Below are positions 1 through 64,000 of a stretch of DNA of 64,000 nt, piece by piece. The position numbers were made by a program, and so were the translations under genes. Below the pieces are notes generated by a model. It had not been told where the DNA came from. It did no database searches and worked only from the letters and a program-made list of their open reading frames with translations. Location of the stretch: NCBI GenBank assembly GCA_018261895.1, contig JAGTRT010000023.1:1-64000 (forward strand), written 5' to 3'. Positions within the stretch are counted from its first letter, which is position 1; the number at the start of each line of letters is the position of its first letter. Source of the DNA: Pseudomonadota bacterium (lineage in GTDB: Bacteria; Pseudomonadota; Gammaproteobacteria; Burkholderiales; Rhodocyclaceae).

Positions 1-549
1 GAGCACGAAATCGAGCGGATCCTGCTTGGCCGAATCGACCTCGACGCGCTCGCCGGCGCGCAGGTCGTCGAGCGACTTGCCCGAGAGCTTGCCGTAGCCC
101 GGGAACTTGCGCACGGCGTAATTCACGTCGCCGTCGGTTGCCTGGTAGGCCAGGCCGGTCGCCTCGAGCCTGCCGATCAGATCGAGCATCTCGGGCACGT
201 ATTCGGTGGCGCGCGGCTCATGATCGGGGCGCAGCACGCCCAGCGCGTCGGCGTCCTCGTGCATGTAGGCGATGAAACGGTTGGTCAGCTGCTGGATCGT
301 CTCGCCGTTTTCGATGGCGCGCTTGATGATCTTGTCGTCGATGTCGGTAATGTTGCGGACGTAGGTCACGTCGTAGCCCGACGCCTTCAGCCAGCGATAA
401 ACCATGTCGAACACCACCATCACCCGCGCATGGCCGAGGTGGCAATAGTCATAGACCGTCATGCCACAGACATACATGCGAACCTTGTTGGCTTCGATCG
501 GGGTGAAAAGCTGCTTTTCGCGCTGGAGGGAGTTGTAGATCTTGAGCAT
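1..549 (-). CDS. cysS: cysteinyl-tRNA synthetase (N-terminal part, runs off the left edge)
   Basis: Reverse-strand translation [54 protein letters not shown] is the typical CysRS N-terminus. Confidence 0.93.
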
Positions 550-653
550 GCGGGGAAGAAACCGGGCTTGGCCGCCTCGCGATTCCCTATGGAATCACCG
601 GCGTTTTTGATAGAATCGACGGATTGTATAACCTCGAAAAGTATAGCATAGCG

Positions 654-1814
654 ATGACCTCTACTTCCCTGCTCCAGCCCCGTTTTCAGAAGCTCAAGAC
701 GTTGCGTGCAATGGCGATTGGCCTGGCCATCGGCTTTGCCGTCCCCGCTTTCGCTGACAACCTGCCGGAAGTCCAACGCCTGATCAAGCAGGGTCAGTAT
801 CCGCAAGCCCTTGAAAAGGTGGATGCCTATCTGAGCAGCCGTCCCAAGGACGCCCAGGGTCGCTTCCTCAAGGGCCTGATCTATACCGAGATGAACAAGC
901 CGGGCGACGCCATCGCCGTGTTCACCAAGCTTTCCGAGGATTACCCGGAACTGCCGGAACCCTACAACAACCTGGCCGTGCTCTACGCCCAGCAGAAGCA
1001 GTACGACAAGGCCCGCACGGCGCTCGAAATGGCCATAAGGACTCACCCGTCTTACGCCATCGCCTACGAAAATCTGGGCGACGTCTACGCCAAGCTGGCC
1101 AGCCAGGCCTACGACAAGGCCCTGCAACTCGACAACTCCAACTCGGCCACCCAGAACAAGCTGGCCCTGATCCGCGACCTGATCACCACCTCCGGCAAGG
1201 GCAACGTCAAGCCGCAACCGGCTGCCACCGCCGCACCGGTTGCCGCTGCGCCTGTTGTACCGGTCGCCGCCGCAGCAGCCAAGCCGGCCACCACGCCGGC
1301 TGCCGCACCTTCCGCCACCATCGTCACCTCGACACCGGGCGCCGCCTCTACCTCGCCCGCTGCCAAGCCGACGACCGTTGTGGCTACCGCACCGGCTACG
1401 GCCGTCGCCCCAGCACCGACTGCTGCGCCGGCTCCCGCACCGGCCCCCACCCCGGCGCCGGCCAAGGCCAACGCCGCCAGCGACGACGTACTCAAGGCCA
1501 TGAACGCCTGGGCCGACGCCTGGTCGCGCAAGGACATGCGCGCCTACCTGGGCGCCTACGCCCACGAATTCGACACACCCAAGGGCATGAGCCGCAAGGC
1601 CTGGGAACAGGAGCGCGAACAGCGCATCGCCGGCAAGGGCGGCAAGATCTCCGTGTCCTTCGATACGCCGCAGATCAGCATCAACGGTGACAAGGCCACG
1701 GCCAAGTTCCGCCAGCACTACAAGGCCACCGGGCTGTCCAGCTCGACGACCAAGACGCTGGTCTTCGTCCGCGTCGGTAGCAAGTGGCTGATCAAGGAAG
1801 AAAACGCCCGGTGA
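654..1814 (+). CDS. secreted TPR protein with Ala/Pro-rich linker and C-terminal NTF2-like domain
   Basis: Signal peptide, TPR-like repeats, PAPAPAPTPAPA linker, C-terminal WADAWSRKDMRAYLGAYA...[10 protein letters not shown]. Confidence 0.75.
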   Translation: MTSTSLLQPRFQKLKTLRAMAIGLAIGFAVPAFADNLPEVQRLIKQGQYPQALEKVDAYLSSRPKDAQGRFLKGLIYTEMNKPGDAIAVFTKLSEDYPELPEPYNNLAVLYAQQKQYDKARTALEMAIRTHPSYAIAYENLGDVYAKLASQAYDKALQLDNSNSATQNKLALIRDLITTSGKGNVKPQPAATAAPVAAAPVVPVAAAAAKPATTPAAAPSATIVTSTPGAASTSPAAKPTTVVATAPATAVAPAPTAAPAPAPAPTPAPAKANAASDDVLKAMNAWADAWSRKDMRAYLGAYAHEFDTPKGMSRKAWEQEREQRIAGKGGKISVSFDTPQISINGDKATAKFRQHYKATGLSSSTTKTLVFVRVGSKWLIKEENAR

Positions 1815-3106
1815 AATTAGGCCGTAAGCTGGTTCTATCCGGACTGGCGGTCGCCCTGGCCGCCGGTGCAGCAACCCACCTCAGGGACAAGCGGGCAAAC
1901 CAGCCCGTCGCTGTCAGCGAACTTTCGGAAATCGCGCTCGCCCGCACTGCCAGCGAGGCCGTCGGCAAGGATTCGTCCTTGCCGCTGGTCGTCAGCGACT
2001 CGGCGCCAGAAGAAACGCTGACGCGCATCTTCGCCGAGATCGAAGCCAACCGCCTGGGCAACGCCCTGCAATTGACCGAAGGTCTGCTCCGTCAGCATCC
2101 GAATTACCGACTGGCGCACCTGATCAAGGGCGACCTGCTGCTGGCACGCACCAAGCCGATCGAGTCCTTTGGCGCGCTGACCGATGCGCCGGCCGACAAG
2201 GTCGCCGACCTGCGCGCCGAGGCCATCGTTCGCCTCAAGGGTTATCGCGAGAAGCCGCCGGCCGACTTCGTGCCGCGCTACCTGCTGCAGATGCAGCCGG
2301 ACCAGCGTTACGCCATCGTCGTCGACACCAAGCGTTCGCGTCTCTATCTCTACGAAAACGACACCAAGAACGGCGGTCAGCCGCGCTTCGTCGCCGACTA
2401 CTACGTCACGCAGGGCAAACTGGGCGCCGAGAAGCTGGCCGAGGGCGACAAGAAGACGCCAGTCGGCGTTTATCACGTCACCGCCAACCTGCCGCGCCAG
2501 AAGCTGGCCGACCTCTACGGCAACGGCGCCTTCCCGCTGAATTACCCGAACGAATGGGACAAGCGTCAGGGCCGTGGCGGCAGCGGCATCTGGCTGCACG
2601 GCACGCCGTCCGACACCTTTGCCCGTCCGCCGCGCGCCTCCGACGGCTGCGTCGTGCTCACCAACCAGGATCTCGACATCGTCGCCAAGAACCTGCAGGT
2701 CGGCCTGACGCCGGTCATCATCAGCAATTCCGTCGAGTGGCTGTCGCTCGACGACTGGGCCCGCGAGCGCAGCGAATTGAACAAGTCGATCGAGTCCTGG
2801 CGGGCCGACTGGGAAAGCCGCGACACCGACCGTTACCTGACGCACTACTCGAAACGCTTCAAGGCCGGCGATCAGGACTTTGCCGACTTCGCGGCGCAGA
2901 AGAAGCAGGTCAATGCCGGCAAGGAATGGATCAAGCTGAAGATCAACAACGTGTCCGTCTTCCGCAATCCGGGCAAGGACGAGGTCGTCGTCGTGACCTT
3001 TGATCAGGATTACCGCAGCAACAATCTCAACAACCAGATGAAGAAACGCCAGTACTGGCTACGCGAAGGCGACCAGTGGAAGATCATTTACGAAGGAAGT
3101 GCATGA
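1811..3106 (+). CDS. L,D-transpeptidase (YkuD/ErfK family) with C-terminal NTF2-like domain
   Basis: [31 protein letters not shown] matches the HxxxSxGC/R catalytic motif; start overlaps the upstream stop. Confidence 0.85.
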
Positions 3107-3666
3107 TGTTGAAGAAAATTTCCCTGCTTGCCGCCGGCCTGCTTGCCGCCACCCTGGCCTGGGCTGCCCCGACGGTCGAAATGCAGACCTCCGCCGGAAC
3201 CATCGTGATCGAACTGAACAGCGAAAAGGCACCGAAGAGCGTGGCCAATTTCCTGCAGTACGCGCGCGACGGTTTCTATGGCAACACCATTTTCCATCGC
3301 GTCATCCCGGGCTTCATGATCCAGGGCGGCGGTTTTGACGCGAAGATGAACCAGAAAGCGACCCGCGAGGCCATCGAGAACGAGGCCAAGAACGGTCTCC
3401 GCAACAGCCGCGGCACGCTGGCCATGGCCCGCACCAACGCCCCGCATTCGGCCACCGCCCAGTTCTTCATCAACCACGCCGACAACGCCAGCCTCGACTA
3501 TCCGTCCTTCGACGGCTGGGGTTATGCCGTGTTCGGCAAGGTCGTGAAGGGCATGGACGTCGTCGACAAGATTGCCCAGACGCAAACCACCAGCGTCGGG
3601 CCGCACCGCGATGTGCCGGTGACCCCCATCGTCATCCAGAACGTCAAAATCATCTCCGAAAAATAA
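3103..3666 (+). CDS. ppiA: periplasmic peptidyl-prolyl cis-trans isomerase (cyclophilin) with signal peptide
   Basis: Signal peptide plus [15 protein letters not shown] and [12 protein letters not shown] cyclophilin motifs. Confidence 0.88.
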
Positions 3667-3676
3667 GGAATTCAGC

Positions 3677-4168
3677 ATGATCAAGCTCACCACCAACCAC
3701 GGTATCATCACCCTCAACCTCGACGCCGAGAAGGCTCCGAAGACGGTTGCCAATTTCATCTCCTACGTCGAAGCCGGCCATTACAACGGCACCATCTTCC
3801 ACCGCGTCATCAAGAACTTCATGATCCAGGGCGGCGGCATGGAGCCGGGCATGAACCAGAAGCCCTGCCAGGCCCCGATCGAGAACGAGGCTGCCAACGG
3901 CCTGAAGAACAAGCGCGGCAGCATCGCCATGGCCCGCACCAACGACCCGCATTCGGCCACCGCCCAGTTCTTCATCAACACCGTCGACAACGATTTCCTC
4001 GACTTCAAGTCGCCGTCCGGCCAGGGCTGGGGCTACTGCGTGTTCGGTGAAGTCGTCGAAGGCCTGGACGTGGTCGACAAGATCCGCGCCGTCCCGACCG
4101 GCAGCAAGGGCTTCCACCAGGACGTGCCGAAGGAAGACGTGATCATCGAGAAGGCCGAGATCGTTTGA
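3677..4168 (+). CDS. ppiB: cytoplasmic peptidyl-prolyl cis-trans isomerase (cyclophilin)
   Basis: [27 protein letters not shown], no signal peptide. Confidence 0.9.
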
Positions 4169-4884
4169 TCTTCTTCGTTTCCGATCTGCACCTGTCGCCC
4201 CGGTCACCCGGGGCGACGCGTTTGTTCCTCCAGTTTTTGGCGGGCCGCGCGCGGCAGGCCGAGGCGCTGTACATCCTCGGCGACCTGTTCGAGGTGTGGG
4301 TTGGCGACGATGTCAGCGACGCCTATTCGGCCCAGATCGCCGCCGCCCTGCGTGCCGCCAGCGATGCCGGGCTGAAGATCCATTTCATGCACGGCAACCG
4401 CGATTTCGCGATTGGCGACGAATTCACCCGCGCCGCCGGCATGCACCTGCTGCCTGACCCCTACGCGCTGGTCCTGCCCGAGTGGTCCTTCGTGCTCTCG
4501 CACGGCGACGCGCTCTGCCTCGACGACCACGCCTACATGACCTATCGCGCCAAGGTACGCGATCCGGAATGGCAGCAAAAGATGCGCGCCAAGCCGCGTG
4601 TCCTGCGCAGCCTGCTCGGCCGCTACATCCGCTGGCGCAGCGCCCGGCGCAAGCGCGCCGCCAACTACGTTTACGCCGACCTCAACGGCCCGGCGACCGA
4701 CGACTTCCTGCGCGACCACGGCTACTGCACCTTCATCCACGGCCACACGCACCGGCCGGAGAAGCACGACCACATTGTCGATGGCATCCACGTCGAGCGC
4801 TGGGTGCTCGCCGACTGGCACGAGGACCGCGGCGAAGCCCTGCTCTGGGATGGCGAACGGCTGAGCCGCGAAGCCGTGCTGTGA
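4165..4884 (+). CDS. lpxH: UDP-2,3-diacylglucosamine diphosphatase
   Basis: [37 protein letters not shown] metallophosphoesterase motifs. Confidence 0.9.
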
Positions 4885-4918
4885 ACATTTCCATTTTGCG
4901 CAAAATTTCCGGTTGACC

Positions 4919-4920
<2 letters not shown>
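4885..4920. repeat. dispersed repeat copy between lpxH and recQ
   Basis: acatttccattttgcgcaaaatttccggttgaccgt. Confidence 0.82.
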
Positions 4921-6736
<1,816 letters not shown>

Positions 6737-6737
6737 C

Positions 6738-7355
6738 ATGACCCGAGACACCCTGAACGCCACGCTGGCCGCCATCGTCGTCGCGGCGTTGATCGTCTCC
6801 GGCATCGCCCCGTTCGACCGGGCGACATGGATCATGGAAGTCGCCCCCGTGCTCATCGCCCTGCCGATCATGGTCGCCACGCGCAAAAGGTATCCGCTCA
6901 CCACGCTGCTCACCGTGCTCATCGCCGCCCACGCCCTCGTCCTCATCGGCGGCGGCGCCTACTCGTATGCCCGCGTGCCGCTCGGTTTCTGGATGCAGGA
7001 CCTGCTCGGCACCGTGCGCAACCCCTACGACAAGCTCGGCCACTTCATGCAGGGCTTCGTCCCGGCCATGGTCGCGCGCGAAATCCTCATCCGCGGCGGC
7101 TACGTCGTCGGCCGCCGGATGACCGGCTTCCTCTGCATCTGCATCGCCATGGCCATCAGCGCCAGCTACGAACTCATCGAATGGGCCGCCGCCCTCGCCA
7201 TGGGCCAGGGCGCCGACGAATTCCTCGGCACCCAGGGCGACCAATGGGACACCCAGTCCGACATGTTCATGGCCCTGATCGGTTCAAGCACCGCCATGCT
7301 CCTGCTCGCCGGCTGGCACGACCGCCAGCTCAAGGCACTCAACCCCCGACCCTGA
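6738..7355 (+). CDS. DUF2238/YjdF-family membrane protein
   Basis: Multiple TM segments, DKLGHFMQGFVPAMVAREIL, GDQWDTQSDMFMALIGS. Confidence 0.7.
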   Translation: MTRDTLNATLAAIVVAALIVSGIAPFDRATWIMEVAPVLIALPIMVATRKRYPLTTLLTVLIAAHALVLIGGGAYSYARVPLGFWMQDLLGTVRNPYDKLGHFMQGFVPAMVAREILIRGGYVVGRRMTGFLCICIAMAISASYELIEWAAALAMGQGADEFLGTQGDQWDTQSDMFMALIGSSTAMLLLAGWHDRQLKALNPRP

Positions 7356-7432
7356 TTTCAAATTTGGGCAAAATTTCCGGTTGACCGTGCAATCCCACGG
7401 TCAACCGGAAAAAATGGCCAAAATCGAAATTT
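7354..7432. repeat. inverted pair of the dispersed ~35-bp repeat (REPIN/MITE-like)
   Basis: gatttcaaatttgggcaaaatttccggttgaccgt - gcaatccc - acggtcaaccggaaaaaatggccaaaatcgaaatt: two inverted copies around an 8-bp spacer. Confidence 0.85.
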
Positions 7433-7652
7433 GCAGCGCGCAGGGAAAGCCAAGCGGCGGAAAATGACATTGCAATTTCAGCGGAAAATTCATACTGTCC
7501 GGTTTGTCGCCCGAAAATTGTCGAAAATATGCAAGCAACCGCCCAGAACCACTGCCACACAATCAACTCCGCCTGTCCTGTCCGCCAGCTTATGGGACAG
7601 GTTTCCGGATTAGGCGACAGTTTTGTCGTCTACTACTAGTTAGGCGCTTTCA

Positions 7653-8054
7653 ATGTCCGGGCTGATTGAAGTTTCGGTTGTTGCTGTTGCAGCTTTCGCA
7701 ATCGGTGCTGTCGTTGAGAGAGTTCGCCTGCGTAACTACTGGCGTCGCACATGCACTGGGTTTGCGTGGCGGCGTCACTTTCCGAATGCACGAAAAGAAG
7801 ATATACGTTTGTTCTTAGGGCTATTCACGGAAGCCTTTGCATTTCCTGATTCACGTCGTCTTTGCTTTGCTCCAGCCGACAAACCACTTGATGTCTATAA
7901 GGCTCTGTATCCGTTTCCAAAGTTCATGGCCGATTCAATGGAGCTTGAAACATTTCTTGAAAGCGTTAAAGAGGCCTTTGGCGTTGATCTGCTTCCCGTG
8001 TGGCGGGAGGACGTGACTTTGGGTGAGCTATATGCCAAAGCTACCCGCGCCTAA
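7653..8054 (+). CDS. integron cassette protein of unknown function (133 aa, N-terminal TM)
   Basis: ORF starts 8 bp after GTTAGGC; stop codon TAA lies in the GCCTAAC box of the following attC. Confidence 0.75.
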   Translation: MSGLIEVSVVAVAAFAIGAVVERVRLRNYWRRTCTGFAWRRHFPNARKEDIRLFLGLFTEAFAFPDSRRLCFAPADKPLDVYKALYPFPKFMADSMELETFLESVKEAFGVDLLPVWREDVTLGELYAKATRA

Positions 8055-8120
8055 CAATCCGGTCCAGCGGACCGTCAAAAAGCTACGCTTTTTGCCGTCC
8101 GCTGACCTTCCACGTTAGGC
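8049..8120 (+). repeat. attC site 1 (72 bp)
   Basis: GCCTAAC...GTTAGGC ends; inner arms GGTCCAGCGGAC / GTCCGCTGACC complementary with one unpaired base; terminal AAAAAGC-TAC-GCTTTTT hairpin. Confidence 0.92.
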
Positions 8121-8124
8121 ACAT

Positions 8125-8424
8125 ATGAAAATCTGGCCCGGTCAAACTGAAGACTTCAAGCCTCCTCTCCTGTCGCCCAAGGAGAAAGGAAATCTGTGGT
8201 TGGGTCTTGCTGGCATCTTTTTCGTTGGTTCGGCCACTTCATATTTTTATCCGTCAGCCACGCCCTCTACCGGTCGCTGGGCATGGCTCCACAATATCTT
8301 TTTCAATCAATTTGGCCCATCGGGAGACTTTGTCCTTTTTCTAGTGCTGGGCTGTGTGGGCGTTCTAGCCGCGCTCAAGCAGTATTCCGCTTACTCAAGC
8401 GAAAAAGGCGGCACTAATGCGTAG
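8125..8424 (+). CDS. integron cassette small membrane protein (99 aa), unknown function
   Basis: ATG 5 bp after attC1; two predicted TM helices (LWLGLAGIFFVGSATSYFY, FVLFLVLGCVGVLAAL). Confidence 0.72.
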   Translation: MKIWPGQTEDFKPPLLSPKEKGNLWLGLAGIFFVGSATSYFYPSATPSTGRWAWLHNIFFNQFGPSGDFVLFLVLGCVGVLAALKQYSAYSSEKGGTNA

Positions 8425-8433
8425 CCCAGCATT

Positions 8434-8514
8434 GCCTAACAATGCGGTCAAAGGCGCTCCCTTCGGTCGCTGGACGTCCCGCAAGCGGGCCGCCCTTTAC
8501 CTACAACGTTAGGC
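8434..8514 (+). repeat. attC site 2 (81 bp)
   Basis: GCCTAACAATGCGGTCAAAGG...CCCGCAAGCGGG...CCTTTACCTACAACGTTAGGC. Confidence 0.9.
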
Positions 8515-8519
8515 ACCTC

Positions 8520-8810
8520 ATGGGCTCGCTAGTAGCATTCATTGCCGTATTTGCTCTGTCCTACGTAAATGGAGTTTGGATGGTTCGCCATCTTCAAAAA
8601 GTTCATCCAGCCGTATCAGCCCAGCTTGGCAAGCCAACACTTACGCAAAGCAATATTGGGGCGCCACGCTTAGCATTAACAAAGTTTGTTTGGTCGCTTC
8701 AATTTCGCTCGCTTAACGACCCGGTGCTCTCTTTGAGTTGTGTAGTCGCTATGCTTAGCGAGGTCGCTATTCTTTGCATCGTCATTGCCGTTCTGGCCGG
8801 AAAACCATGA
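8520..8810 (+). CDS. integron cassette small membrane protein (96 aa), unknown function; its 3' attC is missing
   Basis: ATG 6 bp after attC2; TM helices at both ends (LVAFIAVFALSYVNGVW, VVAMLSEVAILCIVIAVLAG). Confidence 0.7.
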   Translation: MGSLVAFIAVFALSYVNGVWMVRHLQKVHPAVSAQLGKPTLTQSNIGAPRLALTKFVWSLQFRSLNDPVLSLSCVVAMLSEVAILCIVIAVLAGKP

Positions 8811-8828
8811 GTATGTTTCCCAATCCAG

Positions 8829-8880
8829 TGACCGTGCAATCCCACGGTCAACCGGAAAAAACGCCCAAAATTCAAATTTT
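8829..8880. repeat. dispersed repeat copy with truncated inverted partner
   Basis: tgaccgtgcaatcccacggtcaaccggaaaaaacgcccaaaattcaaatttt; same spacer as the 7354 pair. Confidence 0.85.
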
Positions 8881-10451
8881 CAGGGCGGTCGGGTCGGCGC
8901 GCATGAGGCGTTTGTTCATCTTGCCGACGCTGGTCTTGACCAGGGTTTTCACGAAACTAACCTGCAACAGCACGCCGTAGCGCGACACGCCGGCGGCCTC
9001 GATGGCGTGGGCGGCGTAGTTGCGCATGGCGTGTTCGGTGATCTGGCCGACGAATTCCGGTTTGAGCAGGACGAGGGCGAGCGGGCGTTCGCCCCATTTG
9101 TCGTCGGGGACGCCGATGACGGCGACTTCATGCACGGCCTCGTGTTTGGCGATGATGTCTTCGAGTTGCAGTGACGACGTCCATTCGCCGCCGGTCTTGA
9201 TGACGTCCTTGATGCGGTCGGTGACCTTGAGGCAGCCGGCCGGGTTGATGTTACCGATGTCGGCGGTGTGCAGGTAGCCGCCGGCCCACAGGTCTTCCGA
9301 GGCCTCGGGCGCGGAGACGTAGCCCTGGGTGAGCCAGGGCGCGCGCACGACGACTTCGCCGGTCGCCTTGCCGTCGTGGGCGACGTCGGCCATCTCGGGA
9401 TCAACGATGCGCAGGTCGACGAGCGGCAGGGGCCGCCCGGTCTTGGCACGAATGACGGCCTGTTCCTCGAGCGAACGATTGAGGTCGGCGCTGTCGAGGT
9501 GGGCCAGGCTGAGCACCGGGCAGGTTTCCGACATGCCGTAGCCGGTGAACAGGTCCATGCCGCGCTTCTGGGCGGAAATGGCCATGCCATGTGCAGGATG
9601 GTTGGCACGCAATGCGAGAAGCTGACGCCTTCCTCGGCAATCAGCCGGCAGATCACGTCGGGCTGGTAACGGCCGGGGTAGACCTGCTTGACGCCCATCA
9701 TCGTCGCCAGGTACGGGAAGCCCCAGGCATGGACGTGGAACATCGGCGTCATCGGCATATACACGTCTTCGCGGTGGATGTGGCCCTGGGCGTTGGCGCC
9801 GCCGAGCGCCGCGGCGCAGCCCAGCGTGTGCAGCACGAGCTGGCGATGGCTGAAATAGACGCCCTTCGGGTTGCCGGTCGTGCCGGTCGTGTAGAAGGTC
9901 GTCGCCTGCGCGTTTTCGTCGAAATCGGGGAAGTCGTAGGCGGGCGATGCCTCGGCCAGCATGGCCTCGTACTCGGCGGCCATCGTGACCGGCACAGCGG
10001 GCATCTCGGCCTCATCGGTGAAGAGCACGAAGGTCCTGACCGTTTCCAGCGCCGGCGCAATCTGCGCGAGGATAGGGAAGAATTCGCTGTTGACCAGCAG
10101 CACGTCGGCCTTGGCGTGGTTCAGCGTGTACAGGATCTGCTCCGGGCTCAGGCGGATATTCACCGTCTGCAGGATCGCCCCCATCATCGGCACGGCGAAG
10201 AAGCATTCGAGGTAGCGATGGCTGTCCCAGTCCATCATCGCCACGGTCTGCCCGGCCTCGACGCCCAGCCCGGCCAGGCCGTTGGCCAGCCGGCCGATGC
10301 GCTCGTTGAGCGTGCGGTAGTTGTAGCGCAACCTGCCTTGGTACGTGATTTCCTGTTCCGGCGCGATGGCCAGCGGCGTCAGCAACAGCTGCTTGATGAG
10401 CAGCGGATATTGATAGGCCGACGCCGTGGACTGGACGAGTTTGACTGGCAT
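8872..10451 (-). pseudogene. long-chain fatty-acid--CoA ligase (AMP-binding), disrupted by an internal deletion/frameshift near 9583-9592
   Basis: N-terminal frame ends VSFSHCVPTILHM; C-terminal frame resumes at GMAISAQKRGMDLFTGYGMSETCPVL; the roughly 30-residue stretch normally between these motifs is absent. Confidence 0.75.
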
Positions 10452-10689
10452 GCTTCTCTCCCTGTGCTGTTGTTGTTTTAGGGCGGTCGACCGCCGCCCG
10501 TGGCGATGATTTTACTCGCCATACCGTTTTTTGCCGCTCGCGCCCGCCGGGCAAAGACGCCGAAATGTAAAGAATTGCAATCCGGAATTAGTACCGCGCA
10601 AAAATTCGGGCCGACATGCTATACAGATCAGCTGCTGCATTCAGCATATTCCAGACTATTTTTTCGGCCGCCAAGGCCCCGAGAACGCC

Positions 10690-10965
10690 ATGCCATCGAG
10701 AATTCACGTCCGCCGTCGCCAGCCCTTGAATGCTGTCGCCATTGTCATTTTTGCCTTGATCGGATGTTCCGCCCAGGCCCAGACCAGCGAGCCGGCCAAC
10801 CCGCCGGCCGCGCCCTTCAACGACAAGAAGGAAAGCCATCACCACAAGCACCAGTTGCCGCCGGAAACGCCCATTCCGCACCGCCTCGACACGGCGCCGA
10901 CCCAGCCCCATCCGCAAGCCGCCAAGCTGGAACAGCAACGCGCCGTTTCGTTGCCGCAGAAGTAA
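10690..10965 (+). CDS. small secreted His/Pro-rich protein, unknown function
   Basis: Signal-like N-terminus AIVIFALIGCSAQAQ, then KKESHHHKHQLPPETPIPHRLD; upstream of the deacetylase-like gene. Confidence 0.5.
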   Translation: MPSRIHVRRRQPLNAVAIVIFALIGCSAQAQTSEPANPPAAPFNDKKESHHHKHQLPPETPIPHRLDTAPTQPHPQAAKLEQQRAVSLPQK

Positions 10966-10995
10966 GCCCCTTAGTCCGACGCCGAGATCACCTTC

Positions 10996-13149
10996 ATGAA
11001 AACCCCGCAACACGCCACGCCCTTCGCGCTGAAGCGCCTCTTCGCCGCCACCCTTGCCGCCCTCGGCATGGCGGCCGCCACGCCGCTCCTGGCCGCCCCG
11101 GCCGATGCCCAGATCGAGATGAAAGTGCTCGTCCTCACCGCCCAGGACGACAACCCCGCCGCCATTGGCGACGCCCCGCAACTCGAGGCGACCAAGGCCA
11201 TGCTCGACCGCATCGGCACGCCCTACGAAATCTATCGCTACGACAGCGCCGCACCCAGCCTGCCTGCCCTCGAAGACGGCAACAACGCGCACTACCAGGC
11301 CATCCTCCTGCCGATCAGCGATGCCCGCCTGCTCAACCCGCTGCCCAGCAACCCGCTGGCCCAGACGCTGAGCCGCTACCAGTTCAAGTACGGCGTGCGC
11401 ATGGCCGCCCTCTACGCCTGGCCGGACGACACGGGCTGCCTGCAGGCCGTGGGCCAACGCGACACCAACACCTCGGCCCTCGACGCCACGCTGACCGCCG
11501 CCGGCAAGACGGCCTTCCCCTACCTCAAGGCCGGCACCTCGGCGACGCTCCCGCTGCAGGTCAAGAATGCCTGGACCTATTTCGCCGACCCGGCCACCGC
11601 CCTGCCGGCCGGTGCGACCGTCACGCCGCTGCTGCAAGGCAAGGCCAGCGACGGCAGCACGCACACGGTCATGGCCAGCTGCAGCTTCCCGAACACCGCC
11701 CCGGAAACAGGCGACGCCAGCAGCCGCGAAGTGCTCGCCGCCACCTTCGACAACAATCAGTACCTGATCCATTCGTCGCTCCTCTCCTATGGCCTGCTCA
11801 ACTGGCTGACCAAGGGCGTCATGCTCGGCGAACGCCGCGTGTATCTCGACCCACAGATCGACGACATCGGCCTGCCCAACGACAGCTTCCCCTACGCCTG
11901 GGAAGCCGACGGCTACTACGATGCGCGGACCACGCCGTGGACCTTCCTCGGCGCCACCTGCCCGCTCGGCGGCGAAAACGCCAAGACCGGCACCAATCCG
12001 TGCGAATACCGCATCACCGGCAAGGACATCGACAAGCTCGTCGCCTGGCAAAAGAACGTTCGCAGCCGGACGGCCAATGCCGCCGATTTCCGCCTGACCA
12101 TGCCCTACAACGGCGCCGGGTTCTGGGTTTCCTACGGTGGACAGGGCGCCTATCCGCCCAACAAACCGGCCACTTTCTTCTTCGACCTGATCAACGAAAA
12201 CGTCCTCTACGACACGCTGACCCCGCGCCTCGTCGCCAACAAGGCGCAGTTCAAGTGGGTCACGCACACCTATGACCACGAGTTCATGGACGACATGAGC
12301 TACGACCATGCGCTGAACAACGAGATGATCCCGAACGACAAGGTCGCCCAGAAGATGGGTTTGCCCAACTACGACAAGTCGACCATGGTCACACCCAACA
12401 TCTCGGGCCTGTACAACGCCGATGTCCTGTCGGCGCTGCAGACCTTCGGCATCACCTACCTGGTCTCGGACACCTCGGTCCCGACGCCACCGGTCGGCGC
12501 CACCTGCGAGAAGGGGCCGTGGCCGCTGCCGCGCTTCAACAGCGGCAAGCCCAACTGCGTCAATCCATCGATCTACGAAGTGCCGCGCTACCCGACCGCG
12601 CTCTATTACAACGTGTCGACACCGGCCGAATGGACGGCGGAATACAACCACTTCTACGGTGCCAACGGTATCGCCCCCTACCCCTGGGGCTACGACCTGA
12701 GCTATGGCGAAGTGCTCGACAAGACTTCCGAAGTGCTGGTCTCCTACCTGCTCAACTACGACGCGCGTCCGCTCATGTTCCACGCCTCCAACCTGCGCGC
12801 CTATGACGGCACCCACTCGCTGCTCGGCGACCTCATGGACGCCACGCTGGCCAAGTACAACCGCTACTACCAGAATCTGCCGATCCGCAGCCCGAGCCTG
12901 AAGCAGACTGGCGAACTCATGAAGCGCCGGCAGGTTTACAACGAGTCCGGCGTACGCGCCGTGCTCAAGCCGGGCAAGGGCATCGTCCTGACCGCTGCCA
13001 ACCCGGAAGCCCAACCGGTCGTTGTTCCACTCACTGGCGTGACCTACGGCACGACGACGGAAACCTACGGCGGCCAGGTCACGTCCTTCGTCACGCTGAA
13101 TCCGGCCAACAACTACAGCGTCAATATCGCCAAGTCCATCGCCTGGTAA
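10996..13149 (+). CDS. secreted polysaccharide deacetylase-like protein (possibly Agd3/CE18-like)
   Basis: Signal peptide; YLDPQIDDIGLP (Asp motif) and FKWVTHTYDHEFMDDMSYD (HxxxH motif); family assignment from motif memory only. Confidence 0.5.
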   Translation: MKTPQHATPFALKRLFAATLAALGMAAATPLLAAPADAQIEMKVLVLTAQDDNPAAIGDAPQLEATKAMLDRIGTPYEIYRYDSAAPSLPALEDGNNAHYQAILLPISDARLLNPLPSNPLAQTLSRYQFKYGVRMAALYAWPDDTGCLQAVGQRDTNTSALDATLTAAGKTAFPYLKAGTSATLPLQVKNAWTYFADPATALPAGATVTPLLQGKASDGSTHTVMASCSFPNTAPETGDASSREVLAATFDNNQYLIHSSLLSYGLLNWLTKGVMLGERRVYLDPQIDDIGLPNDSFPYAWEADGYYDARTTPWTFLGATCPLGGENAKTGTNPCEYRITGKDIDKLVAWQKNVRSRTANAADFRLTMPYNGAGFWVSYGGQGAYPPNKPATFFFDLINENVLYDTLTPRLVANKAQFKWVTHTYDHEFMDDMSYDHALNNEMIPNDKVAQKMGLPNYDKSTMVTPNISGLYNADVLSALQTFGITYLVSDTSVPTPPVGATCEKGPWPLPRFNSGKPNCVNPSIYEVPRYPTALYYNVSTPAEWTAEYNHFYGANGIAPYPWGYDLSYGEVLDKTSEVLVSYLLNYDARPLMFHASNLRAYDGTHSLLGDLMDATLAKYNRYYQNLPIRSPSLKQTGELMKRRQVYNESGVRAVLKPGKGIVLTAANPEAQPVVVPLTGVTYGTTTETYGGQVTSFVTLNPANNYSVNIAKSIAW

Positions 13150-13166
13150 TCCGGGCGTAAAAAGCA

Positions 13167-13207
13167 CGGGGGGTTGAGCCTGATACGCAGGCTCAACCCC
13201 CCGTTTT
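13167..13207 (+). terminator. strong rho-independent terminator
   Basis: cggggggttgagcctg-atac-gcaggctcaaccccccgtttt. Confidence 0.85.
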
Positions 13208-13220
13208 CATTCCGGGCGAA

Positions 13221-14297
13221 TCAGCGCAGATGCTGTTCGGCGACGGCGGACAGTTCGATGGACAGCGTGCCGGTCGCGATGGCGCGGCGCAGCGCATCCT
13301 TGGCTTCGGGAACTTTGCCGTCGGCCTCCTGGGCGAGGCCCAGCCCCAGCCACCAGCGCCCTTCGTTGGGCGCCAGCCGCGTTGCCCGCTGGTAATGCGT
13401 CACCGCAGCCCGGTTGGCGCCGAGTCGGGATTTGAGGTGCCCTTGGAAACCGGCATAGTCGGCGCTGGCTTCGGCATAGACCTGCGAGCGGGCCAGCGTC
13501 TTGTCGGCGGCGGCCACGTCGTTCTGTTCCAGTTGCAGGCGCGCCAGCGACATCGCCCAGCCGGTCTGCGCCGGCTGCAGTTCAAGGCCGTCCTGCAGGA
13601 CGCTCATGGCCTCGTCGATCTTGCGCTGTTCGAGCAACTGGCGCAGCAGAAGCTGGCGAGGCTGGACATAGCCGGGATCCTGTTTCAGGGCGGCGCGCAG
13701 GCCATCCAGCGCCTCGGCCTGCCGGCCCGCGGCGAGCGCGTTCTCGGCCCGGCGGAATTCGGCATCGGCGCGGTCGCGCGGGGTGGCCATGACGGGACTT
13801 TTCTCAATCTTGATCGGGCCTGCGGGCACTGCCGGTGCTGCGGCAACGGGCGCGGGCGCCGGTGCGGCTTCCGGCTTCGCCACGACTGGTGCCGGTGCGG
13901 GCACGATCGGATCGGGCACCGTCAGCACGGGCGCAGCCGGCATCGGCAGATTCGTCAGGTTTGGCGCCAGGCGCAGATCGGATTCTGAATTTGGCTCTTT
14001 TTTCCCGTCGACCGTCAAATTCGCCGCGGCTGGCGCTGAGACCGCGGCAACGGGCGCAACCGCCGGCGCCGGGGCCGGAGTGGCCTCGTTCCCGACCGGG
14101 GGAAGCCATTGACCGTTCGCCAGCCAAAACGCCACACCGGCCAGCGCCAAGCCACCGAGCAGGGCGGGCAGCAGCCAGCTGGGACGGCCCGTCCGGGCAG
14201 CCGGCAGCGAACGGATTTCGCGTTGCAGGTTTTGTCGCGCCGGATCGTCGGGGCGCTTGGCCTCGATGTCGCGCAGCATGTCGTTGATCAGGCTCAT
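13221..14297 (-). CDS. mshN: MSHA biogenesis protein MshN-like (TPR)
   Basis: MSLINDMLRDIEAKR N-terminus, one TM, TPR C-terminus; next to mshM. Confidence 0.75.
   Translation of the reverse strand: MSLINDMLRDIEAKRPDDPARQNLQREIRSLPAARTGRPSWLLPALLGGLALAGVAFWLANGQWLPPVGNEATPAPAPAVAPVAAVSAPAAANLTVDGKKEPNSESDLRLAPNLTNLPMPAAPVLTVPDPIVPAPAPVVAKPEAAPAPAPVAAAPAVPAGPIKIEKSPVMATPRDRADAEFRRAENALAAGRQAEALDGLRAALKQDPGYVQPRQLLLRQLLEQRKIDEAMSVLQDGLELQPAQTGWAMSLARLQLEQNDVAAADKTLARSQVYAEASADYAGFQGHLKSRLGANRAAVTHYQRATRLAPNEGRWWLGLGLAQEADGKVPEAKDALRRAIATGTLSIELSAVAEQHLR
13982..14020. repeat. divergent dispersed-repeat copy within mshN linker
   Basis: attctgaatttggctcttttttcccgtcgaccgtcaaat aligns with atttcgattttgggcattttttccggttgaccgtcaaaat. 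Confidence 0.55.
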
Positions 14298-14298
14298 T

Positions 14299-15126
14299 TC
14301 ACCACCATCCCGCCGAGGCCGCGCCTTCGGTATCTGCCGCCGCCCGCCGCACATGGGCTGGACGCACGGCGTGCTTGCCCTCGCCGAAGACGGCCAGCAA
14401 GGATTTGTGCGCCAGAATGTTCAGGAGACGCGGCGTCCCCCGGCTGGCCTTGTGCAGGCAACGAATGGCCGGCGGCCCGAAGACATCCTCGCCGCGATAG
14501 CCCGCCACCCGCAGGCGATGCGCCAGGTAATTGGCCACCTCCTCGCGCCCCAGGCCGCCCAGCCGGTAATGGAAGGCAATGCGCTGCAGCAACTGGCGCA
14601 CGGACGGTTCGGCCAGCTTGCGGTCGAGTTCCGGCTGGCCGAAGAGCACGATCTGCAGCAGCTTGCGTTTTTCGGTTTCGAGATTGGACAACAGGCGCAG
14701 GGATTCCAGCGTTTCGAGCGGCATGGCCTGCGCCTCGTCGATGCAGACAACGACCTGACGATCCGCCGCCGCATGTTCGAGCAGCGCCCGGTTGATACTT
14801 TGCAGCAAATGATAGTCGTCGCTCTCGGCGCTCACTTCCAGCCCCAGTTCCTCCGCCAGCGCCAACTGCAGGGTGCGCGGCGCGAGATAGGGATTGGGCA
14901 GGTAGGCCGACACGCTTCCTTCCGGCAAGGCCTGGAGCAACTTGCGGCAGAGCAGGGTCTTGCCGGTGCCAACCTCGCCGGTGATCTTGATGAAGCCTTC
15001 GCCGCTGTTGAGCGCCACCAGCAGCGTGTTGAGCGCCTCCTGGTGGCCACGCGTGATGACGGTATAGCTGGTGTCCGGCGTGATGCCGAAGGGCAGTTCG
15101 CTCAGGCCGAAATGGTCTAGATACAA
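14299..15126 (-). CDS. mshM: MSHA biogenesis ATPase MshM (ExeA/GspA-like AAA)
   Basis: MYLDHFGLSELPFGITPDTSY, GEVGTGKTLLCR, VVVCIDEAQAM. Confidence 0.85.
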   Translation of the reverse strand: MYLDHFGLSELPFGITPDTSYTVITRGHQEALNTLLVALNSGEGFIKITGEVGTGKTLLCRKLLQALPEGSVSAYLPNPYLAPRTLQLALAEELGLEVSAESDDYHLLQSINRALLEHAAADRQVVVCIDEAQAMPLETLESLRLLSNLETEKRKLLQIVLFGQPELDRKLAEPSVRQLLQRIAFHYRLGGLGREEVANYLAHRLRVAGYRGEDVFGPPAIRCLHKASRGTPRLLNILAHKSLLAVFGEGKHAVRPAHVRRAAADTEGAASAGWW

Positions 15127-15142
15127 GGCTGCCCGCTACCGA

Positions 15143-16876
15143 TCATTGCAGTTCGAACTGCCGCTTTTGCCGCGGATCGAGCCCCTGCAGGCGTTCCTGG
15201 GCCTCGACCGAGGCATCGCGCCACGAGTTTTCACCCTTGATGACCGTCGAGCGCATCAGGATGACCAGTTCGCGCTTGCGGTTCGACACGCTCTTCTGGC
15301 CGAACAGGGCGCCGACACCGGGCACGCCGCTGAGGCCGGGCAGGCCGTAACGACTGGTATTCTGCTCCTGGCTCATCAGGCCGCCGATGGCCACGATGCT
15401 GCCATCCTGAACGCGGACGATGCTGTCGGTTTCATTGATCGTGCTCGAGGCCAGCGGCAGCGTGAAGGTGCCCAGATCGCCCAGATTGACGTTCTTGGTC
15501 TTCTCCTCGACCACGCTGACCGACGGATGCACGTGCAGGATGATGTTGCCCTCGTCGTCGATCTGCGGCGTGACGTCGAGCGAAATGCCGGAGAAGAAAG
15601 GCTGCAGGGTAATATTCGGCGTGACCACATTGCCGCTCGCACTGGTCGTCGTATTGGTGCTGATGCCGGTCACGAAGAAGTCGTCGGTGCCGACCTTGAG
15701 TACGGCCTTCTGGTTGTTGGTCGTCGCGATGCGCGGGCTGGACAGCACCTGCACGTCACCCTGCCCTTCGAGGAAGGAGAGCAGCGCAGCGAAGTTCTGC
15801 GACTGGAAGGCCAGGCCGAAGAAACCGCGGCCGGCAGAGGTGGTCGAGACCGCATTCGTATTCAAATTGGCCGACGCCACGGTTCCCGCCGTCACGCCGG
15901 TCGCCGCGCCGCCCAGCGTGGCCGAACTGCTCAGCGTGGCGCCCGGGGCCAGCGTGCCGAAGGCCAGGTTGCCGCCAAGCAGGCCGCCGAATTTGCTCCA
16001 GTTGATCCCGGTCTGATACGAGTCGTTGAGCGACACCTCGATGATCTTCGCTTCGAGCATGACCTGCCGCTCGACGACCAGTTGGGTCGCCCGCAGATAT
16101 TCCTCCACCGAACGCAGTTCGACCGGCGACGCCTTGACCAGCACCACGCCCGACCCGGCATTGACGATCACGTTGCGCCCTTCCTGCGTGCCGACGATGG
16201 AATTCAGGGCCAGGTTCAGGTCCTTCCAGAAATCGTAGTCCGAACTGGTCTGCACACGCGCGCTATCGTTGTTGCGCTGCTGCGGGTTACCCATCGAACC
16301 GGCCGGCAGGCTGCCCGCCCCGCTCGAGGCACCGCTGGTCGTTTGCGGCGTAGACACCGTAGGCGAACTGCCGGTCACGCGCATGTCGCTCATGCCCTGG
16401 CGACGATTGGCCAGATAGTTGATCTTGAAGATACGGGTCTGGATGCTGTTCGGCTGCACATAAATGCGCGAGCCCTGAACGCGGTAATCGTAGCCATAGA
16501 CTTCGCGCAGCGTCTCGAGTGCTTCGCGGACGGTCGTGCTCTTGAGGTTCAAGCTCACCGTTCCCGACAGTTCGGGCGGAAACAGCATGCTGTAAGGCGT
16601 GCCGGACACCAGCGCATTGAGCACCTGCGCGATTGGCGCATTGTTCACTGCCAGATTGAAGCGCGGCTCCGGCTTCGCGGCTGCTGGCTGATCGAGTTGC
16701 AGCGGCGGAACCATGGCCTGACCGACCACGTCACCCTGCGGACGTGTCGCCTTGCTGGCCGCCGCAGCGCTCAGCGCCTGATCGGCACGATCGAATGCGT
16801 CTCCCCGCCGCGCATGCTGATTGCTGCAGGCAGTCAGCATCAGTGCAGACAATCCGATTATCAAGATCTTGCTCAT
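15143..16876 (-). CDS. mshL: MSHA secretin MshL
   Basis: Lipoprotein signal, secretin core VQVLSSPRIATTNNQKAVLKVG, DSIVRVQDGSIVAIGGLMSQ. Confidence 0.88.
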   Translation of the reverse strand: MSKILIIGLSALMLTACSNQHARRGDAFDRADQALSAAAASKATRPQGDVVGQAMVPPLQLDQPAAAKPEPRFNLAVNNAPIAQVLNALVSGTPYSMLFPPELSGTVSLNLKSTTVREALETLREVYGYDYRVQGSRIYVQPNSIQTRIFKINYLANRRQGMSDMRVTGSSPTVSTPQTTSGASSGAGSLPAGSMGNPQQRNNDSARVQTSSDYDFWKDLNLALNSIVGTQEGRNVIVNAGSGVVLVKASPVELRSVEEYLRATQLVVERQVMLEAKIIEVSLNDSYQTGINWSKFGGLLGGNLAFGTLAPGATLSSSATLGGAATGVTAGTVASANLNTNAVSTTSAGRGFFGLAFQSQNFAALLSFLEGQGDVQVLSSPRIATTNNQKAVLKVGTDDFFVTGISTNTTTSASGNVVTPNITLQPFFSGISLDVTPQIDDEGNIILHVHPSVSVVEEKTKNVNLGDLGTFTLPLASSTINETDSIVRVQDGSIVAIGGLMSQEQNTSRYGLPGLSGVPGVGALFGQKSVSNRKRELVILMRSTVIKGENSWRDASVEAQERLQGLDPRQKRQFELQ

Positions 16877-17268
16877 GGCAAACCCTTCACTGGCCCCGGT
16901 TTCCCCTTCTGACGGGATTTGGGCATTTCAATCATTTGTTTTTCAACATCGGGCGTCAGGTAAAGATGCGTCACCCCATCCGCTCCTTTTAACACAGCTT
17001 CGCGCTCGTTCAGGCGCACCAGCGTGGCCCCGCCGACACTGCCCCCCAGGGCAACCGTCTTGCCGCCGATCACGGCCACCGGCCGACCGCCCTGCGGCAT
17101 GAGTACCGACTGCAAGCGCAGGCCGCCCGTCGCTTCGCCACCGGGCCTTGCATCGTCAACCGGCGCCAGCCAGGCAGCCGGCGGCCGCGTCGGATCGCCC
17201 GACTGGGCCCAAGCCGGGAAAGCGACAGCAAGCAGAACGACGGCGATCAGCTTCATAGGGTAAGCCAT
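16873..17268 (-). CDS. mshK: MshK-like protein
   Basis: Small periplasmic protein with DPTRPP motif; position mshJ-K-L. Confidence 0.65.
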   Translation of the reverse strand: MAYPMKLIAVVLLAVAFPAWAQSGDPTRPPAAWLAPVDDARPGGEATGGLRLQSVLMPQGGRPVAVIGGKTVALGGSVGGATLVRLNEREAVLKGADGVTHLYLTPDVEKQMIEMPKSRQKGKPGPVKGLP

Positions 17269-17939
17269 GTCTTGTCCGGACTCAGGGTATAAACCGTCAA
17301 CGTCATTTCAGCGCGCGGATACTCGATCACGCGATAGTTCAATTTTCCCCAGAGCAAACGCTGCGGCAATTTTTCGAGCTGGACCAGATAGGCCTGAAGC
17401 TGACTGTAACTGCCTTCCAAGCGAATTTCCACACCGTGCCGATAGAGATCGAAGGATCGCTCGACCGGCTTGCCATCTGCCTGCTTGGCGGGCTCCTTCT
17501 CGGCCAGGATGCTTTGCGGCGCCAAGGTCTTCAGGCTGATGAGGCGCAGCCCGGCATGGCGGGCGAGCAGACGTTCGAGAAGACTGTTCATTTCCTCGGG
17601 GCGCACCAGTTCGTTGCCGAGTTGCCGCAACTGCTCGTCCAGTTTGTCCCGCTGCTCACCGAGCGCGGCCAGTTCGGCCTTCCTGCCGGCATCCGGATCG
17701 ATGCTCAATTCGTGCTGCAAACTGCCCACCTGCGCCAGCAGGGCGTCCAGGGAGGTATTCTGCGTGGCGATGCTTTTCTCGGCAGCCTTGCTGCGGCTGA
17801 ACAGCGGGTCAACGAACAGGGCATTGCCAATCAGCAAGGGGCCGAGCACGATGGCCAGGGCGAGGAAAATCCGCTCGCGCCGGGTCAGCGCCGCATACCG
17901 GCTGCTCAATTGTTTCCAGCGCCTGACCAACTCCCTCAT
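17253..17939 (-). CDS. mshJ: MshJ-like protein (PilO/GspM-like)
   Basis: Single TM plus coiled coil; position in operon. Confidence 0.7.
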   Translation of the reverse strand: MRELVRRWKQLSSRYAALTRRERIFLALAIVLGPLLIGNALFVDPLFSRSKAAEKSIATQNTSLDALLAQVGSLQHELSIDPDAGRKAELAALGEQRDKLDEQLRQLGNELVRPEEMNSLLERLLARHAGLRLISLKTLAPQSILAEKEPAKQADGKPVERSFDLYRHGVEIRLEGSYSQLQAYLVQLEKLPQRLLWGKLNYRVIEYPRAEMTLTVYTLSPDKTWLTL

Positions 17940-18595
17940 TGCGCTTTCTCCTGAGCGCCGGCCAACTCGGTCCGCAAGGCGAATTCGGTGTACCGTCCCG
18001 GCATCCGTGGCTTCTTGGCAGACGAGGTGTCCTCGGCTTTCTCTTCCGCAGGATCGATACCCTTCATGTCCAGCGCCGCAAAGCGACGTCCGGCAAAGGC
18101 CGGTTCATTGTTCAAACGGTTGATATACGTCGGCAGCAATGCCGGATCCAGCAAGCGTCCCTGAATCTCGATGGCCTTGCCGGCAAAACCGAAGCCGCGC
18201 AGCCAGACGCCCTCGACGGTTTGCCGCGAAAAACCCTGCAGCAACCCGGAATACGCATTGGCCTGCGTGATCTCGCCCTGGGCAATGACCGCCAGCACTT
18301 CCTGACGCTGGGTAACGGCCAGGCGGGCATCCGCAATCTTGCCCTCCAGCGAGTTATCCGCCTGCCGAGCGGCAATCGCCTGCCCCAGGCCCTGAATTTG
18401 CTGCTGCGCGGCCTGCAAGCGGTTCTTGATTTCTGCCTCCTGCGTCTTGAGGCTCTCTACTCGCGTCGCCCCGAGGATGGACAGCAACATGACCAGCACC
18501 AGGCCCGCCAGCGCCGCACCCGCGATAATCGGCAAGGCCAGCCAATCGAAGCGGGGCCTGAGTTCCGGCAACAGCAGATTGATCTGCTGGCTCAT
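17936..18595 (-). CDS. PilN-like MSHA assembly protein
   Basis: MSQQINLLLPELRPRFDWLAL, TM plus coiled coil, PilN pattern. Confidence 0.7.
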   Translation of the reverse strand: MSQQINLLLPELRPRFDWLALPIIAGAALAGLVLVMLLSILGATRVESLKTQEAEIKNRLQAAQQQIQGLGQAIAARQADNSLEGKIADARLAVTQRQEVLAVIAQGEITQANAYSGLLQGFSRQTVEGVWLRGFGFAGKAIEIQGRLLDPALLPTYINRLNNEPAFAGRRFAALDMKGIDPAEEKAEDTSSAKKPRMPGRYTEFALRTELAGAQEKAQ

Positions 18596-19518
18596 GGCGC
18601 ACTCCTCAACGCGGCGCCGATCGCCAGGAGACAATGTGCCTGACGCTCGGCCGAGCGCAATTCGGGCACCCCGGCAAAATCGGCCACGGTGGCGAGGTCT
18701 GCGGCCTGAACCGGCAGGTAAAGATTCTCGACCAGCGCCGCAACGGTTCCGGCGCAGTCGAACTCGGACGCGACCAGGAGACGCGAGACCGAGATGAAGC
18801 CGTATTGCCGGTCGAAGTTGTCCAGCGTGCGCTGCAACTCGAGCGCCAGTCGCTCCAGGATCTGCCGCCGCCGATCTTCATCGGCCTGAGCCAGGGCATC
18901 GGAATCGATTTCAATGCGTCGCGACAGGTAGAGTTCGCCGCGGTAAGTGATGGACAGCAGGCCATCACCCTGGGTCAGTGCCAGAAAGGCCAATCCGCGA
19001 TTTTCTTCCTCGAACAGCACCGCGACGTTACGCACGGCCATTTCGGGAATGTCGATGGCTTCCAGCGGTATCTTCTTTTCGTGGAAGAGTGCCATCCGTT
19101 CGCCGATCACCGTTGCCGGTGCAACCACGGCGAATACGCTGGCCTGACGCCCGCCCTCCGTTGGAATATCGGCAACGGAAATGGCAGCGCCATCCACCGG
19201 AAAATCAACCATATCCTTGAGACGCCAGCGCAAGGCCTGCAAGCGCTCTTCTTCGGGAACAGCCGGCGCATCGACCTGAACCATCCGGTAATCGTGCTCG
19301 CCGAGCAGCAATGCGCAACGATAACGCTTCAGGCCACGACTCAAGACCAGTCGGGAGAGTGCATCGGATTCGCCGGTCTCGATCCGGAACGACTCGCAAA
19401 CCCTGATTTCAGGGCGTTTTCCGGCAGCGCGAATGACATGGGCAAGGTCGATGCGCTCGCCGTGCCGGACAACCGACATCCAACCCGCTTCGAACTTCAC
19501 CCCAATATTCGGCCACAT
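18592..19518 (-). CDS. mshI: MshI-like (PilM-type) protein
   Basis: LQALRWRLKDMVDFPVDGAAISVADIP, FDRQYGFISVSRLLVA; operon position. Confidence 0.72.
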   Translation of the reverse strand: MWPNIGVKFEAGWMSVVRHGERIDLAHVIRAAGKRPEIRVCESFRIETGESDALSRLVLSRGLKRYRCALLLGEHDYRMVQVDAPAVPEEERLQALRWRLKDMVDFPVDGAAISVADIPTEGGRQASVFAVVAPATVIGERMALFHEKKIPLEAIDIPEMAVRNVAVLFEEENRGLAFLALTQGDGLLSITYRGELYLSRRIEIDSDALAQADEDRRRQILERLALELQRTLDNFDRQYGFISVSRLLVASEFDCAGTVAALVENLYLPVQAADLATVADFAGVPELRSAERQAHCLLAIGAALRSAP

Positions 19519-19658
19519 TGTCCCGACACCTTAAGTTTTTTCAGAAGGATAGCCAGCAACGCATTATTTTTCAATGGTTTTTTATAGTTTGAATTCATCG
19601 CATGCCGGACTCATCAAGGCGATTCTGCTCATACTATACGCAGGGAGTTAGGCGCATA

Positions 19659-22600
19659 ATGTTGATGTTTGCCTTTTCGGGACAGTCCATGCAACGGCCA
19701 GCCGCTTTCCATGCCCTTCTTGCCCAATTCCTGCGCGGATTTTGCGCTCGCGCGACCGGCCCGCTGTTGCGCATTTGCAACAGCCTGCCCGGCCTCCTGA
19801 TTGGCTTGTTCGCCTGCACCCCGGCCTGGTCGGCTCTGACCGTCGACAGCGTTACGCTGGGCGGCGAGAGCACAATTGCCGTGGCACCGGGTGCCGCCGT
19901 TCCGGTCACGATGTCGGTAACCAACGATGCCACCTATGGATGGAGCGCTACCGCCTGGCGCATCAGCACCAGCGCCCCCGGCACGACAACCTGCTACGAC
20001 CACAGCAATCACCCCGGTGCCAACGCCAGCGCCAGCGAAACCTTCAACATGACGGCGCCCGTCAGCGCCGGCACCTATAACGCCTATCTCGTCGCCGCCA
20101 GCAACAGCAGTTGCGGCGGGGTGACCACGTTGGCAACCTTGCCCAATGGCGTAATCGTGGCCGCGCCCACACTGGCCAAGACCGCCAGCAGTTCTTCGGC
20201 CGTCATCGGCGACACGATCACCTTTACCGTCACAGCGACCAATCCGCTCGCCGTCCCCCTCAATAACGTCGTCGTCACCGACACGCTGGCTACTGGCATG
20301 ACTTACTCGGCCTATGCGGCCACGCTGGGTACCGCCACCAACGCGGGGCAGATTGTCACCTGGACGATTCCATCGATCCCCGCCTCCGGCTCGGCACAGC
20401 TCACGCTGGCCATCACCCTCAGCCAGCAGGGAACGCTGATCAATACTGCCAGTTCGACCGGCGCCACGTCGGCTACCGCGAGCATCGTCGTCCTGCCCAA
20501 CGCGGCCACCCACTTCCGGCTCGATGAAACTGCCGGTTCTTGGACCGGTGCCAGCGGCGAGATTCTCGACAGCGGCGGCACCAACCTGACCGGACGGCGC
20601 ATCACGTCCACGTCGCCAACCACGACCAACGTCGTTTCACCGTCCCCGACCATCGGCTCGCAGAACAGCTCAGTCGTCGCCAGTTTCTGTAACGCCGGCA
20701 GTTTCGACGGCAAGGCCATCATCGAAGTTGCGCAGAATCCCTTGCTGCAATACACGACCAAGCTGTCCGCCTCGGCATGGATCTACGCGACCGCCTACCC
20801 GACCAGCGATCTGTACTCGATCCTCTCCAACGACCAGAACTACGAGTTCCACATCAACCCGAGCGGCAAACTGTTCTGGTGGTGGAACTACTCTACGCTT
20901 ACCTCGAACACCACCATTCCCAAGAACAAGTGGACCCATATCGCCATCACGATGGACTCCAGTGCATCGGGCGGACGGCAACGCATCTACATCAATGGCG
21001 TTCAGGACTCGTCGACCAACAACTGGAAGGGAACGCTGAAGACCAACACCTGCAATTTCTATATCGGTGGCGACGTATCGACCAGTGCTTCCTGCCCCAT
21101 CATTTCCGCCCGAAATTTTCGCGGCATGATCGACGAGGTCAAGCTCTACAACTATGAACTGAGCGCTTCGGAAGTTCAGGCCGACATGATCTGGGGACGC
21201 ACCTGTTCGGGCGCATACGATCACATCCGGATCGAACACGACGGCAACGGCTCGACCTGCAACCCTGAAACCGTCACGATCAAGGCCTGCCTGGACAGCA
21301 CCTGCTCTGCCCTCTATCCCGGCAACGTCACGGTCAACCTCTCGCCAAGCGGCTGGGTCGGCGGCAACACCTTCAGTTTCTCCGGTGGCGTCGCCTCCCG
21401 GCAGCTCAGCATCACATCGGGCAGCACGGTGACACTGGGCGTGACCAACGCTTCGCCGACGCCCAATTCCGTTGCCCGCTGCTTCAACGGCAGCACGGAA
21501 ACCTGTTCGCTGAACTTTGCGGCCGCTTCCTGTGCCTTCGATGCCGTCGAACCGGGCGCCAGCCCGCAGACGGATCTCTACACCAAGCTGGCGAGCACTG
21601 CCTTCAATGTCGACGTCCTGGCCCTGAACGCCAGCAAGGCCGTGAATACGACCTTCACCGGCACCGTGGCGGTCGATCTGGTCGACTCGTCCACCTCGAC
21701 CTGCCCCTCCGGCGGTGGCCTGACGAGCGCCACCAGCCTGACCTTCGCCGCTGCCGACAAGGGTCGCAAGACGCTGAGTTTCAATTTCCCGAATGCCAAG
21801 CGCAACGTTCGTGTGCGCATGATTCAGGGGGCTGGCCTGCCCGCCTGCTCGGCTGACAATTTCGCCATTCGGCCGCAGCAATTCACGGTCGCGTCCGACA
21901 CCATGACCAATACGGCACTGACCGGCACGCCCAAGGCCGTCGCGGGGACAGCCTTCAAACTGACCGCCAGCGCCGGTGTGACGAGCGGCTATGACGGCAC
22001 CCCGACGCTGGACTTGAGCAAGGTGGTAGACCACAACGCCGCGGCGATTGCCAGCGGCACCCTGACCGGCAGCTTTGCCGCCGGCACGGGCGCCGACGCG
22101 ACAGGCACCAACTTCAAGTACCTCGATGTCGGCAACATCCAGCTGACGACCGATGCCGTCAAGGATGCCACCTACACAAGCGTGGACCAGACCGGCGACT
22201 GCGTAGCGGGCAGCACCTCGAACACGCTGTCGGGCGGCAAGTATGGCTGCAACATCGGCAGCCAGGCGAGCGCCAAAATGGGGCGCTGGTACCCGAGCCA
22301 CTATTCGTTCGATGGCGACCTGACGCCGTTCTGCCTGGGTGGCAATTTCACTTACATGGGTCAGGATGCCCTGGGCGTCGCCTTGACCCTCAAGGCCCAC
22401 GCCACTGGCAGCGGGGCGGCGTCTGCCAGCGATCCGGTGACCAGTCGTTATACGGCGGGTTACACCAATCTGGCACCTGTCACCGTCACCGGCGACAACG
22501 GCGGCGCTGCGGTCGCCGTCACCCGACTGAACAGCCCGAACTTCCCGACCATGCCGAATACCGCGCTTTGGTCAGCCGGCCTGTTCACCATTGCCGACAC

Positions 22601-23195
22601 CTATTCCTTTGCCAAGCTTGCCTCGCCGGACGGCCCCTACGACGCATTCAAGCTCAAGGTCGCACTGACCGACCCCGACGGCTCAAGCCTGATCGGAACG
22701 AGCGCCGACAAGGAAACGCACACGACTGCCATTCGCTACGGGCGCCTGCGCCTGAGCAACGCCCATGGCTCGGAACTGCTCGACCTGCCGATTCCGTTCG
22801 AGGCCCAGTACTGGACGAGTGGCGGCTACTACGCCACGAACCGACTCGACAGCTGCACCAGCTTCAACATGTCGAGCTTCATTTTCAGCAATTTCACGAA
22901 CAACCTCTCCGCCTGCGAAACCCAGCTTTCGCCAACGGGCAACCAAACACTGAGTGGCGGCAAGCTGGCCATGAAACTGACCAAACCAGGCCTGGATGCG
23001 AGCAACGTACCCAACCGGGGCAGCGTTCAACTCAGCCTCAATGTCGGCAGCACTGCCAGTGGATCAACCTGTGTTTCGGGCAGTTCATCCGCTGCCACGG
23101 CAGCCAATCTCGGCTGGGCGGGAAGTAACCCGAGCGGCACGGCGAGTTTCGGGATATTCCGCTCGCCCTACATCTACTTCAAGGAAAGCTTCTAG
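19659..23195 (+). CDS. mshQ: MshQ-like surface protein with LamG-like and DUF6701-like regions
   Basis: Signal peptide; DUF11-like TDTLATGMTYSAYAATLG; LamG-like WTHIAITMDSSASGGRQRIYINGVQD; C-terminal YGRLRLSNAHGSELLDLPIPFEAQYW. Confidence 0.78.
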   Translation: MLMFAFSGQSMQRPAAFHALLAQFLRGFCARATGPLLRICNSLPGLLIGLFACTPAWSALTVDSVTLGGESTIAVAPGAAVPVTMSVTNDATYGWSATAWRISTSAPGTTTCYDHSNHPGANASASETFNMTAPVSAGTYNAYLVAASNSSCGGVTTLATLPNGVIVAAPTLAKTASSSSAVIGDTITFTVTATNPLAVPLNNVVVTDTLATGMTYSAYAATLGTATNAGQIVTWTIPSIPASGSAQLTLAITLSQQGTLINTASSTGATSATASIVVLPNAATHFRLDETAGSWTGASGEILDSGGTNLTGRRITSTSPTTTNVVSPSPTIGSQNSSVVASFCNAGSFDGKAIIEVAQNPLLQYTTKLSASAWIYATAYPTSDLYSILSNDQNYEFHINPSGKLFWWWNYSTLTSNTTIPKNKWTHIAITMDSSASGGRQRIYINGVQDSSTNNWKGTLKTNTCNFYIGGDVSTSASCPIISARNFRGMIDEVKLYNYELSASEVQADMIWGRTCSGAYDHIRIEHDGNGSTCNPETVTIKACLDSTCSALYPGNVTVNLSPSGWVGGNTFSFSGGVASRQLSITSGSTVTLGVTNASPTPNSVARCFNGSTETCSLNFAAASCAFDAVEPGASPQTDLYTKLASTAFNVDVLALNASKAVNTTFTGTVAVDLVDSSTSTCPSGGGLTSATSLTFAAADKGRKTLSFNFPNAKRNVRVRMIQGAGLPACSADNFAIRPQQFTVASDTMTNTALTGTPKAVAGTAFKLTASAGVTSGYDGTPTLDLSKVVDHNAAAIASGTLTGSFAAGTGADATGTNFKYLDVGNIQLTTDAVKDATYTSVDQTGDCVAGSTSNTLSGGKYGCNIGSQASAKMGRWYPSHYSFDGDLTPFCLGGNFTYMGQDALGVALTLKAHATGSGAASASDPVTSRYTAGYTNLAPVTVTGDNGGAAVAVTRLNSPNFPTMPNTALWSAGLFTIADTYSFAKLASPDGPYDAFKLKVALTDPDGSSLIGTSADKETHTTAIRYGRLRLSNAHGSELLDLPIPFEAQYWTSGGYYATNRLDSCTSFNMSSFIFSNFTNNLSACETQLSPTGNQTLSGGKLAMKLTKPGLDASNVPNRGSVQLSLNVGSTASGSTCVSGSSSAATAANLGWAGSNPSGTASFGIFRSPYIYFKESF

Positions 23196-23245
23196 GGCGA
23201 TCACGACGACCGGCGGGACGCCCCCGCCGCCAACCTGAGCGGGCC

Positions 23246-23677
23246 CTAGCAGTCGAAGGGCGCGCTGACGATGGCAGCGTTACGGCATTTCTCGATCGTG
23301 ACCTCGACGCGGCGTTCGATGCCGGGTGCCTTGACCGCATTGGCAACGGCCACCGAGGTGATGCGGTAGATACGAATCTGCCGGTCGGCCTCGGTGTGGT
23401 CTGAACTGGTGCAGCCAACCGTTACCGTGTGATCGGGAATCGCCGGCGTGCCGTTGACGCAGGCCGGCAACGCCGCATTCTGGGCATTCGGGTCGAGCTG
23501 GAACATGCCCCACTCAGCCCCCGCCCGCGCCGCCTGATACGCTCGCGCGCCGCCGATGTCCGATGCCAGATTGACATGGGCCGTCGAGACGACATTGGCA
23601 ATCACCGCCGCCAGCACCGACATGAGCAGCAACAGGAAGATGCCGGTGATGATCGAGACGCCACGTTGCCTGGCCAT
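23246..23677 (-). CDS. mshP: MshP-like minor pilin
   Basis: MARQRGVSIITGIFLLLLMSVLAAVIANVV. Confidence 0.72.
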   Translation of the reverse strand: MARQRGVSIITGIFLLLLMSVLAAVIANVVSTAHVNLASDIGGARAYQAARAGAEWGMFQLDPNAQNAALPACVNGTPAIPDHTVTVGCTSSDHTEADRQIRIYRITSVAVANAVKAPGIERRVEVTIEKCRNAAIVSAPFDC

Positions 23678-23697
23678 GCCTCGACCAGGAGGCTTTG

Positions 23698-23733
23698 ACG
23701 GTCTACCGGAAAAATGGGGCAAATTTGAAATCA
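23698..23733. repeat. dispersed repeat copy between mshO and mshP
   Basis: acggtctaccggaaaaatggggcaaatttgaaatca. Confidence 0.75.
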
Positions 23734-24576
23734 TGGCGTGTTCTGGACATCCACCTGATGCAGCAGCTCGACCGACTCGCCATTGCGCGTCAGCGTCAAC
23801 CGCATCACGACCAGGCCATTGCGCTGCAGGACTGCCGGCGCGTAGTTGAAGGAACACGCGGAGACATTGTCGGCAATCACCGCCGTCACGCCGCCCAGGG
23901 CACCGAAGGCCACCGGCTGGGCCGCCTGGAAACCATAACCGGAATGGCGAAGCAGCGAGCCACCGGCACACTCGTAGGTCACCGGCGAGCCGACGACCTG
24001 GAAGCGGCTCTGCGGTGATGCGAGCGGAAACTGGACGCCGGCCGGCGCGAAGGTGATCGTGCTCAAGCCGCTGCCGGCCGTTGCGGCGCGCCGACTCGTT
24101 CCGGCATACACATCCGACCCCGGCAGGCCAAGGTTGTAAATCACCAGTTGATCGCCCACCAGCACCGTCACCGTCGGCCCGAGCACCTCGAAACTGGCGT
24201 CGGTGTTGCTGGTGAAGTCGAGGATATTGCCGCCGCCCGTGCTGTTGACCTCGGCCCGATAGCGCCCGGCATCGTGGATCGGCACGAACTCGAGAAAATT
24301 GCCCGACTGGCGCACGCTGTTGGGCAAGGCCGACTGCAACTCGCGCGCGATGCGGCGCAAAGCCGTATCGGCCGCGTCGGCCAATTCGGCACGATTGGTG
24401 GCATCCATGTAGGCACCGATCTGCCCGCGTCCGAACATCGCCACCATGGACACCACGATGCCCGTGATGACGATCGAAATGATCATTTCGACCAGCGTAA
24501 AGCCGCGCTCATGGCGAGAACGGCCGATCTCATGGTCAACCGGGAAAAATGCCCGAAATTCAAATGCGCGGCGCAT
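23731..24576 (-). CDS. mshO: MshO-like minor pilin (PilW type)
   Basis: RHERGFTLVEMIISIVITGIVVSMVAMFG. Confidence 0.75.
   Translation of the reverse strand: MRRAFEFRAFFPVDHEIGRSRHERGFTLVEMIISIVITGIVVSMVAMFGRGQIGAYMDATNRAELADAADTALRRIARELQSALPNSVRQSGNFLEFVPIHDAGRYRAEVNSTGGGNILDFTSNTDASFEVLGPTVTVLVGDQLVIYNLGLPGSDVYAGTSRRAATAGSGLSTITFAPAGVQFPLASPQSRFQVVGSPVTYECAGGSLLRHSGYGFQAAQPVAFGALGGVTAVIADNVSACSFNYAPAVLQRNGLVVMRLTLTRNGESVELLHQVDVQNTP
24532..24567. repeat. dispersed repeat copy spanning mshD stop / mshO start
   Basis: atggtcaaccgggaaaaatgcccgaaattcaaatgc. Confidence 0.78.
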
Positions 24577-25114
24577 AGCGGAAACGATAGCCGGTCAAGG
24601 AAAAAGACTCAGTGCCATGAGTAACGGTCACCGTCACGCTCAGTGCGGCGCTGTCATCCGCCAGACCCAGCGCCGTACCGACACGGGCGACAGCGATGCT
24701 GGCCGAATAGCCCGCCATGGGGTTCGAGCCCGACGGATCATCGATATTGGCCATGGAAAAGCCAGCATAGTCGGCCACATTGTCGAAAGCCGTACCGGTG
24801 CCCGCCGCATAACGGGTCTCGGCCGCCGGCGTCGGGCCGAAAGCATTCTGCGGATTGGTGCAGCCGGCATACGATAGCGCAGTCGATGCAGCCGCATCAT
24901 CCGGGTCGCACCAGGTGAAGGGCTGATGCATGGCCTCGTTGAGCACTGACTCGGCAATGGCCACGAGCTGCTTGGTCAGCATCGGATCCGCACTGGACCG
25001 GATGGCCGGATTCATCACCGACACCAGCCCGATCACCCCGACACTGACGATCAGGATGAACATGATCTGCTCGATCAGCGTGATGCCACGCTGCAGCGCC
25101 GGCCTAATGGACAT
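24560..25114 (-). CDS. mshD: MshD-like minor pilin
   Basis: MSIRPALQRGITLIEQIMFILIVSVGVIGL, MHQPFTWCDPDD. Confidence 0.75.
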   Translation of the reverse strand: MSIRPALQRGITLIEQIMFILIVSVGVIGLVSVMNPAIRSSADPMLTKQLVAIAESVLNEAMHQPFTWCDPDDAAASTALSYAGCTNPQNAFGPTPAAETRYAAGTGTAFDNVADYAGFSMANIDDPSGSNPMAGYSASIAVARVGTALGLADDSAALSVTVTVTHGTESFSLTGYRFRYAPRI

Positions 25115-25670
25115 AACCCGTTTCCGCCTCAACCGTGATGGCCAGCGATGCCGGCAATCCGGAGACGCTGATCACGGCACCGGCCGCCGGTCGCCCGGCG
25201 GCATCGAATACCACATCGGCCGGCAAGGCCGCAAAACTGACGTTGCCACTCGCCGTCACCACGAGCGGGCGCGTGTCCGGCCCAGCCAGCGCCGAACCGC
25301 CAGTGCAATTCGCCGCGCCGTTGACATTGGAAATCGAGACCGTGACCGTTGCCGGCGCCGCCGAAAAACTGGCACAAACCGTCCGCCGAGCCGCAATGGC
25401 CGACTTTTGCGCGTAGCGCAGGGCTGTCACGACCCGATCACGGAAGCCGCGCTCGTCAAAACCCGAACCACCGCTCCACTTGGGCAAGAGCACGACGGCC
25501 ATGATGCCGATGATCACCATGACGGTTATCAACTCGATGAGCGTGAATCCTCGACTCCGTTCAAACTGCAAAAACCCGCCTCGCGGCGGGTTTGCACACG
25601 GCCCCGTTGCACGAGGAAAAATCCTCGCGATCGGTATCGACAGCCGTTTTTCGTCTGAGCGCAGGTTCAA
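25104..25670 (-). CDS. mshC: MshC-like minor pilin (GspH type); true start probably near 25575
   Basis: ERSRGFTLIELITVMVIIGIMAVVLLPKW. Confidence 0.72.
   Translation of the reverse strand: MNLRSDEKRLSIPIARIFPRATGPCANPPRGGFLQFERSRGFTLIELITVMVIIGIMAVVLLPKWSGGSGFDERGFRDRVVTALRYAQKSAIAARRTVCASFSAAPATVTVSISNVNGAANCTGGSALAGPDTRPLVVTASGNVSFAALPADVVFDAAGRPAAGAVISVSGLPASLAITVEAETGYVH
25567..25595 (-). terminator. intercistronic hairpin downstream of mshA
   Basis: Minus strand: aaacccgcc-gcga-ggcgggttttt. Confidence 0.72.
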
Positions 25671-26090
25671 TTAGCCCGTACAGACAACCGTCGCGGTAGC
25701 CGTCTGAGACTGCTGACCGGTGATGGTGCAGGTAACGGCCGTACCGGCAGCCTGCGCAGCACAGGTGGCATCGGTCGTAACGCTGTAGCCGGTGGGCAAC
25801 GCATTGCCAACCAGACCACCTACTGTCGAGGCAGCCAGGGTCGCGCAGGCATTCGCCGCATTCAGGCGCGCACAGGTTGCGTGAGCGGTACCACGCGCCA
25901 TACAAGTCGAGTAATTGATCGCCGAAGCGGAAGTCAATGCGCCAGCCACGCCCTCAACAGCGGCGTCGGCGGCATCCGTACGCAGATCGACGAACTTGGG
26001 CAATGCCGTCGCCGCCAAAATACCAAGAATGACAATGACAACAATCAACTCGATCAGGGTAAAGCCTTTTTGCATGGTTTTCATTTCCAA
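25671..26090 (-). CDS. mshA: MSHA major pilin MshA-like
   Basis: MQKGFTLIELIVVIVILGILAATALPKFVDL type IV prepilin. Confidence 0.8.
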   Translation of the reverse strand: MEMKTMQKGFTLIELIVVIVILGILAATALPKFVDLRTDAADAAVEGVAGALTSASAINYSTCMARGTAHATCARLNAANACATLAASTVGGLVGNALPTGYSVTTDATCAAQAAGTAVTCTITGQQSQTATATVVCTG

Positions 26091-26108
26091 CTCCTCAATT
26101 CAAAAAAA

Positions 26109-26675
26109 TCAACATCCGGTCGTGGTCAGCCCGCTGATCGTTGCCGCAGTATTCGGCGCGGTCGGCTGGGTATATTTAAAGAAACAGGTTGAAGCATTGG
26201 TCGCACCGAGGACGCCGAAGGTGGCTTCGCTTCCCAAAACATCGTAGGTATAGCCCTCTGCCTGCAGTTGCGCGGCGTCCGGATTGAAAACGCCGGTCAG
26301 GCCGGCCATCGAAAGAATGCCGGGGGTACCGATTGTCGTCACCGCCGGGTAGGCGTAGACCATGTTGATGAGACCGCTTTCGGTGCACACCGTGCCTGTC
26401 GCGCCGGTTGCATTGTTGGCCGTGCCGCCACCGGCACAGGGCGCCGTATCGGCAATGCCAGCCCGCGAGAAGGCAGTTGCATGGACCAATGCCGAGGCTG
26501 CCGACACGCTGCCCCGCGCCGCCTGCAATTTGGCGATGCGGGCATCGCGCTGCAGATTGACGAAGCGCGGCAAGGCCACGGCAGCGAGGATGCCGAGAAT
26601 GATCACGACGACGATCAATTCGATCAGCGTGAAGCCGAACTGTCCGTGCTGGCGACGATGGGGTAGGGAGCTCAT
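26109..26675 (-). CDS. mshB: MSHA pilin MshB-like
   Basis: QFGFTLIELIVVVIILGILAAVALPRFVNLQRDAR. Confidence 0.75.
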   Translation of the reverse strand: MSSLPHRRQHGQFGFTLIELIVVVIILGILAAVALPRFVNLQRDARIAKLQAARGSVSAASALVHATAFSRAGIADTAPCAGGGTANNATGATGTVCTESGLINMVYAYPAVTTIGTPGILSMAGLTGVFNPDAAQLQAEGYTYDVLGSEATFGVLGATNASTCFFKYTQPTAPNTAATISGLTTTGC

Positions 26676-26735
26676 ATCTTCATTAACGACTGTAAGTTTT
26701 AGTACTTTAGACATATTGGCCTTTCTGCTCAAGAT

Positions 26736-27164
26736 TTATTCTTGCCGATCTTCCAGTCGCAACAAGCCGACCCCTGCCACCACGGCCCTCGGCCGGTCGA
26801 GATTTTCATCCCGACTGAGCTTGAACCGTGCCCGGTGACCATCGCGAAAGCGATACACCAGCTCCCTTTCCCGACGGTCGAAATACCAGACCGACTTGCT
26901 ATCCGGCACGCCATCCACTTCGCCCACATAGTTCGCCGGCCGGTTGGCAACCCAGTCCAGCGGGTTGTCGCTCTTCGGCAGGCTGCCACCAAATGTCTCA
27001 CGATGCGCGACCACTTCGATCAATCCGACGCGTATCGCCGACACCTCGGCCTGAACGCCTGCTTCTTCCAGTTCGCTTCCCGTTCGCCCCAGGGCCTTCA
27101 ACAGCACCATGGCCAGTATGCCGATCAGGATCACGACAACCGCAAATTCGTAGTAACGCCGCAT
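26736..27164 (-). CDS. mshF: MshF-like protein
   Basis: MRRYYEFAVVVILIGILAMVLLKAL; position between mshG and mshB. Confidence 0.6.
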   Translation of the reverse strand: MRRYYEFAVVVILIGILAMVLLKALGRTGSELEEAGVQAEVSAIRVGLIEVVAHRETFGGSLPKSDNPLDWVANRPANYVGEVDGVPDSKSVWYFDRRERELVYRFRDGHRARFKLSRDENLDRPRAVVAGVGLLRLEDRQE

Positions 27165-27171
27165 GGCCGTC

Positions 27172-28398
27172 TCAGCGCTTGATGGCCACCTTGCCGAGAT
27201 CCCACATCGGCAGGAAGATGCCCAGCGCCAGCACCAGCACAAGGGCGCCCAGGCAGACGATCAGAATCGGTTCGATCTGCTGGCCGAGCGTCTTGAGTTC
27301 GTATTCGACTTCGCGCTGATACATCTGGCCGACCTCTTCCAGCATGTCGTCCAGCGCACCTGACTCCTCGCCCACCGACACCATCTGCAACACCACGGGC
27401 GTGAAGAAGCCCGAGGCGATGGCCGCCCGCACGACGCTTTCGCCGCGCTCGACGGTATCGCGCATGCCCTCGATCTTGGCGGCGATGTAACTGTTGTCGA
27501 CCGTCTGCGCCGAATTGGTCAGGGCCTGCATGACCGGCACGCCGCTGCGCATGCCGAGCGCGAAGCTGCGGGCGAAGCGGGCCATGGCGGCCTTGCGGAC
27601 GATCTTGCCGGCGATGGGAAAGCGCAGCACCAGCGACTCCCATTGCATGCGCCCCGACTCCGTCCCCACCCAGGCACGGAATAGAAAGACGGCGGCGACG
27701 GCACCGACCAGCATGGCTGGCCACCAGGCGACCATGAATTTGGAAAAACCGAGCAGAATCTGCGTCATGAACGGCAACTCGGCGCCGAATCCCTCGAACA
27801 CCTTGGCAAAGGCGGGGATCACGAACAGATTCACGACAACGATGGCAGCGGCCATCGCCAGCACAACAAAGGTCGGATAGCGCAGAGCCGACTTCACCTG
27901 TTCGCGCATGAAGCGCTCGAACTCGAGGTGATCGAAGAGGCGCAGGAAAATTTCGTCGAGCAGGCCGGTGGCCTCGCCGACGCGCACCATGGACACATAA
28001 AACGGGTTGAATACCTCGGGATGGCGGGCCAGGGAAACCGATAGTTCGCGACCGGCTTCAAGGCTTTCGCGCACGTCGCGAATCACTTCCCTCATGGCCG
28101 GATTGGTCGCCGACTCCTGCAGGCCGCTCAGGGCGCGCATGATGGGCACGCCGGAACGCAACAAGGTATGGATCTGCCGCGAGAACAGCAGGATATCGAC
28201 GTGCTCGACCTTCGGCTTGAACAGCGTTATGCCGGCATCGCCGGAGCGCTTCACTGCGGACTGGGTTTCCTGGATCGAAACCGGCGTGATGCCCCGGCCG
28301 AGGAGCAGGTCGGCCACACCGCCCGAGGTCGCGCCTTCGAGCACGCCTTCGATCAGCTTGCCGCTGCCATCCCGTCCCTTGTAGGCAAAATTGGCCAC
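27172..28398 (-). CDS. mshG: MshG inner-membrane platform protein (GspF family)
   Basis: MANFAYKGRDGSGKLIEGVLEGAT, repeated GspF domains. Confidence 0.88.
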   Translation of the reverse strand: MANFAYKGRDGSGKLIEGVLEGATSGGVADLLLGRGITPVSIQETQSAVKRSGDAGITLFKPKVEHVDILLFSRQIHTLLRSGVPIMRALSGLQESATNPAMREVIRDVRESLEAGRELSVSLARHPEVFNPFYVSMVRVGEATGLLDEIFLRLFDHLEFERFMREQVKSALRYPTFVVLAMAAAIVVVNLFVIPAFAKVFEGFGAELPFMTQILLGFSKFMVAWWPAMLVGAVAAVFLFRAWVGTESGRMQWESLVLRFPIAGKIVRKAAMARFARSFALGMRSGVPVMQALTNSAQTVDNSYIAAKIEGMRDTVERGESVVRAAIASGFFTPVVLQMVSVGEESGALDDMLEEVGQMYQREVEYELKTLGQQIEPILIVCLGALVLVLALGIFLPMWDLGKVAIKR

Positions 28399-28404
28399 GC
28401 CGGC

Positions 28405-30126
28405 TTATTCCTCGAACTGGTTGCTGATGCGCATGGCCTCGCCGACCGTGGTCTTGCCGGCCAGCACCATGCGCACGGCGTCGCGGCGCAAGGTCTCGCC
28501 GGCCATCTGCTGGCGGGCGACCCGCATGAATTCGCCGGGGTCTTCGTGGTTGATGGCTTCGACGACGCTGTCGCTCATCTCGAGGAATTCGTAGACCCCG
28601 CTCCGTCCCTGATAGCCGGTATTGCCGCAATGCGCGCAACCCCGACCGTGACGGTAGGTATGGCTATCCACCTTGTCCGCCAGCTCGTAACGCAGCCATT
28701 CGTGCTCGTTCGGCGTCAGCGTATAGGGCTCGCTGCAGTTGCTGCAGATGACGCGAACCAGACGCTGGGCAACGACCATATGCACCGACAGTGCCACCAT
28801 GTAGCGCGGCACGCCCATGTCGAGCAGGCGAATCGGCGTCGATACAGCGTCATTGGTATGGAGCGTCGACATGACGAGGTGGCCGGTCATGGCGGCGCGC
28901 ATGCCGATTTCGGCCGTATCCTGGTCGCGCATTTCGCCGATGAGCAGGATGTCCGGATCCTGACGCAGCACGGTGCGCAGCACGCGCGAGAAGGAAAGGT
29001 CGATCTTTTCGTGCACCTGCACCTGATTGAGGCCGGGCAAGCGATATTCGACCGGATCCTCGACCGTGATGACCTTCTTTTCCGGGCTGTTGAGTTCGTT
29101 CAGCGCCGCATAGAGCGTCGTCGTCTTGCCCGAGCCGGTCGGTCCGGTGACCAGCACCATGCCGCTGGGGCGCTTCAAGGCGTGGCGGAAACGCGTCAGG
29201 ACATGCTCCGGCATGCCAATCTTGTCCAGTTCGAGCAGGCCGGTGTTCTGGTTGAGCAGACGCATGACGACCGATTCGCCGTACTGCGTCGGCAGGGTCG
29301 AAATCCGCACGTCGACCGGGTTGCCGCGTACCTTGATGTTGAAGCGGCCATCCTGCGGCAGGCGTTTCTCGGAAATGTCGAGCCCCGACATGAGCTTCAG
29401 GCGCAGCGCAACGGCCGACGAAATCTTGCCGTCGGCCTCGGTCTGGATGTGCAGCACACCGTCGATGCGGAAGCGGATGCGCAGCAGTTTTTCCTGCGGC
29501 TCGAAATGGATGTCCGAGGCGCGCAGGCGCATGGCTTCTTCGAACACGGTCTGCAGCAGCTTGACGACCGGCGCGTCCTCGGCGCCCGGGTTGAGGCCGA
29601 GCAGGTCGCCGAATTCGATGGGGATGTCGCCGAGTTCGGCCGTCAGTTCCTTGGCCAGGCCGGTAATCTGCTCGCCGCGGTGATAGACGCGGTCGACCAT
29701 TGACAGCAGCTGGCTCTCGGTGACGACGGCGAGGTCGATCTCGCGTTTGACCAGGCGGGTGATCTCGTCGTAGGCCTGCAGGTCGGTCGGGTCGGACAGG
29801 CCGATCTGCAGACGACCGTCCGGCAACTGGCCGAGCACCATGGCCCGGAAACGGCGAGCCGGGGCCTCGGGCAACAGCTTGATCAGATCGGGGCGGGGCG
29901 TGAAATTCTTGAGGTCGACAAAGGGAATCCGCAACTGTCCGGCCAGGGCCTTCGAGATTTCCTCTTCGGTCACGTAGCCGCTTTCGACAAACACGCGCCC
30001 AAGCTTGCGCCCCGTGCGTTTCTGCTCGTCGAGCGCGGATTTCAGTTGCTCGTCGGTCAGCAAGCCTTGCTGGATCAGCAGGTCACCGAGCCGGATTTTT
30101 TGCGGGGGGGGCATCCCGACCTCCAA
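28405..30126 (-). CDS. mshE: MshE assembly ATPase (GspE/PilB family)
   Basis: GPTGSGKTTTLYAALNELN, GEMRDQDTAEIGMRAAMTGHLVMSTLHTND, CxxC zinc motif. Confidence 0.9.
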   Translation of the reverse strand: MEVGMPPPQKIRLGDLLIQQGLLTDEQLKSALDEQKRTGRKLGRVFVESGYVTEEEISKALAGQLRIPFVDLKNFTPRPDLIKLLPEAPARRFRAMVLGQLPDGRLQIGLSDPTDLQAYDEITRLVKREIDLAVVTESQLLSMVDRVYHRGEQITGLAKELTAELGDIPIEFGDLLGLNPGAEDAPVVKLLQTVFEEAMRLRASDIHFEPQEKLLRIRFRIDGVLHIQTEADGKISSAVALRLKLMSGLDISEKRLPQDGRFNIKVRGNPVDVRISTLPTQYGESVVMRLLNQNTGLLELDKIGMPEHVLTRFRHALKRPSGMVLVTGPTGSGKTTTLYAALNELNSPEKKVITVEDPVEYRLPGLNQVQVHEKIDLSFSRVLRTVLRQDPDILLIGEMRDQDTAEIGMRAAMTGHLVMSTLHTNDAVSTPIRLLDMGVPRYMVALSVHMVVAQRLVRVICSNCSEPYTLTPNEHEWLRYELADKVDSHTYRHGRGCAHCGNTGYQGRSGVYEFLEMSDSVVEAINHEDPGEFMRVARQQMAGETLRRDAVRMVLAGKTTVGEAMRISNQFEE

Positions 30127-30228
30127 AACACCTTAAGAAAATGCGTTAACAATATGAAGTTAATGCTTAAGTTTCCACATTAGACGTTTTTTGGAGGCCC
30201 GACAAGTCGGGCCGCTCCGGATGACGCC

Positions 30229-31506
30229 TTAACGGTGTCGGCTACCGCTCCGATGTTGCTGCTGGCCACCCGGTTTTTGGCCGGCTTTCTGACCCTGCGG
30301 CCGGCCCGGCTGGGGCTTGCGCGGTCCGCGCGGCGGTTGCGGCGGACGCGGTGCGGCGTGGGCCGATTGTTCGAAGCCTTCGATGACGACCCGGTCCAGG
30401 CTGCGCTTGATGAGCTTCTCGATGTCCTTCAACTGCGGACGCTCATCGTGGCAGACCAGGGAGATCGCCTCGCCTTCCATGCCGGCGCGGCCAGTGCGGC
30501 CGATGCGGTGCACGTAGTCTTCGGGCACATTGGGCAACTCGTAGTTGATGACGTAGGGCAGCGCATCGATGTCGATGCCGCGCGCCGCGATGTCGGTGGC
30601 CACCAGCGCGACGAGCTTGCCTTCCTTGAATTCGCTGAGCGCGCGGGTACGGGCGCCCTGCGATTTGTCGCCGTGGATGGCGGCCGACTTGATGCCGGCC
30701 TTGTCGAGCGTGCGGGCCAGCGCGTCGGCACCGTGCTTGGTGCGGGCGAAAACGAGCACCTGATGCCAGCCGCGCGTGGCGAACAGGTGACAGAGCAGTT
30801 CCTTCTTCCGTTCGCGGTCGGTTTCGATGACCTTCTGCGTCACCGTCTCGGCGGCCGTGTTGCGCGGCGCGACGTCGACCGAGACCGGCTGGTGCAGCAG
30901 ACCGGACGCCAGCTCGCGGATTTCCGGCGAGAAGGTGGCCGAGAACATGAGGTTCTGGCGCTGCTTGGGCAGCAGGGCAATGATCTTGCGGATGTCGCGG
31001 ATGAAGCCCATGTCGAGCATGCGGTCGGCTTCGTCGAGTACGAAAATTTCGATACCCGACAGATCGACGGTGCGTTGCTGGACGTGGTCGAGCAGACGGC
31101 CCGGCGTGGCGACGAGGATATCGACGCCGCGGCGCAGGTTGGCGATCTGCGGGTTGATGCCGACGCCGCCGAAGACGGCCAGCGAGTTGATCGGCAGATG
31201 CTGGCCGTAGGTGCGCACGCTTTCCTCGACCTGGATGGCCAATTCGCGCGTCGGCGTCAGGACGAGCACGCGCGGCGTGCGGGCGACGCGGGTCAGGCGG
31301 TCATTCGCGCCCGAGGTCAGGCGGTGCAGGATGGGTAGCGTGAAGCCGGCGGTCTTGCCGGTGCCGGTTTGTGCCGTGGCCATCAGGTCGTGGCCGGCGA
31401 GCACGGCCGGGATGGCCTGCTGCTGGATGGGGGTCGGCGTGTCGTAGCCCTGTTCGGCGACAGCACGCTGGAGTTCGGCGCGCAGGCCGAGGTCGGAAAA
31501 ATGCAT
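30229..31506 (-). CDS. rhlE: DEAD-box ATP-dependent RNA helicase (RhlE-like)
   Basis: [39 protein letters not shown], basic Q/R-rich tail. Confidence 0.88.
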
Positions 31507-31577
31507 GGGAATCCTTGAAAATGACCCGGCCGGAACGGCCGGGGAGCAACATGACAGCGAGGGTCAGGAGAAACCGG

Positions 31578-31611
31578 ATTTCGATTTTGGGCATTTTTTC
31601 CGGTTGACCGT
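31578..31611. repeat. dispersed repeat copy
   Basis: atttcgattttgggcattttttccggttgaccgt. Confidence 0.85.
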
Positions 31612-31672
31612 CAAAATGCCCCGAACCGGTTGTTTGCGCCCCCTCGCTGTCGGCGCGTGAAAATTCAGACGT

Positions 31673-32857
31673 TCAGACCAGACTCAGGCCGCGTTCGAGG
31701 TCAGCCTGCAGATCCTCGACCGCCTCCAGACCGACGGCGATGCGCAGCAAACCATCGCTGATGCCAGCCGCCGCCCGGGCTTCGGGAGAAATGCGGCCGT
31801 GCGTCGTCGACGCGGGATGCGTGATGGTCGTCTTGGTGTCGCCGAGATTGGCGGTAATGGACAGCAGGTGGCAGTTATCGACCACGGCCCAGGCCTGATC
31901 GCGCGCGCCCTTCACTTCGAATGAGACAATCGCGCCACCGCTCTTCTGCTGGGCCTTGGCCAGTTCGTGCTGCGGATGCGACGGCAGGCCGGGGTAGAAA
32001 ACCCGCGCCACCTTCGGATGGGCCTCCAGCCAGGTAGCCAGCCGCAGGGCGTTGGCCGCTTGTGCCTCGACGCGGATCTTCAGCGTTTCGAGGCCCTTGA
32101 GCAGCACCCAGGCGTTGAAGGCCGACAGGGTCGGCCCCGCCGTGCGCAGGTATTTGAAGACTTCCTCGGTCAGCGCCTTGGCGCCGCAGACGGCGCCGCC
32201 CAGCACGCGGCCCTGACCGTCGAGATACTTGGTCGCCGAATGCACGACGAGGTCGGCACCCAAGTCGAGCGGACGCTGCAGGATAGGCGTGCAGAAACAG
32301 TTGTCGACGGCGACCAGGATGCCCTTGGCGTGGGCGATGTCGGCCAGCTTGCGGATGTCGGCAATTTCGGTCAGCGGGTTGGACGGCGTTTCGAGGAAAA
32401 ACAGCTTGGTTTCCGGCCGGATCGCCGCTTCCCAGGCCGCCGGATCGGTATGCGACACGAAGGTCGTCGTGATGCCGGTACGCGACAGGATATTGTTGAA
32501 CAACTGCACGGTGGCGCCGAACAGGCTGTTCGACGCGACGATGTGGTCGCCTTGCTTGAGATGCGCCAGACACAGCGCCATGATCGCCGACATGCCGCTG
32601 GCCGTGGCCACGCAGTCCTCGGCGCCTTCGAGCGCCGCCAGGCGTTCCTCGAACATGGTCACGGTCGGGTTGGAGAAACGGGCATAGACGTTGCCCTCTT
32701 CCTCGCCCGAGAAACGCTTGGCCGCCTGCGCCGCGCTCTTGAAAACGAAGCTGGAGGTCAGGTACAGCGCCTCGGAATGCTCGCCGAACTGGCTGCGTTC
32801 CTGACCGGCGCGAACGGCCAGCGTCTCGAGGCGGTAATCGGGCAACTCAGCCATCAT
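31673..32857 (-). CDS. metZ: O-succinylhomoserine sulfhydrylase
   Basis: Cys/Met metabolism PLP fold: HSATKYLDGQGRVLGGAV; upstream neighbour purF. Confidence 0.85.
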   Translation of the reverse strand: MMAELPDYRLETLAVRAGQERSQFGEHSEALYLTSSFVFKSAAQAAKRFSGEEEGNVYARFSNPTVTMFEERLAALEGAEDCVATASGMSAIMALCLAHLKQGDHIVASNSLFGATVQLFNNILSRTGITTTFVSHTDPAAWEAAIRPETKLFFLETPSNPLTEIADIRKLADIAHAKGILVAVDNCFCTPILQRPLDLGADLVVHSATKYLDGQGRVLGGAVCGAKALTEEVFKYLRTAGPTLSAFNAWVLLKGLETLKIRVEAQAANALRLATWLEAHPKVARVFYPGLPSHPQHELAKAQQKSGGAIVSFEVKGARDQAWAVVDNCHLLSITANLGDTKTTITHPASTTHGRISPEARAAAGISDGLLRIAVGLEAVEDLQADLERGLSLV

Positions 32858-34392
32858 TCCTGCTCGCCATTGGTCAGGCCCAGCACCATTTGTTGCGACG
32901 CCCGGCCATCGCCGTCGTCGTCATTCTTGGCCGGCTTGCCGCCCCGCTTGCCTTCAACGGCATCGAGGTAATAGTCGTCGATGTCGCCGGTGATGTAGCA
33001 GCCATCGAAACACGAGGCGTCGAACACGGTCAGATCGGCGCGCAGGTTAGTGATCGACTGCTTGAGCGCCTCGATATCCTGATAAACCAGCGCATCGGCA
33101 CCGATCTCGGTGGCGATTTCGGCATCGGTACGGCCTGTGGCGATCAACTCGGCACGCGTCGGCATGTCAATGCCGTACACGTTCGGGAAGCGCACCGGCG
33201 GTGCCGCGGAGGCGAAGTACACCTTCACCGCACCAGCGGCGCGGGCCATTTCGACGATTTCGTGGCTGGTCGTGCCGCGCACGATGGAGTCATCGACGAG
33301 CAACACGCGCTTGCCCTTGAACTCCTGGCCGACGGTGTTGAGCTTCTGGCGCACCGACTTCTTGCGCATGGCCTGCCCCGGCATGATGAAGGTACGGCCG
33401 ACATAGCGGTTCTTGACGAAGCCTTCGCGGAACGGGATGTTGAGCACCTGGGCCAGCTGCATGGCCGACGGACGGCTCGAATCGGGAATCGGGATGACGA
33501 CGTCGATCTCCTCGACCGGAATGGTCTTCCTGACCTTTTCGGCAAGCAGCTCGCCCATGGCCAGGCGCGCCTCATAGACCGACACGCCGTCAATCACCGT
33601 ATCCGGGCGGGCCAGATAGACGTATTCGAAAATGCACGGGGCGTACATCGGCTGCTGGGCGCACTGGCGGCTGTGCAACTGGTGGTTGAAATCGATGAAG
33701 ATCGCCTCGCCCGGTTCGATGTCGCGCACGACCTTGAAACCGAGGGTATCGAGCGCCACCGACTCCGACGACACAAGATACTCCATGCCATCCGGCGTTT
33801 CGTTCTGGCCGTAGATCAGCGGACGGATACCGTGCGGGTCGCGGAAGGCAAGCAAGCCATAGCCGGCGATCAGGACGACGACCGCATAAGCCCCGCGGCA
33901 GCGGCGATGCACGCCGCCGACGGCCTGGAAAATGCTATCGACATCGAGCTCGTAGCCATGCGAAGCCGCCTGCAGTTCGTGGGCCAGCACGTTGAGCAGG
34001 ACTTCCGAGTCGGAATTGGTATTGATGTGCCGGCGGTCGAGGCGGAACATCTCGCCCTTCAGTTGCTCGGCATTGGTCAGGTTACCGTTGTGGCCAAGCA
34101 CCAGCCCGAACGGCGAATTGACGTAGAACGGCTGCGCCTCGGCGAAGTTGTAGGCAGAACCGGCCGTCGGATAACGCACGTGGCCGATGCCGCAATTGCC
34201 CGGCAAGGCGCGCATGTTGCGCGTGCGGAACACGTCGCGGACCAGACCCGGACCCTTGTGCAGGTGAAACGTATTGCCCTCGGCCGTCGCAATCCCCGCC
34301 GCATCCTGGCCGCGGTGCTGAAGCACCATCAGGCCGTCGTAAAGCAGCTGATTGACCGGCGTTCTTGCCATCACACCCAAAATCCCGCACAT
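32854..34392 (-). CDS. purF: amidophosphoribosyltransferase
   Basis: MCGILGVMA, PRTase motif VLLVDDSIVRGTTS. Confidence 0.95.
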   Translation of the reverse strand: MCGILGVMARTPVNQLLYDGLMVLQHRGQDAAGIATAEGNTFHLHKGPGLVRDVFRTRNMRALPGNCGIGHVRYPTAGSAYNFAEAQPFYVNSPFGLVLGHNGNLTNAEQLKGEMFRLDRRHINTNSDSEVLLNVLAHELQAASHGYELDVDSIFQAVGGVHRRCRGAYAVVVLIAGYGLLAFRDPHGIRPLIYGQNETPDGMEYLVSSESVALDTLGFKVVRDIEPGEAIFIDFNHQLHSRQCAQQPMYAPCIFEYVYLARPDTVIDGVSVYEARLAMGELLAEKVRKTIPVEEIDVVIPIPDSSRPSAMQLAQVLNIPFREGFVKNRYVGRTFIMPGQAMRKKSVRQKLNTVGQEFKGKRVLLVDDSIVRGTTSHEIVEMARAAGAVKVYFASAAPPVRFPNVYGIDMPTRAELIATGRTDAEIATEIGADALVYQDIEALKQSITNLRADLTVFDASCFDGCYITGDIDDYYLDAVEGKRGGKPAKNDDDGDGRASQQMVLGLTNGEQE

Positions 34393-34404
34393 AGTATTTC
34401 CTGC

Positions 34405-34896
34405 CTAGCTAAATCGAATTCGTTTTGCCAAATCGTCGGGCAGCCAAGGCTTGACTGCCATCACGACCGTTTCCATTGGCGCCGCCAGCATCGCGTTGCG
34501 CCACCACGCCTGAGTCGGTGCCGAGGTCATGCCGCCGAGCCCAACCAGCACCATGCACACCAGCACACCCCGCAACAGACCAAAAACCATACCGAGAATG
34601 CGATCCGAGACCGACAAACCCAGCGCCTTGACCATGCTGCGCACCACCATGTTCAAAATCGCCATCAAGACCAGAATGCTGACAAAGATCACCACGCAAC
34701 CGGCCAAGGTCCGCAGGGCCGGATCGCTCATGCCGGCGAAGACCGAATGCCCGACTGGCGCACCGTACTCGATGGCGGCAAATATCCCGACGCCCCAGGC
34801 CACCAGCGCGATGACCTCGCCAACCACGCCGCGCCACAAGCCAAACAGCAGCGACACGCCGACGATTCCCAGCACGACATAGTCGAAGACCGTCAT
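34405..34896 (-). CDS. cvpA: CvpA family protein
   Basis: Four-TM protein next to purF, MTVFDYVVLGIVGVSLLFGLWRGVVGEV. Confidence 0.85.
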   Translation of the reverse strand: MTVFDYVVLGIVGVSLLFGLWRGVVGEVIALVAWGVGIFAAIEYGAPVGHSVFAGMSDPALRTLAGCVVIFVSILVLMAILNMVVRSMVKALGLSVSDRILGMVFGLLRGVLVCMVLVGLGGMTSAPTQAWWRNAMLAAPMETVVMAVKPWLPDDLAKRIRFS

Positions 34897-35657
34897 GGCT
34901 TGGCTGCAACAACCCCGCTAACCCCGATCCGCTTCATTTTTTCCAGCGCCTTGTCGGCCGCCTCCTTGCTCGCAAACGGCCCGGCCCGAACGCGGGTCTT
35001 CGTGCCCTGCGGCGTATCGAGCGGCTCGCTGTAGGTTTTGATGCCCTGCTCGGACAGCTTGGCCTTGAGCGTCTTGACATTGGCCTCGTTGGAGAAGGCG
35101 CCGATCAGCACGAGGTATTCCCCGCCCTTGGCCGCCGGCTTCGCTTCGGTTGCTTCCCCGGCGAGAATGGCTGCCGCGCGCTTGGCGTCTTCCGCCTTCG
35201 GCTTCTCGGCCGGTTTTTCCGGCGCCTTGGCGACCGGCTTCTCGGCTGCTTTCGCAGCGGGCTTCTCAGGTGTTTTTTCCGGCGCCTTTTCAGGTTTTGC
35301 TGCCGGTTTCTCAGCAGCCTTTTCGACCGGCTTGGGCTCCTTCGCCACCTCGACAATGCGCGCGTTCGGTTTTGCCGCCTCGGCAGCCACTGCTGGCGCT
35401 GGCGTCACGACGGCGGGCTGCGGCTCTTCGACAGCCTTGGCGACAGTTTTGGGCAAAGGCGCGGCGGCAAACTTCGGGGCGAATGGCTTCTCGTCCTGCC
35501 CCGGAATGCGGATTTCGACGTCCTGAACGGTTTGTCGGGGTTCGTGATCCATGACCATGGGCAGAACCACAGCAACGACGGATACGAAAAAGATCGCGCC
35601 GACCAGACGGCGGCGGGCGCGTTTCTTGAGGTGCAACTGGGCGTCGTTGTCTTCCAT
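34893..35657 (-). CDS. dedD: SPOR-domain cell division protein (DedD-like)
   Basis: TM, long Lys/Pro/Ala linker, C-terminal SPOR LVLIGAFSNEANVKTLKAKLSEQGIKTYSEPL. Confidence 0.82.
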   Translation of the reverse strand: MEDNDAQLHLKKRARRRLVGAIFFVSVVAVVLPMVMDHEPRQTVQDVEIRIPGQDEKPFAPKFAAAPLPKTVAKAVEEPQPAVVTPAPAVAAEAAKPNARIVEVAKEPKPVEKAAEKPAAKPEKAPEKTPEKPAAKAAEKPVAKAPEKPAEKPKAEDAKRAAAILAGEATEAKPAAKGGEYLVLIGAFSNEANVKTLKAKLSEQGIKTYSEPLDTPQGTKTRVRAGPFASKEAADKALEKMKRIGVSGVVAAKP

Positions 35658-35659
35658 GA

Positions 35660-36970
35660 CTAGGCTGTCTTCCGAAGCGCTTCGAGCGCACCGGCTACCG
35701 TGTAGAAGGATCCAAAGGCGAGGATTCTATCACTTTCAGAGGCCTGCCCCTTGGCCGCTTGCATGGCGGCCTGTGGTGAGGGGTAACAAAGCACCTCGCC
35801 GCCCATCACGTTCCGGGCGACGATTTCCGCCATGGCCTCGGCCGACGTGCCGCGTGGCCCGCCCAGTGTGCACAGGTGCCAGACATCGACCTTGCCCTTG
35901 AGCGGCAGGAGGGCACCTTCGATATCCTTGTCGTTGAGCATGCCAAGGACGGCGTGCGTCCGGTCGAAAAATCCCATGCTCGACAGATTGTCGGCGAGCA
36001 CGCGGATGGCCTGGGGGTTGTGGCCGACATCGAGCACGATGGCCGGCTTGCCGGGTACAACCTGGAAACGGCCGGACAGTTCGGTCTCGATCAGCCCCGG
36101 GCGAATCGCTTGCATGGTCACGGGCAATTGGTTACCCAGCGCCTCAAGCGCGGCCAGCGCGACAGCTGCATTGTAGAGCTGGGTCGGTCCGCGCAACCCG
36201 GGATAGGCCAGCGCGCGCTTGAGCAGCTGATCGCCGGAACGGCACCACCAGCGCCATTGCAGTCGGTTTTCATTGCTTTCGGCCGCCGGCCGCTCGAAGC
36301 CGAAATCCCGCCCGATCAGACGCAGATCGGCGCCGATGGCCGCCGCGTGGTCGAGCAGGCGCTGCGGTGGATTCGGGTCGGCGCACAGGGCAGGCTTTCC
36401 GGCACGGAAGATCCCCGCCTTTTCGAACCCGATGCTTTCGCGATCAGGTCCCAGCCAGTCGGTGTGATCGAGCGCCACCGTGGTCACGATGGCGACATCG
36501 GGCTCGTAGGCATTGACGGCATCCAGGCGGCCGCCCAAACCCACTTCAAGGATGGCCGCCTCGACATTCGCCTCGGCAAATACTTCCCAGGCGGCCAGCG
36601 TGCCGAATTCGAAATAGGTCAGCGCGACATTGCCGGCCTGCTGCCGAGCCGCTTCGACCCGTTCAAAGGCCGCGCACAGCGCCGCATCGCTGGCCGGCCT
36701 GCCGTTCAGCCGAACCCGTTCGTTGTAGGCCAGTAGATGCGGCGAGGTATAACAGCCGACCTTGTAGCCAGCCCGATCGATGATGTTTTCCAGATAGGCG
36801 CAGGTCGAGCCCTTGCCGTTGGTACCGCCAACGATGATGACCGGGCATGTTTGCGTCTGGCCCAGCGCCGCCTGGACGAGGCGGATGCGATCCAACCCCA
36901 GCTCGATGCCGGCCTGCCCTTTCGGATGCAGGCCCTCGAGGTGATTCAGCCAGCCTTCGAGTGTCTTCAA
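35660..36970 (-). CDS. folC: bifunctional folylpolyglutamate/dihydrofolate synthase
   Basis: [39 protein letters not shown]. Confidence 0.92.
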
Positions 36971-37836
36971 GCGGCGGCCGGCAGTTTCTGCAGCAGCGCC
37001 AGCACGCGTGCCACCTGATCGCGCAGGTCACGACGGTCGACGATCATGTCGATGGCACCCTTTTCGAGGATGAATTCCGAACGCTGGAAGCCTTCCGGCA
37101 GCTTTTCGCGCACGGTCTGCTCGATCACGCGCGGACCGGCAAAGCCGATCAGGGCCTTGGGTTCGGCAATCACGATATCGCCGACAAAAGCGAAGGAGGC
37201 GGAGACGCCACCCATGGTCGGGTCAGTCAGGATGGAAATGAAGGGCTGGCCGGCTTCGGAGAGCTTGGTCAGCGCGGCGGTCGTCTTGGCCATCTGCATG
37301 AGCGAGAACAAGCCTTCCTGCATGCGCGCACCACCGGAAGCGCTGACGCAGATGAACGGCATCTTGTGCTCGACCGCTGTCTGCACGCCACGCACGAAGC
37401 GCTCGCCGAGCACCGAGCCCATCGAACCGCCCATGAATTCGAACTCGAAGGCGGCGGCGACGACCGGCATGGTCTTGATGGCGCCCTGCAGGACGACCAG
37501 CGAATCGGTTTCGCCGGTGGCCTCGTTGGCCTCCATGAGACGGTCGGGATACTTCTTCGAATCCTTGAACTTCAGGCTATCGACCGGCACGACTTCGGCA
37601 CCGATCTCGAAACGCCCTTCGGCGTCGAGCAGCAGATCGAGGCGCTGACGGGAATTCAGGCGATTGTGGTGGCCGCACTTGGGGCAGACCTGCAGGTTGT
37701 TTTCCAGATCGGTCGCATAAAGCACGGCCTCGCAGGAGGGGCACTTGCTCCACAGGCCTTCCGGCAGGTTGCCACGACGCTGGGCGCCTTGTTCACGCTT
37801 GATCTTGGGGGGTAGTAGTTTGGTCAGCCAGCTCAT
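36967..37836 (-). CDS. accD: acetyl-CoA carboxylase carboxyltransferase subunit beta
   Basis: [26 protein letters not shown] zinc finger; GGARMQEG. Confidence 0.95.
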
Positions 37837-38639
37837 TTCTTCACCTCATCCACACCACGACGAATGTCTGACACCAATGCTTTCACATTGGCGCAGGCTG
37901 TTTCCGCCGTCGATTTTTCAATTTCTTCGATAATCCGGCTACCCACCACGACCGCATCTGCAAAGGCAGCGATGCGTGCCGCCGTGGCCGCGTCGCGGAT
38001 GCCAAAGCCGACACCGACAGGCAGGCCGGTCTTTTCGCGAATGAGCGGCAGGCGTTCGGCCACTGCATCCACATTCAGGGCGCCGGAACCGGTCACGCCG
38101 GCCAGCGAGACGTAATAGACGTAACCACTGGCGATTTCGGCCACCTGGGCGATGCGCCCGGCGTTGGAGGTCGGGGCCAGCAGGAAAATCGGATCCATGC
38201 CGTGCGCCTTCATGGCGGCACCGAATGTCGCCGCCTCTTCCGGCGGGTAATCGACGACCAGGACGCCATCCACGCCGGACTGCGCGGCCTTTTCGGCGAA
38301 CTTCTCGAGCCCCATGGCTTCGATCGGATTGGCATAGCCCATCAGCACCACGGGCGTCTTGTCATTTTCTGTGCGGAAGGCGCTGACCAGTTGCAGCACC
38401 TTGCGCAGCGTCATGCCCTTGGCCAGGGCGCGCTCGGAGGCGCGCTGGATGGTCGGGCCGTCGGCCATCGGATCGGAGAACGGGACACCGAGTTCGATGA
38501 CATCGGCGCCTGCTTCAACCAGGGCGTGCATGAGCGGCAACGTCAGCGCGGCATCGGGATCGCCGGCCGTGATGAACGGAATGAGCGCCTTGCGGCCTTC
38601 GGCGTTGAGCCGGTCAAAAGCGGATTTGATGCGCGACAT
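37833..38639 (-). CDS. trpA: tryptophan synthase alpha subunit
   Basis: [24 protein letters not shown]. Confidence 0.95.
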
Positions 38640-39838
38640 CAGAAGACGATCCCGGATTTTTCGGCCACGGTGTGCATGTCCTTGTCCCCCCGGCCGGAGA
38701 GGTTGACCAGCAGTATCTTGTCCTTCGCCAACGTCGGTGCCAGCTTGGCGGCGTAGGCCAGCGCGTGGCTGGATTCAAGCGCCGGGATGATGCCTTCGAT
38801 GCGACACAACGTATGGAAGGCGGCCAGCGCTTCGCTATCCGTCACCGGCTGGTACTCGGCACGACCCAGATCCTTGAGCCAGGCGTGTTCCGGACCGACG
38901 CCGGGGTAATCGAGACCGGCGGAGACCGAGTGGGTCTCGATGATCTGGCCATTTTCGTCCTGCAACAGATAGGTGCGGTTACCATGCAGCACGCCGGGCA
39001 CGCCGGCCGTCAGCGATGCCGAATGGCGACCGGTTTCCATGCCGTCACCGGCTGCTTCGACGCCGATCAGGCGCACGCCCTCGACGTTGATGTACGGGTA
39101 GAAAATACCCATGGCGTTGGAGCCACCGCCGACACAGGCAATCACCGCATCGGGCTGACGACCGGTCATTTCCGGCATCTGCGTCAGGCATTCCTCGCCG
39201 ATGATCTTCTGGAAATCGCGGACCAGCATGGGATACGGATGCGGACCGGCGACCGTGCCGATGATGTAGAAGGTGTTGTGGATGTTGGTGACCCAGTCGC
39301 GCATCGCTTCGTTGAGCGCATCCTTGAGGGTCTTGGACCCGGATTCGACGGGCACGACGGTCGCGCCGAGCAGCTTCATGCGGTAGACGTTGGCGGCCTG
39401 GCGCTTGACGTCTTCGCTGCCCATGTAAACCACGCACTCCATGCCGTAGCGGGCAGCAACGGTGGCCGTCGCGACGCCGTGCTGGCCAGCGCCGGTTTCG
39501 GCGATGACGCGCGGCTTGCCCATGCGCTTGGCGAGCATGGCCTGGCCGATGCAGTTGTTAACCTTGTGGGCACCGGTGTGGTTGAGATCTTCGCGCTTCA
39601 GGTAGATCTGGGCGCCACCGAGCATTTCCGACCAGCGCTTGGCGTGATAGATCGGCGACGGACGACCGACGAAGTGCTTGAGCTCGTATTCGTACTCGGC
39701 GCGGAAGGCCGGATCGGCCTGCGCTGCGGCATAGGCCGCCTTCAGCTCGTCGAGCGCGCCAAACAGCGTCTCGGCGACGAATACACCACCATACGGACCG
39801 AAATGGCCCTTGGCGTCGGGGAAGTTATATTGACTCAT
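38639..39838 (-). CDS. trpB: tryptophan synthase beta subunit
   Basis: [33 protein letters not shown]. Confidence 0.95.
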
Positions 39839-40451
39839 CAGCTTTCCGTACTGCCGCCACGAAGGCAGCGATTTTCGAGTGATCCTTGATGCCCTTGCTC
39901 GCTTCGACGCCGGACGACACATCGACCGCAACCGGGCGCACACGTCGTATCGCATCGCCGACATTGCCGGCATCCAGACCGCCGGAGAGCACGACGTAAC
40001 CAGGCAGATCGGGCGGAATCAGCGTCCAGTCGAAGACATGGCCGCCGCCACCGTAGCCGTCGACAAAGGCATCCAGCAACAGGCCCCGGGCATCGGGAAA
40101 CGAGCCGGCGAATTCTACCAGATCGAGCCCCGGCCTTACCCGTGCCGCCCGCAGATAGGGACGGGCAAACTGGTGGCAATAGGCTGCGTCCTCGTCGCCA
40201 TGAAACTGCAGGACGTTGATGGGCAGGGCTTCACAGGCGGCGCGGACGCCCTCGGGCGCTTCGTTCACAAACAGGCCGACAACGTCGACAAACGGCGGAA
40301 TCCGGCGTGCCAACTCCGCTGCCCGCTGCGGCGCGACATAGCGCGGGCTGGGCGGGTAGAAAACGAAGCCGATGGCGTCAGCGCCAGCCGCAACGGCCGC
40401 GTCGACGTCTTCTTCGCGGGTCAGGCCACAGATTTTGATCCGGGTTTTCAT
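39825..40451 (-). CDS. trpF: phosphoribosylanthranilate isomerase
   Basis: [32 protein letters not shown]. Confidence 0.92.
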
Positions 40452-40466
40452 GAATGTTCGCTTCCA

Positions 40467-40500
40467 ACGGTCAACCGGAAAAAATGCCCAAAATCGAAAT
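40467..40500. repeat. dispersed repeat copy (near-consensus)
   Basis: acggtcaaccggaaaaaatgcccaaaatcgaaat. Confidence 0.88.
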
Positions 40501-40533
40501 ATTCTTCCGGCTGCAAAATTTTACGCAACGGGG

Positions 40534-41328
40534 TCATTTCAGCAGGCCATCGAGAAAATCGTCGTCTGGCTCCGGCAACGCCCAATGTGGTTCATAGATC
40601 GGGCCGCGAAAATACAGGCCGTCCGGCGAAAACGTGGGCGCTGCCAGCGTGCGGTCCTTCATCTGCAGCAATTCGTCGACCCAGCCGGGTGACTGCGTTC
40701 CCTTGCCGATATAGACCAGCGTGCCGACCAGATTGCGCACCATGTGATGCAGGAAGGCGCTGGCCTCGAAATCGAAGACGAAGAGGCTGCCGCACTGCCG
40801 GACCTCGGCACGCGACAAGGTCTTGACCGGCGTCTTGGCCTGACAGCCAGCCGCCCGAAATGCCGAGAAATCGTGCTCGCCCAACAATCGTGCGCAGGCA
40901 TCCTGCATCGCCGCCAGTTCGAGACCTCCATGGAACCAGCCGACCCGCCCCGCCCATAATCCCGGCCGCTGCGGCCGGTTCAGCAGCAGATAGCGATAAC
41001 GCCGCCCGCGCGCGCTGAAACGGGCATGAAATTCGTCATCCACCGCCTGCGCCCAGCGCACGGCGACGCCCTCAGGCAGATTCGAATTGACGCCGCGCAC
41101 CCAGGCCGTGAGCGGCCGCTCGACCGGACTGTCGAAATGCACGACCTGGTGGGTGGCATGGACGCCGGCGTCGGTCCGCCCGGCGCACATCACGCCAATC
41201 GGCTGTCCGGCGATTTCGCGCAACGCCGCCTCCAGCGCATCCTGCACCGTGCCGCCCCCGGCCTGACTTTGCCAGCCACGAAAGGCCGTACCGCAGTATT
41301 CGACGCCCAGCGCAATTCTCACAGCCAT
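40534..41328 (-). CDS. truA: tRNA pseudouridine(38-40) synthase
   Basis: CGTAFRGWQ, CAGRTDAGVHATHQV, FLHHMVRNLVGTL. Confidence 0.92.
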   Translation of the reverse strand: MAVRIALGVEYCGTAFRGWQSQAGGGTVQDALEAALREIAGQPIGVMCAGRTDAGVHATHQVVHFDSPVERPLTAWVRGVNSNLPEGVAVRWAQAVDDEFHARFSARGRRYRYLLLNRPQRPGLWAGRVGWFHGGLELAAMQDACARLLGEHDFSAFRAAGCQAKTPVKTLSRAEVRQCGSLFVFDFEASAFLHHMVRNLVGTLVYIGKGTQSPGWVDELLQMKDRTLAAPTFSPDGLYFRGPIYEPHWALPEPDDDFLDGLLK

Positions 41329-41933
41329 GCAGCTCCCATCAAGATCAAGCCGGATGCCGCGGCAAGCAGCGTATCGCGCAGCGCCCACGGCGTCAGGCGC
41401 AGATGCAGCACGGCCTGACCAGCGGCAGGTAACGGCTGTGCGGCCAGCATTCGCCGCCATGCGCCCTTCTCCGGCGGCGACTGTAGATGTTCGAGAACCA
41501 GCGAAAGGCGCACAACGACCCGCTCGATATCCAGCCCCATGCACCGGACCGGTTGCAACAAGCCCCACAGCCCGGCAATCATGCCGTCATGGCCCAGCCG
41601 CAGGAACAGCCAGGCCACGCACGCAAGCATGGCCACCAAACGGGCTGCCTGCAAATTGGCCTCGGTCATGCCCTCGAAGGTCGGCGCCCAGGCCAGGTCA
41701 CGCACCGCTTCACCCGGCGTGTTATAGGCCAGGATCAGCCACAAACTGAGCAGCAGCCACCGGGCGCGCCAGACATACGCCCACCAGCGGCTGACCAATC
41801 GCGGCGTCAGCAGCACTGCCACCACGACGAGGACGGCCAAGCCGGCATAGCCGACGAACTGAACGCCCACCACCGCCGCCAGCCAGATGATCAAGGCACA
41901 AGAAGGATGCAAAACCGGGCTCCCAAAATGCAC
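41319..41933 (-). CDS. integral membrane protein, CbiQ/ECF-T-like
   Basis: Multiple TM segments; RLSLVLEHLQ pattern; family tentative. Confidence 0.5.
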   Translation of the reverse strand: MHFGSPVLHPSCALIIWLAAVVGVQFVGYAGLAVLVVVAVLLTPRLVSRWWAYVWRARWLLLSLWLILAYNTPGEAVRDLAWAPTFEGMTEANLQAARLVAMLACVAWLFLRLGHDGMIAGLWGLLQPVRCMGLDIERVVVRLSLVLEHLQSPPEKGAWRRMLAAQPLPAAGQAVLHLRLTPWALRDTLLAAASGLILMGAAWL

Positions 41934-41975
41934 ACAGCCCCTTGCGGGGCCATGTGCCGATCACAAGCCTGAATT

Positions 41976-44900
41976 CTACCCGCCTATTCGGCCGAGTATC
42001 GCGCGAGCCTGTTCAACCAGATCCACCGACCCTTCACTGACCACTTCCTGAAGCAGCTCGCGAGCCCCTTCAAGATCGCCCATTTCCTCATAGGCCTTGG
42101 CCAGATCCAGCTTGGTATTGACCTCTTCCCAATGATCGTCACGCGGCGCGGCGTCACTGGAAGCAGGCTCAAGCGCCACCGGGGCATCCGGCTCGGCAGC
42201 CGACGCGACCGGCTCTGCAGGCTGAACCTCCGACTCCGGCGGTGTCGACAGATCGAGATTGATGTTGCCGATATCAAACTCCTGCGAGCCCATGGGTTGC
42301 CCCAGGAACATCGAATCAGTCAGCTTGACGTCAAACTCCAGCGAATCGCTATCGACAACACCTGCATTCACCACGGTTTCAGCCATCTTGTCGTGATCAC
42401 TATCAGAGCCAAAGTTCAGGATATTCGAGTCAACCAGCGTTTCCGAACCAGCCATCGGATTGACCAGGGTTCTGGCCATGGCGGTATCGGCGTCCTGACC
42501 AAAATCAACGGCGTTCGTCTCAACCTGCTGCAACGGCGCTTCGCTCAAGGCCTCGGGCACATCCTCGCCACCCACCCAGGTTCCCAGACCGACATCCATA
42601 TCCTGGGAAGCCTCGACGGCAGCCGACGGCATGACCAGCGTTCCCTGTGGCGAGAAGTCCGGCGATGAACCGACTTGCTCGTCAGCCATGGGCATTGCCG
42701 ACAGATCGAAGTCCATCGCATCGTCTTCGCTGGCCGGCGCTTCCGGCGGCAACTCGATCGTCTCGACCGGTGCCTCCTCTGCGCCCAGATCGAAGTCCAG
42801 CGCATCCGACTCGTTCACCGTCACCACGGTATCGGTATAGGGCTCCGGCTCGGCCGCCGCGCTTGCGTCGGCCTCTGCCTCGGCAATCATGGCGCTCAAC
42901 ATTTCCGGCGCGACCGTTTCCTCGCCCAAGTCAAAATCAAGCGTCATGACATCCGACGCCACATCCTGAGGCTCGGGCTCTGCTTCGGGCTCGGCTTGTT
43001 GCACTGGCTCCTTCGGCAGAACCATCGTATCCCGTTCCTGCTCGAAATCAGCCGTGAAATCCAGCACCGCCGGCGTTGCTTCTTCCGGCTGAGACTCATC
43101 CACAATCGCCGCTTCCGGCACGGGGGCAGCAACCATCGTTTCCAGAGCGGCGTCCGAAACATTGACCGGCACTGGTTCCTGCGGCAACTCAACCGGCTCG
43201 GGAGCCGCTGCTACTTCCTGGGCGCGCGAAGCCGCATAAAGCGGGTTGTTCGGATCGAGTGCCAGGCCGAGTGCGGCCACCTTGGCCCAGTCCGGACCGA
43301 CGCCGGCTGTCTGCGCATACAACTCGCCAGCCAGTGTCTCGAATTGCTTCACGCTGCGGCGGTTAGCGTAGATTTCCAGCAATTTGGCATGAATGGCCGT
43401 GCGCTGCGGGTCCTTCTGCAAGGCCTCAAGCAGGATTTCCTCGGCCTGGGTATCGCGGCCATAAGCCATGTAAACATCGGCCTCGGCAACCGGATCGACT
43501 TCGTCGGTATCAATGGTGCCCGGCCCGGTCTGGCTAAACTCGCCAGTTTGCGGCGGCGTATTGCCCGTATCGATGCTCTGCCCGCCGGTCATGCGGAAGA
43601 CGGAATTGGGTCCCAGGCTGGACGGCATCGGCAAGGCCGTCGTCTCGACGGATGAACTCTTGCTGCGCCGACGGCTGTATAGGAAGTAACCTGCCAGCAA
43701 GGCGAGAACACCACCGCCACCCACCAACGGCAACGGATCCTCAAGCAAGCTATCGACGAAACTCGGCTCTTCAGGCGCCGGTGGCGGCGGCGGAGGCGCT
43801 ACCTTCGGCGCTTCCTGCTTGGGCGGTTCGGCGGGCGGCGTCACCTCAGGAGCCTTCGGCGGCTCAACAACCTTGGGCGCCTCAACAACCTTCGGTGCTT
43901 CCGGCTTGGCAACTTCGACCGGTTTTGGCGGCTCGACGGGCTTCGCCACCTCGGCCACCTTCGGCTCTTCCTTCTTGGCTGGCGGCTGCTGGAGTTCTGC
44001 CAGCTTCTGGTTCTTCATTTCCAGAAGCTTCTGCAGCTCATTGACATTCTTTTCGAGCGTCTGCAGGCGATCCTGGGCTTCCTTCAGCGCCTTGTCCTTC
44101 GCAACCTGATCCGCCGTCTCGGCAGCCTTGGCGGCAGCCGCACCCTTGGCAGCCACTGCATCGGTACGGGCAACCTTGACCTGGTCCTTGCTCTGCTCAG
44201 CCGGCGCGGCCTTTTCTTCAACCTTGGCCGTTATCTTCCCGGAACTGCTCTGACTTGCCGCACCATCTGTTGCAGGCGCCTTGCTCGTCGTTGCCGCCAG
44301 TTTCTGGCGGTAATCATGCCAGTCACGCGACTGGGCAACGAAAATCTTCTTCGCTTCTGCTGGCGACACCGACTCTACTGCCGACTTTTCCGGGACATTG
44401 AGAATGGCACCGGCCTTGAGTCGATTCACATTCTGGGCGATAAAGGCATCCGGGTTGTTCTGGAAAAGACCAACCAGCATTTGCTCCAGCGAAACCCCTT
44501 CATATTTGGTTTCGGCGGCAATCTTGTTCAGCGTCTCGCCTTGGCGAACCACACGCGTCCCGGTGCTCTCGGCTTTTTCCCTGGGCTCGGCCGCCACCTT
44601 GGGTGTTGGCGCCGGCCGCGGTGCTGCCTTTTGCGGAGCAGACCTGACTTCACCGCCGGCATTGCCACCGCGTACCGTCTCCACGATCCGCGCATCGGCA
44701 ACCGGACGCGAAGACTGGGCGGCCATGGCCTCGGGAGGATCAAGCAGGAAGGTGTATTCCCGAACCAGGCGACCGGCCGGCCAGTTCAACTCGACGAGAA
44801 AGTCGAGGAAGGGCTCATTGATCGGTTTGACGGAACTCACCTTGACGACCGACTGTCCATTGGGTCGCTTCTCGACGGTGAACCGTAGATCAAGCAAGAC

Positions 44901-45146
44901 AGAGGCGAAATCCACGCCCGCCTGCTTGAAGACATCCTGAGGCGCGAGGCGCGCGGTCATCCCCCCCAGTTCGTCCTTGGTTGCGCCAATATCGAGTTCA
45001 GCCCGCAAAGGCTGCCCGATACCCGACAAAACCGTCAGTTTGCCTAGGCCAGCGGCCTCCGCAAACAAGGGAGAAAGAGAAAGACAAGAAGCGACAGCAA
45101 GCGCTGCAGCGCGTTTCTTGAACCTGATATGTACAGTTTCGTTCAC
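41976..45146 (-). CDS. fimV: FimV/TspA-like LysM protein with TPR-like C-terminus
   Basis: GLGKLTVLSGIGQPLRAELDIGA N-terminus, LysM-like VRQGETLNKIAAETK, acidic repetitive C-terminal half. Confidence 0.85.
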   Translation of the reverse strand: MNETVHIRFKKRAAALAVASCLSLSPLFAEAAGLGKLTVLSGIGQPLRAELDIGATKDELGGMTARLAPQDVFKQAGVDFASVLLDLRFTVEKRPNGQSVVKVSSVKPINEPFLDFLVELNWPAGRLVREYTFLLDPPEAMAAQSSRPVADARIVETVRGGNAGGEVRSAPQKAAPRPAPTPKVAAEPREKAESTGTRVVRQGETLNKIAAETKYEGVSLEQMLVGLFQNNPDAFIAQNVNRLKAGAILNVPEKSAVESVSPAEAKKIFVAQSRDWHDYRQKLAATTSKAPATDGAASQSSSGKITAKVEEKAAPAEQSKDQVKVARTDAVAAKGAAAAKAAETADQVAKDKALKEAQDRLQTLEKNVNELQKLLEMKNQKLAELQQPPAKKEEPKVAEVAKPVEPPKPVEVAKPEAPKVVEAPKVVEPPKAPEVTPPAEPPKQEAPKVAPPPPPPAPEEPSFVDSLLEDPLPLVGGGGVLALLAGYFLYSRRRSKSSSVETTALPMPSSLGPNSVFRMTGGQSIDTGNTPPQTGEFSQTGPGTIDTDEVDPVAEADVYMAYGRDTQAEEILLEALQKDPQRTAIHAKLLEIYANRRSVKQFETLAGELYAQTAGVGPDWAKVAALGLALDPNNPLYAASRAQEVAAAPEPVELPQEPVPVNVSDAALETMVAAPVPEAAIVDESQPEEATPAVLDFTADFEQERDTMVLPKEPVQQAEPEAEPEPQDVASDVMTLDFDLGEETVAPEMLSAMIAEAEADASAAAEPEPYTDTVVTVNESDALDFDLGAEEAPVETIELPPEAPASEDDAMDFDLSAMPMADEQVGSSPDFSPQGTLVMPSAAVEASQDMDVGLGTWVGGEDVPEALSEAPLQQVETNAVDFGQDADTAMARTLVNPMAGSETLVDSNILNFGSDSDHDKMAETVVNAGVVDSDSLEFDVKLTDSMFLGQPMGSQEFDIGNINLDLSTPPESEVQPAEPVASAAEPDAPVALEPASSDAAPRDDHWEEVNTKLDLAKAYEEMGDLEGARELLQEVVSEGSVDLVEQARAILGRIGG

Positions 45147-45255
45147 GGCGAAACCCTGAGCGTCAAATTAGGGACTTTCAAATTAACATCATGTACTTAG
45201 CAATGCAAGCTAAACCCGCTTCTCAAACCTAGACTTTTTGCATATCCCCAACAAA

Positions 45256-45290
45256 TAAAAAGCCGGGGTCAAAGCCCCGGCTTTTGGCAT
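45256..45290 (-). terminator. rho-independent terminator after asd
   Basis: aaaaagccggggtcaaagccccggctttt, bidirectional. Confidence 0.8.
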
Positions 45291-45304
45291 AAAGCAGAAA
45301 TGAA

Positions 45305-46438
45305 TCAGGCGTCTAGCAGGATACGCAGCATGCGGCGCAGCGGTTCGGCCGCACCCCAGAGCAATTGGTCACCACACGTGAAGGCTGCCAGATACTCCGG
45401 GCCCATCGCCATCTTGTGCAGACGGCCGACCGGCACCGTCAGCGTACCGGTCACCGCAGCCGGCGTCAGTTCACGCTCGGAAATCTCGCGATCGTTCGGT
45501 ACGACCTTGGCCCAAGGATTAGCCTTGGCCAGCATGTCGCTGATCTCGTCGAGCGGCACATCCTTCTTGAGCTTGATGGTCAGCGCCTGGCTGTGACAAC
45601 GCATGGCACCAATCCGAACGCACAGACCATCGATGGGAATCGAACCTGCCGTGCGGAATGCCGGCTTGCCAAGAATTTTGTTGCATTCGGCGCCGCCCTT
45701 CCATTCCTCCTTGGACTGACCATTCTCGTAGGGAACGTCAATCCACGGAATCAGCGAACCGGCCAGCGGCGTGTTGCGGAAGTTCTTCTTCGGGAAGGCA
45801 TCGGAACGAATCGTTTCAGCCACCTTGCGATCGATGTCGAGAATGGCGGAGGCCGGGTCGGCCAGCAGGTCAGCCACGGACGAGTGGATGGCGCCCATCT
45901 GCGAAATCAGTTCGCGCATATTCTGCGCGCCAGCACCAGACGCGGCCTGATAGGTCATGGACGTCGCCCACTCGATCAGGTCGTTCTGGAACAGGCCGCC
46001 GAGGCCCATGAGCATCAGGGAGACCGTACAGTTGCCGCCGATCCAGTTCTTGCCACCCTTGGCCAGCGCATCCTTGATGACGTGCATGTTGACCGGATCG
46101 AGAATGATCACGGCATCGTCTGCCATGCGCAACGACGAAGCCGCGTCGATCCAGTGGCCATTCCAGCCGGTGGCGCGCAGCTTGGCGAAGACTTCCTTGG
46201 TGTAATCGCCGCCCTGGCAGGTAATGATGATTTCACAGGCCTTCAGGGCATCGATATTGGATGCATCCTGCAGCGGCAGCGAGGCTTCCTTGCCGCCAAA
46301 TGCCGGCGCCTTGCCACCTGCCGCCGAGGTAGAGAAATACACCGGATCGATATGGGCAAAATCGCCCTCTTCCACCATGCGCTGCATGAGGACCGAACCG
46401 ACCATACCGCGCCAACCAACCAGACCAACCTTCTTCAT
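45305..46438 (-). CDS. asd: aspartate-semialdehyde dehydrogenase
   Basis: [35 protein letters not shown]. Confidence 0.93.
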
Positions 46439-46490
46439 GACTCTCTCTCCGAATATAAGCTTTACTTAACGCGCGAACCTGCTGTTCGGT

Positions 46491-47525
46491 TTACGCCAGC
46501 GCCGCCAATACAGCGTCGCCCATTTCTTTGGTGCCAACCTTGTTCGTGCCGCGCTCGTAGATATCACCGGTACGATAGCCTTGAGCGAGCACCTTTTTGA
46601 CTGCGTTTTCAACACGCAGTGCCTGCTCTTCAAGCCCGAAGGTATAACGAAGCATCATGGCTACCGACAGGATGGTGGCCAGCGGATTGGCGACGCCCTT
46701 GCCGGCAATGTCCGGTGCCGATCCGTGCGATGGCTCGTACATGCCCTTGTTATTCGCATCCAGCGACGCCGACGGCAGCATGCCGATCGAGCCGGTCAGC
46801 ATCGACGCCTCGTCGGACAGGATGTCGCCGAACATGTTGCCGGTGACCATCACGTCGAACTGCTTGGCCGCGTTATCGACCAGCATGTGGCTCAATTCGA
46901 CATCCGGATAATCGTGGGAAATCTCGATCATCACGTCACGCCAGAGCTGGGTCGTTTCCAGCACATTCATTTTGTCGACCGAGCACAGCTTCTTGTTGCG
47001 CTTCTGGGCCGCCTGGAAAGCGACGTGGCCGATACGGCGAATTTCCGACTCGCTGTAGACCATGGTATTGAAACCGACGCGCTCGCCATTTTCTTCGCGA
47101 ATGCCGCGCGGCTGGCCGAAGTAGATGTCCCCGGTCAGTTCGCGAACGATCAGGATATCCAGACCGGAAACGATCTCCGGCTTGAGCGTTGAGGCGTTGG
47201 CCAGTTCCGGGTAAAGGATGGCCGGGCGGAGATTGGCGAACAAGGCAAGATCCTTGCGGATGCCCAACAGTCCGCGTTCCGGACGAAGTTCCCGCGCCAG
47301 CACATCCCATTTCGGACCACCAACAGCGCCGAGCAGAATGGCATCGGCTTCGGCGGTCAGCTTCTTGGTTGCCTCAGGATAGGGCGTCCCCGTTGCATCA
47401 ACGGCGCCACCACCAATCAGCCCTTCCTCCAGCTCGAGCTTGAGGTCGAGCGACTTGAGCACGCGTACGGCTTCAGTAACGATTTCCGGACCGATGCCGT
47501 CACCCGGCAAAACACAAATCTTCAT
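46491..47525 (-). CDS. leuB: 3-isopropylmalate dehydrogenase
   Basis: [43 protein letters not shown]. Confidence 0.95.
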
Positions 47526-47534
47526 AGCTATTCC

Positions 47535-48176
47535 TTATTGCGCAAACAGCCAAGGCTGGCTGATACGGCGTTTTTCTTCAAATTCGCGAATTTTTTCGGC
47601 GTGACGCAGGGTCAGGCCGATATCGTCCCAGCCATTGACCAGGCATTCCTTGCGGAAGGCATCAATCTGGAACGGGACTCCATAACCGTCCGGGCGAATG
47701 ACGGTCTGTGCTTCGAGATCGACAACCAGCTTGTAGCCCGGCGTCGCTTCAACCTGTTTGAACAGGGCTTCAATTTCGTTTGCCGGCAATACGATCGGCA
47801 GGATGCCGTTCTTGAAACAATTGTTGAAGAAAATATCGGCAAACGATTCGGCGATGATGGCCTTGAAACCAAAATCGAGCAGAGCCCACGGCGCGTGCTC
47901 ACGAGAACTGCCACAGCCGAAGTTGGCACGGGTCAGCAACACTTGGGCGCCCTGATAGCGCGGCTGATTGAGGACGAAATTCGGGTTCTTCGGACGCCCC
48001 GAATTGTCCTGCCCCGGCTGCCCAACGTCCATGTAACGCCACTCATCGAAGGCATTCGGACCAAAGCCGGAACGCTTGATGGATTTAAGGAACTGCTTGG
48101 GAATGATCGCGTCCGTATCCACATTACTGCGATCAAGGGGCGCCACCAGTCCGTCCAGACGAATAAATTTATCCAT
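47535..48176 (-). CDS. leuD: 3-isopropylmalate dehydratase small subunit
   Basis: [35 protein letters not shown]. Confidence 0.95.
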
Positions 48177-48391
48177 TACTCCACCACTTTCTGCACGGCT
48201 TCGCCGCCCTTCTTGAGGGCGCCGCCAACCGCTTCTCCACTCTTCTGCAGGGCGTGCTCGACTGCTTCGCCCCCCTTCTGCAAGGCCTCACCGGTCTTTT
48301 CCGCACCGATGGCGACATCCTTCTTGACGCCTTGCGCGGTATTGCAGGCAGCAAGACAAATCGCAGCAACCAGGAAAAATACATTCTTCAT
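48176..48391 (-). CDS. entericidin-like small lipoprotein with KGGEAV repeats
   Basis: [66 protein letters not shown]. Confidence 0.7.
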
Positions 48392-48405
48392 GATTGACAC
48401 TCCTT

Positions 48406-49812
48406 TTACAGAACGTCCCTAACGTCGGCGAATCGACCGGCAATCGCTGCCGCTGCCGCCATGGCCGGACTGACCAGATGCGTACGACCGCCTGGCCCCT
48501 GACGGCCCTCGAAGTTGCGATTGGACGTCGAGGCACAACGCTCGCCCGGCTCGAGACGGTCGGCATTCATGGCCAGACACATCGAACAGCCCGGTTCGCG
48601 CCACTCGAAGCCCGCGGCAATGAACACCTTGTCCAGCCCCTCGGCTTCGGCCTGACGCTTGACCAGACCGGAACCCGGCACGGCCAGCGCAAGCTTGACG
48701 GTCGGCGCAACATGGCGCCCCTTCAAGACATGGGCAGCTTCGCGCAGATCCTCGATGCGCGAGTTGGTGCAGGATCCGATGAACACCTTGTCGACGGGAA
48801 TCTGACTGATCGGCGTGTTGGGATTTAGACCCATGTATTGCAGGGCGCGTTCCATGCCTTCGCGTTTGACCGGATCGGCCTGTTTGGCCGGATCGGGAAC
48901 GACGGCATCGATGGCGACGACCATTTCCGGCGATGTGCCCCAGGTCACCTGCGGGCGAATGTCTTCAGCCTTGAGCGTAACGACACGATCGAACTGCGCG
49001 CCGGCATCGGAGTGCAGCGTACGCCAGTAAGCGACGGCCTTTTCCCAGACGTCGCCCTTCGGCGAGAAGGGACGATCCTTCAAATAGTCGATGGTCTTGT
49101 CGTCGACGGCCACGAAGCCCATGCGAGCCCCACCTTCGATGGCCATGTTGCACAGGGTCATGCGACCTTCCATGCTCAGGCCGCGAATGGCACTGCCGCC
49201 GAACTCGATGGCGTAGCCGGTACCACCCGCCGTGCCGATGGTGCCGATGATGGCCAAGGCCACATCCTTGGCGGTGACGCCCTTGCCGAGCTTGCCTTCG
49301 ACGGCAACCAGCATGGTCTTCGACTTCTTTTGCAGCAGGCATTGGGTAGCCAGCACGTGCTCGACTTCCGAGGTACCGATGCCATGCGCCAGGCAGGCGA
49401 AGGCGCCGTGCGTCGATGTGTGCGAGTCACCGCAGACGACGGTCATGCCAGGCAGCGTCGCGCCGTTTTCCGGACCGACCACATGGAGGATGCCCATGCG
49501 CGGATCCTTGAACGGGAAATAGGCGAGTGCGCCAACTTCGCGGATATTGGCATCCAGCGTTTCAACCTGCTGGCGTGAAATCGGGTCCTTGATACCCTCA
49601 TCCCAGTGATCGGTCGGCGTATTGTGATCCGGTGTGGAAACGATCGACGAAACGCGCCAGGGTTTGCGGCCAGCCAGTTTCAGACCTTCAAATGCCTGCG
49701 GGCTGGTCACTTCGTGAACAAGGTGACGATCAATATAGAGAAGTGCAGTGCCATCCGCTTCCTGATGGACGACATGGTTCTCCCAAAGTTTGTCGTAAAG
49801 GGTCTTCGACAT
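48406..49812 (-). CDS. leuC: 3-isopropylmalate dehydratase large subunit
   Basis: [44 protein letters not shown]. Confidence 0.95.
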
Positions 49813-49842
49813 GGTGCGTAAAGTGAGCCGTAAAGCGTTTAA

Positions 49843-51030
49843 TTATTGCACAGGATCTTTGATTTTTGGCCCGTTTTCCCGGTTGACCGTCGCATTCGCG
49901 CCGACCCACCCCCAGACCAGCAGAAATCCGGCCAGGGCAAACAGCGACCCGATGGAAAACGTCCATCCCGAACCCAGAGAATCCCACGTCCATCCGCTGA
50001 TCAACGCACCGAGCAAACCGCCGGCACCGAACGACAAACTGGAATAGAGCGCCTGCCCCCGACCCTGCGCTCGACCGGGAAACCATTGATTGACGGCAGC
50101 AATGGCCGCCGCATGGTAAGCGCCGAAAGTCAGGCCATGCAGCAACTGGACGAGGATCATAATGGCCGCCGACTCGACTCCCCAGCCCATGAGCAGAAAA
50201 CGCAGGACCGCCGCGGCAAAACTGGCGAGCAGGATGGCGCGCAGCGAGTATCGCCGCGACAGGCGCGCCATGAACATGAAAACGACGATTTCCGCCACCA
50301 CCCCCAAGGACCAGAGCATGCCGACCTCGCGCTTGGCGTAACCATGCGCATCAAGGTGGATCGAGTAGAAAACGTAGAACGCACCGTGCGCTGCCGACAT
50401 CGCGAAGCAAGCCGCCATCAGGGCGATGACCTTGGGCTGGCAAAGAATCTGGCTGATCGATTGGGCATCGCGGGCATGTGGCACCGGCGGCGCTTCCGGA
50501 AGAGTCAGCGCATAGAGCAGGATTCCCGCGAGAATTCCCCAGCAGACCCAAAGCACGCCAACGGCCGGCGCCATGTCGAGCAAGGCGCCCGTTCCCAACA
50601 CGGCCACGATGAAGCCGATCGAACCCCAGAGACGGATACGACTGTAGCGCCCGCGCTCCTCGCGAAGATGATCGAAGGTCAGCGTCTCGACCAGCGGCAG
50701 GGCAGCGCTCCAGAAAAACGCGAGGACCGCCATCGCGAGCAGCATGCCCGGCAGTTTGTCGAGCCAGAAAAATGCAGTGAATCCGGCCAGCCCAATCCCG
50801 GCCGCTAAACGAATGATGGCCATGCGCCGACCAAAGCGGTCCGCCAGCCACCCCCAAAGGTTGGGGCCGAACAGGCGCATCAATTGCATCTGCGACATCA
50901 GAAGTCCGATGTCCCAGGCAGAAAAATGCAAGGATTGGAGATAGAGCCCGAAATAGGGCGAAAAAGCGCCGATGAAGGCGAAATAGAAAAAGTAATAGCC
51001 CGAAAGGCGCCAGTAGGGCAATGCATGCAT
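49843..51030 (-). CDS. MFS transporter (HcaT/PPP-like)
   Basis: About 12 TM; YFFYFAFIGAFSPYFGLYLQSLHFS. Confidence 0.8.
   Translation of the reverse strand: MHALPYWRLSGYYFFYFAFIGAFSPYFGLYLQSLHFSAWDIGLLMSQMQLMRLFGPNLWGWLADRFGRRMAIIRLAAGIGLAGFTAFFWLDKLPGMLLAMAVLAFFWSAALPLVETLTFDHLREERGRYSRIRLWGSIGFIVAVLGTGALLDMAPAVGVLWVCWGILAGILLYALTLPEAPPVPHARDAQSISQILCQPKVIALMAACFAMSAAHGAFYVFYSIHLDAHGYAKREVGMLWSLGVVAEIVVFMFMARLSRRYSLRAILLASFAAAVLRFLLMGWGVESAAIMILVQLLHGLTFGAYHAAAIAAVNQWFPGRAQGRGQALYSSLSFGAGGLLGALISGWTWDSLGSGWTFSIGSLFALAGFLLVWGWVGANATVNRENGPKIKDPVQ
49855..49890. repeat. dispersed repeat copy inside the MFS 3' coding end
   Basis: atctttgatttttggcccgttttcccggttgaccgt; encodes TVNRENGPKIKD in the MFS frame. 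Confidence 0.8.
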
Positions 51031-51071
51031 CCGGCAATTCTACCGGATGCACTGTCGGGCAAAGGCGCTAA

Positions 51072-51338
51072 TCAGGCCTTGACTGACTGCTGGCCGGCGC
51101 GGAAGGCGAGCAGCAGATGGTAGATTTCATCCTTCAGCTTGACGCGCTGTTTCTTCATGTCTTCGATGGTGAAATCGGCGACCGGCATGTCATGCTCTTC
51201 CAGATCTTCGACCTTGCCGGTCAGACGCGTGTAGGTGGCAAACTGCCGTGCGAAATAGGCGTTGGCCGCCTTGAGCACATCAATCGCCTCCTTGAACTCC
51301 GGAAAATCCTGATACAGATCGTGATGGTCGACTTGCAT
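51072..51338 (-). CDS. YdcH/DUF465 family protein
   Basis: Short coiled-coil protein with MKKQRVKLKDEIYHLL end. Confidence 0.65.
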   Translation of the reverse strand: MQVDHHDLYQDFPEFKEAIDVLKAANAYFARQFATYTRLTGKVEDLEEHDMPVADFTIEDMKKQRVKLKDEIYHLLLAFRAGQQSVKA

Positions 51339-51395
51339 GATCCTCTCTCCCTCCTGATGATGTTTAGCCACCCAAGGCGGCAAATATAAAAACGT

Positions 51396-52496
51396 TTAGG
51401 CAATTATCCCCGGAATGCGCGGCGTGGCACAGACCACGTCGCCACATTGGGCACGATGGCGCAAGGCGTGATCGATCAGGACCAGGGCCAGCATTGCCTC
51501 GGCAATCGGGGTCGCCCGAATGCCGACACAGGGGTCATGCCGTCCTTCGGTCGCCACCTCGATAGGATTGCCCTGACGATCAACCGACCGACGCGGCTGG
51601 GCAATCGACGAGGTTGGCTTGATGGCCATGTTCACGACGATCTCCTGCCCCGTCGAAATACCGCCCAGAACCCCGCCGGCATGGTTGGATACAAAACCCT
51701 GCGGCGTCATTTCGTCGCCGTGTTCGCTTCCCTTTTGCGCAACCGAGGCAAAACCGGCGCCAATTTCAACCCCCTTGACCGCATTGATGCCCATCATGGC
51801 ATAGGCGATTTCCGCATCAAGACGATCGTAAACCGGTTCGCCCCAGCCAGGCGGCACGCCGGTCGCCGTCACGGTAATCCTGGCCCCCACCGAATCGAGC
51901 GACTTCCGCAGGCTGTCCATGTAACGCTCGAGTTCGGGCACCAATCCCGCATTCGGCGCAAAGAAAGCGTTTGTCTGAATGTCATCGGCCGAAACGAAAG
52001 GGATATCGATCGGACCGAGCGCACTCATCCAGCCGCAAATCGAAACGCCATAACGCTCACTAAGCCATTTGCGGGCAATCGCCCCGGCTGCGACGCGAAC
52101 TGCGGTCTCGCGCGCCGACGAACGGCCGCCGCCGCGATAGTCGCGAAAGCCGTACTTTTGCGTATACGTATAGTCGGCATGTCCGGGACGGAAGGTCTCG
52201 GCAATGTTGCCATAGTCCTTGCTGCGCTGATCCTGATTGCGAATCAGCAAGCCAATCGGCGTCCCGGTGGTCTTGCCTTCAAAGACCCCGGACAGAATCT
52301 CGACGGTGTCCGGCTCGCGACGCTGCGTCACATGGCGTGACGTACCCGGTTTGCGGCGATCCAGCTCGGCCTGGATATCGGCCTCGCAAAGCGACAGTCC
52401 GGGCGGGCAGCCATCGACGACACAGCCAATCGCCGGGCCGTGTGATTCGCCAAATGAAGTAACAGTAAACAGGGTGCCAAAAGTATTGCCGGACAT
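51396..52496 (-). CDS. aroC: chorismate synthase
   Basis: [53 protein letters not shown]. Confidence 0.95.
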
Positions 52497-52532
52497 GGAA
52501 GCAGCGCTCTAATATGGAATCAGGAGTTTACC

Positions 52533-52691
52533 ATGTCCAGCAAAAAGCCCTCTCCCGCACCGTCGGGCACCACAAAACCAACGACCCAGCCACCCTCGCG
52601 TAAAGGAAACCCCGGGGCGGCCCCAAACCTCCGCCAGCAAGCGGACAACCGCTGGCAGCGAACCAAACGCTACGGCTGGGACAGTCGCTGA
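52533..52691 (+). CDS. small basic protein (52 aa), absent from the supplied ORF track
   Basis: AGGAG upstream; MSSKKPSPAPSGTTKPTTQPPSRKGNPGAAPNLRQQADNRWQRTKRYGWDSR*, followed by a terminator. Confidence 0.5.
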   Translation: MSSKKPSPAPSGTTKPTTQPPSRKGNPGAAPNLRQQADNRWQRTKRYGWDSR

Positions 52692-52705
52692 ATTCAGACC
52701 AACAA

Positions 52706-52733
52706 AAAAGGCAGCCAAGGCTGCCTTTTTTAA
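52706..52733 (+). terminator. rho-independent terminator
   Basis: aaaaaaggcagc-caag-gctgcctttttt. Confidence 0.82.
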
Positions 52734-52745
52734 CGATCTGAAGCG

Positions 52746-53192
52746 CTATTCCTGAGTTTCGGCCGGCCAGTTCTTGATATAGCTTTTCAGCATCTTGTTC
52801 TCGAAGCTTTGCTCTTCCAGAACGGCCTTGGCCACATCCAAAAAGGAAATGACGCCCATCAGGGTATCGCCCTCGACAACGGGCATGTAACGCGAGCGCT
52901 TTTCGATCATCAGGCGACGCAGATCGTTGGCTTCCATATCCGGGTATACGGTGACCGGATTAATAACCATGACGTCACTGACGGTCAGATTGTCGGCTGT
53001 CGCCACTTTTCCTTTTAGCGCCAGCAGCACTTCGCGGAAAGTCAGCATGCCGACCATCTTGCCGGCGTCCATGACCACCAGCGAACCAACGTCGAGCTCG
53101 GCCATGCTATCGATGGCAAAGGCCAGAGACTGCTGCGGCGACACCGTGTAAAGCGTTGCCCCCTTGACCCGAAGTATTTCCCGCACCTGCAT
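52746..53192 (-). CDS. CBS-domain pair protein
   Basis: Two CBS motifs; RYMPVVEGDTLMGVISFLDV. Confidence 0.85.
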   Translation of the reverse strand: MQVREILRVKGATLYTVSPQQSLAFAIDSMAELDVGSLVVMDAGKMVGMLTFREVLLALKGKVATADNLTVSDVMVINPVTVYPDMEANDLRRLMIEKRSRYMPVVEGDTLMGVISFLDVAKAVLEEQSFENKMLKSYIKNWPAETQE

Positions 53193-53463
53193 TGCGTTCT
53201 CCCGAACTCGTTTTAGATTGGTCGGACGATCTTAGAACATCCGCTCAAATTCGGAAAGACCAATGGCACTTCTCGTCTCGCATAAGGTCCAAGTGAATAT
53301 CAATACCATCAACCGTGAAAAAATTTACGCGTATTTGATAAATTTATCGGCATTGACACTTGCGAAATGTCATAACCATCTATACACTTCGACATATCAC
53401 CTAAGGCATATATCGCTAGGATGCTTGGGTAACCGAATTCCACTAGCGTATGGAGAATGAATG

Positions 53464-53769
53464 ATGACTACCGTAAAAACCATCGAGAAAATCGACGCTC
53501 GTGAAATCCGTCGTAAGCTTGGCCTCAACCAACAACAATTCTGGTCCACCCTCGGCGTCACGCAGAGCGGCGGTTCCCGCTACGAAAGTGGCCGCAACAT
53601 GCCGAAACCGGTTCGCGAATTGCTGCGTCTGGTTCACGTCGAACAAGTCGACATCAAGAGCATCAAGCGTGAAGACATCGAAGTTGTTGACTACCTGAAG
53701 TCGCAGGAACCTGAGCTGTTCAAGTCCCTGAAGAAGTCGGCTCGCGCACACGCCAAGAAAGCGGCTTGA
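53464..53769 (+). CDS. XRE-family helix-turn-helix regulator
   Basis: IRRKLGLNQQQFWSTLGVTQSGGSRYESGRNMP. Confidence 0.8.
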   Translation: MTTVKTIEKIDAREIRRKLGLNQQQFWSTLGVTQSGGSRYESGRNMPKPVRELLRLVHVEQVDIKSIKREDIEVVDYLKSQEPELFKSLKKSARAHAKKAA

Positions 53770-53808
53770 TTCTTGCCCCGGCAGGGGCGTCAAACGCTGT
53801 AACGGGCA

Positions 53809-54645
53809 TCACGGGGAAACCATAACCCGGATGCCCGTTTCTTTTTCTATCTGCCCGGCAAAATCCGTCAGAACGCCGTCTGGAAGAGCTTTCAGGCGCG
53901 GTGCCGCAGGTTGCAGCGAAGGCCGAGCCAGACCGTAGAGATGAACCCCGGCCAGAATGCCGGCATATGGCTTTAGCAAATCGCAATAGGCCTGTCGTGA
54001 AGCAGACGATGGCGCAATGCCATCGATGGCAAACCAGCAGGTTTGCACCCAGGTCGGCGCCAAGGCGGCGCAAATTTCAAGATTCCTTGATACTTTTAGC
54101 ATTTGACCGGGAATGCCGTTGATTTCCGCGACCTCCTCGGGACTGGCCCGGTCAATCTTGAACCAGACTTCGCCCCCCAGTTCAGCCAGCCGCCGGATAC
54201 CAACCTGAACGTTGTCGCGATGCATGAGGCTGCCGTTGGTGATCAGGCGTACCGGCAGTCGCCCATTTTGCCCAAACCGGGACAGAACCTGGCCAACCAC
54301 ATCCACCGCCTCGGCGAATTCGGCTGCACTCGTCGGTTCGCCGTTCCCGGAAAATGCCACATCCTTCAATTGGCGAACCTCGGCTGGCACCTGACGCTGC
54401 ATGAAATCCCCATGCAGCGCATCATCGAGAAAGCCGGCCAGTTCCCTTTCGAGGCACTCAAGATCGATTGGCGGCGGCCCGCCGCGGGTCAGGCCTTCAA
54501 CCTGGCAATAGACGCATGCCCAGTTGCAGGCATTGTTTGGATTGAGGTTGATGCCGACCGATACCCCGCCGGCCCGACGCGATATCACGGGATAGACATA
54601 GCGCAATCCGGCGCTATCGCGGCGGTGATCGTCTGTAGTAAGCAT
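53809..54645 (-). CDS. radical SAM protein
   Basis: NACNWACVYCQVEG (CxxxCxxC), FSGNGEPTSA. Confidence 0.88.
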   Translation of the reverse strand: MLTTDDHRRDSAGLRYVYPVISRRAGGVSVGINLNPNNACNWACVYCQVEGLTRGGPPPIDLECLERELAGFLDDALHGDFMQRQVPAEVRQLKDVAFSGNGEPTSAAEFAEAVDVVGQVLSRFGQNGRLPVRLITNGSLMHRDNVQVGIRRLAELGGEVWFKIDRASPEEVAEINGIPGQMLKVSRNLEICAALAPTWVQTCWFAIDGIAPSSASRQAYCDLLKPYAGILAGVHLYGLARPSLQPAAPRLKALPDGVLTDFAGQIEKETGIRVMVSP

Positions 54646-54683
54646 GGCGCATTGTATAATCCGCGACCGCCTTGTCGAGCAAT

Positions 54684-55142
54684 ATGACCATGTTGATTAC
54701 CCGCCGTCTCGAATTCGATGCCGGGCACCGCATCCCCGACCACAAAAGCCAGTGCCGCCACCTGCACGGGCACCGCTACGCCATTGAAATCACCCTCTCC
54801 GGCAGCGTGATCGACAAGGCTGGCGATGCCGCCAATGGCATGGTGATGGATTTCTCGCAGGTCAAGGATCTGGCCAATGTGCATCTGGTCAATGAATGGG
54901 ATCACGCCTTCCTGGCCTTTGCCGGCGACAAGGCGATCGTCGATTTCCTTTCCTCGCTACCGGGCCACAAGACGGTCATTCTCGACCGCGTGCCGACAGC
55001 CGAGAATCTGGCGCGCATCGCTTTCGAACGCCTTGATGCGGTCTATCGCGACACCTACGGCAACCACCTCATGCTCGAACAGGTTCGGCTCTATGAAACG
55101 CCGAACTGCTGGGCCGACGCACTGCGCACCCGGCTGGATTGA
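54684..55142 (+). CDS. queD: 6-carboxytetrahydropterin synthase (QueD)
   Basis: FDAGHRI, CRHLHGHRYAIEI, NEWDHAFL. Confidence 0.9.
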   Translation: MTMLITRRLEFDAGHRIPDHKSQCRHLHGHRYAIEITLSGSVIDKAGDAANGMVMDFSQVKDLANVHLVNEWDHAFLAFAGDKAIVDFLSSLPGHKTVILDRVPTAENLARIAFERLDAVYRDTYGNHLMLEQVRLYETPNCWADALRTRLD

Positions 55143-55201
55143 GCGGATAAATTTCTCCCCCTATACTGCCGGAATAATGCAGGCACATTGGCTGCAGCTG
55201 C

Positions 55202-56425
55202 ATGGAGGGGGAAAATGAAAAACAAGAAGTCCTGCCGGCTTCGGCGCATGCTGCACCAACCGATCGCCAACCGGGCATGACCCAGGCCGCAACCAGTTCG
55301 CCGAAGACCGCCCTGGTCCTGACCGGCGGCGGCGCCAGAGCGGCGTATCAGGTCGGCGTGCTACTCGCCGTCTCCAAGCTGTCGACCAACCGCAAGAAAA
55401 ACCCCTTCCCCATCCTTTGCGGGACCTCGGCCGGCGCCATCAACGCAGCCAGCATCGCCTGCCTGGCGGACAATTTCGGCAAGGCGGTGTCCGTACTGGC
55501 CAGCTTCTGGCGAAACATGCATGCCGGCGACATCTACCGGGCAGACCCTCTGGGCATTGGCGTTTCAGGCGCACGCTGGATGACGATGCTGACCCTGGGC
55601 TGGCTGATTCGCAGCCGTCCGCGTTCGCTGCTCGACAACTCGCCCCTGCGGGAATTGCTGAGCCGGCATCTGGATTTCAACGGCGTCCAGCGCTCGATCG
55701 CCAAGGGCGCGCTGCACGCGCTCAGCATCTCGGCCTCAGGTTACGAATCCGGCGACAACATCAATTTCTTTCAGGGCCATCCCGATGCCCAGCCCTGGCA
55801 CCGGGTCCAGCGCATCGGTATCCGCTCGGAAATCGGTGTCGATCACCTGCTCGCATCGAGTGCGATTCCCTTCATCTTTCCCGCTACCAAGATTCATCGC
55901 GAATACTTTGGCGACGGTTCGATGCGTCAGCTGGCGCCAATCTCGCCGGCCATCCATCTTGGTGCTGAACGGGTACTGATCATTGGCGCTGGACGCAAGA
56001 ACGAGCATCAGGAACGTCGCCGGGTGGACAGCCATCCATCGCTGGCCCAGATTGCCGGTCACGCGCTATCCAGCATCTTCCTCGACAGCCTGGCCGTCGA
56101 TATTGAACGGATGCAGCGCATCAACCGCACGCTCTCGGCCATTCCACCCGATGTCAGGGAAAAGACGGACATTCCCCTGCGACCGGTCAAGGCGCTGATC
56201 ATTTCACCGTCGGAACGACTTGAGCGCATTGCCGCGGAACATGCGAGTGCCCTGCCCGTGGCCATGCGGATGATGCTCGGTGGCATTGGCGGCATGAACC
56301 GGCGCAATGGGACCCTGACCAGTTACCTGTTGTTTGAAAAGCCCTACACCCGTGCCTTGATCGACCTGGGCTACGCCGACACGATGGCGCGGGCGGACGA
56401 AGTCGTGGAGTTTCTGGACCTCTGA
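55202..56425 (+). CDS. patatin-like phospholipase
   Basis: LVLTGGGARAAYQVG, GTSAGAINAAS, DGSMRQLAPIS. Confidence 0.88.
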   Translation: MEGENEKQEVLPASAHAAPTDRQPGMTQAATSSPKTALVLTGGGARAAYQVGVLLAVSKLSTNRKKNPFPILCGTSAGAINAASIACLADNFGKAVSVLASFWRNMHAGDIYRADPLGIGVSGARWMTMLTLGWLIRSRPRSLLDNSPLRELLSRHLDFNGVQRSIAKGALHALSISASGYESGDNINFFQGHPDAQPWHRVQRIGIRSEIGVDHLLASSAIPFIFPATKIHREYFGDGSMRQLAPISPAIHLGAERVLIIGAGRKNEHQERRRVDSHPSLAQIAGHALSSIFLDSLAVDIERMQRINRTLSAIPPDVREKTDIPLRPVKALIISPSERLERIAAEHASALPVAMRMMLGGIGGMNRRNGTLTSYLLFEKPYTRALIDLGYADTMARADEVVEFLDL

Positions 56426-56441
56426 GCGCCGGAAGCGGTGC

Positions 56442-56845
56442 TCAGAACTTGCCCGAATCGACCCCGGAGGCCAGATCGGCGGTCACCTGATCGAAACGCA
56501 AGGTCCGCTTTCCCTTGTGATCCTTGCTGAAATCGGCGGCGTCCACGCGTCGATCCGTTCGAGATTGTAGAAGTCGGTGACGTAGATTCCTGCGATGTCG
56601 TCCTTGCGATGGTTTGGCGCGTATTTGGCCAGGTCATGCAGGAACTTGAACATGTCCTTGGCACCGTCGAAGAAATGGGCATGGCCGTCTTTCCAGGTCA
56701 CAACGGCCACCCAGTTCGGGTATTTCGACACCAGCATGCCGCACACCGGACACAAATCCTTTGCGCCGGGCTTGGGAAGGTTCTGGGCAACCGCCAGCGG
56801 TGCCCAGAACGCAACAGCTAACAATAAAAACAGTCGACGGCGCAT
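56442..56845 (-). pseudogene. NosL-family lipoprotein/accessory gene with internal deletion/frameshift near 56540-56552
   Basis: N-part ...CPVCGMLVSKYPNWVAVVTWKDGHAHFFDG...GIYVTDFYNLERIDA, then in another frame VDAADFSKDHKGKRTLRFDQVTADLASGVDSGKF*. Confidence 0.62.
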
Positions 56846-57450
56846 CAGCCCTTCTTCATTTCCGCGGCGCGCTTGCGACGCTCTTCACGATTCTTGCGAA
56901 TCATGGCAACGTCAGCGGCCATGTCAAGATAGGACTCGCGCAGGGCGTCATTGAAATTGCCCAGCGAACCGCCGTGCTTGGCCTGAAACTCCTTGGCGGT
57001 GCTCAGCGAGGCGAAGGAATGCTTGCTGCGCTTGGTCATCGCATGCTTGAGGTCGGCGCCGATCAGATAAACCATGCTATCGACCGGGGTCAGCGGGCGC
57101 GGCTCGGTCGTTGAGCCGTAATCCGGCCCCCAGATGTTCTTCGGTTCGCGGTCGATATTGACGCCTAGGCTGAGCGACAGGCAATGGATGGAACAAACGC
57201 CATCCACCAGATCGTCGGAATACTGGACGAGCATGCGGGCGCGGTGGTGTTCCTTGCGATCCATGCCGCAATACGGGCACTTCGGATATTTCTCGAACTC
57301 GTTTTCCAGCGGCTTGGCATCGGCCGCTTTTTTGGGAATGAACTGGTTCGGTGTGCCGTCGGTAGCGCATGCGGTGTTCGCACTGGCCTGCGTTGTAGCG
57401 GCGGCAAGGCCGGAAAGAACGGACATCTTGAGAAGGTCACGGCGTTTCAT
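56845..57450 (-). CDS. NosL-family copper-binding protein with Tat/Sec-like N-terminus
   Basis: MKRRDLLKMSVLSGLAAA; CPYCGMDRKEHHRARMLVQYSDDLVDGVCSIHC. Confidence 0.75.
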   Translation of the reverse strand: MKRRDLLKMSVLSGLAAATTQASANTACATDGTPNQFIPKKAADAKPLENEFEKYPKCPYCGMDRKEHHRARMLVQYSDDLVDGVCSIHCLSLSLGVNIDREPKNIWGPDYGSTTEPRPLTPVDSMVYLIGADLKHAMTKRSKHSFASLSTAKEFQAKHGGSLGNFNDALRESYLDMAADVAMIRKNREERRKRAAEMKKG

Positions 57451-57531
57451 TGTTGCTCTCCCTGTAGCTGATTATTAGCCGTGAAATATTAGCGCCTGGT
57501 GATAGGGACAGGCTGCGACAAAATGTCGCAG

Positions 57532-58233
57532 CTAGCCCAGCAAACTGTTCATCACCGTGTAGTAGCGAATGCCCTGCCAGAGCGTCGACACCCCCAGCGC
57601 GATGACGAACAGCGCCGCGCCCTTGAGCAACCAGCCGCGCAACTTTGGACCGAGCTTGCCGAACAGGAAGGAGGCCGAGAGCATCGACGGCAGCGTGCCG
57701 GCGCCGAAGGCCAGCATGAGCAAACCACCTTCCAGAATCGATGGCGCCGTGGTCGCCTTGACGGCCATGGCCATGGTCATCGAACACGGCATCAGGCCGT
57801 TGATCGCGCCGCCGATCAACGCGCCGACCACCGGGCCTTTCTGCACCGCCAGCATGAACTGCCGGCGCAGCCAGGCGATGGGGGCAAAGCCAAGACGGTT
57901 GCGGAAAGGTGAAACGCCGAGCAGATCAAGGCCGAGCAGGATGACGACGATACCGGCAACGATCTGCAGCACGCCCTGCAGCTTGCCGAACTGCCCCGTG
58001 GAAATGAGCACCGCGCCAATCGCTGCGGCAATTACACCAACGACCGTGTAGATGGCAACCCGCGCACCGTGATAGGCCAGATAAGGCCAGACACCCTTGG
58101 CACCGAGTTTCATGAAAAACCCGGAAACCAGCCCGCCGCACATGCCGAGGCAATGGCCACTACCGAGCAGGCCGGTCATGAAGGCAAGCCAGTAGGAAAA
58201 TTCGGCGATGGCGTGGTGGTGGCTGTGGTCCAA
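57532..58233 (-). CDS. TauE/SafE (UreH-like) membrane protein
   Basis: GLLGSGHCLGMCGGLVSGF, MPCSMTMAMAVKA. Confidence 0.82.
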   Translation of the reverse strand: MDHSHHHAIAEFSYWLAFMTGLLGSGHCLGMCGGLVSGFFMKLGAKGVWPYLAYHGARVAIYTVVGVIAAAIGAVLISTGQFGKLQGVLQIVAGIVVILLGLDLLGVSPFRNRLGFAPIAWLRRQFMLAVQKGPVVGALIGGAINGLMPCSMTMAMAVKATTAPSILEGGLLMLAFGAGTLPSMLSASFLFGKLGPKLRGWLLKGAALFVIALGVSTLWQGIRYYTVMNSLLG

Positions 58234-58245
58234 AACGGGATTCCT

Positions 58246-58281
58246 ACGGTCAACCGGAAAAAATGGCCAAAATTGAAATGT
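58246..58281. repeat. dispersed repeat copy immediately after the Cu-ATPase stop
   Basis: acggtcaaccggaaaaaatggccaaaattgaaatgt. Confidence 0.87.
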
Positions 58282-60714
58282 TCACCGCTGCAGGCGCAGG
58301 GAGTTGGCGACGACCGAAGTCGAGCTCATCGCCATGGCGGCCGCCGCGATCATCGGGTTGAGGCGGCCGGCGGCGGCGACCGGGATGGCGATGACGTTGT
58401 AGCCGAGCGCCCAGAACAGGTTCTGGCGGATGATCGCCATGGTCCGCCGCGACAGGTCGATACCGGCTGCAACGCGGGCGATGTCGCCGCCGACCAGTGT
58501 GATGTCGGCTGATTCGACGGCAATGTCGGCGCCGCCGCCGATGGCAAAGCCGACGTCGGACGCGGCCAGGGCCGGAGCGTCGTTGATGCCGTCGCCGATC
58601 ATGCCAACCTTCTCGCCGGCCTGCTGCAATTCGTGGATGACGGCCAGTTTGTCGGCCGGTGTGGCGCGGGCGACGACGCGGTCGATGCCGACCAGTTGGG
58701 CGACATGGCGGGCGACGGCGTCGACGTCGCCGGTCGCCATCACGGTTTTGAGACCGAGGCTATGCAGCAGCGCGATGGCCTCGCGGGCACCGGCACGCGG
58801 CTGGTCGGCGATGGCGAAGATGGCCACCGGTTGGCCGTCGACCGCAATGAAGACGGGGGTCTTGCCCTGCTCGGCCAGCCGGTGTGCTTCATCGGCAAGC
58901 GGCGCGCAGGCGATGCCCATTTCGTCGAGCAGCGCGGCGTTGCCGATGACGATGTCCAGCCCATCGACTTGCGCCGTGATGCCACGCCCCGGGTGGGCGG
59001 CGAAGGATTCGGCGGCCAGCGTGTCTTTCAGGCGTGGCTTGCTCCACTCGGCCAGCGCCCGGGCAAGGAAGTGTTCGGAACCGGCTTCGGCTGCGGCAAT
59101 CAGACTGGCCAGCCGGGCCTCATCCATACCGGGCAGGATGAAAGTATCGGTGACGACCGGCTTGCCTTCGGTAATTGTGCCGGTCTTGTCGAAGACGACG
59201 GTAGTCAGCTTGGCCGCCGTTTCGAGCGCCTCGCCGTTGCGGATGAAAATGCCGCGCTTGGCGGCCTGGCCGGTGCCGACCATGATCGCCGTCGGCGTGG
59301 CCAGCCCGAGGGCGCAAGGGCAGGCGATGAGCAGGACGGCGACGGAATGGGCCAGCGCGGCGGACACCGGATGCCCGGCCATGGCCCAGCCGGCGAAGGT
59401 CAGCGCGGCAATGCCGCCGACGGCCGGCACGAAGCGGGCCGAAATGCGGTCGGCAAGCTTCTGCACCGGCAGCTTGCTGCCCTGCGCCTGATCGACCAGT
59501 TTGACGATGCCGGACAGAACGGTGTCACCCCCAACGGCGGTAACCGTCATGACGAAACTGCCGTTGCCATTCAGGCAGCCGCCGATCACCTTGTCGCCGG
59601 CCGTCTTGGCCACCGGCAGCGATTCGCCGGTGATCATCGCTTCATCGACCGAGGAAGCGCCTTCGAGGACGCAGCCGTCGGTCGGAATCTTGTCGCCGGC
59701 CCGCACGCGCAGGCGATCCCCGATCTGCACGTCGTCGATGGATACTTCGAATTCGCTGCCGTCGGCCTCGATGCGCAGCGCCGTTTCCGGCTGCAGTTCG
59801 ATGAGCTTGCGGATCGCCTCGCCGGCCTTGCCCTTGGCGCGCTCTTCCATGTAGCGGCCGAGCAGCACGAAGGTACAGATACCGGCCGCCGACTCGAAAT
59901 AGACGTGGTGGTGCATCCGGAACACGCCGGGAATGCTGTAGGCCCAGGCGGCGCCGGCGCCGATGGCGATCAGCGTGTCCATGTTGGCTTCGCCCTGTTT
60001 GGCCAGCATCCAGGCCTTGCGGAAAATGCTGTTGCTGCTGCCGAACAGGATGGCCGACGACAGCGCGAATTCCATGACGCGCAAAGCCGGCGAGCGATGC
60101 ATGGCCATGCCGGAGATCATCACCGGCACGGTCAGGATGGCCGCCTGGATGAAGCGTTTCTTGGCTTCCTCGACGCGCTCCTTTTCACGCTCGACGATCA
60201 GGCGGCGCTGTGCCAGCGTGTCCATCGGCCGCGTCGTATAGCCCAGCGCGCTGACGACTTTCGACACCGCCTCGCGGTCGATGACGCCATTGACCGTCAC
60301 CGTCTCGGCGGCGAAATTGACCGAGGCGTAGCGCACACGCGGGTCGCGCTTGAGCTTCATTTCGATGAGCAGAGCGCAGGAGGCGCAGCTCATGCCTTCG
60401 ATGGCCAGCGAGCATTCCTGCACCGGGCCATCGACCGGCGCGGCAACGACGGGCGCCGCTTTCGGCGCGGCAATCAGGTTGCCGAGCACGGCATCCAGCG
60501 TCGCCAGCAGGCGTTCTTCCGGCAAGGCCGCCGGGTCGTATTCGACGATCAGCGAACCGATGTCGGCGACGATGCGCACCTCCTTGATGGCCGGATGCTT
60601 GCGCAGCAGGATTTCCAGGATGTAGCACCGCTCCTGCTCTTTTTCGAGCGAAGGGGCCAGCACCCGAAGGCGGCGGCGCAGGCGGTGGGCGATCCGGAAA
60701 TGTTTCGGCGTCAC
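58282..60714 (-). CDS. copper-translocating P1B-type ATPase (CopA/CtpA-like)
   Basis: MSCASCALLIEMKL (CxxC), CPCALGLATPTAIM, DKTGTITEG, GDGINDAPALAASDVG, MSSTSVVANSLRLQR. Confidence 0.92.
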   Translation of the reverse strand: MTPKHFRIAHRLRRRLRVLAPSLEKEQERCYILEILLRKHPAIKEVRIVADIGSLIVEYDPAALPEERLLATLDAVLGNLIAAPKAAPVVAAPVDGPVQECSLAIEGMSCASCALLIEMKLKRDPRVRYASVNFAAETVTVNGVIDREAVSKVVSALGYTTRPMDTLAQRRLIVEREKERVEEAKKRFIQAAILTVPVMISGMAMHRSPALRVMEFALSSAILFGSSNSIFRKAWMLAKQGEANMDTLIAIGAGAAWAYSIPGVFRMHHHVYFESAAGICTFVLLGRYMEERAKGKAGEAIRKLIELQPETALRIEADGSEFEVSIDDVQIGDRLRVRAGDKIPTDGCVLEGASSVDEAMITGESLPVAKTAGDKVIGGCLNGNGSFVMTVTAVGGDTVLSGIVKLVDQAQGSKLPVQKLADRISARFVPAVGGIAALTFAGWAMAGHPVSAALAHSVAVLLIACPCALGLATPTAIMVGTGQAAKRGIFIRNGEALETAAKLTTVVFDKTGTITEGKPVVTDTFILPGMDEARLASLIAAAEAGSEHFLARALAEWSKPRLKDTLAAESFAAHPGRGITAQVDGLDIVIGNAALLDEMGIACAPLADEAHRLAEQGKTPVFIAVDGQPVAIFAIADQPRAGAREAIALLHSLGLKTVMATGDVDAVARHVAQLVGIDRVVARATPADKLAVIHELQQAGEKVGMIGDGINDAPALAASDVGFAIGGGADIAVESADITLVGGDIARVAAGIDLSRRTMAIIRQNLFWALGYNVIAIPVAAAGRLNPMIAAAAMAMSSTSVVANSLRLQR

Positions 60715-61307
60715 TTGGTTTTGCGGTAACGGACGAGCAGGAAGACGAGGTAGAACACCGTCAGCCAGGCATTGCTGTGGGCGACGGGGTTCTGCAGCCA
60801 GCGCTTGGTGATCAGGTCCCAATGCACGCGGATCAGGTAGAAGGCGACGATGTCGTTGAAGAAGTTGGTGATTGCCTTCTCGGTCAGCGCGCTTTCGACC
60901 ATCGGCTGGAAACGCGCCTGCAGCGAGCCTTCCGGGGCCGGTTGCGCTGGGATGATGATCGCCTTGAGCTTGTCGAGCAGTGGCTGGAAACCATTGTTCA
61001 GGTCGATGGACGGGGCGGCTTCCGGCTCGGCAGCGGGCGCATCTTCAAGCGGCAGGCCGGGCAGCAGGCTGAACAGGTGTCGGGCAACCTCGGCCGTGCT
61101 CAATGCCTGCGCGTCGAAACGGATGGAAATGCGCTTCCAGCCACGGTCGACCGCAGCACTGCTCAGGCCGACCAGGGTTTTCATGCCTTCTTCGATGGCA
61201 GCCACGGCGGCCTCGCCGCAGATCTCAGCCGGCAGTTCGAGGCGCAGATAGCCCGGCTCGCGATGAAGAACGACGATGCGTTGCGCCAGTTCGGCGGTTT
61301 GCGTCAT
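60711..61307 (-). CDS. conserved operon protein, HMA-like N-terminus and C-terminal TM
   Basis: GYLRLELPAEICGEAAVAAIEEGMKTLVGLSS; overlaps the Cu-ATPase gene. Confidence 0.55.
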   Translation of the reverse strand: MTQTAELAQRIVVLHREPGYLRLELPAEICGEAAVAAIEEGMKTLVGLSSAAVDRGWKRISIRFDAQALSTAEVARHLFSLLPGLPLEDAPAAEPEAAPSIDLNNGFQPLLDKLKAIIIPAQPAPEGSLQARFQPMVESALTEKAITNFFNDIVAFYLIRVHWDLITKRWLQNPVAHSNAWLTVFYLVFLLVRYRKTK

Positions 61308-61317
61308 GTTGCCTCCG

Positions 61318-61686
61318 TCAGGCCGCCGAGGTTTCGCTGACCGGCGGCGGATTGCCCTCGATCTTGTCCTGGGCTTCGGCCATCAGGTCGGCCAGGTTTT
61401 CCTTCTGGTGCAGCGCGAAATCCTTGCCCATGCCGGTCGCCTTGGACAGGCCATCGACGATTTCCTTCTGGTACTTGAAGAGCAGGAAACCGGCGGCAAT
61501 GCCACCCGCCGCTCCGACGGCCAGCAGGGTCAGCGGATTGCGCAACAGCGCACCGCCGAGCAGGCCCTTGCCGGCTGCAAAGCCGGCACCGGCCATCATG
61601 GCGCCGGTCGCCATCGGTTTGCTCATCATGTGGCCCGCCGTACTCATCATGTGCGGCATTTTCTTCATCATCTCTTCGGTCATCAT
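61318..61686 (-). CDS. Met/His-rich small membrane protein, unknown function
   Basis: MMTEEMMKKMPHMMSTAGHMMSKPMATGAMMAGAG then TM helix. Confidence 0.6.
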   Translation of the reverse strand: MMTEEMMKKMPHMMSTAGHMMSKPMATGAMMAGAGFAAGKGLLGGALLRNPLTLLAVGAAGGIAAGFLLFKYQKEIVDGLSKATGMGKDFALHQKENLADLMAEAQDKIEGNPPPVSETSAA

Positions 61687-61698
61687 GGTCGTTTCCTT

Positions 61699-61881
61699 TC
61701 AGGATTTCTGGGCTGAATTCTGCTCATTTTGAACCGGCGTTTCCTTGATGTCATGCAACATCTCGTAAATTCCCCGGCAACCTTCGCAGCAGAACTGGTA
61801 TTGCTTCTCCGGCGTGTTGAGGACGAAGGGCTTGACGCCGACATCGAGGCTGCACAGGTCGCAGGCGCGGTTCTCGCTCAT
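61699..61881 (-). CDS. small Cys-rich metal-binding protein (PF12156-like domain, stand-alone)
   Basis: MSENRACDLCSLDVGVKPFVLNTPEKQYQFCCEGCRGIYEMLHD: CxxC...FCCxGC. Confidence 0.65.
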   Translation of the reverse strand: MSENRACDLCSLDVGVKPFVLNTPEKQYQFCCEGCRGIYEMLHDIKETPVQNEQNSAQKS

Positions 61882-62363
61882 TGCAGCAATTCCTGGACAT
61901 GGCGGGCGAAGGTCGCTTCGTCCGCCTCGCCGACGATCTTGCCGCGCACGATGCCCTGGCCGTCGATGAAGAAGGTGGTCGGCAGGCCGACCACGCCATA
62001 GCTGCGGGCGATGGCTGAATTCTCGTCGAGCAGCGCCGGGTAGCTGACGCCGAGCTTGGCCATGAAGGCGCTGATCGTCGCCTTGTCCTGGCCCGCGTTG
62101 ATCGCCAGCACCTGCAGCTTGCCCTGGTTGGCCCGATAGACGGGTTCGATGGCCTTCATTTCGCCCTCGCAGAACTTGCACCAGTCAGCCCAGAAGCGGA
62201 CGACCAGCGCCTTGCCGGCATAGGCGGCGGGAAACTGCTCGGCAGCGCCATCAAGCCGGCTGGTCTGGAAAGCCGGGGCGGTGCTGCCAATATTGATGTT
62301 GGCCTTGGGCGTCTCGCTGCCGCAGGCGCTCAAAAACAGGGCGAAAATCAGGAGAAAGCGCAT
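61878..62363 (-). CDS. TlpA-like thioredoxin-fold lipoprotein
   Basis: Lipobox LFLSACGS; VRFWADWCKFCEGEM; GLPTTFFIDGQG. Confidence 0.88.
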   Translation of the reverse strand: MRFLLIFALFLSACGSETPKANINIGSTAPAFQTSRLDGAAEQFPAAYAGKALVVRFWADWCKFCEGEMKAIEPVYRANQGKLQVLAINAGQDKATISAFMAKLGVSYPALLDENSAIARSYGVVGLPTTFFIDGQGIVRGKIVGEADEATFARHVQELLQ

Positions 62364-62364
62364 C

Positions 62365-63372
62365 TCAGTGTTCGATCAGGATCAGGTTGGAGGTCAGCAC
62401 GAAGCCGGTGGCCAGCGCCGTGAACAGAATATAGCCTGCCACGGTCAACCCGGAAAATCGCCGAGAAATGAAAGGGATGATTTTGGCCAGACTGGGCACC
62501 CCGGCGAAGGGCTGGACGGCCCCAGCGCCCAGACCGGCCGCCGTGGCGACGAACAACGGCACGTAGAGCCAGTAACCCAGGTAGTCGTATTCCGGCTTGA
62601 GGATACAGAACGGGCAGTGGTGGTGCGGATGCTCGTAGATGTAGAGCGAGATGAAGGAGAGCACGCCGGTGATGGCGGCGATGAAGGCACCGGCGCTGGC
62701 CAGTGCCAGTAGATAGCCGCTGGTCCGCCCGCCGCGCCGCCAATGCCAGAGCGCCACGCCAATTGCGGCGATCATCGCGCCATAGAACAGCCAGATGGCC
62801 GGCAGCGGTTCGAGGCCGGAGGCTTCGGCGGCGATGGTCTTGGCCTCGCCGGAGAACAGGCTGCCGCAGCACGAGGTGATCACATTGGCCTTGAGACCGG
62901 AGAAATACTGGAACTCCAGCCAGAAGCTGCCTGCGAGCAAGGGCAGCAAAAGCAGCAGCAGGCCGTACTTGATGCGGACCAGCGGGTAATCGCGGGCTTG
63001 CGTATCGACGTGGTTGATGGCCAGCCACATGGCGGCCAGGAAGAAAATGGCCATCTGCGCGATGAGCGACGGAAAGCCGTAGTCATTGACGTTGAGCGTA
63101 CCGACCGCGCACATGGCGCCGACGAACATCACCGACAGCCGGTCGGCGTTGAAGACAAAAAGCAGCAACGCGGCCAGCTGGACGAGCATGACGAAGGAGA
63201 GCAGCGTCGAGAACAGGTAGGTGCGGCGCTCCAGCGCCAGTTGCCGCTCCGAACCGCTGGCGATGTCCCAGTGGCGGATGACCTGCACAGCAAAGGGCGC
63301 GGCGGCGAGCAGCATGAGCACCGCGACGCCGGCGGCCATGAGCAGCGCGATGATGGCGGGCTGGAAGAGCAT
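62365..63372 (-). CDS. polytopic membrane protein with Cys/His motifs, unknown function
   Basis: Multiple TM; VITSCCGSLF and YEHPHHHCPFCILKPEY. Confidence 0.65.
   Translation of the reverse strand: MLFQPAIIALLMAAGVAVLMLLAAAPFAVQVIRHWDIASGSERQLALERRTYLFSTLLSFVMLVQLAALLLFVFNADRLSVMFVGAMCAVGTLNVNDYGFPSLIAQMAIFFLAAMWLAINHVDTQARDYPLVRIKYGLLLLLLPLLAGSFWLEFQYFSGLKANVITSCCGSLFSGEAKTIAAEASGLEPLPAIWLFYGAMIAAIGVALWHWRRGGRTSGYLLALASAGAFIAAITGVLSFISLYIYEHPHHHCPFCILKPEYDYLGYWLYVPLFVATAAGLGAGAVQPFAGVPSLAKIIPFISRRFSGLTVAGYILFTALATGFVLTSNLILIEH
62441..62469. repeat. divergent dispersed-repeat copy within CDS
   Basis: acggtcaacccggaaaatcgccgagaaat. Confidence 0.5.
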
Positions 63373-64000
63373 CAGCCGTCCACGAGGCGGCCGTCACGCA
63401 TGCCGACCACCCGATGCACGGCGCTCGACTCGACGACCAGCGGGTCGTGGCTGGTCAGCAGCACCGTCTTGCCGGCCGCCGTGAAGCCTTCGAGGATGGC
63501 CATGAATTCCCGCGACAGCGCGGTATCAAGGTTGGCCGTCGGCTCGTCGGCGATGATCACTTCCGGGTTGTTGATCAGGGCGCGGGCGATGGCAACACGC
63601 TGCTGCTCTCCGCCGGACAGCCATTCGACCTTGGCGGCGCTACGGTGGCCGAGCTTGAGCTGGTCGAAGAGCTCGCCCGCCGCCGCGACCAGTTCGGCGC
63701 GTGGCCGGCCGGTCGGGAAGGCCGGCAGGATGACGTTTTCGAGCGCCGACAGGCCCTTGATCAGGTTGAATTGCTGGAAGACAAAGCCGAAGCTCTGGCG
63801 GCGGATGTCGGTCAGGAAGCGTTCGGGCAGGCCGGAAATATCCTCGCCCTTGAAGCGCACCCGGCCGTGGGTGGGCCGACTCAGGCAGCCGACGATGGTC
63901 AGCAGCGTGGTCTTGCCCGAACCGCTCGGGCCACGGAAGGCGGTGACCTTGCCGGCTTCAACCGTCAGATCGATGCCGTGCAGCGCCCAGTATTCGTTGG
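63372..64000 (-). CDS. ABC transporter ATP-binding protein (LolD/MacB-like), 5' end outside window
   Basis: Walker A GPSGSGKTTLL, signature LSGGEQQRVAIARAL, Walker B VIIADEPTANLD. Confidence 0.88.
   Translation of the reverse strand, partial: NEYWALHGIDLTVEAGKVTAFRGPSGSGKTTLLTIVGCLSRPTHGRVRFKGEDISGLPERFLTDIRRQSFGFVFQQFNLIKGLSALENVILPAFPTGRPRAELVAAAGELFDQLKLGHRSAAKVEWLSGGEQQRVAIARALINNPEVIIADEPTANLDTALSREFMAILEGFTAAGKTVLLTSHDPLVVESSAVHRVVGMRDGRLVDG

Follow-up and report, generated by a model that had tools for sequence, protein, structure and literature searches.

The window, a 64,000-nucleotide stretch of DNA from an Azonexus/Dechloromonas-type bacterium, probably contains an integrase-less ('orphan') integron platform and its array, made up of a REP-like repeat, a leader, an attI site, two complete cassettes and one truncated cassette (probability about 0.7). 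On sequence grounds, the locus has attI and attC but no local intI, the same block is present at further loci and also in additional species, and relatives have empty sites at the window locus. The platform is one of three in the source genome (G000), a MAG that is 85% complete.

The array and its attI

The roughly 210 bp that separate the left repeat from cassette 1 terminate in attI (Table 1), where the exchange point is expected at G7639|T7640. This attI is related to those adjoining intI in three genomes (G008, G006 and G010) and to the one at a decayed-intI site on contig C82 of the source genome. A strict sigma-70 promoter scan of the leader found nothing, and the leader sequence was absent from the plasmids searched. 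Both attC match a model built from the attC sites of the window and of related integrons, a model that includes these two. That of cassette 1 folds far better than shuffled sequence (z -7.1); the folding signal of the second is weak (z -1.5). The genome has just three exact matches to the core pattern CTAAC...CGTTAGGC, two of them in the window array. The third cassette had been described as missing its 3' attC, and no attC was found after its ORF. Pfam gave no family for any of the three cassette proteins, none of them has relatives in any other fetched locus, and an Rfam search returned nothing credible. On the right flank, the acyl-CoA ligase gene is apparently frameshifted near 9590-9612, either by an assembly error or as a pseudogene.

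Table 1. Coordinates of the array, its repeats and the flanking genes within the window.
Feature	Position	Strand	Details
DUF2238 membrane protein gene, left flank	6738..7355	+	Pfam PF09997, E 1.4e-55
Older repeat arm	7355..7389	-	Same place after DUF2238 in L178, L179, L180, L182, L183 and L203, without array
Repeat opening the repeat-leader-attI block	7391..7430	+	Core ACGGTCAACCGGAAA (7397); identically placed with respect to attI in 12 orphan sites
Leader, putative cassette promoter region	7431..7577	+	Conserved TTGCAATTTC (7470) and TACTGTCCGGTTTG (7493) in aligned leaders
attI	7578..7645	+	Model R1, E 9.2e-22; R1 training includes this very sequence
Cassette 1	7640..8114	+	ORF 7653-8054, 133 aa; attC 8049-8120
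Cassette 2	8115..8508	+	ORF 8125-8424, 99 aa; attC 8434-8514
Cassette 3, 3' truncated	8509..8828	+	ORF 8520-8810, 96 aa; no attC
Right repeat	8829..8877	+	Repeat pair minus its left arm, lost upstream of TGACC
Acyl-CoA ligase gene, right flank	8872..10451	-	Two overlapping reading frames; one frame in L041

Compared with a complete integron, the window array has attI and lacks intI beside it. It falls within the definition of a CALIN (at least two attC, no intI nearby), but unlike other CALINs it possesses a dedicated attI and a conserved leader, both of which are repeated at several loci. None of the genome's intI matches lies on the window contig (C31), and the only intI found in the source genome is the decayed one. 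This gene (G000:C82:84599-85239, locus L096) is accompanied by attI and by attC sites that run to the contig end, and the array ending contig C24 (L097) may be the continuation of the same integron. We left the C24 array uncounted as an orphan platform, as its 5' end is at the contig edge and it is possibly the tail of the C82 integron.

Orphan attI sites and empty sites in relatives

We searched a sequence-only attI model against 77 genomes of the genus and obtained matches in 40 of them, several with 2-5 sites. A separate search for sequence related to the window attI gave two further intI-less copies in the source genome, on C45 (87%) and C84 (76%). An intI stood beside attI in 10/52 fetched loci, and 42/52 had no adjacent intI. 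For 41 of these 42 orphan loci, at least 1.5 kb upstream could be inspected. attC on the same strand followed within 3 kb downstream in 29/42, and none of the attC matches tabulated for the orphan loci lay upstream or on the opposite strand. A same-strand repeat was present 179-195 bp upstream of attI in 12 of the 42 orphans, from eight species, and at that distance in 0/10 of the intI-linked sites. Some of these 12 represent the same locus across species, so there are about six independent repeat-linked loci: one, next to BrkB, is a single locus in G000, G058, G062 and G073, and a second multi-species locus, with its left flank in common, is found in G005, G052, G062 and G090. A second type of leader, without the repeat, is found in G078 (which has five orphan attI sites), G049, G081, G064, G083 and others. 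Its members at L150-L155, L166, L167, L147 and L095 form a separate orphan-leader family with the common block GGCCAACTGCTGC...CATTGCATGAATG...AGTACAATGG...CTGTCCGGTTTC and no REP-like repeat.

Most genomes with orphan attI have an intact intI of some lineage elsewhere, and the lineage that adjoins window-type attI is intact in G008, G057, G064, G073 and G076; we infer that an integrase acts in trans on the orphan sites. Several genomes (G053, G066, G081, G083 and G014) have no intI above threshold despite their orphan attI, so some orphan arrays may be fossils. The window array could instead be a complete integron whose intI was lost in place, given that decayed intI genes are known in the genus and that attI and a short motif (CTGTCCGGTT) are common to orphan and intI-linked leaders. 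However, nothing else is common to the two kinds of leader, the orphan leaders having the repeat and no LexA box; the identical intI-less layout is found at non-orthologous loci; and relatives have no integron of any kind at the window locus. We consider loss in place very unlikely.

At the window locus, attI and attC were absent from every relative (80 loci). The gap between the two genes is 68 bp in Azonexus hydrophilus and 67 bp in A. fungiphilus, each with one palindrome, and 28 bp in a Dechloromonas aromatica MAG. In the six closest relatives, only a minus-strand repeat arm follows DUF2238; because these keep the minus arm alone, the minus arm predates the array, whereas the block brought the plus arm (7391-7430) with it. 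The left copy, previously described as a full inverted pair (7355-7389/7396-7430), does have arms that are 83% complementary and a very stable fold (z = -8.3), but it appears to be a composite of the old minus arm and the block's own plus arm. The relatives come close to the empty site that the preliminary description asked for, but they point to an older repeat to which the block was joined and not to a bracket that arrived whole.

In a tree of 14 leaders, the three from the source genome form one group (bootstrap 93), and the BrkB copy of this genome is orthologous in position to the BrkB copies of other species. This grouping points to copying inside the lineage, or else to sequence exchanged among the copies. 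The window leader and its nearest copy are no more than 82-87% identical, so the insertion event is not recent.

Repeats on either side of the array

The preliminary description had the array bracketed by direct repeat copies at about 7382 and 8830, and this was correct: TGACCGTGCAATCCCACGGTCAACCGGAAAAAA (33 nt) is found in identical, same-orientation copies at 7382-7414 and 8829-8861. The match reaches 59 nt at 90% identity, with differences at 6/26 nt past the identical stretch. Whole-genome repeat statistics were obtained by pattern searches, in which GACCGTGCAATCCCACGGTCAACCGG had exactly two occurrences (7383 and 8830). The repeat unit (40 nt, roughly AATCYCACGGTCAACCGGAAAWWWTGSCCAAAATYGAAAT) is dispersed through the genome, with 277+282 (about 559) copies of the core in 3.3 Mb and 0 for the reversed control. 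From this density (about 1 per 5.9 kb), we estimated the chance of a second same-strand copy within 1.5 kb at about 12%. As the family is so numerous, bracketing by itself proves little. We gave no weight to the presence of a right-hand repeat as evidence. Members of the family are mostly single, with weak dyad symmetry only, and the genome has inverted pairs at just about seven distinct places. Given this rarity, independent origins are unlikely for two copies that derive from pairs, have the same loop and lie 1.4 kb from each other. The left and right copies are probably more closely related to each other than to the remaining family.

As had been noted, the right copy lacks its left arm. 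It breaks at AGTGACC as against GGTTGACC, about 1 nt from the GTT core of the arm, and GTT is the triplet where integron integrases exchange strands. A second such junction was found in G058, where the order is BrkB, repeat, leader, attI, one cassette and attC, followed within at most 10 bp by a plus-strand repeat and then gene rg. There, the attC end reads ...CTCTAC|GTTAACCAAGCCTCCCACGGTCAACC, an exact fusion to the repeat arm at GTT. The same place in G076, G053 and G062 reads ...TTTCCG or TTTTCG|GTTAACCAGGCTT..., with an intact repeat pair. With these orthologous pairs intact, the join of the G058 array falls at the GTT of the arm. When 2.3 Mb of fetched loci, duplicates included, were scanned by pattern, only two repeat pairs were broken at that point (window and G058), and the remaining flagged sites were not repeat pairs. 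The junctions fit an integron integrase inserting or deleting DNA at a repeat arm, though two cases are few and that of the window is imperfect.

Two further accounts of the flanking repeats were weighed. First, they could be ordinary intergenic repeats, the left one inherited with the leader and the right one already in the gap, both unrelated to the arrival of the array. The 559 copies in the genome are in keeping with this, as are the rg-side repeat, which is also found in genomes without attI next to rg (G002, G076 and G090), and the right repeats at other loci, which lie in either orientation. The rare loop common to both window copies argues the other way, as does the break at GTT (about 1 nt off in the window) together with the exact fusion in G058, and we regard this account as possible but doubtful. 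Second, a homologous crossover between repeats could have brought in a segment or circle with repeat, leader, attI and cassettes at the plus arm of a resident pair, leaving direct repeats. While this is consistent with the identity of the direct copies over their common core, with the older repeat already at the site and with the many partners that dense repeats provide, the right copy retains TGACCGTGC of the left arm. A molecule coming in would therefore have to possess that pair structure as well, and the C45 copy is without TGACCGTGC. We judge a crossover of this kind unlikely.

The preliminary description had proposed a possible mobilisation unit bracketed by the two direct repeats; taken as a transposable unit with these repeats as its ends, it would be moved by a RAYT or an IS200/IS605-like enzyme. 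The repeat-attI spacing is indeed fixed in 12 sites, and a same-orientation right repeat is also found at C84, at BrkB in three species and at C24. However, we found no Y1/RAYT transposase gene in the source genome (at its 85% completeness) and no Y1 transposase gene in the complete genome G053, and the 13 Y1 loci of relatives have no repeat, save for weak copies in G058; on these grounds we rejected RAYT as the mover. In addition, the family is ubiquitous, and the rg-side repeat occurs without attI. In the source genome, the right repeat is direct at C31, C45, C84 and C24. At three other loci (L140, L141 and L161) it is inverted, which led us to drop the rule that both repeats always point the same way. 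It is thus improbable that the two repeats mark the ends of a mobile unit. A search for target-site duplications gave no clean duplication, the flanks sharing only the repeat. What stands of the proposed insertion at a repeat is a derived array beside an older repeat; the two copies themselves are not clean target duplications. Taken together, the comparisons partly support a repeat-bracketed mobilisation unit, and a role for the repeats in array movement is possible. At locus L281 (G058:C119), two imperfect repeat cores lie 180-350 bp upstream of a RAYT-like gene (about 250 aa), the sole candidate partner found for the repeat family.

Possible origin and comparison with known systems

In the reading that we prefer, an orphan platform with its own array, an integron integrase acting in trans would have exchanged cassettes at the window attI, the genome's cognate intI having decayed. 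The repeat-leader-attI block would have been copied within the lineage and joined to the older repeat at the DUF2238 end, and the right copy would be the remainder of the target repeat pair. The leading candidates for movement of the block are an integrase acting at the GTTRACC core of a pair arm and homologous recombination between repeats. More tentatively, and with considerable doubt, the block may be a non-autonomous satellite of chromosomal integrons that spreads within Azonexus/Dechloromonas genomes, docks at pair arms whose GTTRACC core would be a secondary integrase site, and collects cassettes by means of a trans integrase. If so, one genome would get several separate cassette platforms. 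Integrase-less arrays are usually viewed as debris, or as cassettes dispersed over secondary sites. If arrays at several loci retain a full attI together with a conserved leader, they would be additional docks, possibly usable, served in trans, and some of the numerous integrase-less arrays could have originated in this way; docking of the attG type would also become testable at a defined, repeated target.

A limited literature search found no description of multi-copy, repeat-linked attI platforms. Conserved CALIN loci are described in Xanthomonas (PMC12444791). In the Shewanella prophage M16-3 (PMC9892861), a CALIN that has an attI to itself lies next to a complete integron within one element; as in the window, attI heads an integrase-less array, but M16-3 is a single phage case, whereas the window type is multi-copy, chromosomal and repeat-linked in several species. 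In Acinetobacter johnsonii XBB1, a 439-bp MITE is reported at both ends of a class 1 integron (PMC3934969), likewise placing cassettes between two copies of one repeat. By contrast, the window repeat is 40 nt long and ubiquitous, has no transposase found for it, and is variable in orientation at the array end. The insertion of cassettes at attG sites (Loot et al, 2024, as relayed in PMC12444791 and PMC12901181) resembles our case in having an array/chromosome junction at GTT outside any attI or attC. It differs in that our candidate site is part of a dispersed repeat and that attI is present in our array. Relative to the attG-type G|TT, the junction is exact in G058 and one base off in the window.

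The repeat resembles REP/REPIN elements (PMC8266576) in being short, dispersed, palindromic and partly paired. It differs in that the genome has no RAYT, there is no GTAG 5' of the hairpin, and single units have weak dyad symmetry; of the features of REP/REPIN with RAYT, dispersed copies and some inverted pairs are present and a Y1 gene is absent. Further REP-like copies, some weak, lie in the window at 4903, 14013, 23700, 24534, 31609, 40469, 49888, 58248 and 62443. The repeat core is also contained in a recurring cassette of about 280 bp (L138:5580-5862(-), L091:3499-3780(-), L144:5859-6140, L271:3189-3463 and, in part, L145:5291-5428), found in arrays of several species at 74-82% identity and apparently with no gene of note; here, the repeat itself is now cassette cargo.

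Follow-up and report, generated by a model that had tools for sequence, protein, structure and literature searches.

Introduction

CALINs, arrays in which at least two attC sites with their cassettes have no intI nearby (PMC9024848, PMC8618304), are a known kind of array; they may arise via off-target insertion, loss of intI or rearrangement (PMC8618304), and one survey counted 2961 of them versus 2760 complete integrons (PMC9024848). IntegronFinder 2.0 does not detect attI sites outside class 1 (PMC9024848). One CALIN headed by an attI has been described in the Shewanella prophage M16-3, where a second, intI-less array opens with the same type of attI as the element's complete integron (PMC9892861). 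The part of a Xanthomonas report on which we draw describes integrase-less arrays that occupy corresponding chromosomal positions in several species and reports no attI at those conserved places (PMC12444791). Delta-attI-type cassettes also carry attI-derived sites outside the usual place, where pieces of attI replace the attC behind a gene (PMC12901181).

The array analysed here has an attI, attC cassettes and a chromosomal location, as a sedentary chromosomal integron does, but it has no intI in cis, and its genome holds several small arrays rather than one. It differs from an ordinary CALIN in that a conserved leader and a true attI stand at its start, as a multi-copy unit. Whereas the Shewanella case is a single prophage, the family found here is chromosomal, has a leader of its own and occurs as several copies per genome, and its orthologous copies differ in contents; and in contrast to the Delta-attI-type cassettes, the attI heads ordinary cassette arrays. 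A literature search for solo, orphan or secondary attI sites, from which most subscription journals and all preprints were absent, returned the Shewanella prophage case alone and no description of a multi-copy solo attI family.

Results

The cassette array and its attC sites

The array lies in the window, by which we mean the whole 64-kb stretch of DNA that was analysed. The original prediction proposed a cryptic cassette array from the motif GTTAGGC at 7639, 8114 and 8508 and the matching GCCTAAC at 8049 and 8434, and all of these positions were confirmed. A lone GTTAGGC is not rare (6 in the window versus 3.2 expected), and counts of GTTAGGC or GTTRRRY by themselves were dropped as evidence since they show no excess over chance. 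The paired arrangement GCCTAAC-N45..75-GTTAGGC was found at just two sites in the 3.3-Mb genome, both of them the attCs of the window.

Covariance models and folding supported the attC architecture that had been proposed for two palindromes of 72 and 81 bp (Table 1). Model R2 was built from eight 72-bp attC sites and model R3 from thirteen sites of 81-90 bp, taken from arrays at other loci and genomes of the genus, with the window sites left out; their best matches elsewhere in the window had E values of 0.13 and 0.19, respectively. An earlier model with the attC classes pooled (R1) went unused because it held only 11 pairs, and a first Python attC caller, which overlooked attC 2, was replaced. 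For 8045-8122 the folding energy is -26.5 kcal/mol (z -7.2) on the bottom strand and -22.3 on the top strand; for 8430-8516 the values are -19.9 kcal/mol (z -2.8) and -17.6. Both bottom-strand hairpins have extrahelical bases and unpaired spacers. An attC covariance match and a bottom-strand hairpin with unpaired bases, on which the original prediction had staked itself, were therefore both found. A search of Rfam gave nothing relevant to attC, just chance miRNA matches.

As proposed, three compact ORFs on the same strand begin 5-8 bp past a GTTAGGC, the TAA stop of ORF 1 falls within GCCTAAC and hence inside the attC box, and the array is richer in AT than its flanks (GC 0.511 versus 0.622 for the whole window). 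Neither R2 nor R3, run over the window, gave a match beyond 8514, leaving cassette 3 without an attC. The cassette products have no convincing Pfam, NCBIfam or PADLOC family and no relatives among the other arrays fetched; an AlphaFold prediction for the product of cassette 1, made with no alignment, had a pLDDT of 55. The window holds no tyrosine-recombinase ORF: Pfam Phage_integrase was detected at five places in the genome, none of them on the array's contig (C31), for which neither a Phage_integrase nor a TIGR02249 match was listed. With two attC sites and no intI near, the array is a CALIN under the working definition of at least two attC sites and no integrase nearby, and to that extent the earlier CALIN reading stands; what it had not noticed is an attI at the head, as in a complete integron, here with no intI adjoining it, and the family to which the locus belongs. 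Searches of plasmids found no similar array or leader, and a search of phages no similar leader.

Table 1. Features of the array locus and its flanks (window coordinates)
Feature	Position	Strand	Details
DUF2238 membrane protein gene, left neighbour	6738-7355	+	PF09997, E 1.4e-55
Dispersed palindromic repeat, full copy	7355-7430		Its right half, from 7396 on, forms the left edge of the solo attI unit
Solo attI unit, type A	7396-7645	+	Leader and attI, no intI; ~250 bp; recurs at intI-less attI
TGTCCGGTTT block	7497-7506		142 bp before the crossover; read from aligned rows
attI	7573-7645	+	Crossover between G7639 and T7640; ends in the first GTTAGGC
Cassette 1	7640-8114	+	ORF 7653-8054, 133 aa; no family match
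attC 1	8049-8120	+	72 bp; covariance model R2, 95.2 bits, E 7.3e-27; fold
Cassette 2	8115-8508	+	ORF 8125-8424, 99 aa; no family match
attC 2	8434-8514	+	81 bp; covariance model R3, 95.9 bits, E 2.8e-25; fold
Cassette 3	8509-8828	+	ORF 8520-8810, 96 aa; attC missing
Direct repeat of 7382-7440	8829-8887	+	59 bp, 90% identical; right edge of the array
Acyl-CoA ligase gene, right neighbour	8872-10451	-	Frameshifting deletion

An attI and a leader at the head of the array

The window attI is 90-99% identical over ~70 bp to the intI-linked attI sites of four genomes (G028, G025, G074 and G087). The stretch 7573-7642 is 90% identical to the DNA upstream of an intact intI in Dechloromonas sp. SB18 (G028), 83% to the corresponding place in Azonexus hydrophilus ZS02 (G008) and 72% to the site that adjoins a broken intI in the window's own genome, and intI-linked sites in other members of the genus reach 97-99%. 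In the aligned rows, identity with the intI-linked sites ends at GTTA, with G|TTA as the expected crossover. Judged from these alignments, the window array is an attI-anchored array without intI and not a set of cassettes at a random site.

From the left repeat to the first cassette there are 210 bp, which include the 7573-7642 match, and the block of leader and attI is 87% identical over 245 bp to a second copy in the same genome (contig C45). According to the aligned rows, TGTCCGGTTT corresponds in intI-linked sites to the reversed start of intI, and it lies 141-145 bp from attI in all types of solo site. Descent from an intI-attI module would account for this similar spacing, or the block may itself belong to the site. 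The intI-linked relatives carry a LexA-like box, CTGTATGGATAACCAG, between attI and intI, which the window lacks. A scan of the leader with a simple consensus found no sigma-70-like promoter.

Flanks and repeats

The gene order recQ-DUF2238-ligase is conserved in G002, G005, G006 and G008. The gap between the DUF2238 and ligase genes is ~30-75 bp in G006 and G008, and another gene lies between them in G002, which indicates that the window array is an insertion or a replacement. The original prediction placed the array between the DUF2238 gene and a broken ligase gene; it does lie between both genes and not inside the ligase gene, which is indeed broken, by a 79-nt frameshifting deletion near 9586 relative to G005. 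That deletion may be genuine or may reflect an assembly error.

A 59-bp direct repeat (90% identity), itself a portion of a common dispersed palindrome, brackets the array, and a similar right-edge repeat is present at C45 and C84 of the same genome and in G075. Cassette 3 has lost its attC and so probably ends, on the right, in a deletion that runs into the repeat. The repeat may stand at the array edges partly by chance, being common, and we regard it as mainly a common intergenic repeat. It has the form TTTCCGGTTGACCGTG / CACGGTCAACCGGAAA, and matches at least 43 places genome-wide, the window having about one site per 6 kb (7355-7430 and 8829-8877, and for example 4920, 14015, 23698, 24532, 31611, 40467, 49890 and 58246). 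The idea that it regularly frames AT-rich cargo was rejected, as the close pair at 23698 and 24532 flanks ordinary GC-rich DNA.

A family of solo attI units

Matches to the attI were found in 28 of 77 genomes of the genus, several of which have two to four copies. We sorted the copies into those with intI in the usual place and those with no intI, here termed solo. Leader and attI without intI recur at several loci per genome in Azonexus/Dechloromonas, including C45 and C84 of the window's own genome, and sister types occur in Azospira. Three types were distinguished: A (the window type, ~250 bp), B (~240 bp) and C (Azospira, ~510 bp). Within each type, unrelated loci have the leader in common and an identical left edge; three Azospira copies are 89-90% identical over 500-610 bp. 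Same-strand attC sites follow within 2.6 kb at 28 of 37 solo loci, and within 0.9 kb at 24 of these, when model matches with E < 0.02 are counted and mirror-strand matches at the same palindromes are left out; the model search found no attC at the other nine. Some genomes with solo attI sites, such as G070, have no intact intI of the matching type.

In the isolate Azospira oryzae DSM 21223 (6 contigs, 99% complete), a single IntI passes the family cut-off (C3:84197-85135), and an attI adjoins it at C3:85223. Five more attI sites without intI were found at C1:1422757, C1:1536227, C1:1578749, C2:305263 and C3:178012, and each of them stands at the head of an attC array with about 2 to 8 sites. 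Four of the five solo copies have a common right end that holds an inverted copy (~75%) of a portion of the left end, so that the two ends look like the frame of an element. This frame holds other genes at two places and may be a frame for exchangeable cargo. At these places (L197:1875-3339 and L198:2103-3709) it brackets single genes of unknown kind, one encoding 299 aa with no Pfam match and the other 261 aa weakly like DUF4238.

Integrase and further attI copies in the same genome

In the window's own genome, whose assembly is 85% complete, a single integron integrase was found (C82:84599-85054), with profile positions 2-112 and 272-315 retained. An in-frame internal deletion has removed positions 113-271, the catalytic middle, leaving an open frame of 209 aa. 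Beside this gene, close to a contig end, lie its own attI and three or more attCs, and contig C24, with four attCs near its own end, may continue the array. Further attI copies are present on C45 (93%) and C84 (77%), with a degenerate one at C82:65.9k; the recombinase beside the last was considered as an IntI and rejected, being a phage-type integrase by sequence. Downstream of the C45 attI, mostly small ORFs on one strand fill 5.96 kb; two attCs are near the attI and one is further away. Because the intI has lost its catalytic middle and cassette 3 has no attC, the window array is probably frozen in its own genome.

Different contents at orthologous solo attI sites

Four genomes (G070, G005, G099 and G077) have a common left flank, 86-92% identical over 3.4 kb, up to one orthologous solo attI. 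The right flank resumes at about +3520 in G070, +1440 in G005 and +3300 in G099, and the G077 contig ends 0.7 kb past the attI. No similarity was found among the contents between the common flanks in G070, G005 and G099. The models called attCs at +2422 in G070 (weak), +412 in G005, +447 in G099 (weak) and +614 in G077. Likewise, the C45 locus and its counterpart in G075 have both flanks in common and contents of 5.96 kb versus 0.74 kb, the G075 copy consisting of the attI, one SUKH-family gene and one attC before the flank. Such differing contents point to cassette exchange, which would have occurred in trans. Taken together with the 98.6% identity over 71 bp between the solo and intI-linked attI sites of Azospira sp. 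I13, they fit a filling of solo sites in trans by the cell's IntI.

Discussion

Origin of the array

We propose, with a probability of roughly 0.78, that the window locus is a stand-alone ('solo') integron platform, a unit of leader and attI that would have been filled with three cassettes by attI x attC recombination. The ~250-bp unit, with no integrase gene, may derive from an intI-attI module in which intI was replaced beyond its first codons. It would then have spread within genomes as a solo unit, perhaps via homologous recombination between the flanking dispersed repeats, which is a plausible route, and an IntI encoded elsewhere in the cell would have filled it in trans. With the only intI found deleted in its middle and the attC of cassette 3 lost, the window array would now be at a standstill.

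The reading that competes best, though an unlikely one, is a one-off degraded integron, in which an intI-attI-cassette integron lost intI locally and the other solo sites are independent losses. Loss of intI is a proposed origin of CALINs (PMC8618304), and broken or deleted intI genes are frequent in the genus. Simple local loss does occur too, since one solo site (L162 in G071) has retained the start of intI, reversed, along with a degenerate LexA-like box. Against this origin for the window locus, unrelated solo loci have the same 240-510 bp leader and left edge, absent from intI-linked copies, a pattern that independent losses of intI would not produce; the Azospira solo copies have a right end in common as well. 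Far less probable is that an IntI acting elsewhere dropped cassettes at a non-attI site: this is a known route to CALINs (PMC8618304) and single attCs do lie on C27, C88 and C64 of the same genome, but the ~70 bp of real attI that precede the first cassette contradict it. Least credible of all is a misjoined array whose intI sits on another contig: the draft genome consists of 93 contigs and the array is flanked by repeats, but it is internal to a 111-kb contig, its two neighbour genes also adjoin in G002, G005, G006 and G008, and an isolate genome and single-contig genomes show the same arrangement.

Implications of a proposed solo platform

What sets the locus apart is not the CALIN, a known kind of array, but the attI, the membership of a multi-copy family and the way in which contents vary among orthologous solo sites. 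A CALIN is usually interpreted as a degraded integron; in these genomes many of them are anchored at attI, multi-copy and different in contents at orthologous sites. The usual picture of off-target insertion or a one-off degraded integron is incomplete here, given the true attI with its leader, the several solo sites in the genome and the family in related species. Several stand-alone attI sites scattered over one chromosome in related bacteria suggest that many landing pads can share a single integrase. We consider it an even call whether this holds as a general organisation in Azonexus/Dechloromonas and Azospira, where one SOS-regulated integrase would serve several dispersed, element-like attI platforms that multiply in the chromosome as non-autonomous units, perhaps reaching phages, and carry parallel arrays. 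A cell would then have several first cassette positions instead of one, and tools blind to attI would overlook a layer of integron organisation. Cassette traffic in trans is directly testable in the isolate A. oryzae DSM 21223, with its one intI and six attI sites.

Other occurrences of the attI core

Three putative viral contigs from IMG/VR (L200, L201 and L202) contain the attI core and no detectable intI. A possible attC lies 317 bp downstream of the core in L200 and L202, and a serine recombinase and a DNA methyltransferase are encoded near it in L202. Two solo sites of G070 adjoin genes that we named from sequence. At one of them (L160), an ORF resembling a group II intron reverse transcriptase lies on the opposite strand in the cassette region, 0.5-1.8 kb past the attI. 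At the other (L161:3389-5528), a putative tyrosine recombinase and an apparent IS91-type transposase are encoded directly 3' of the attI core, which would fit the insertion of an IS91-like element at that point.
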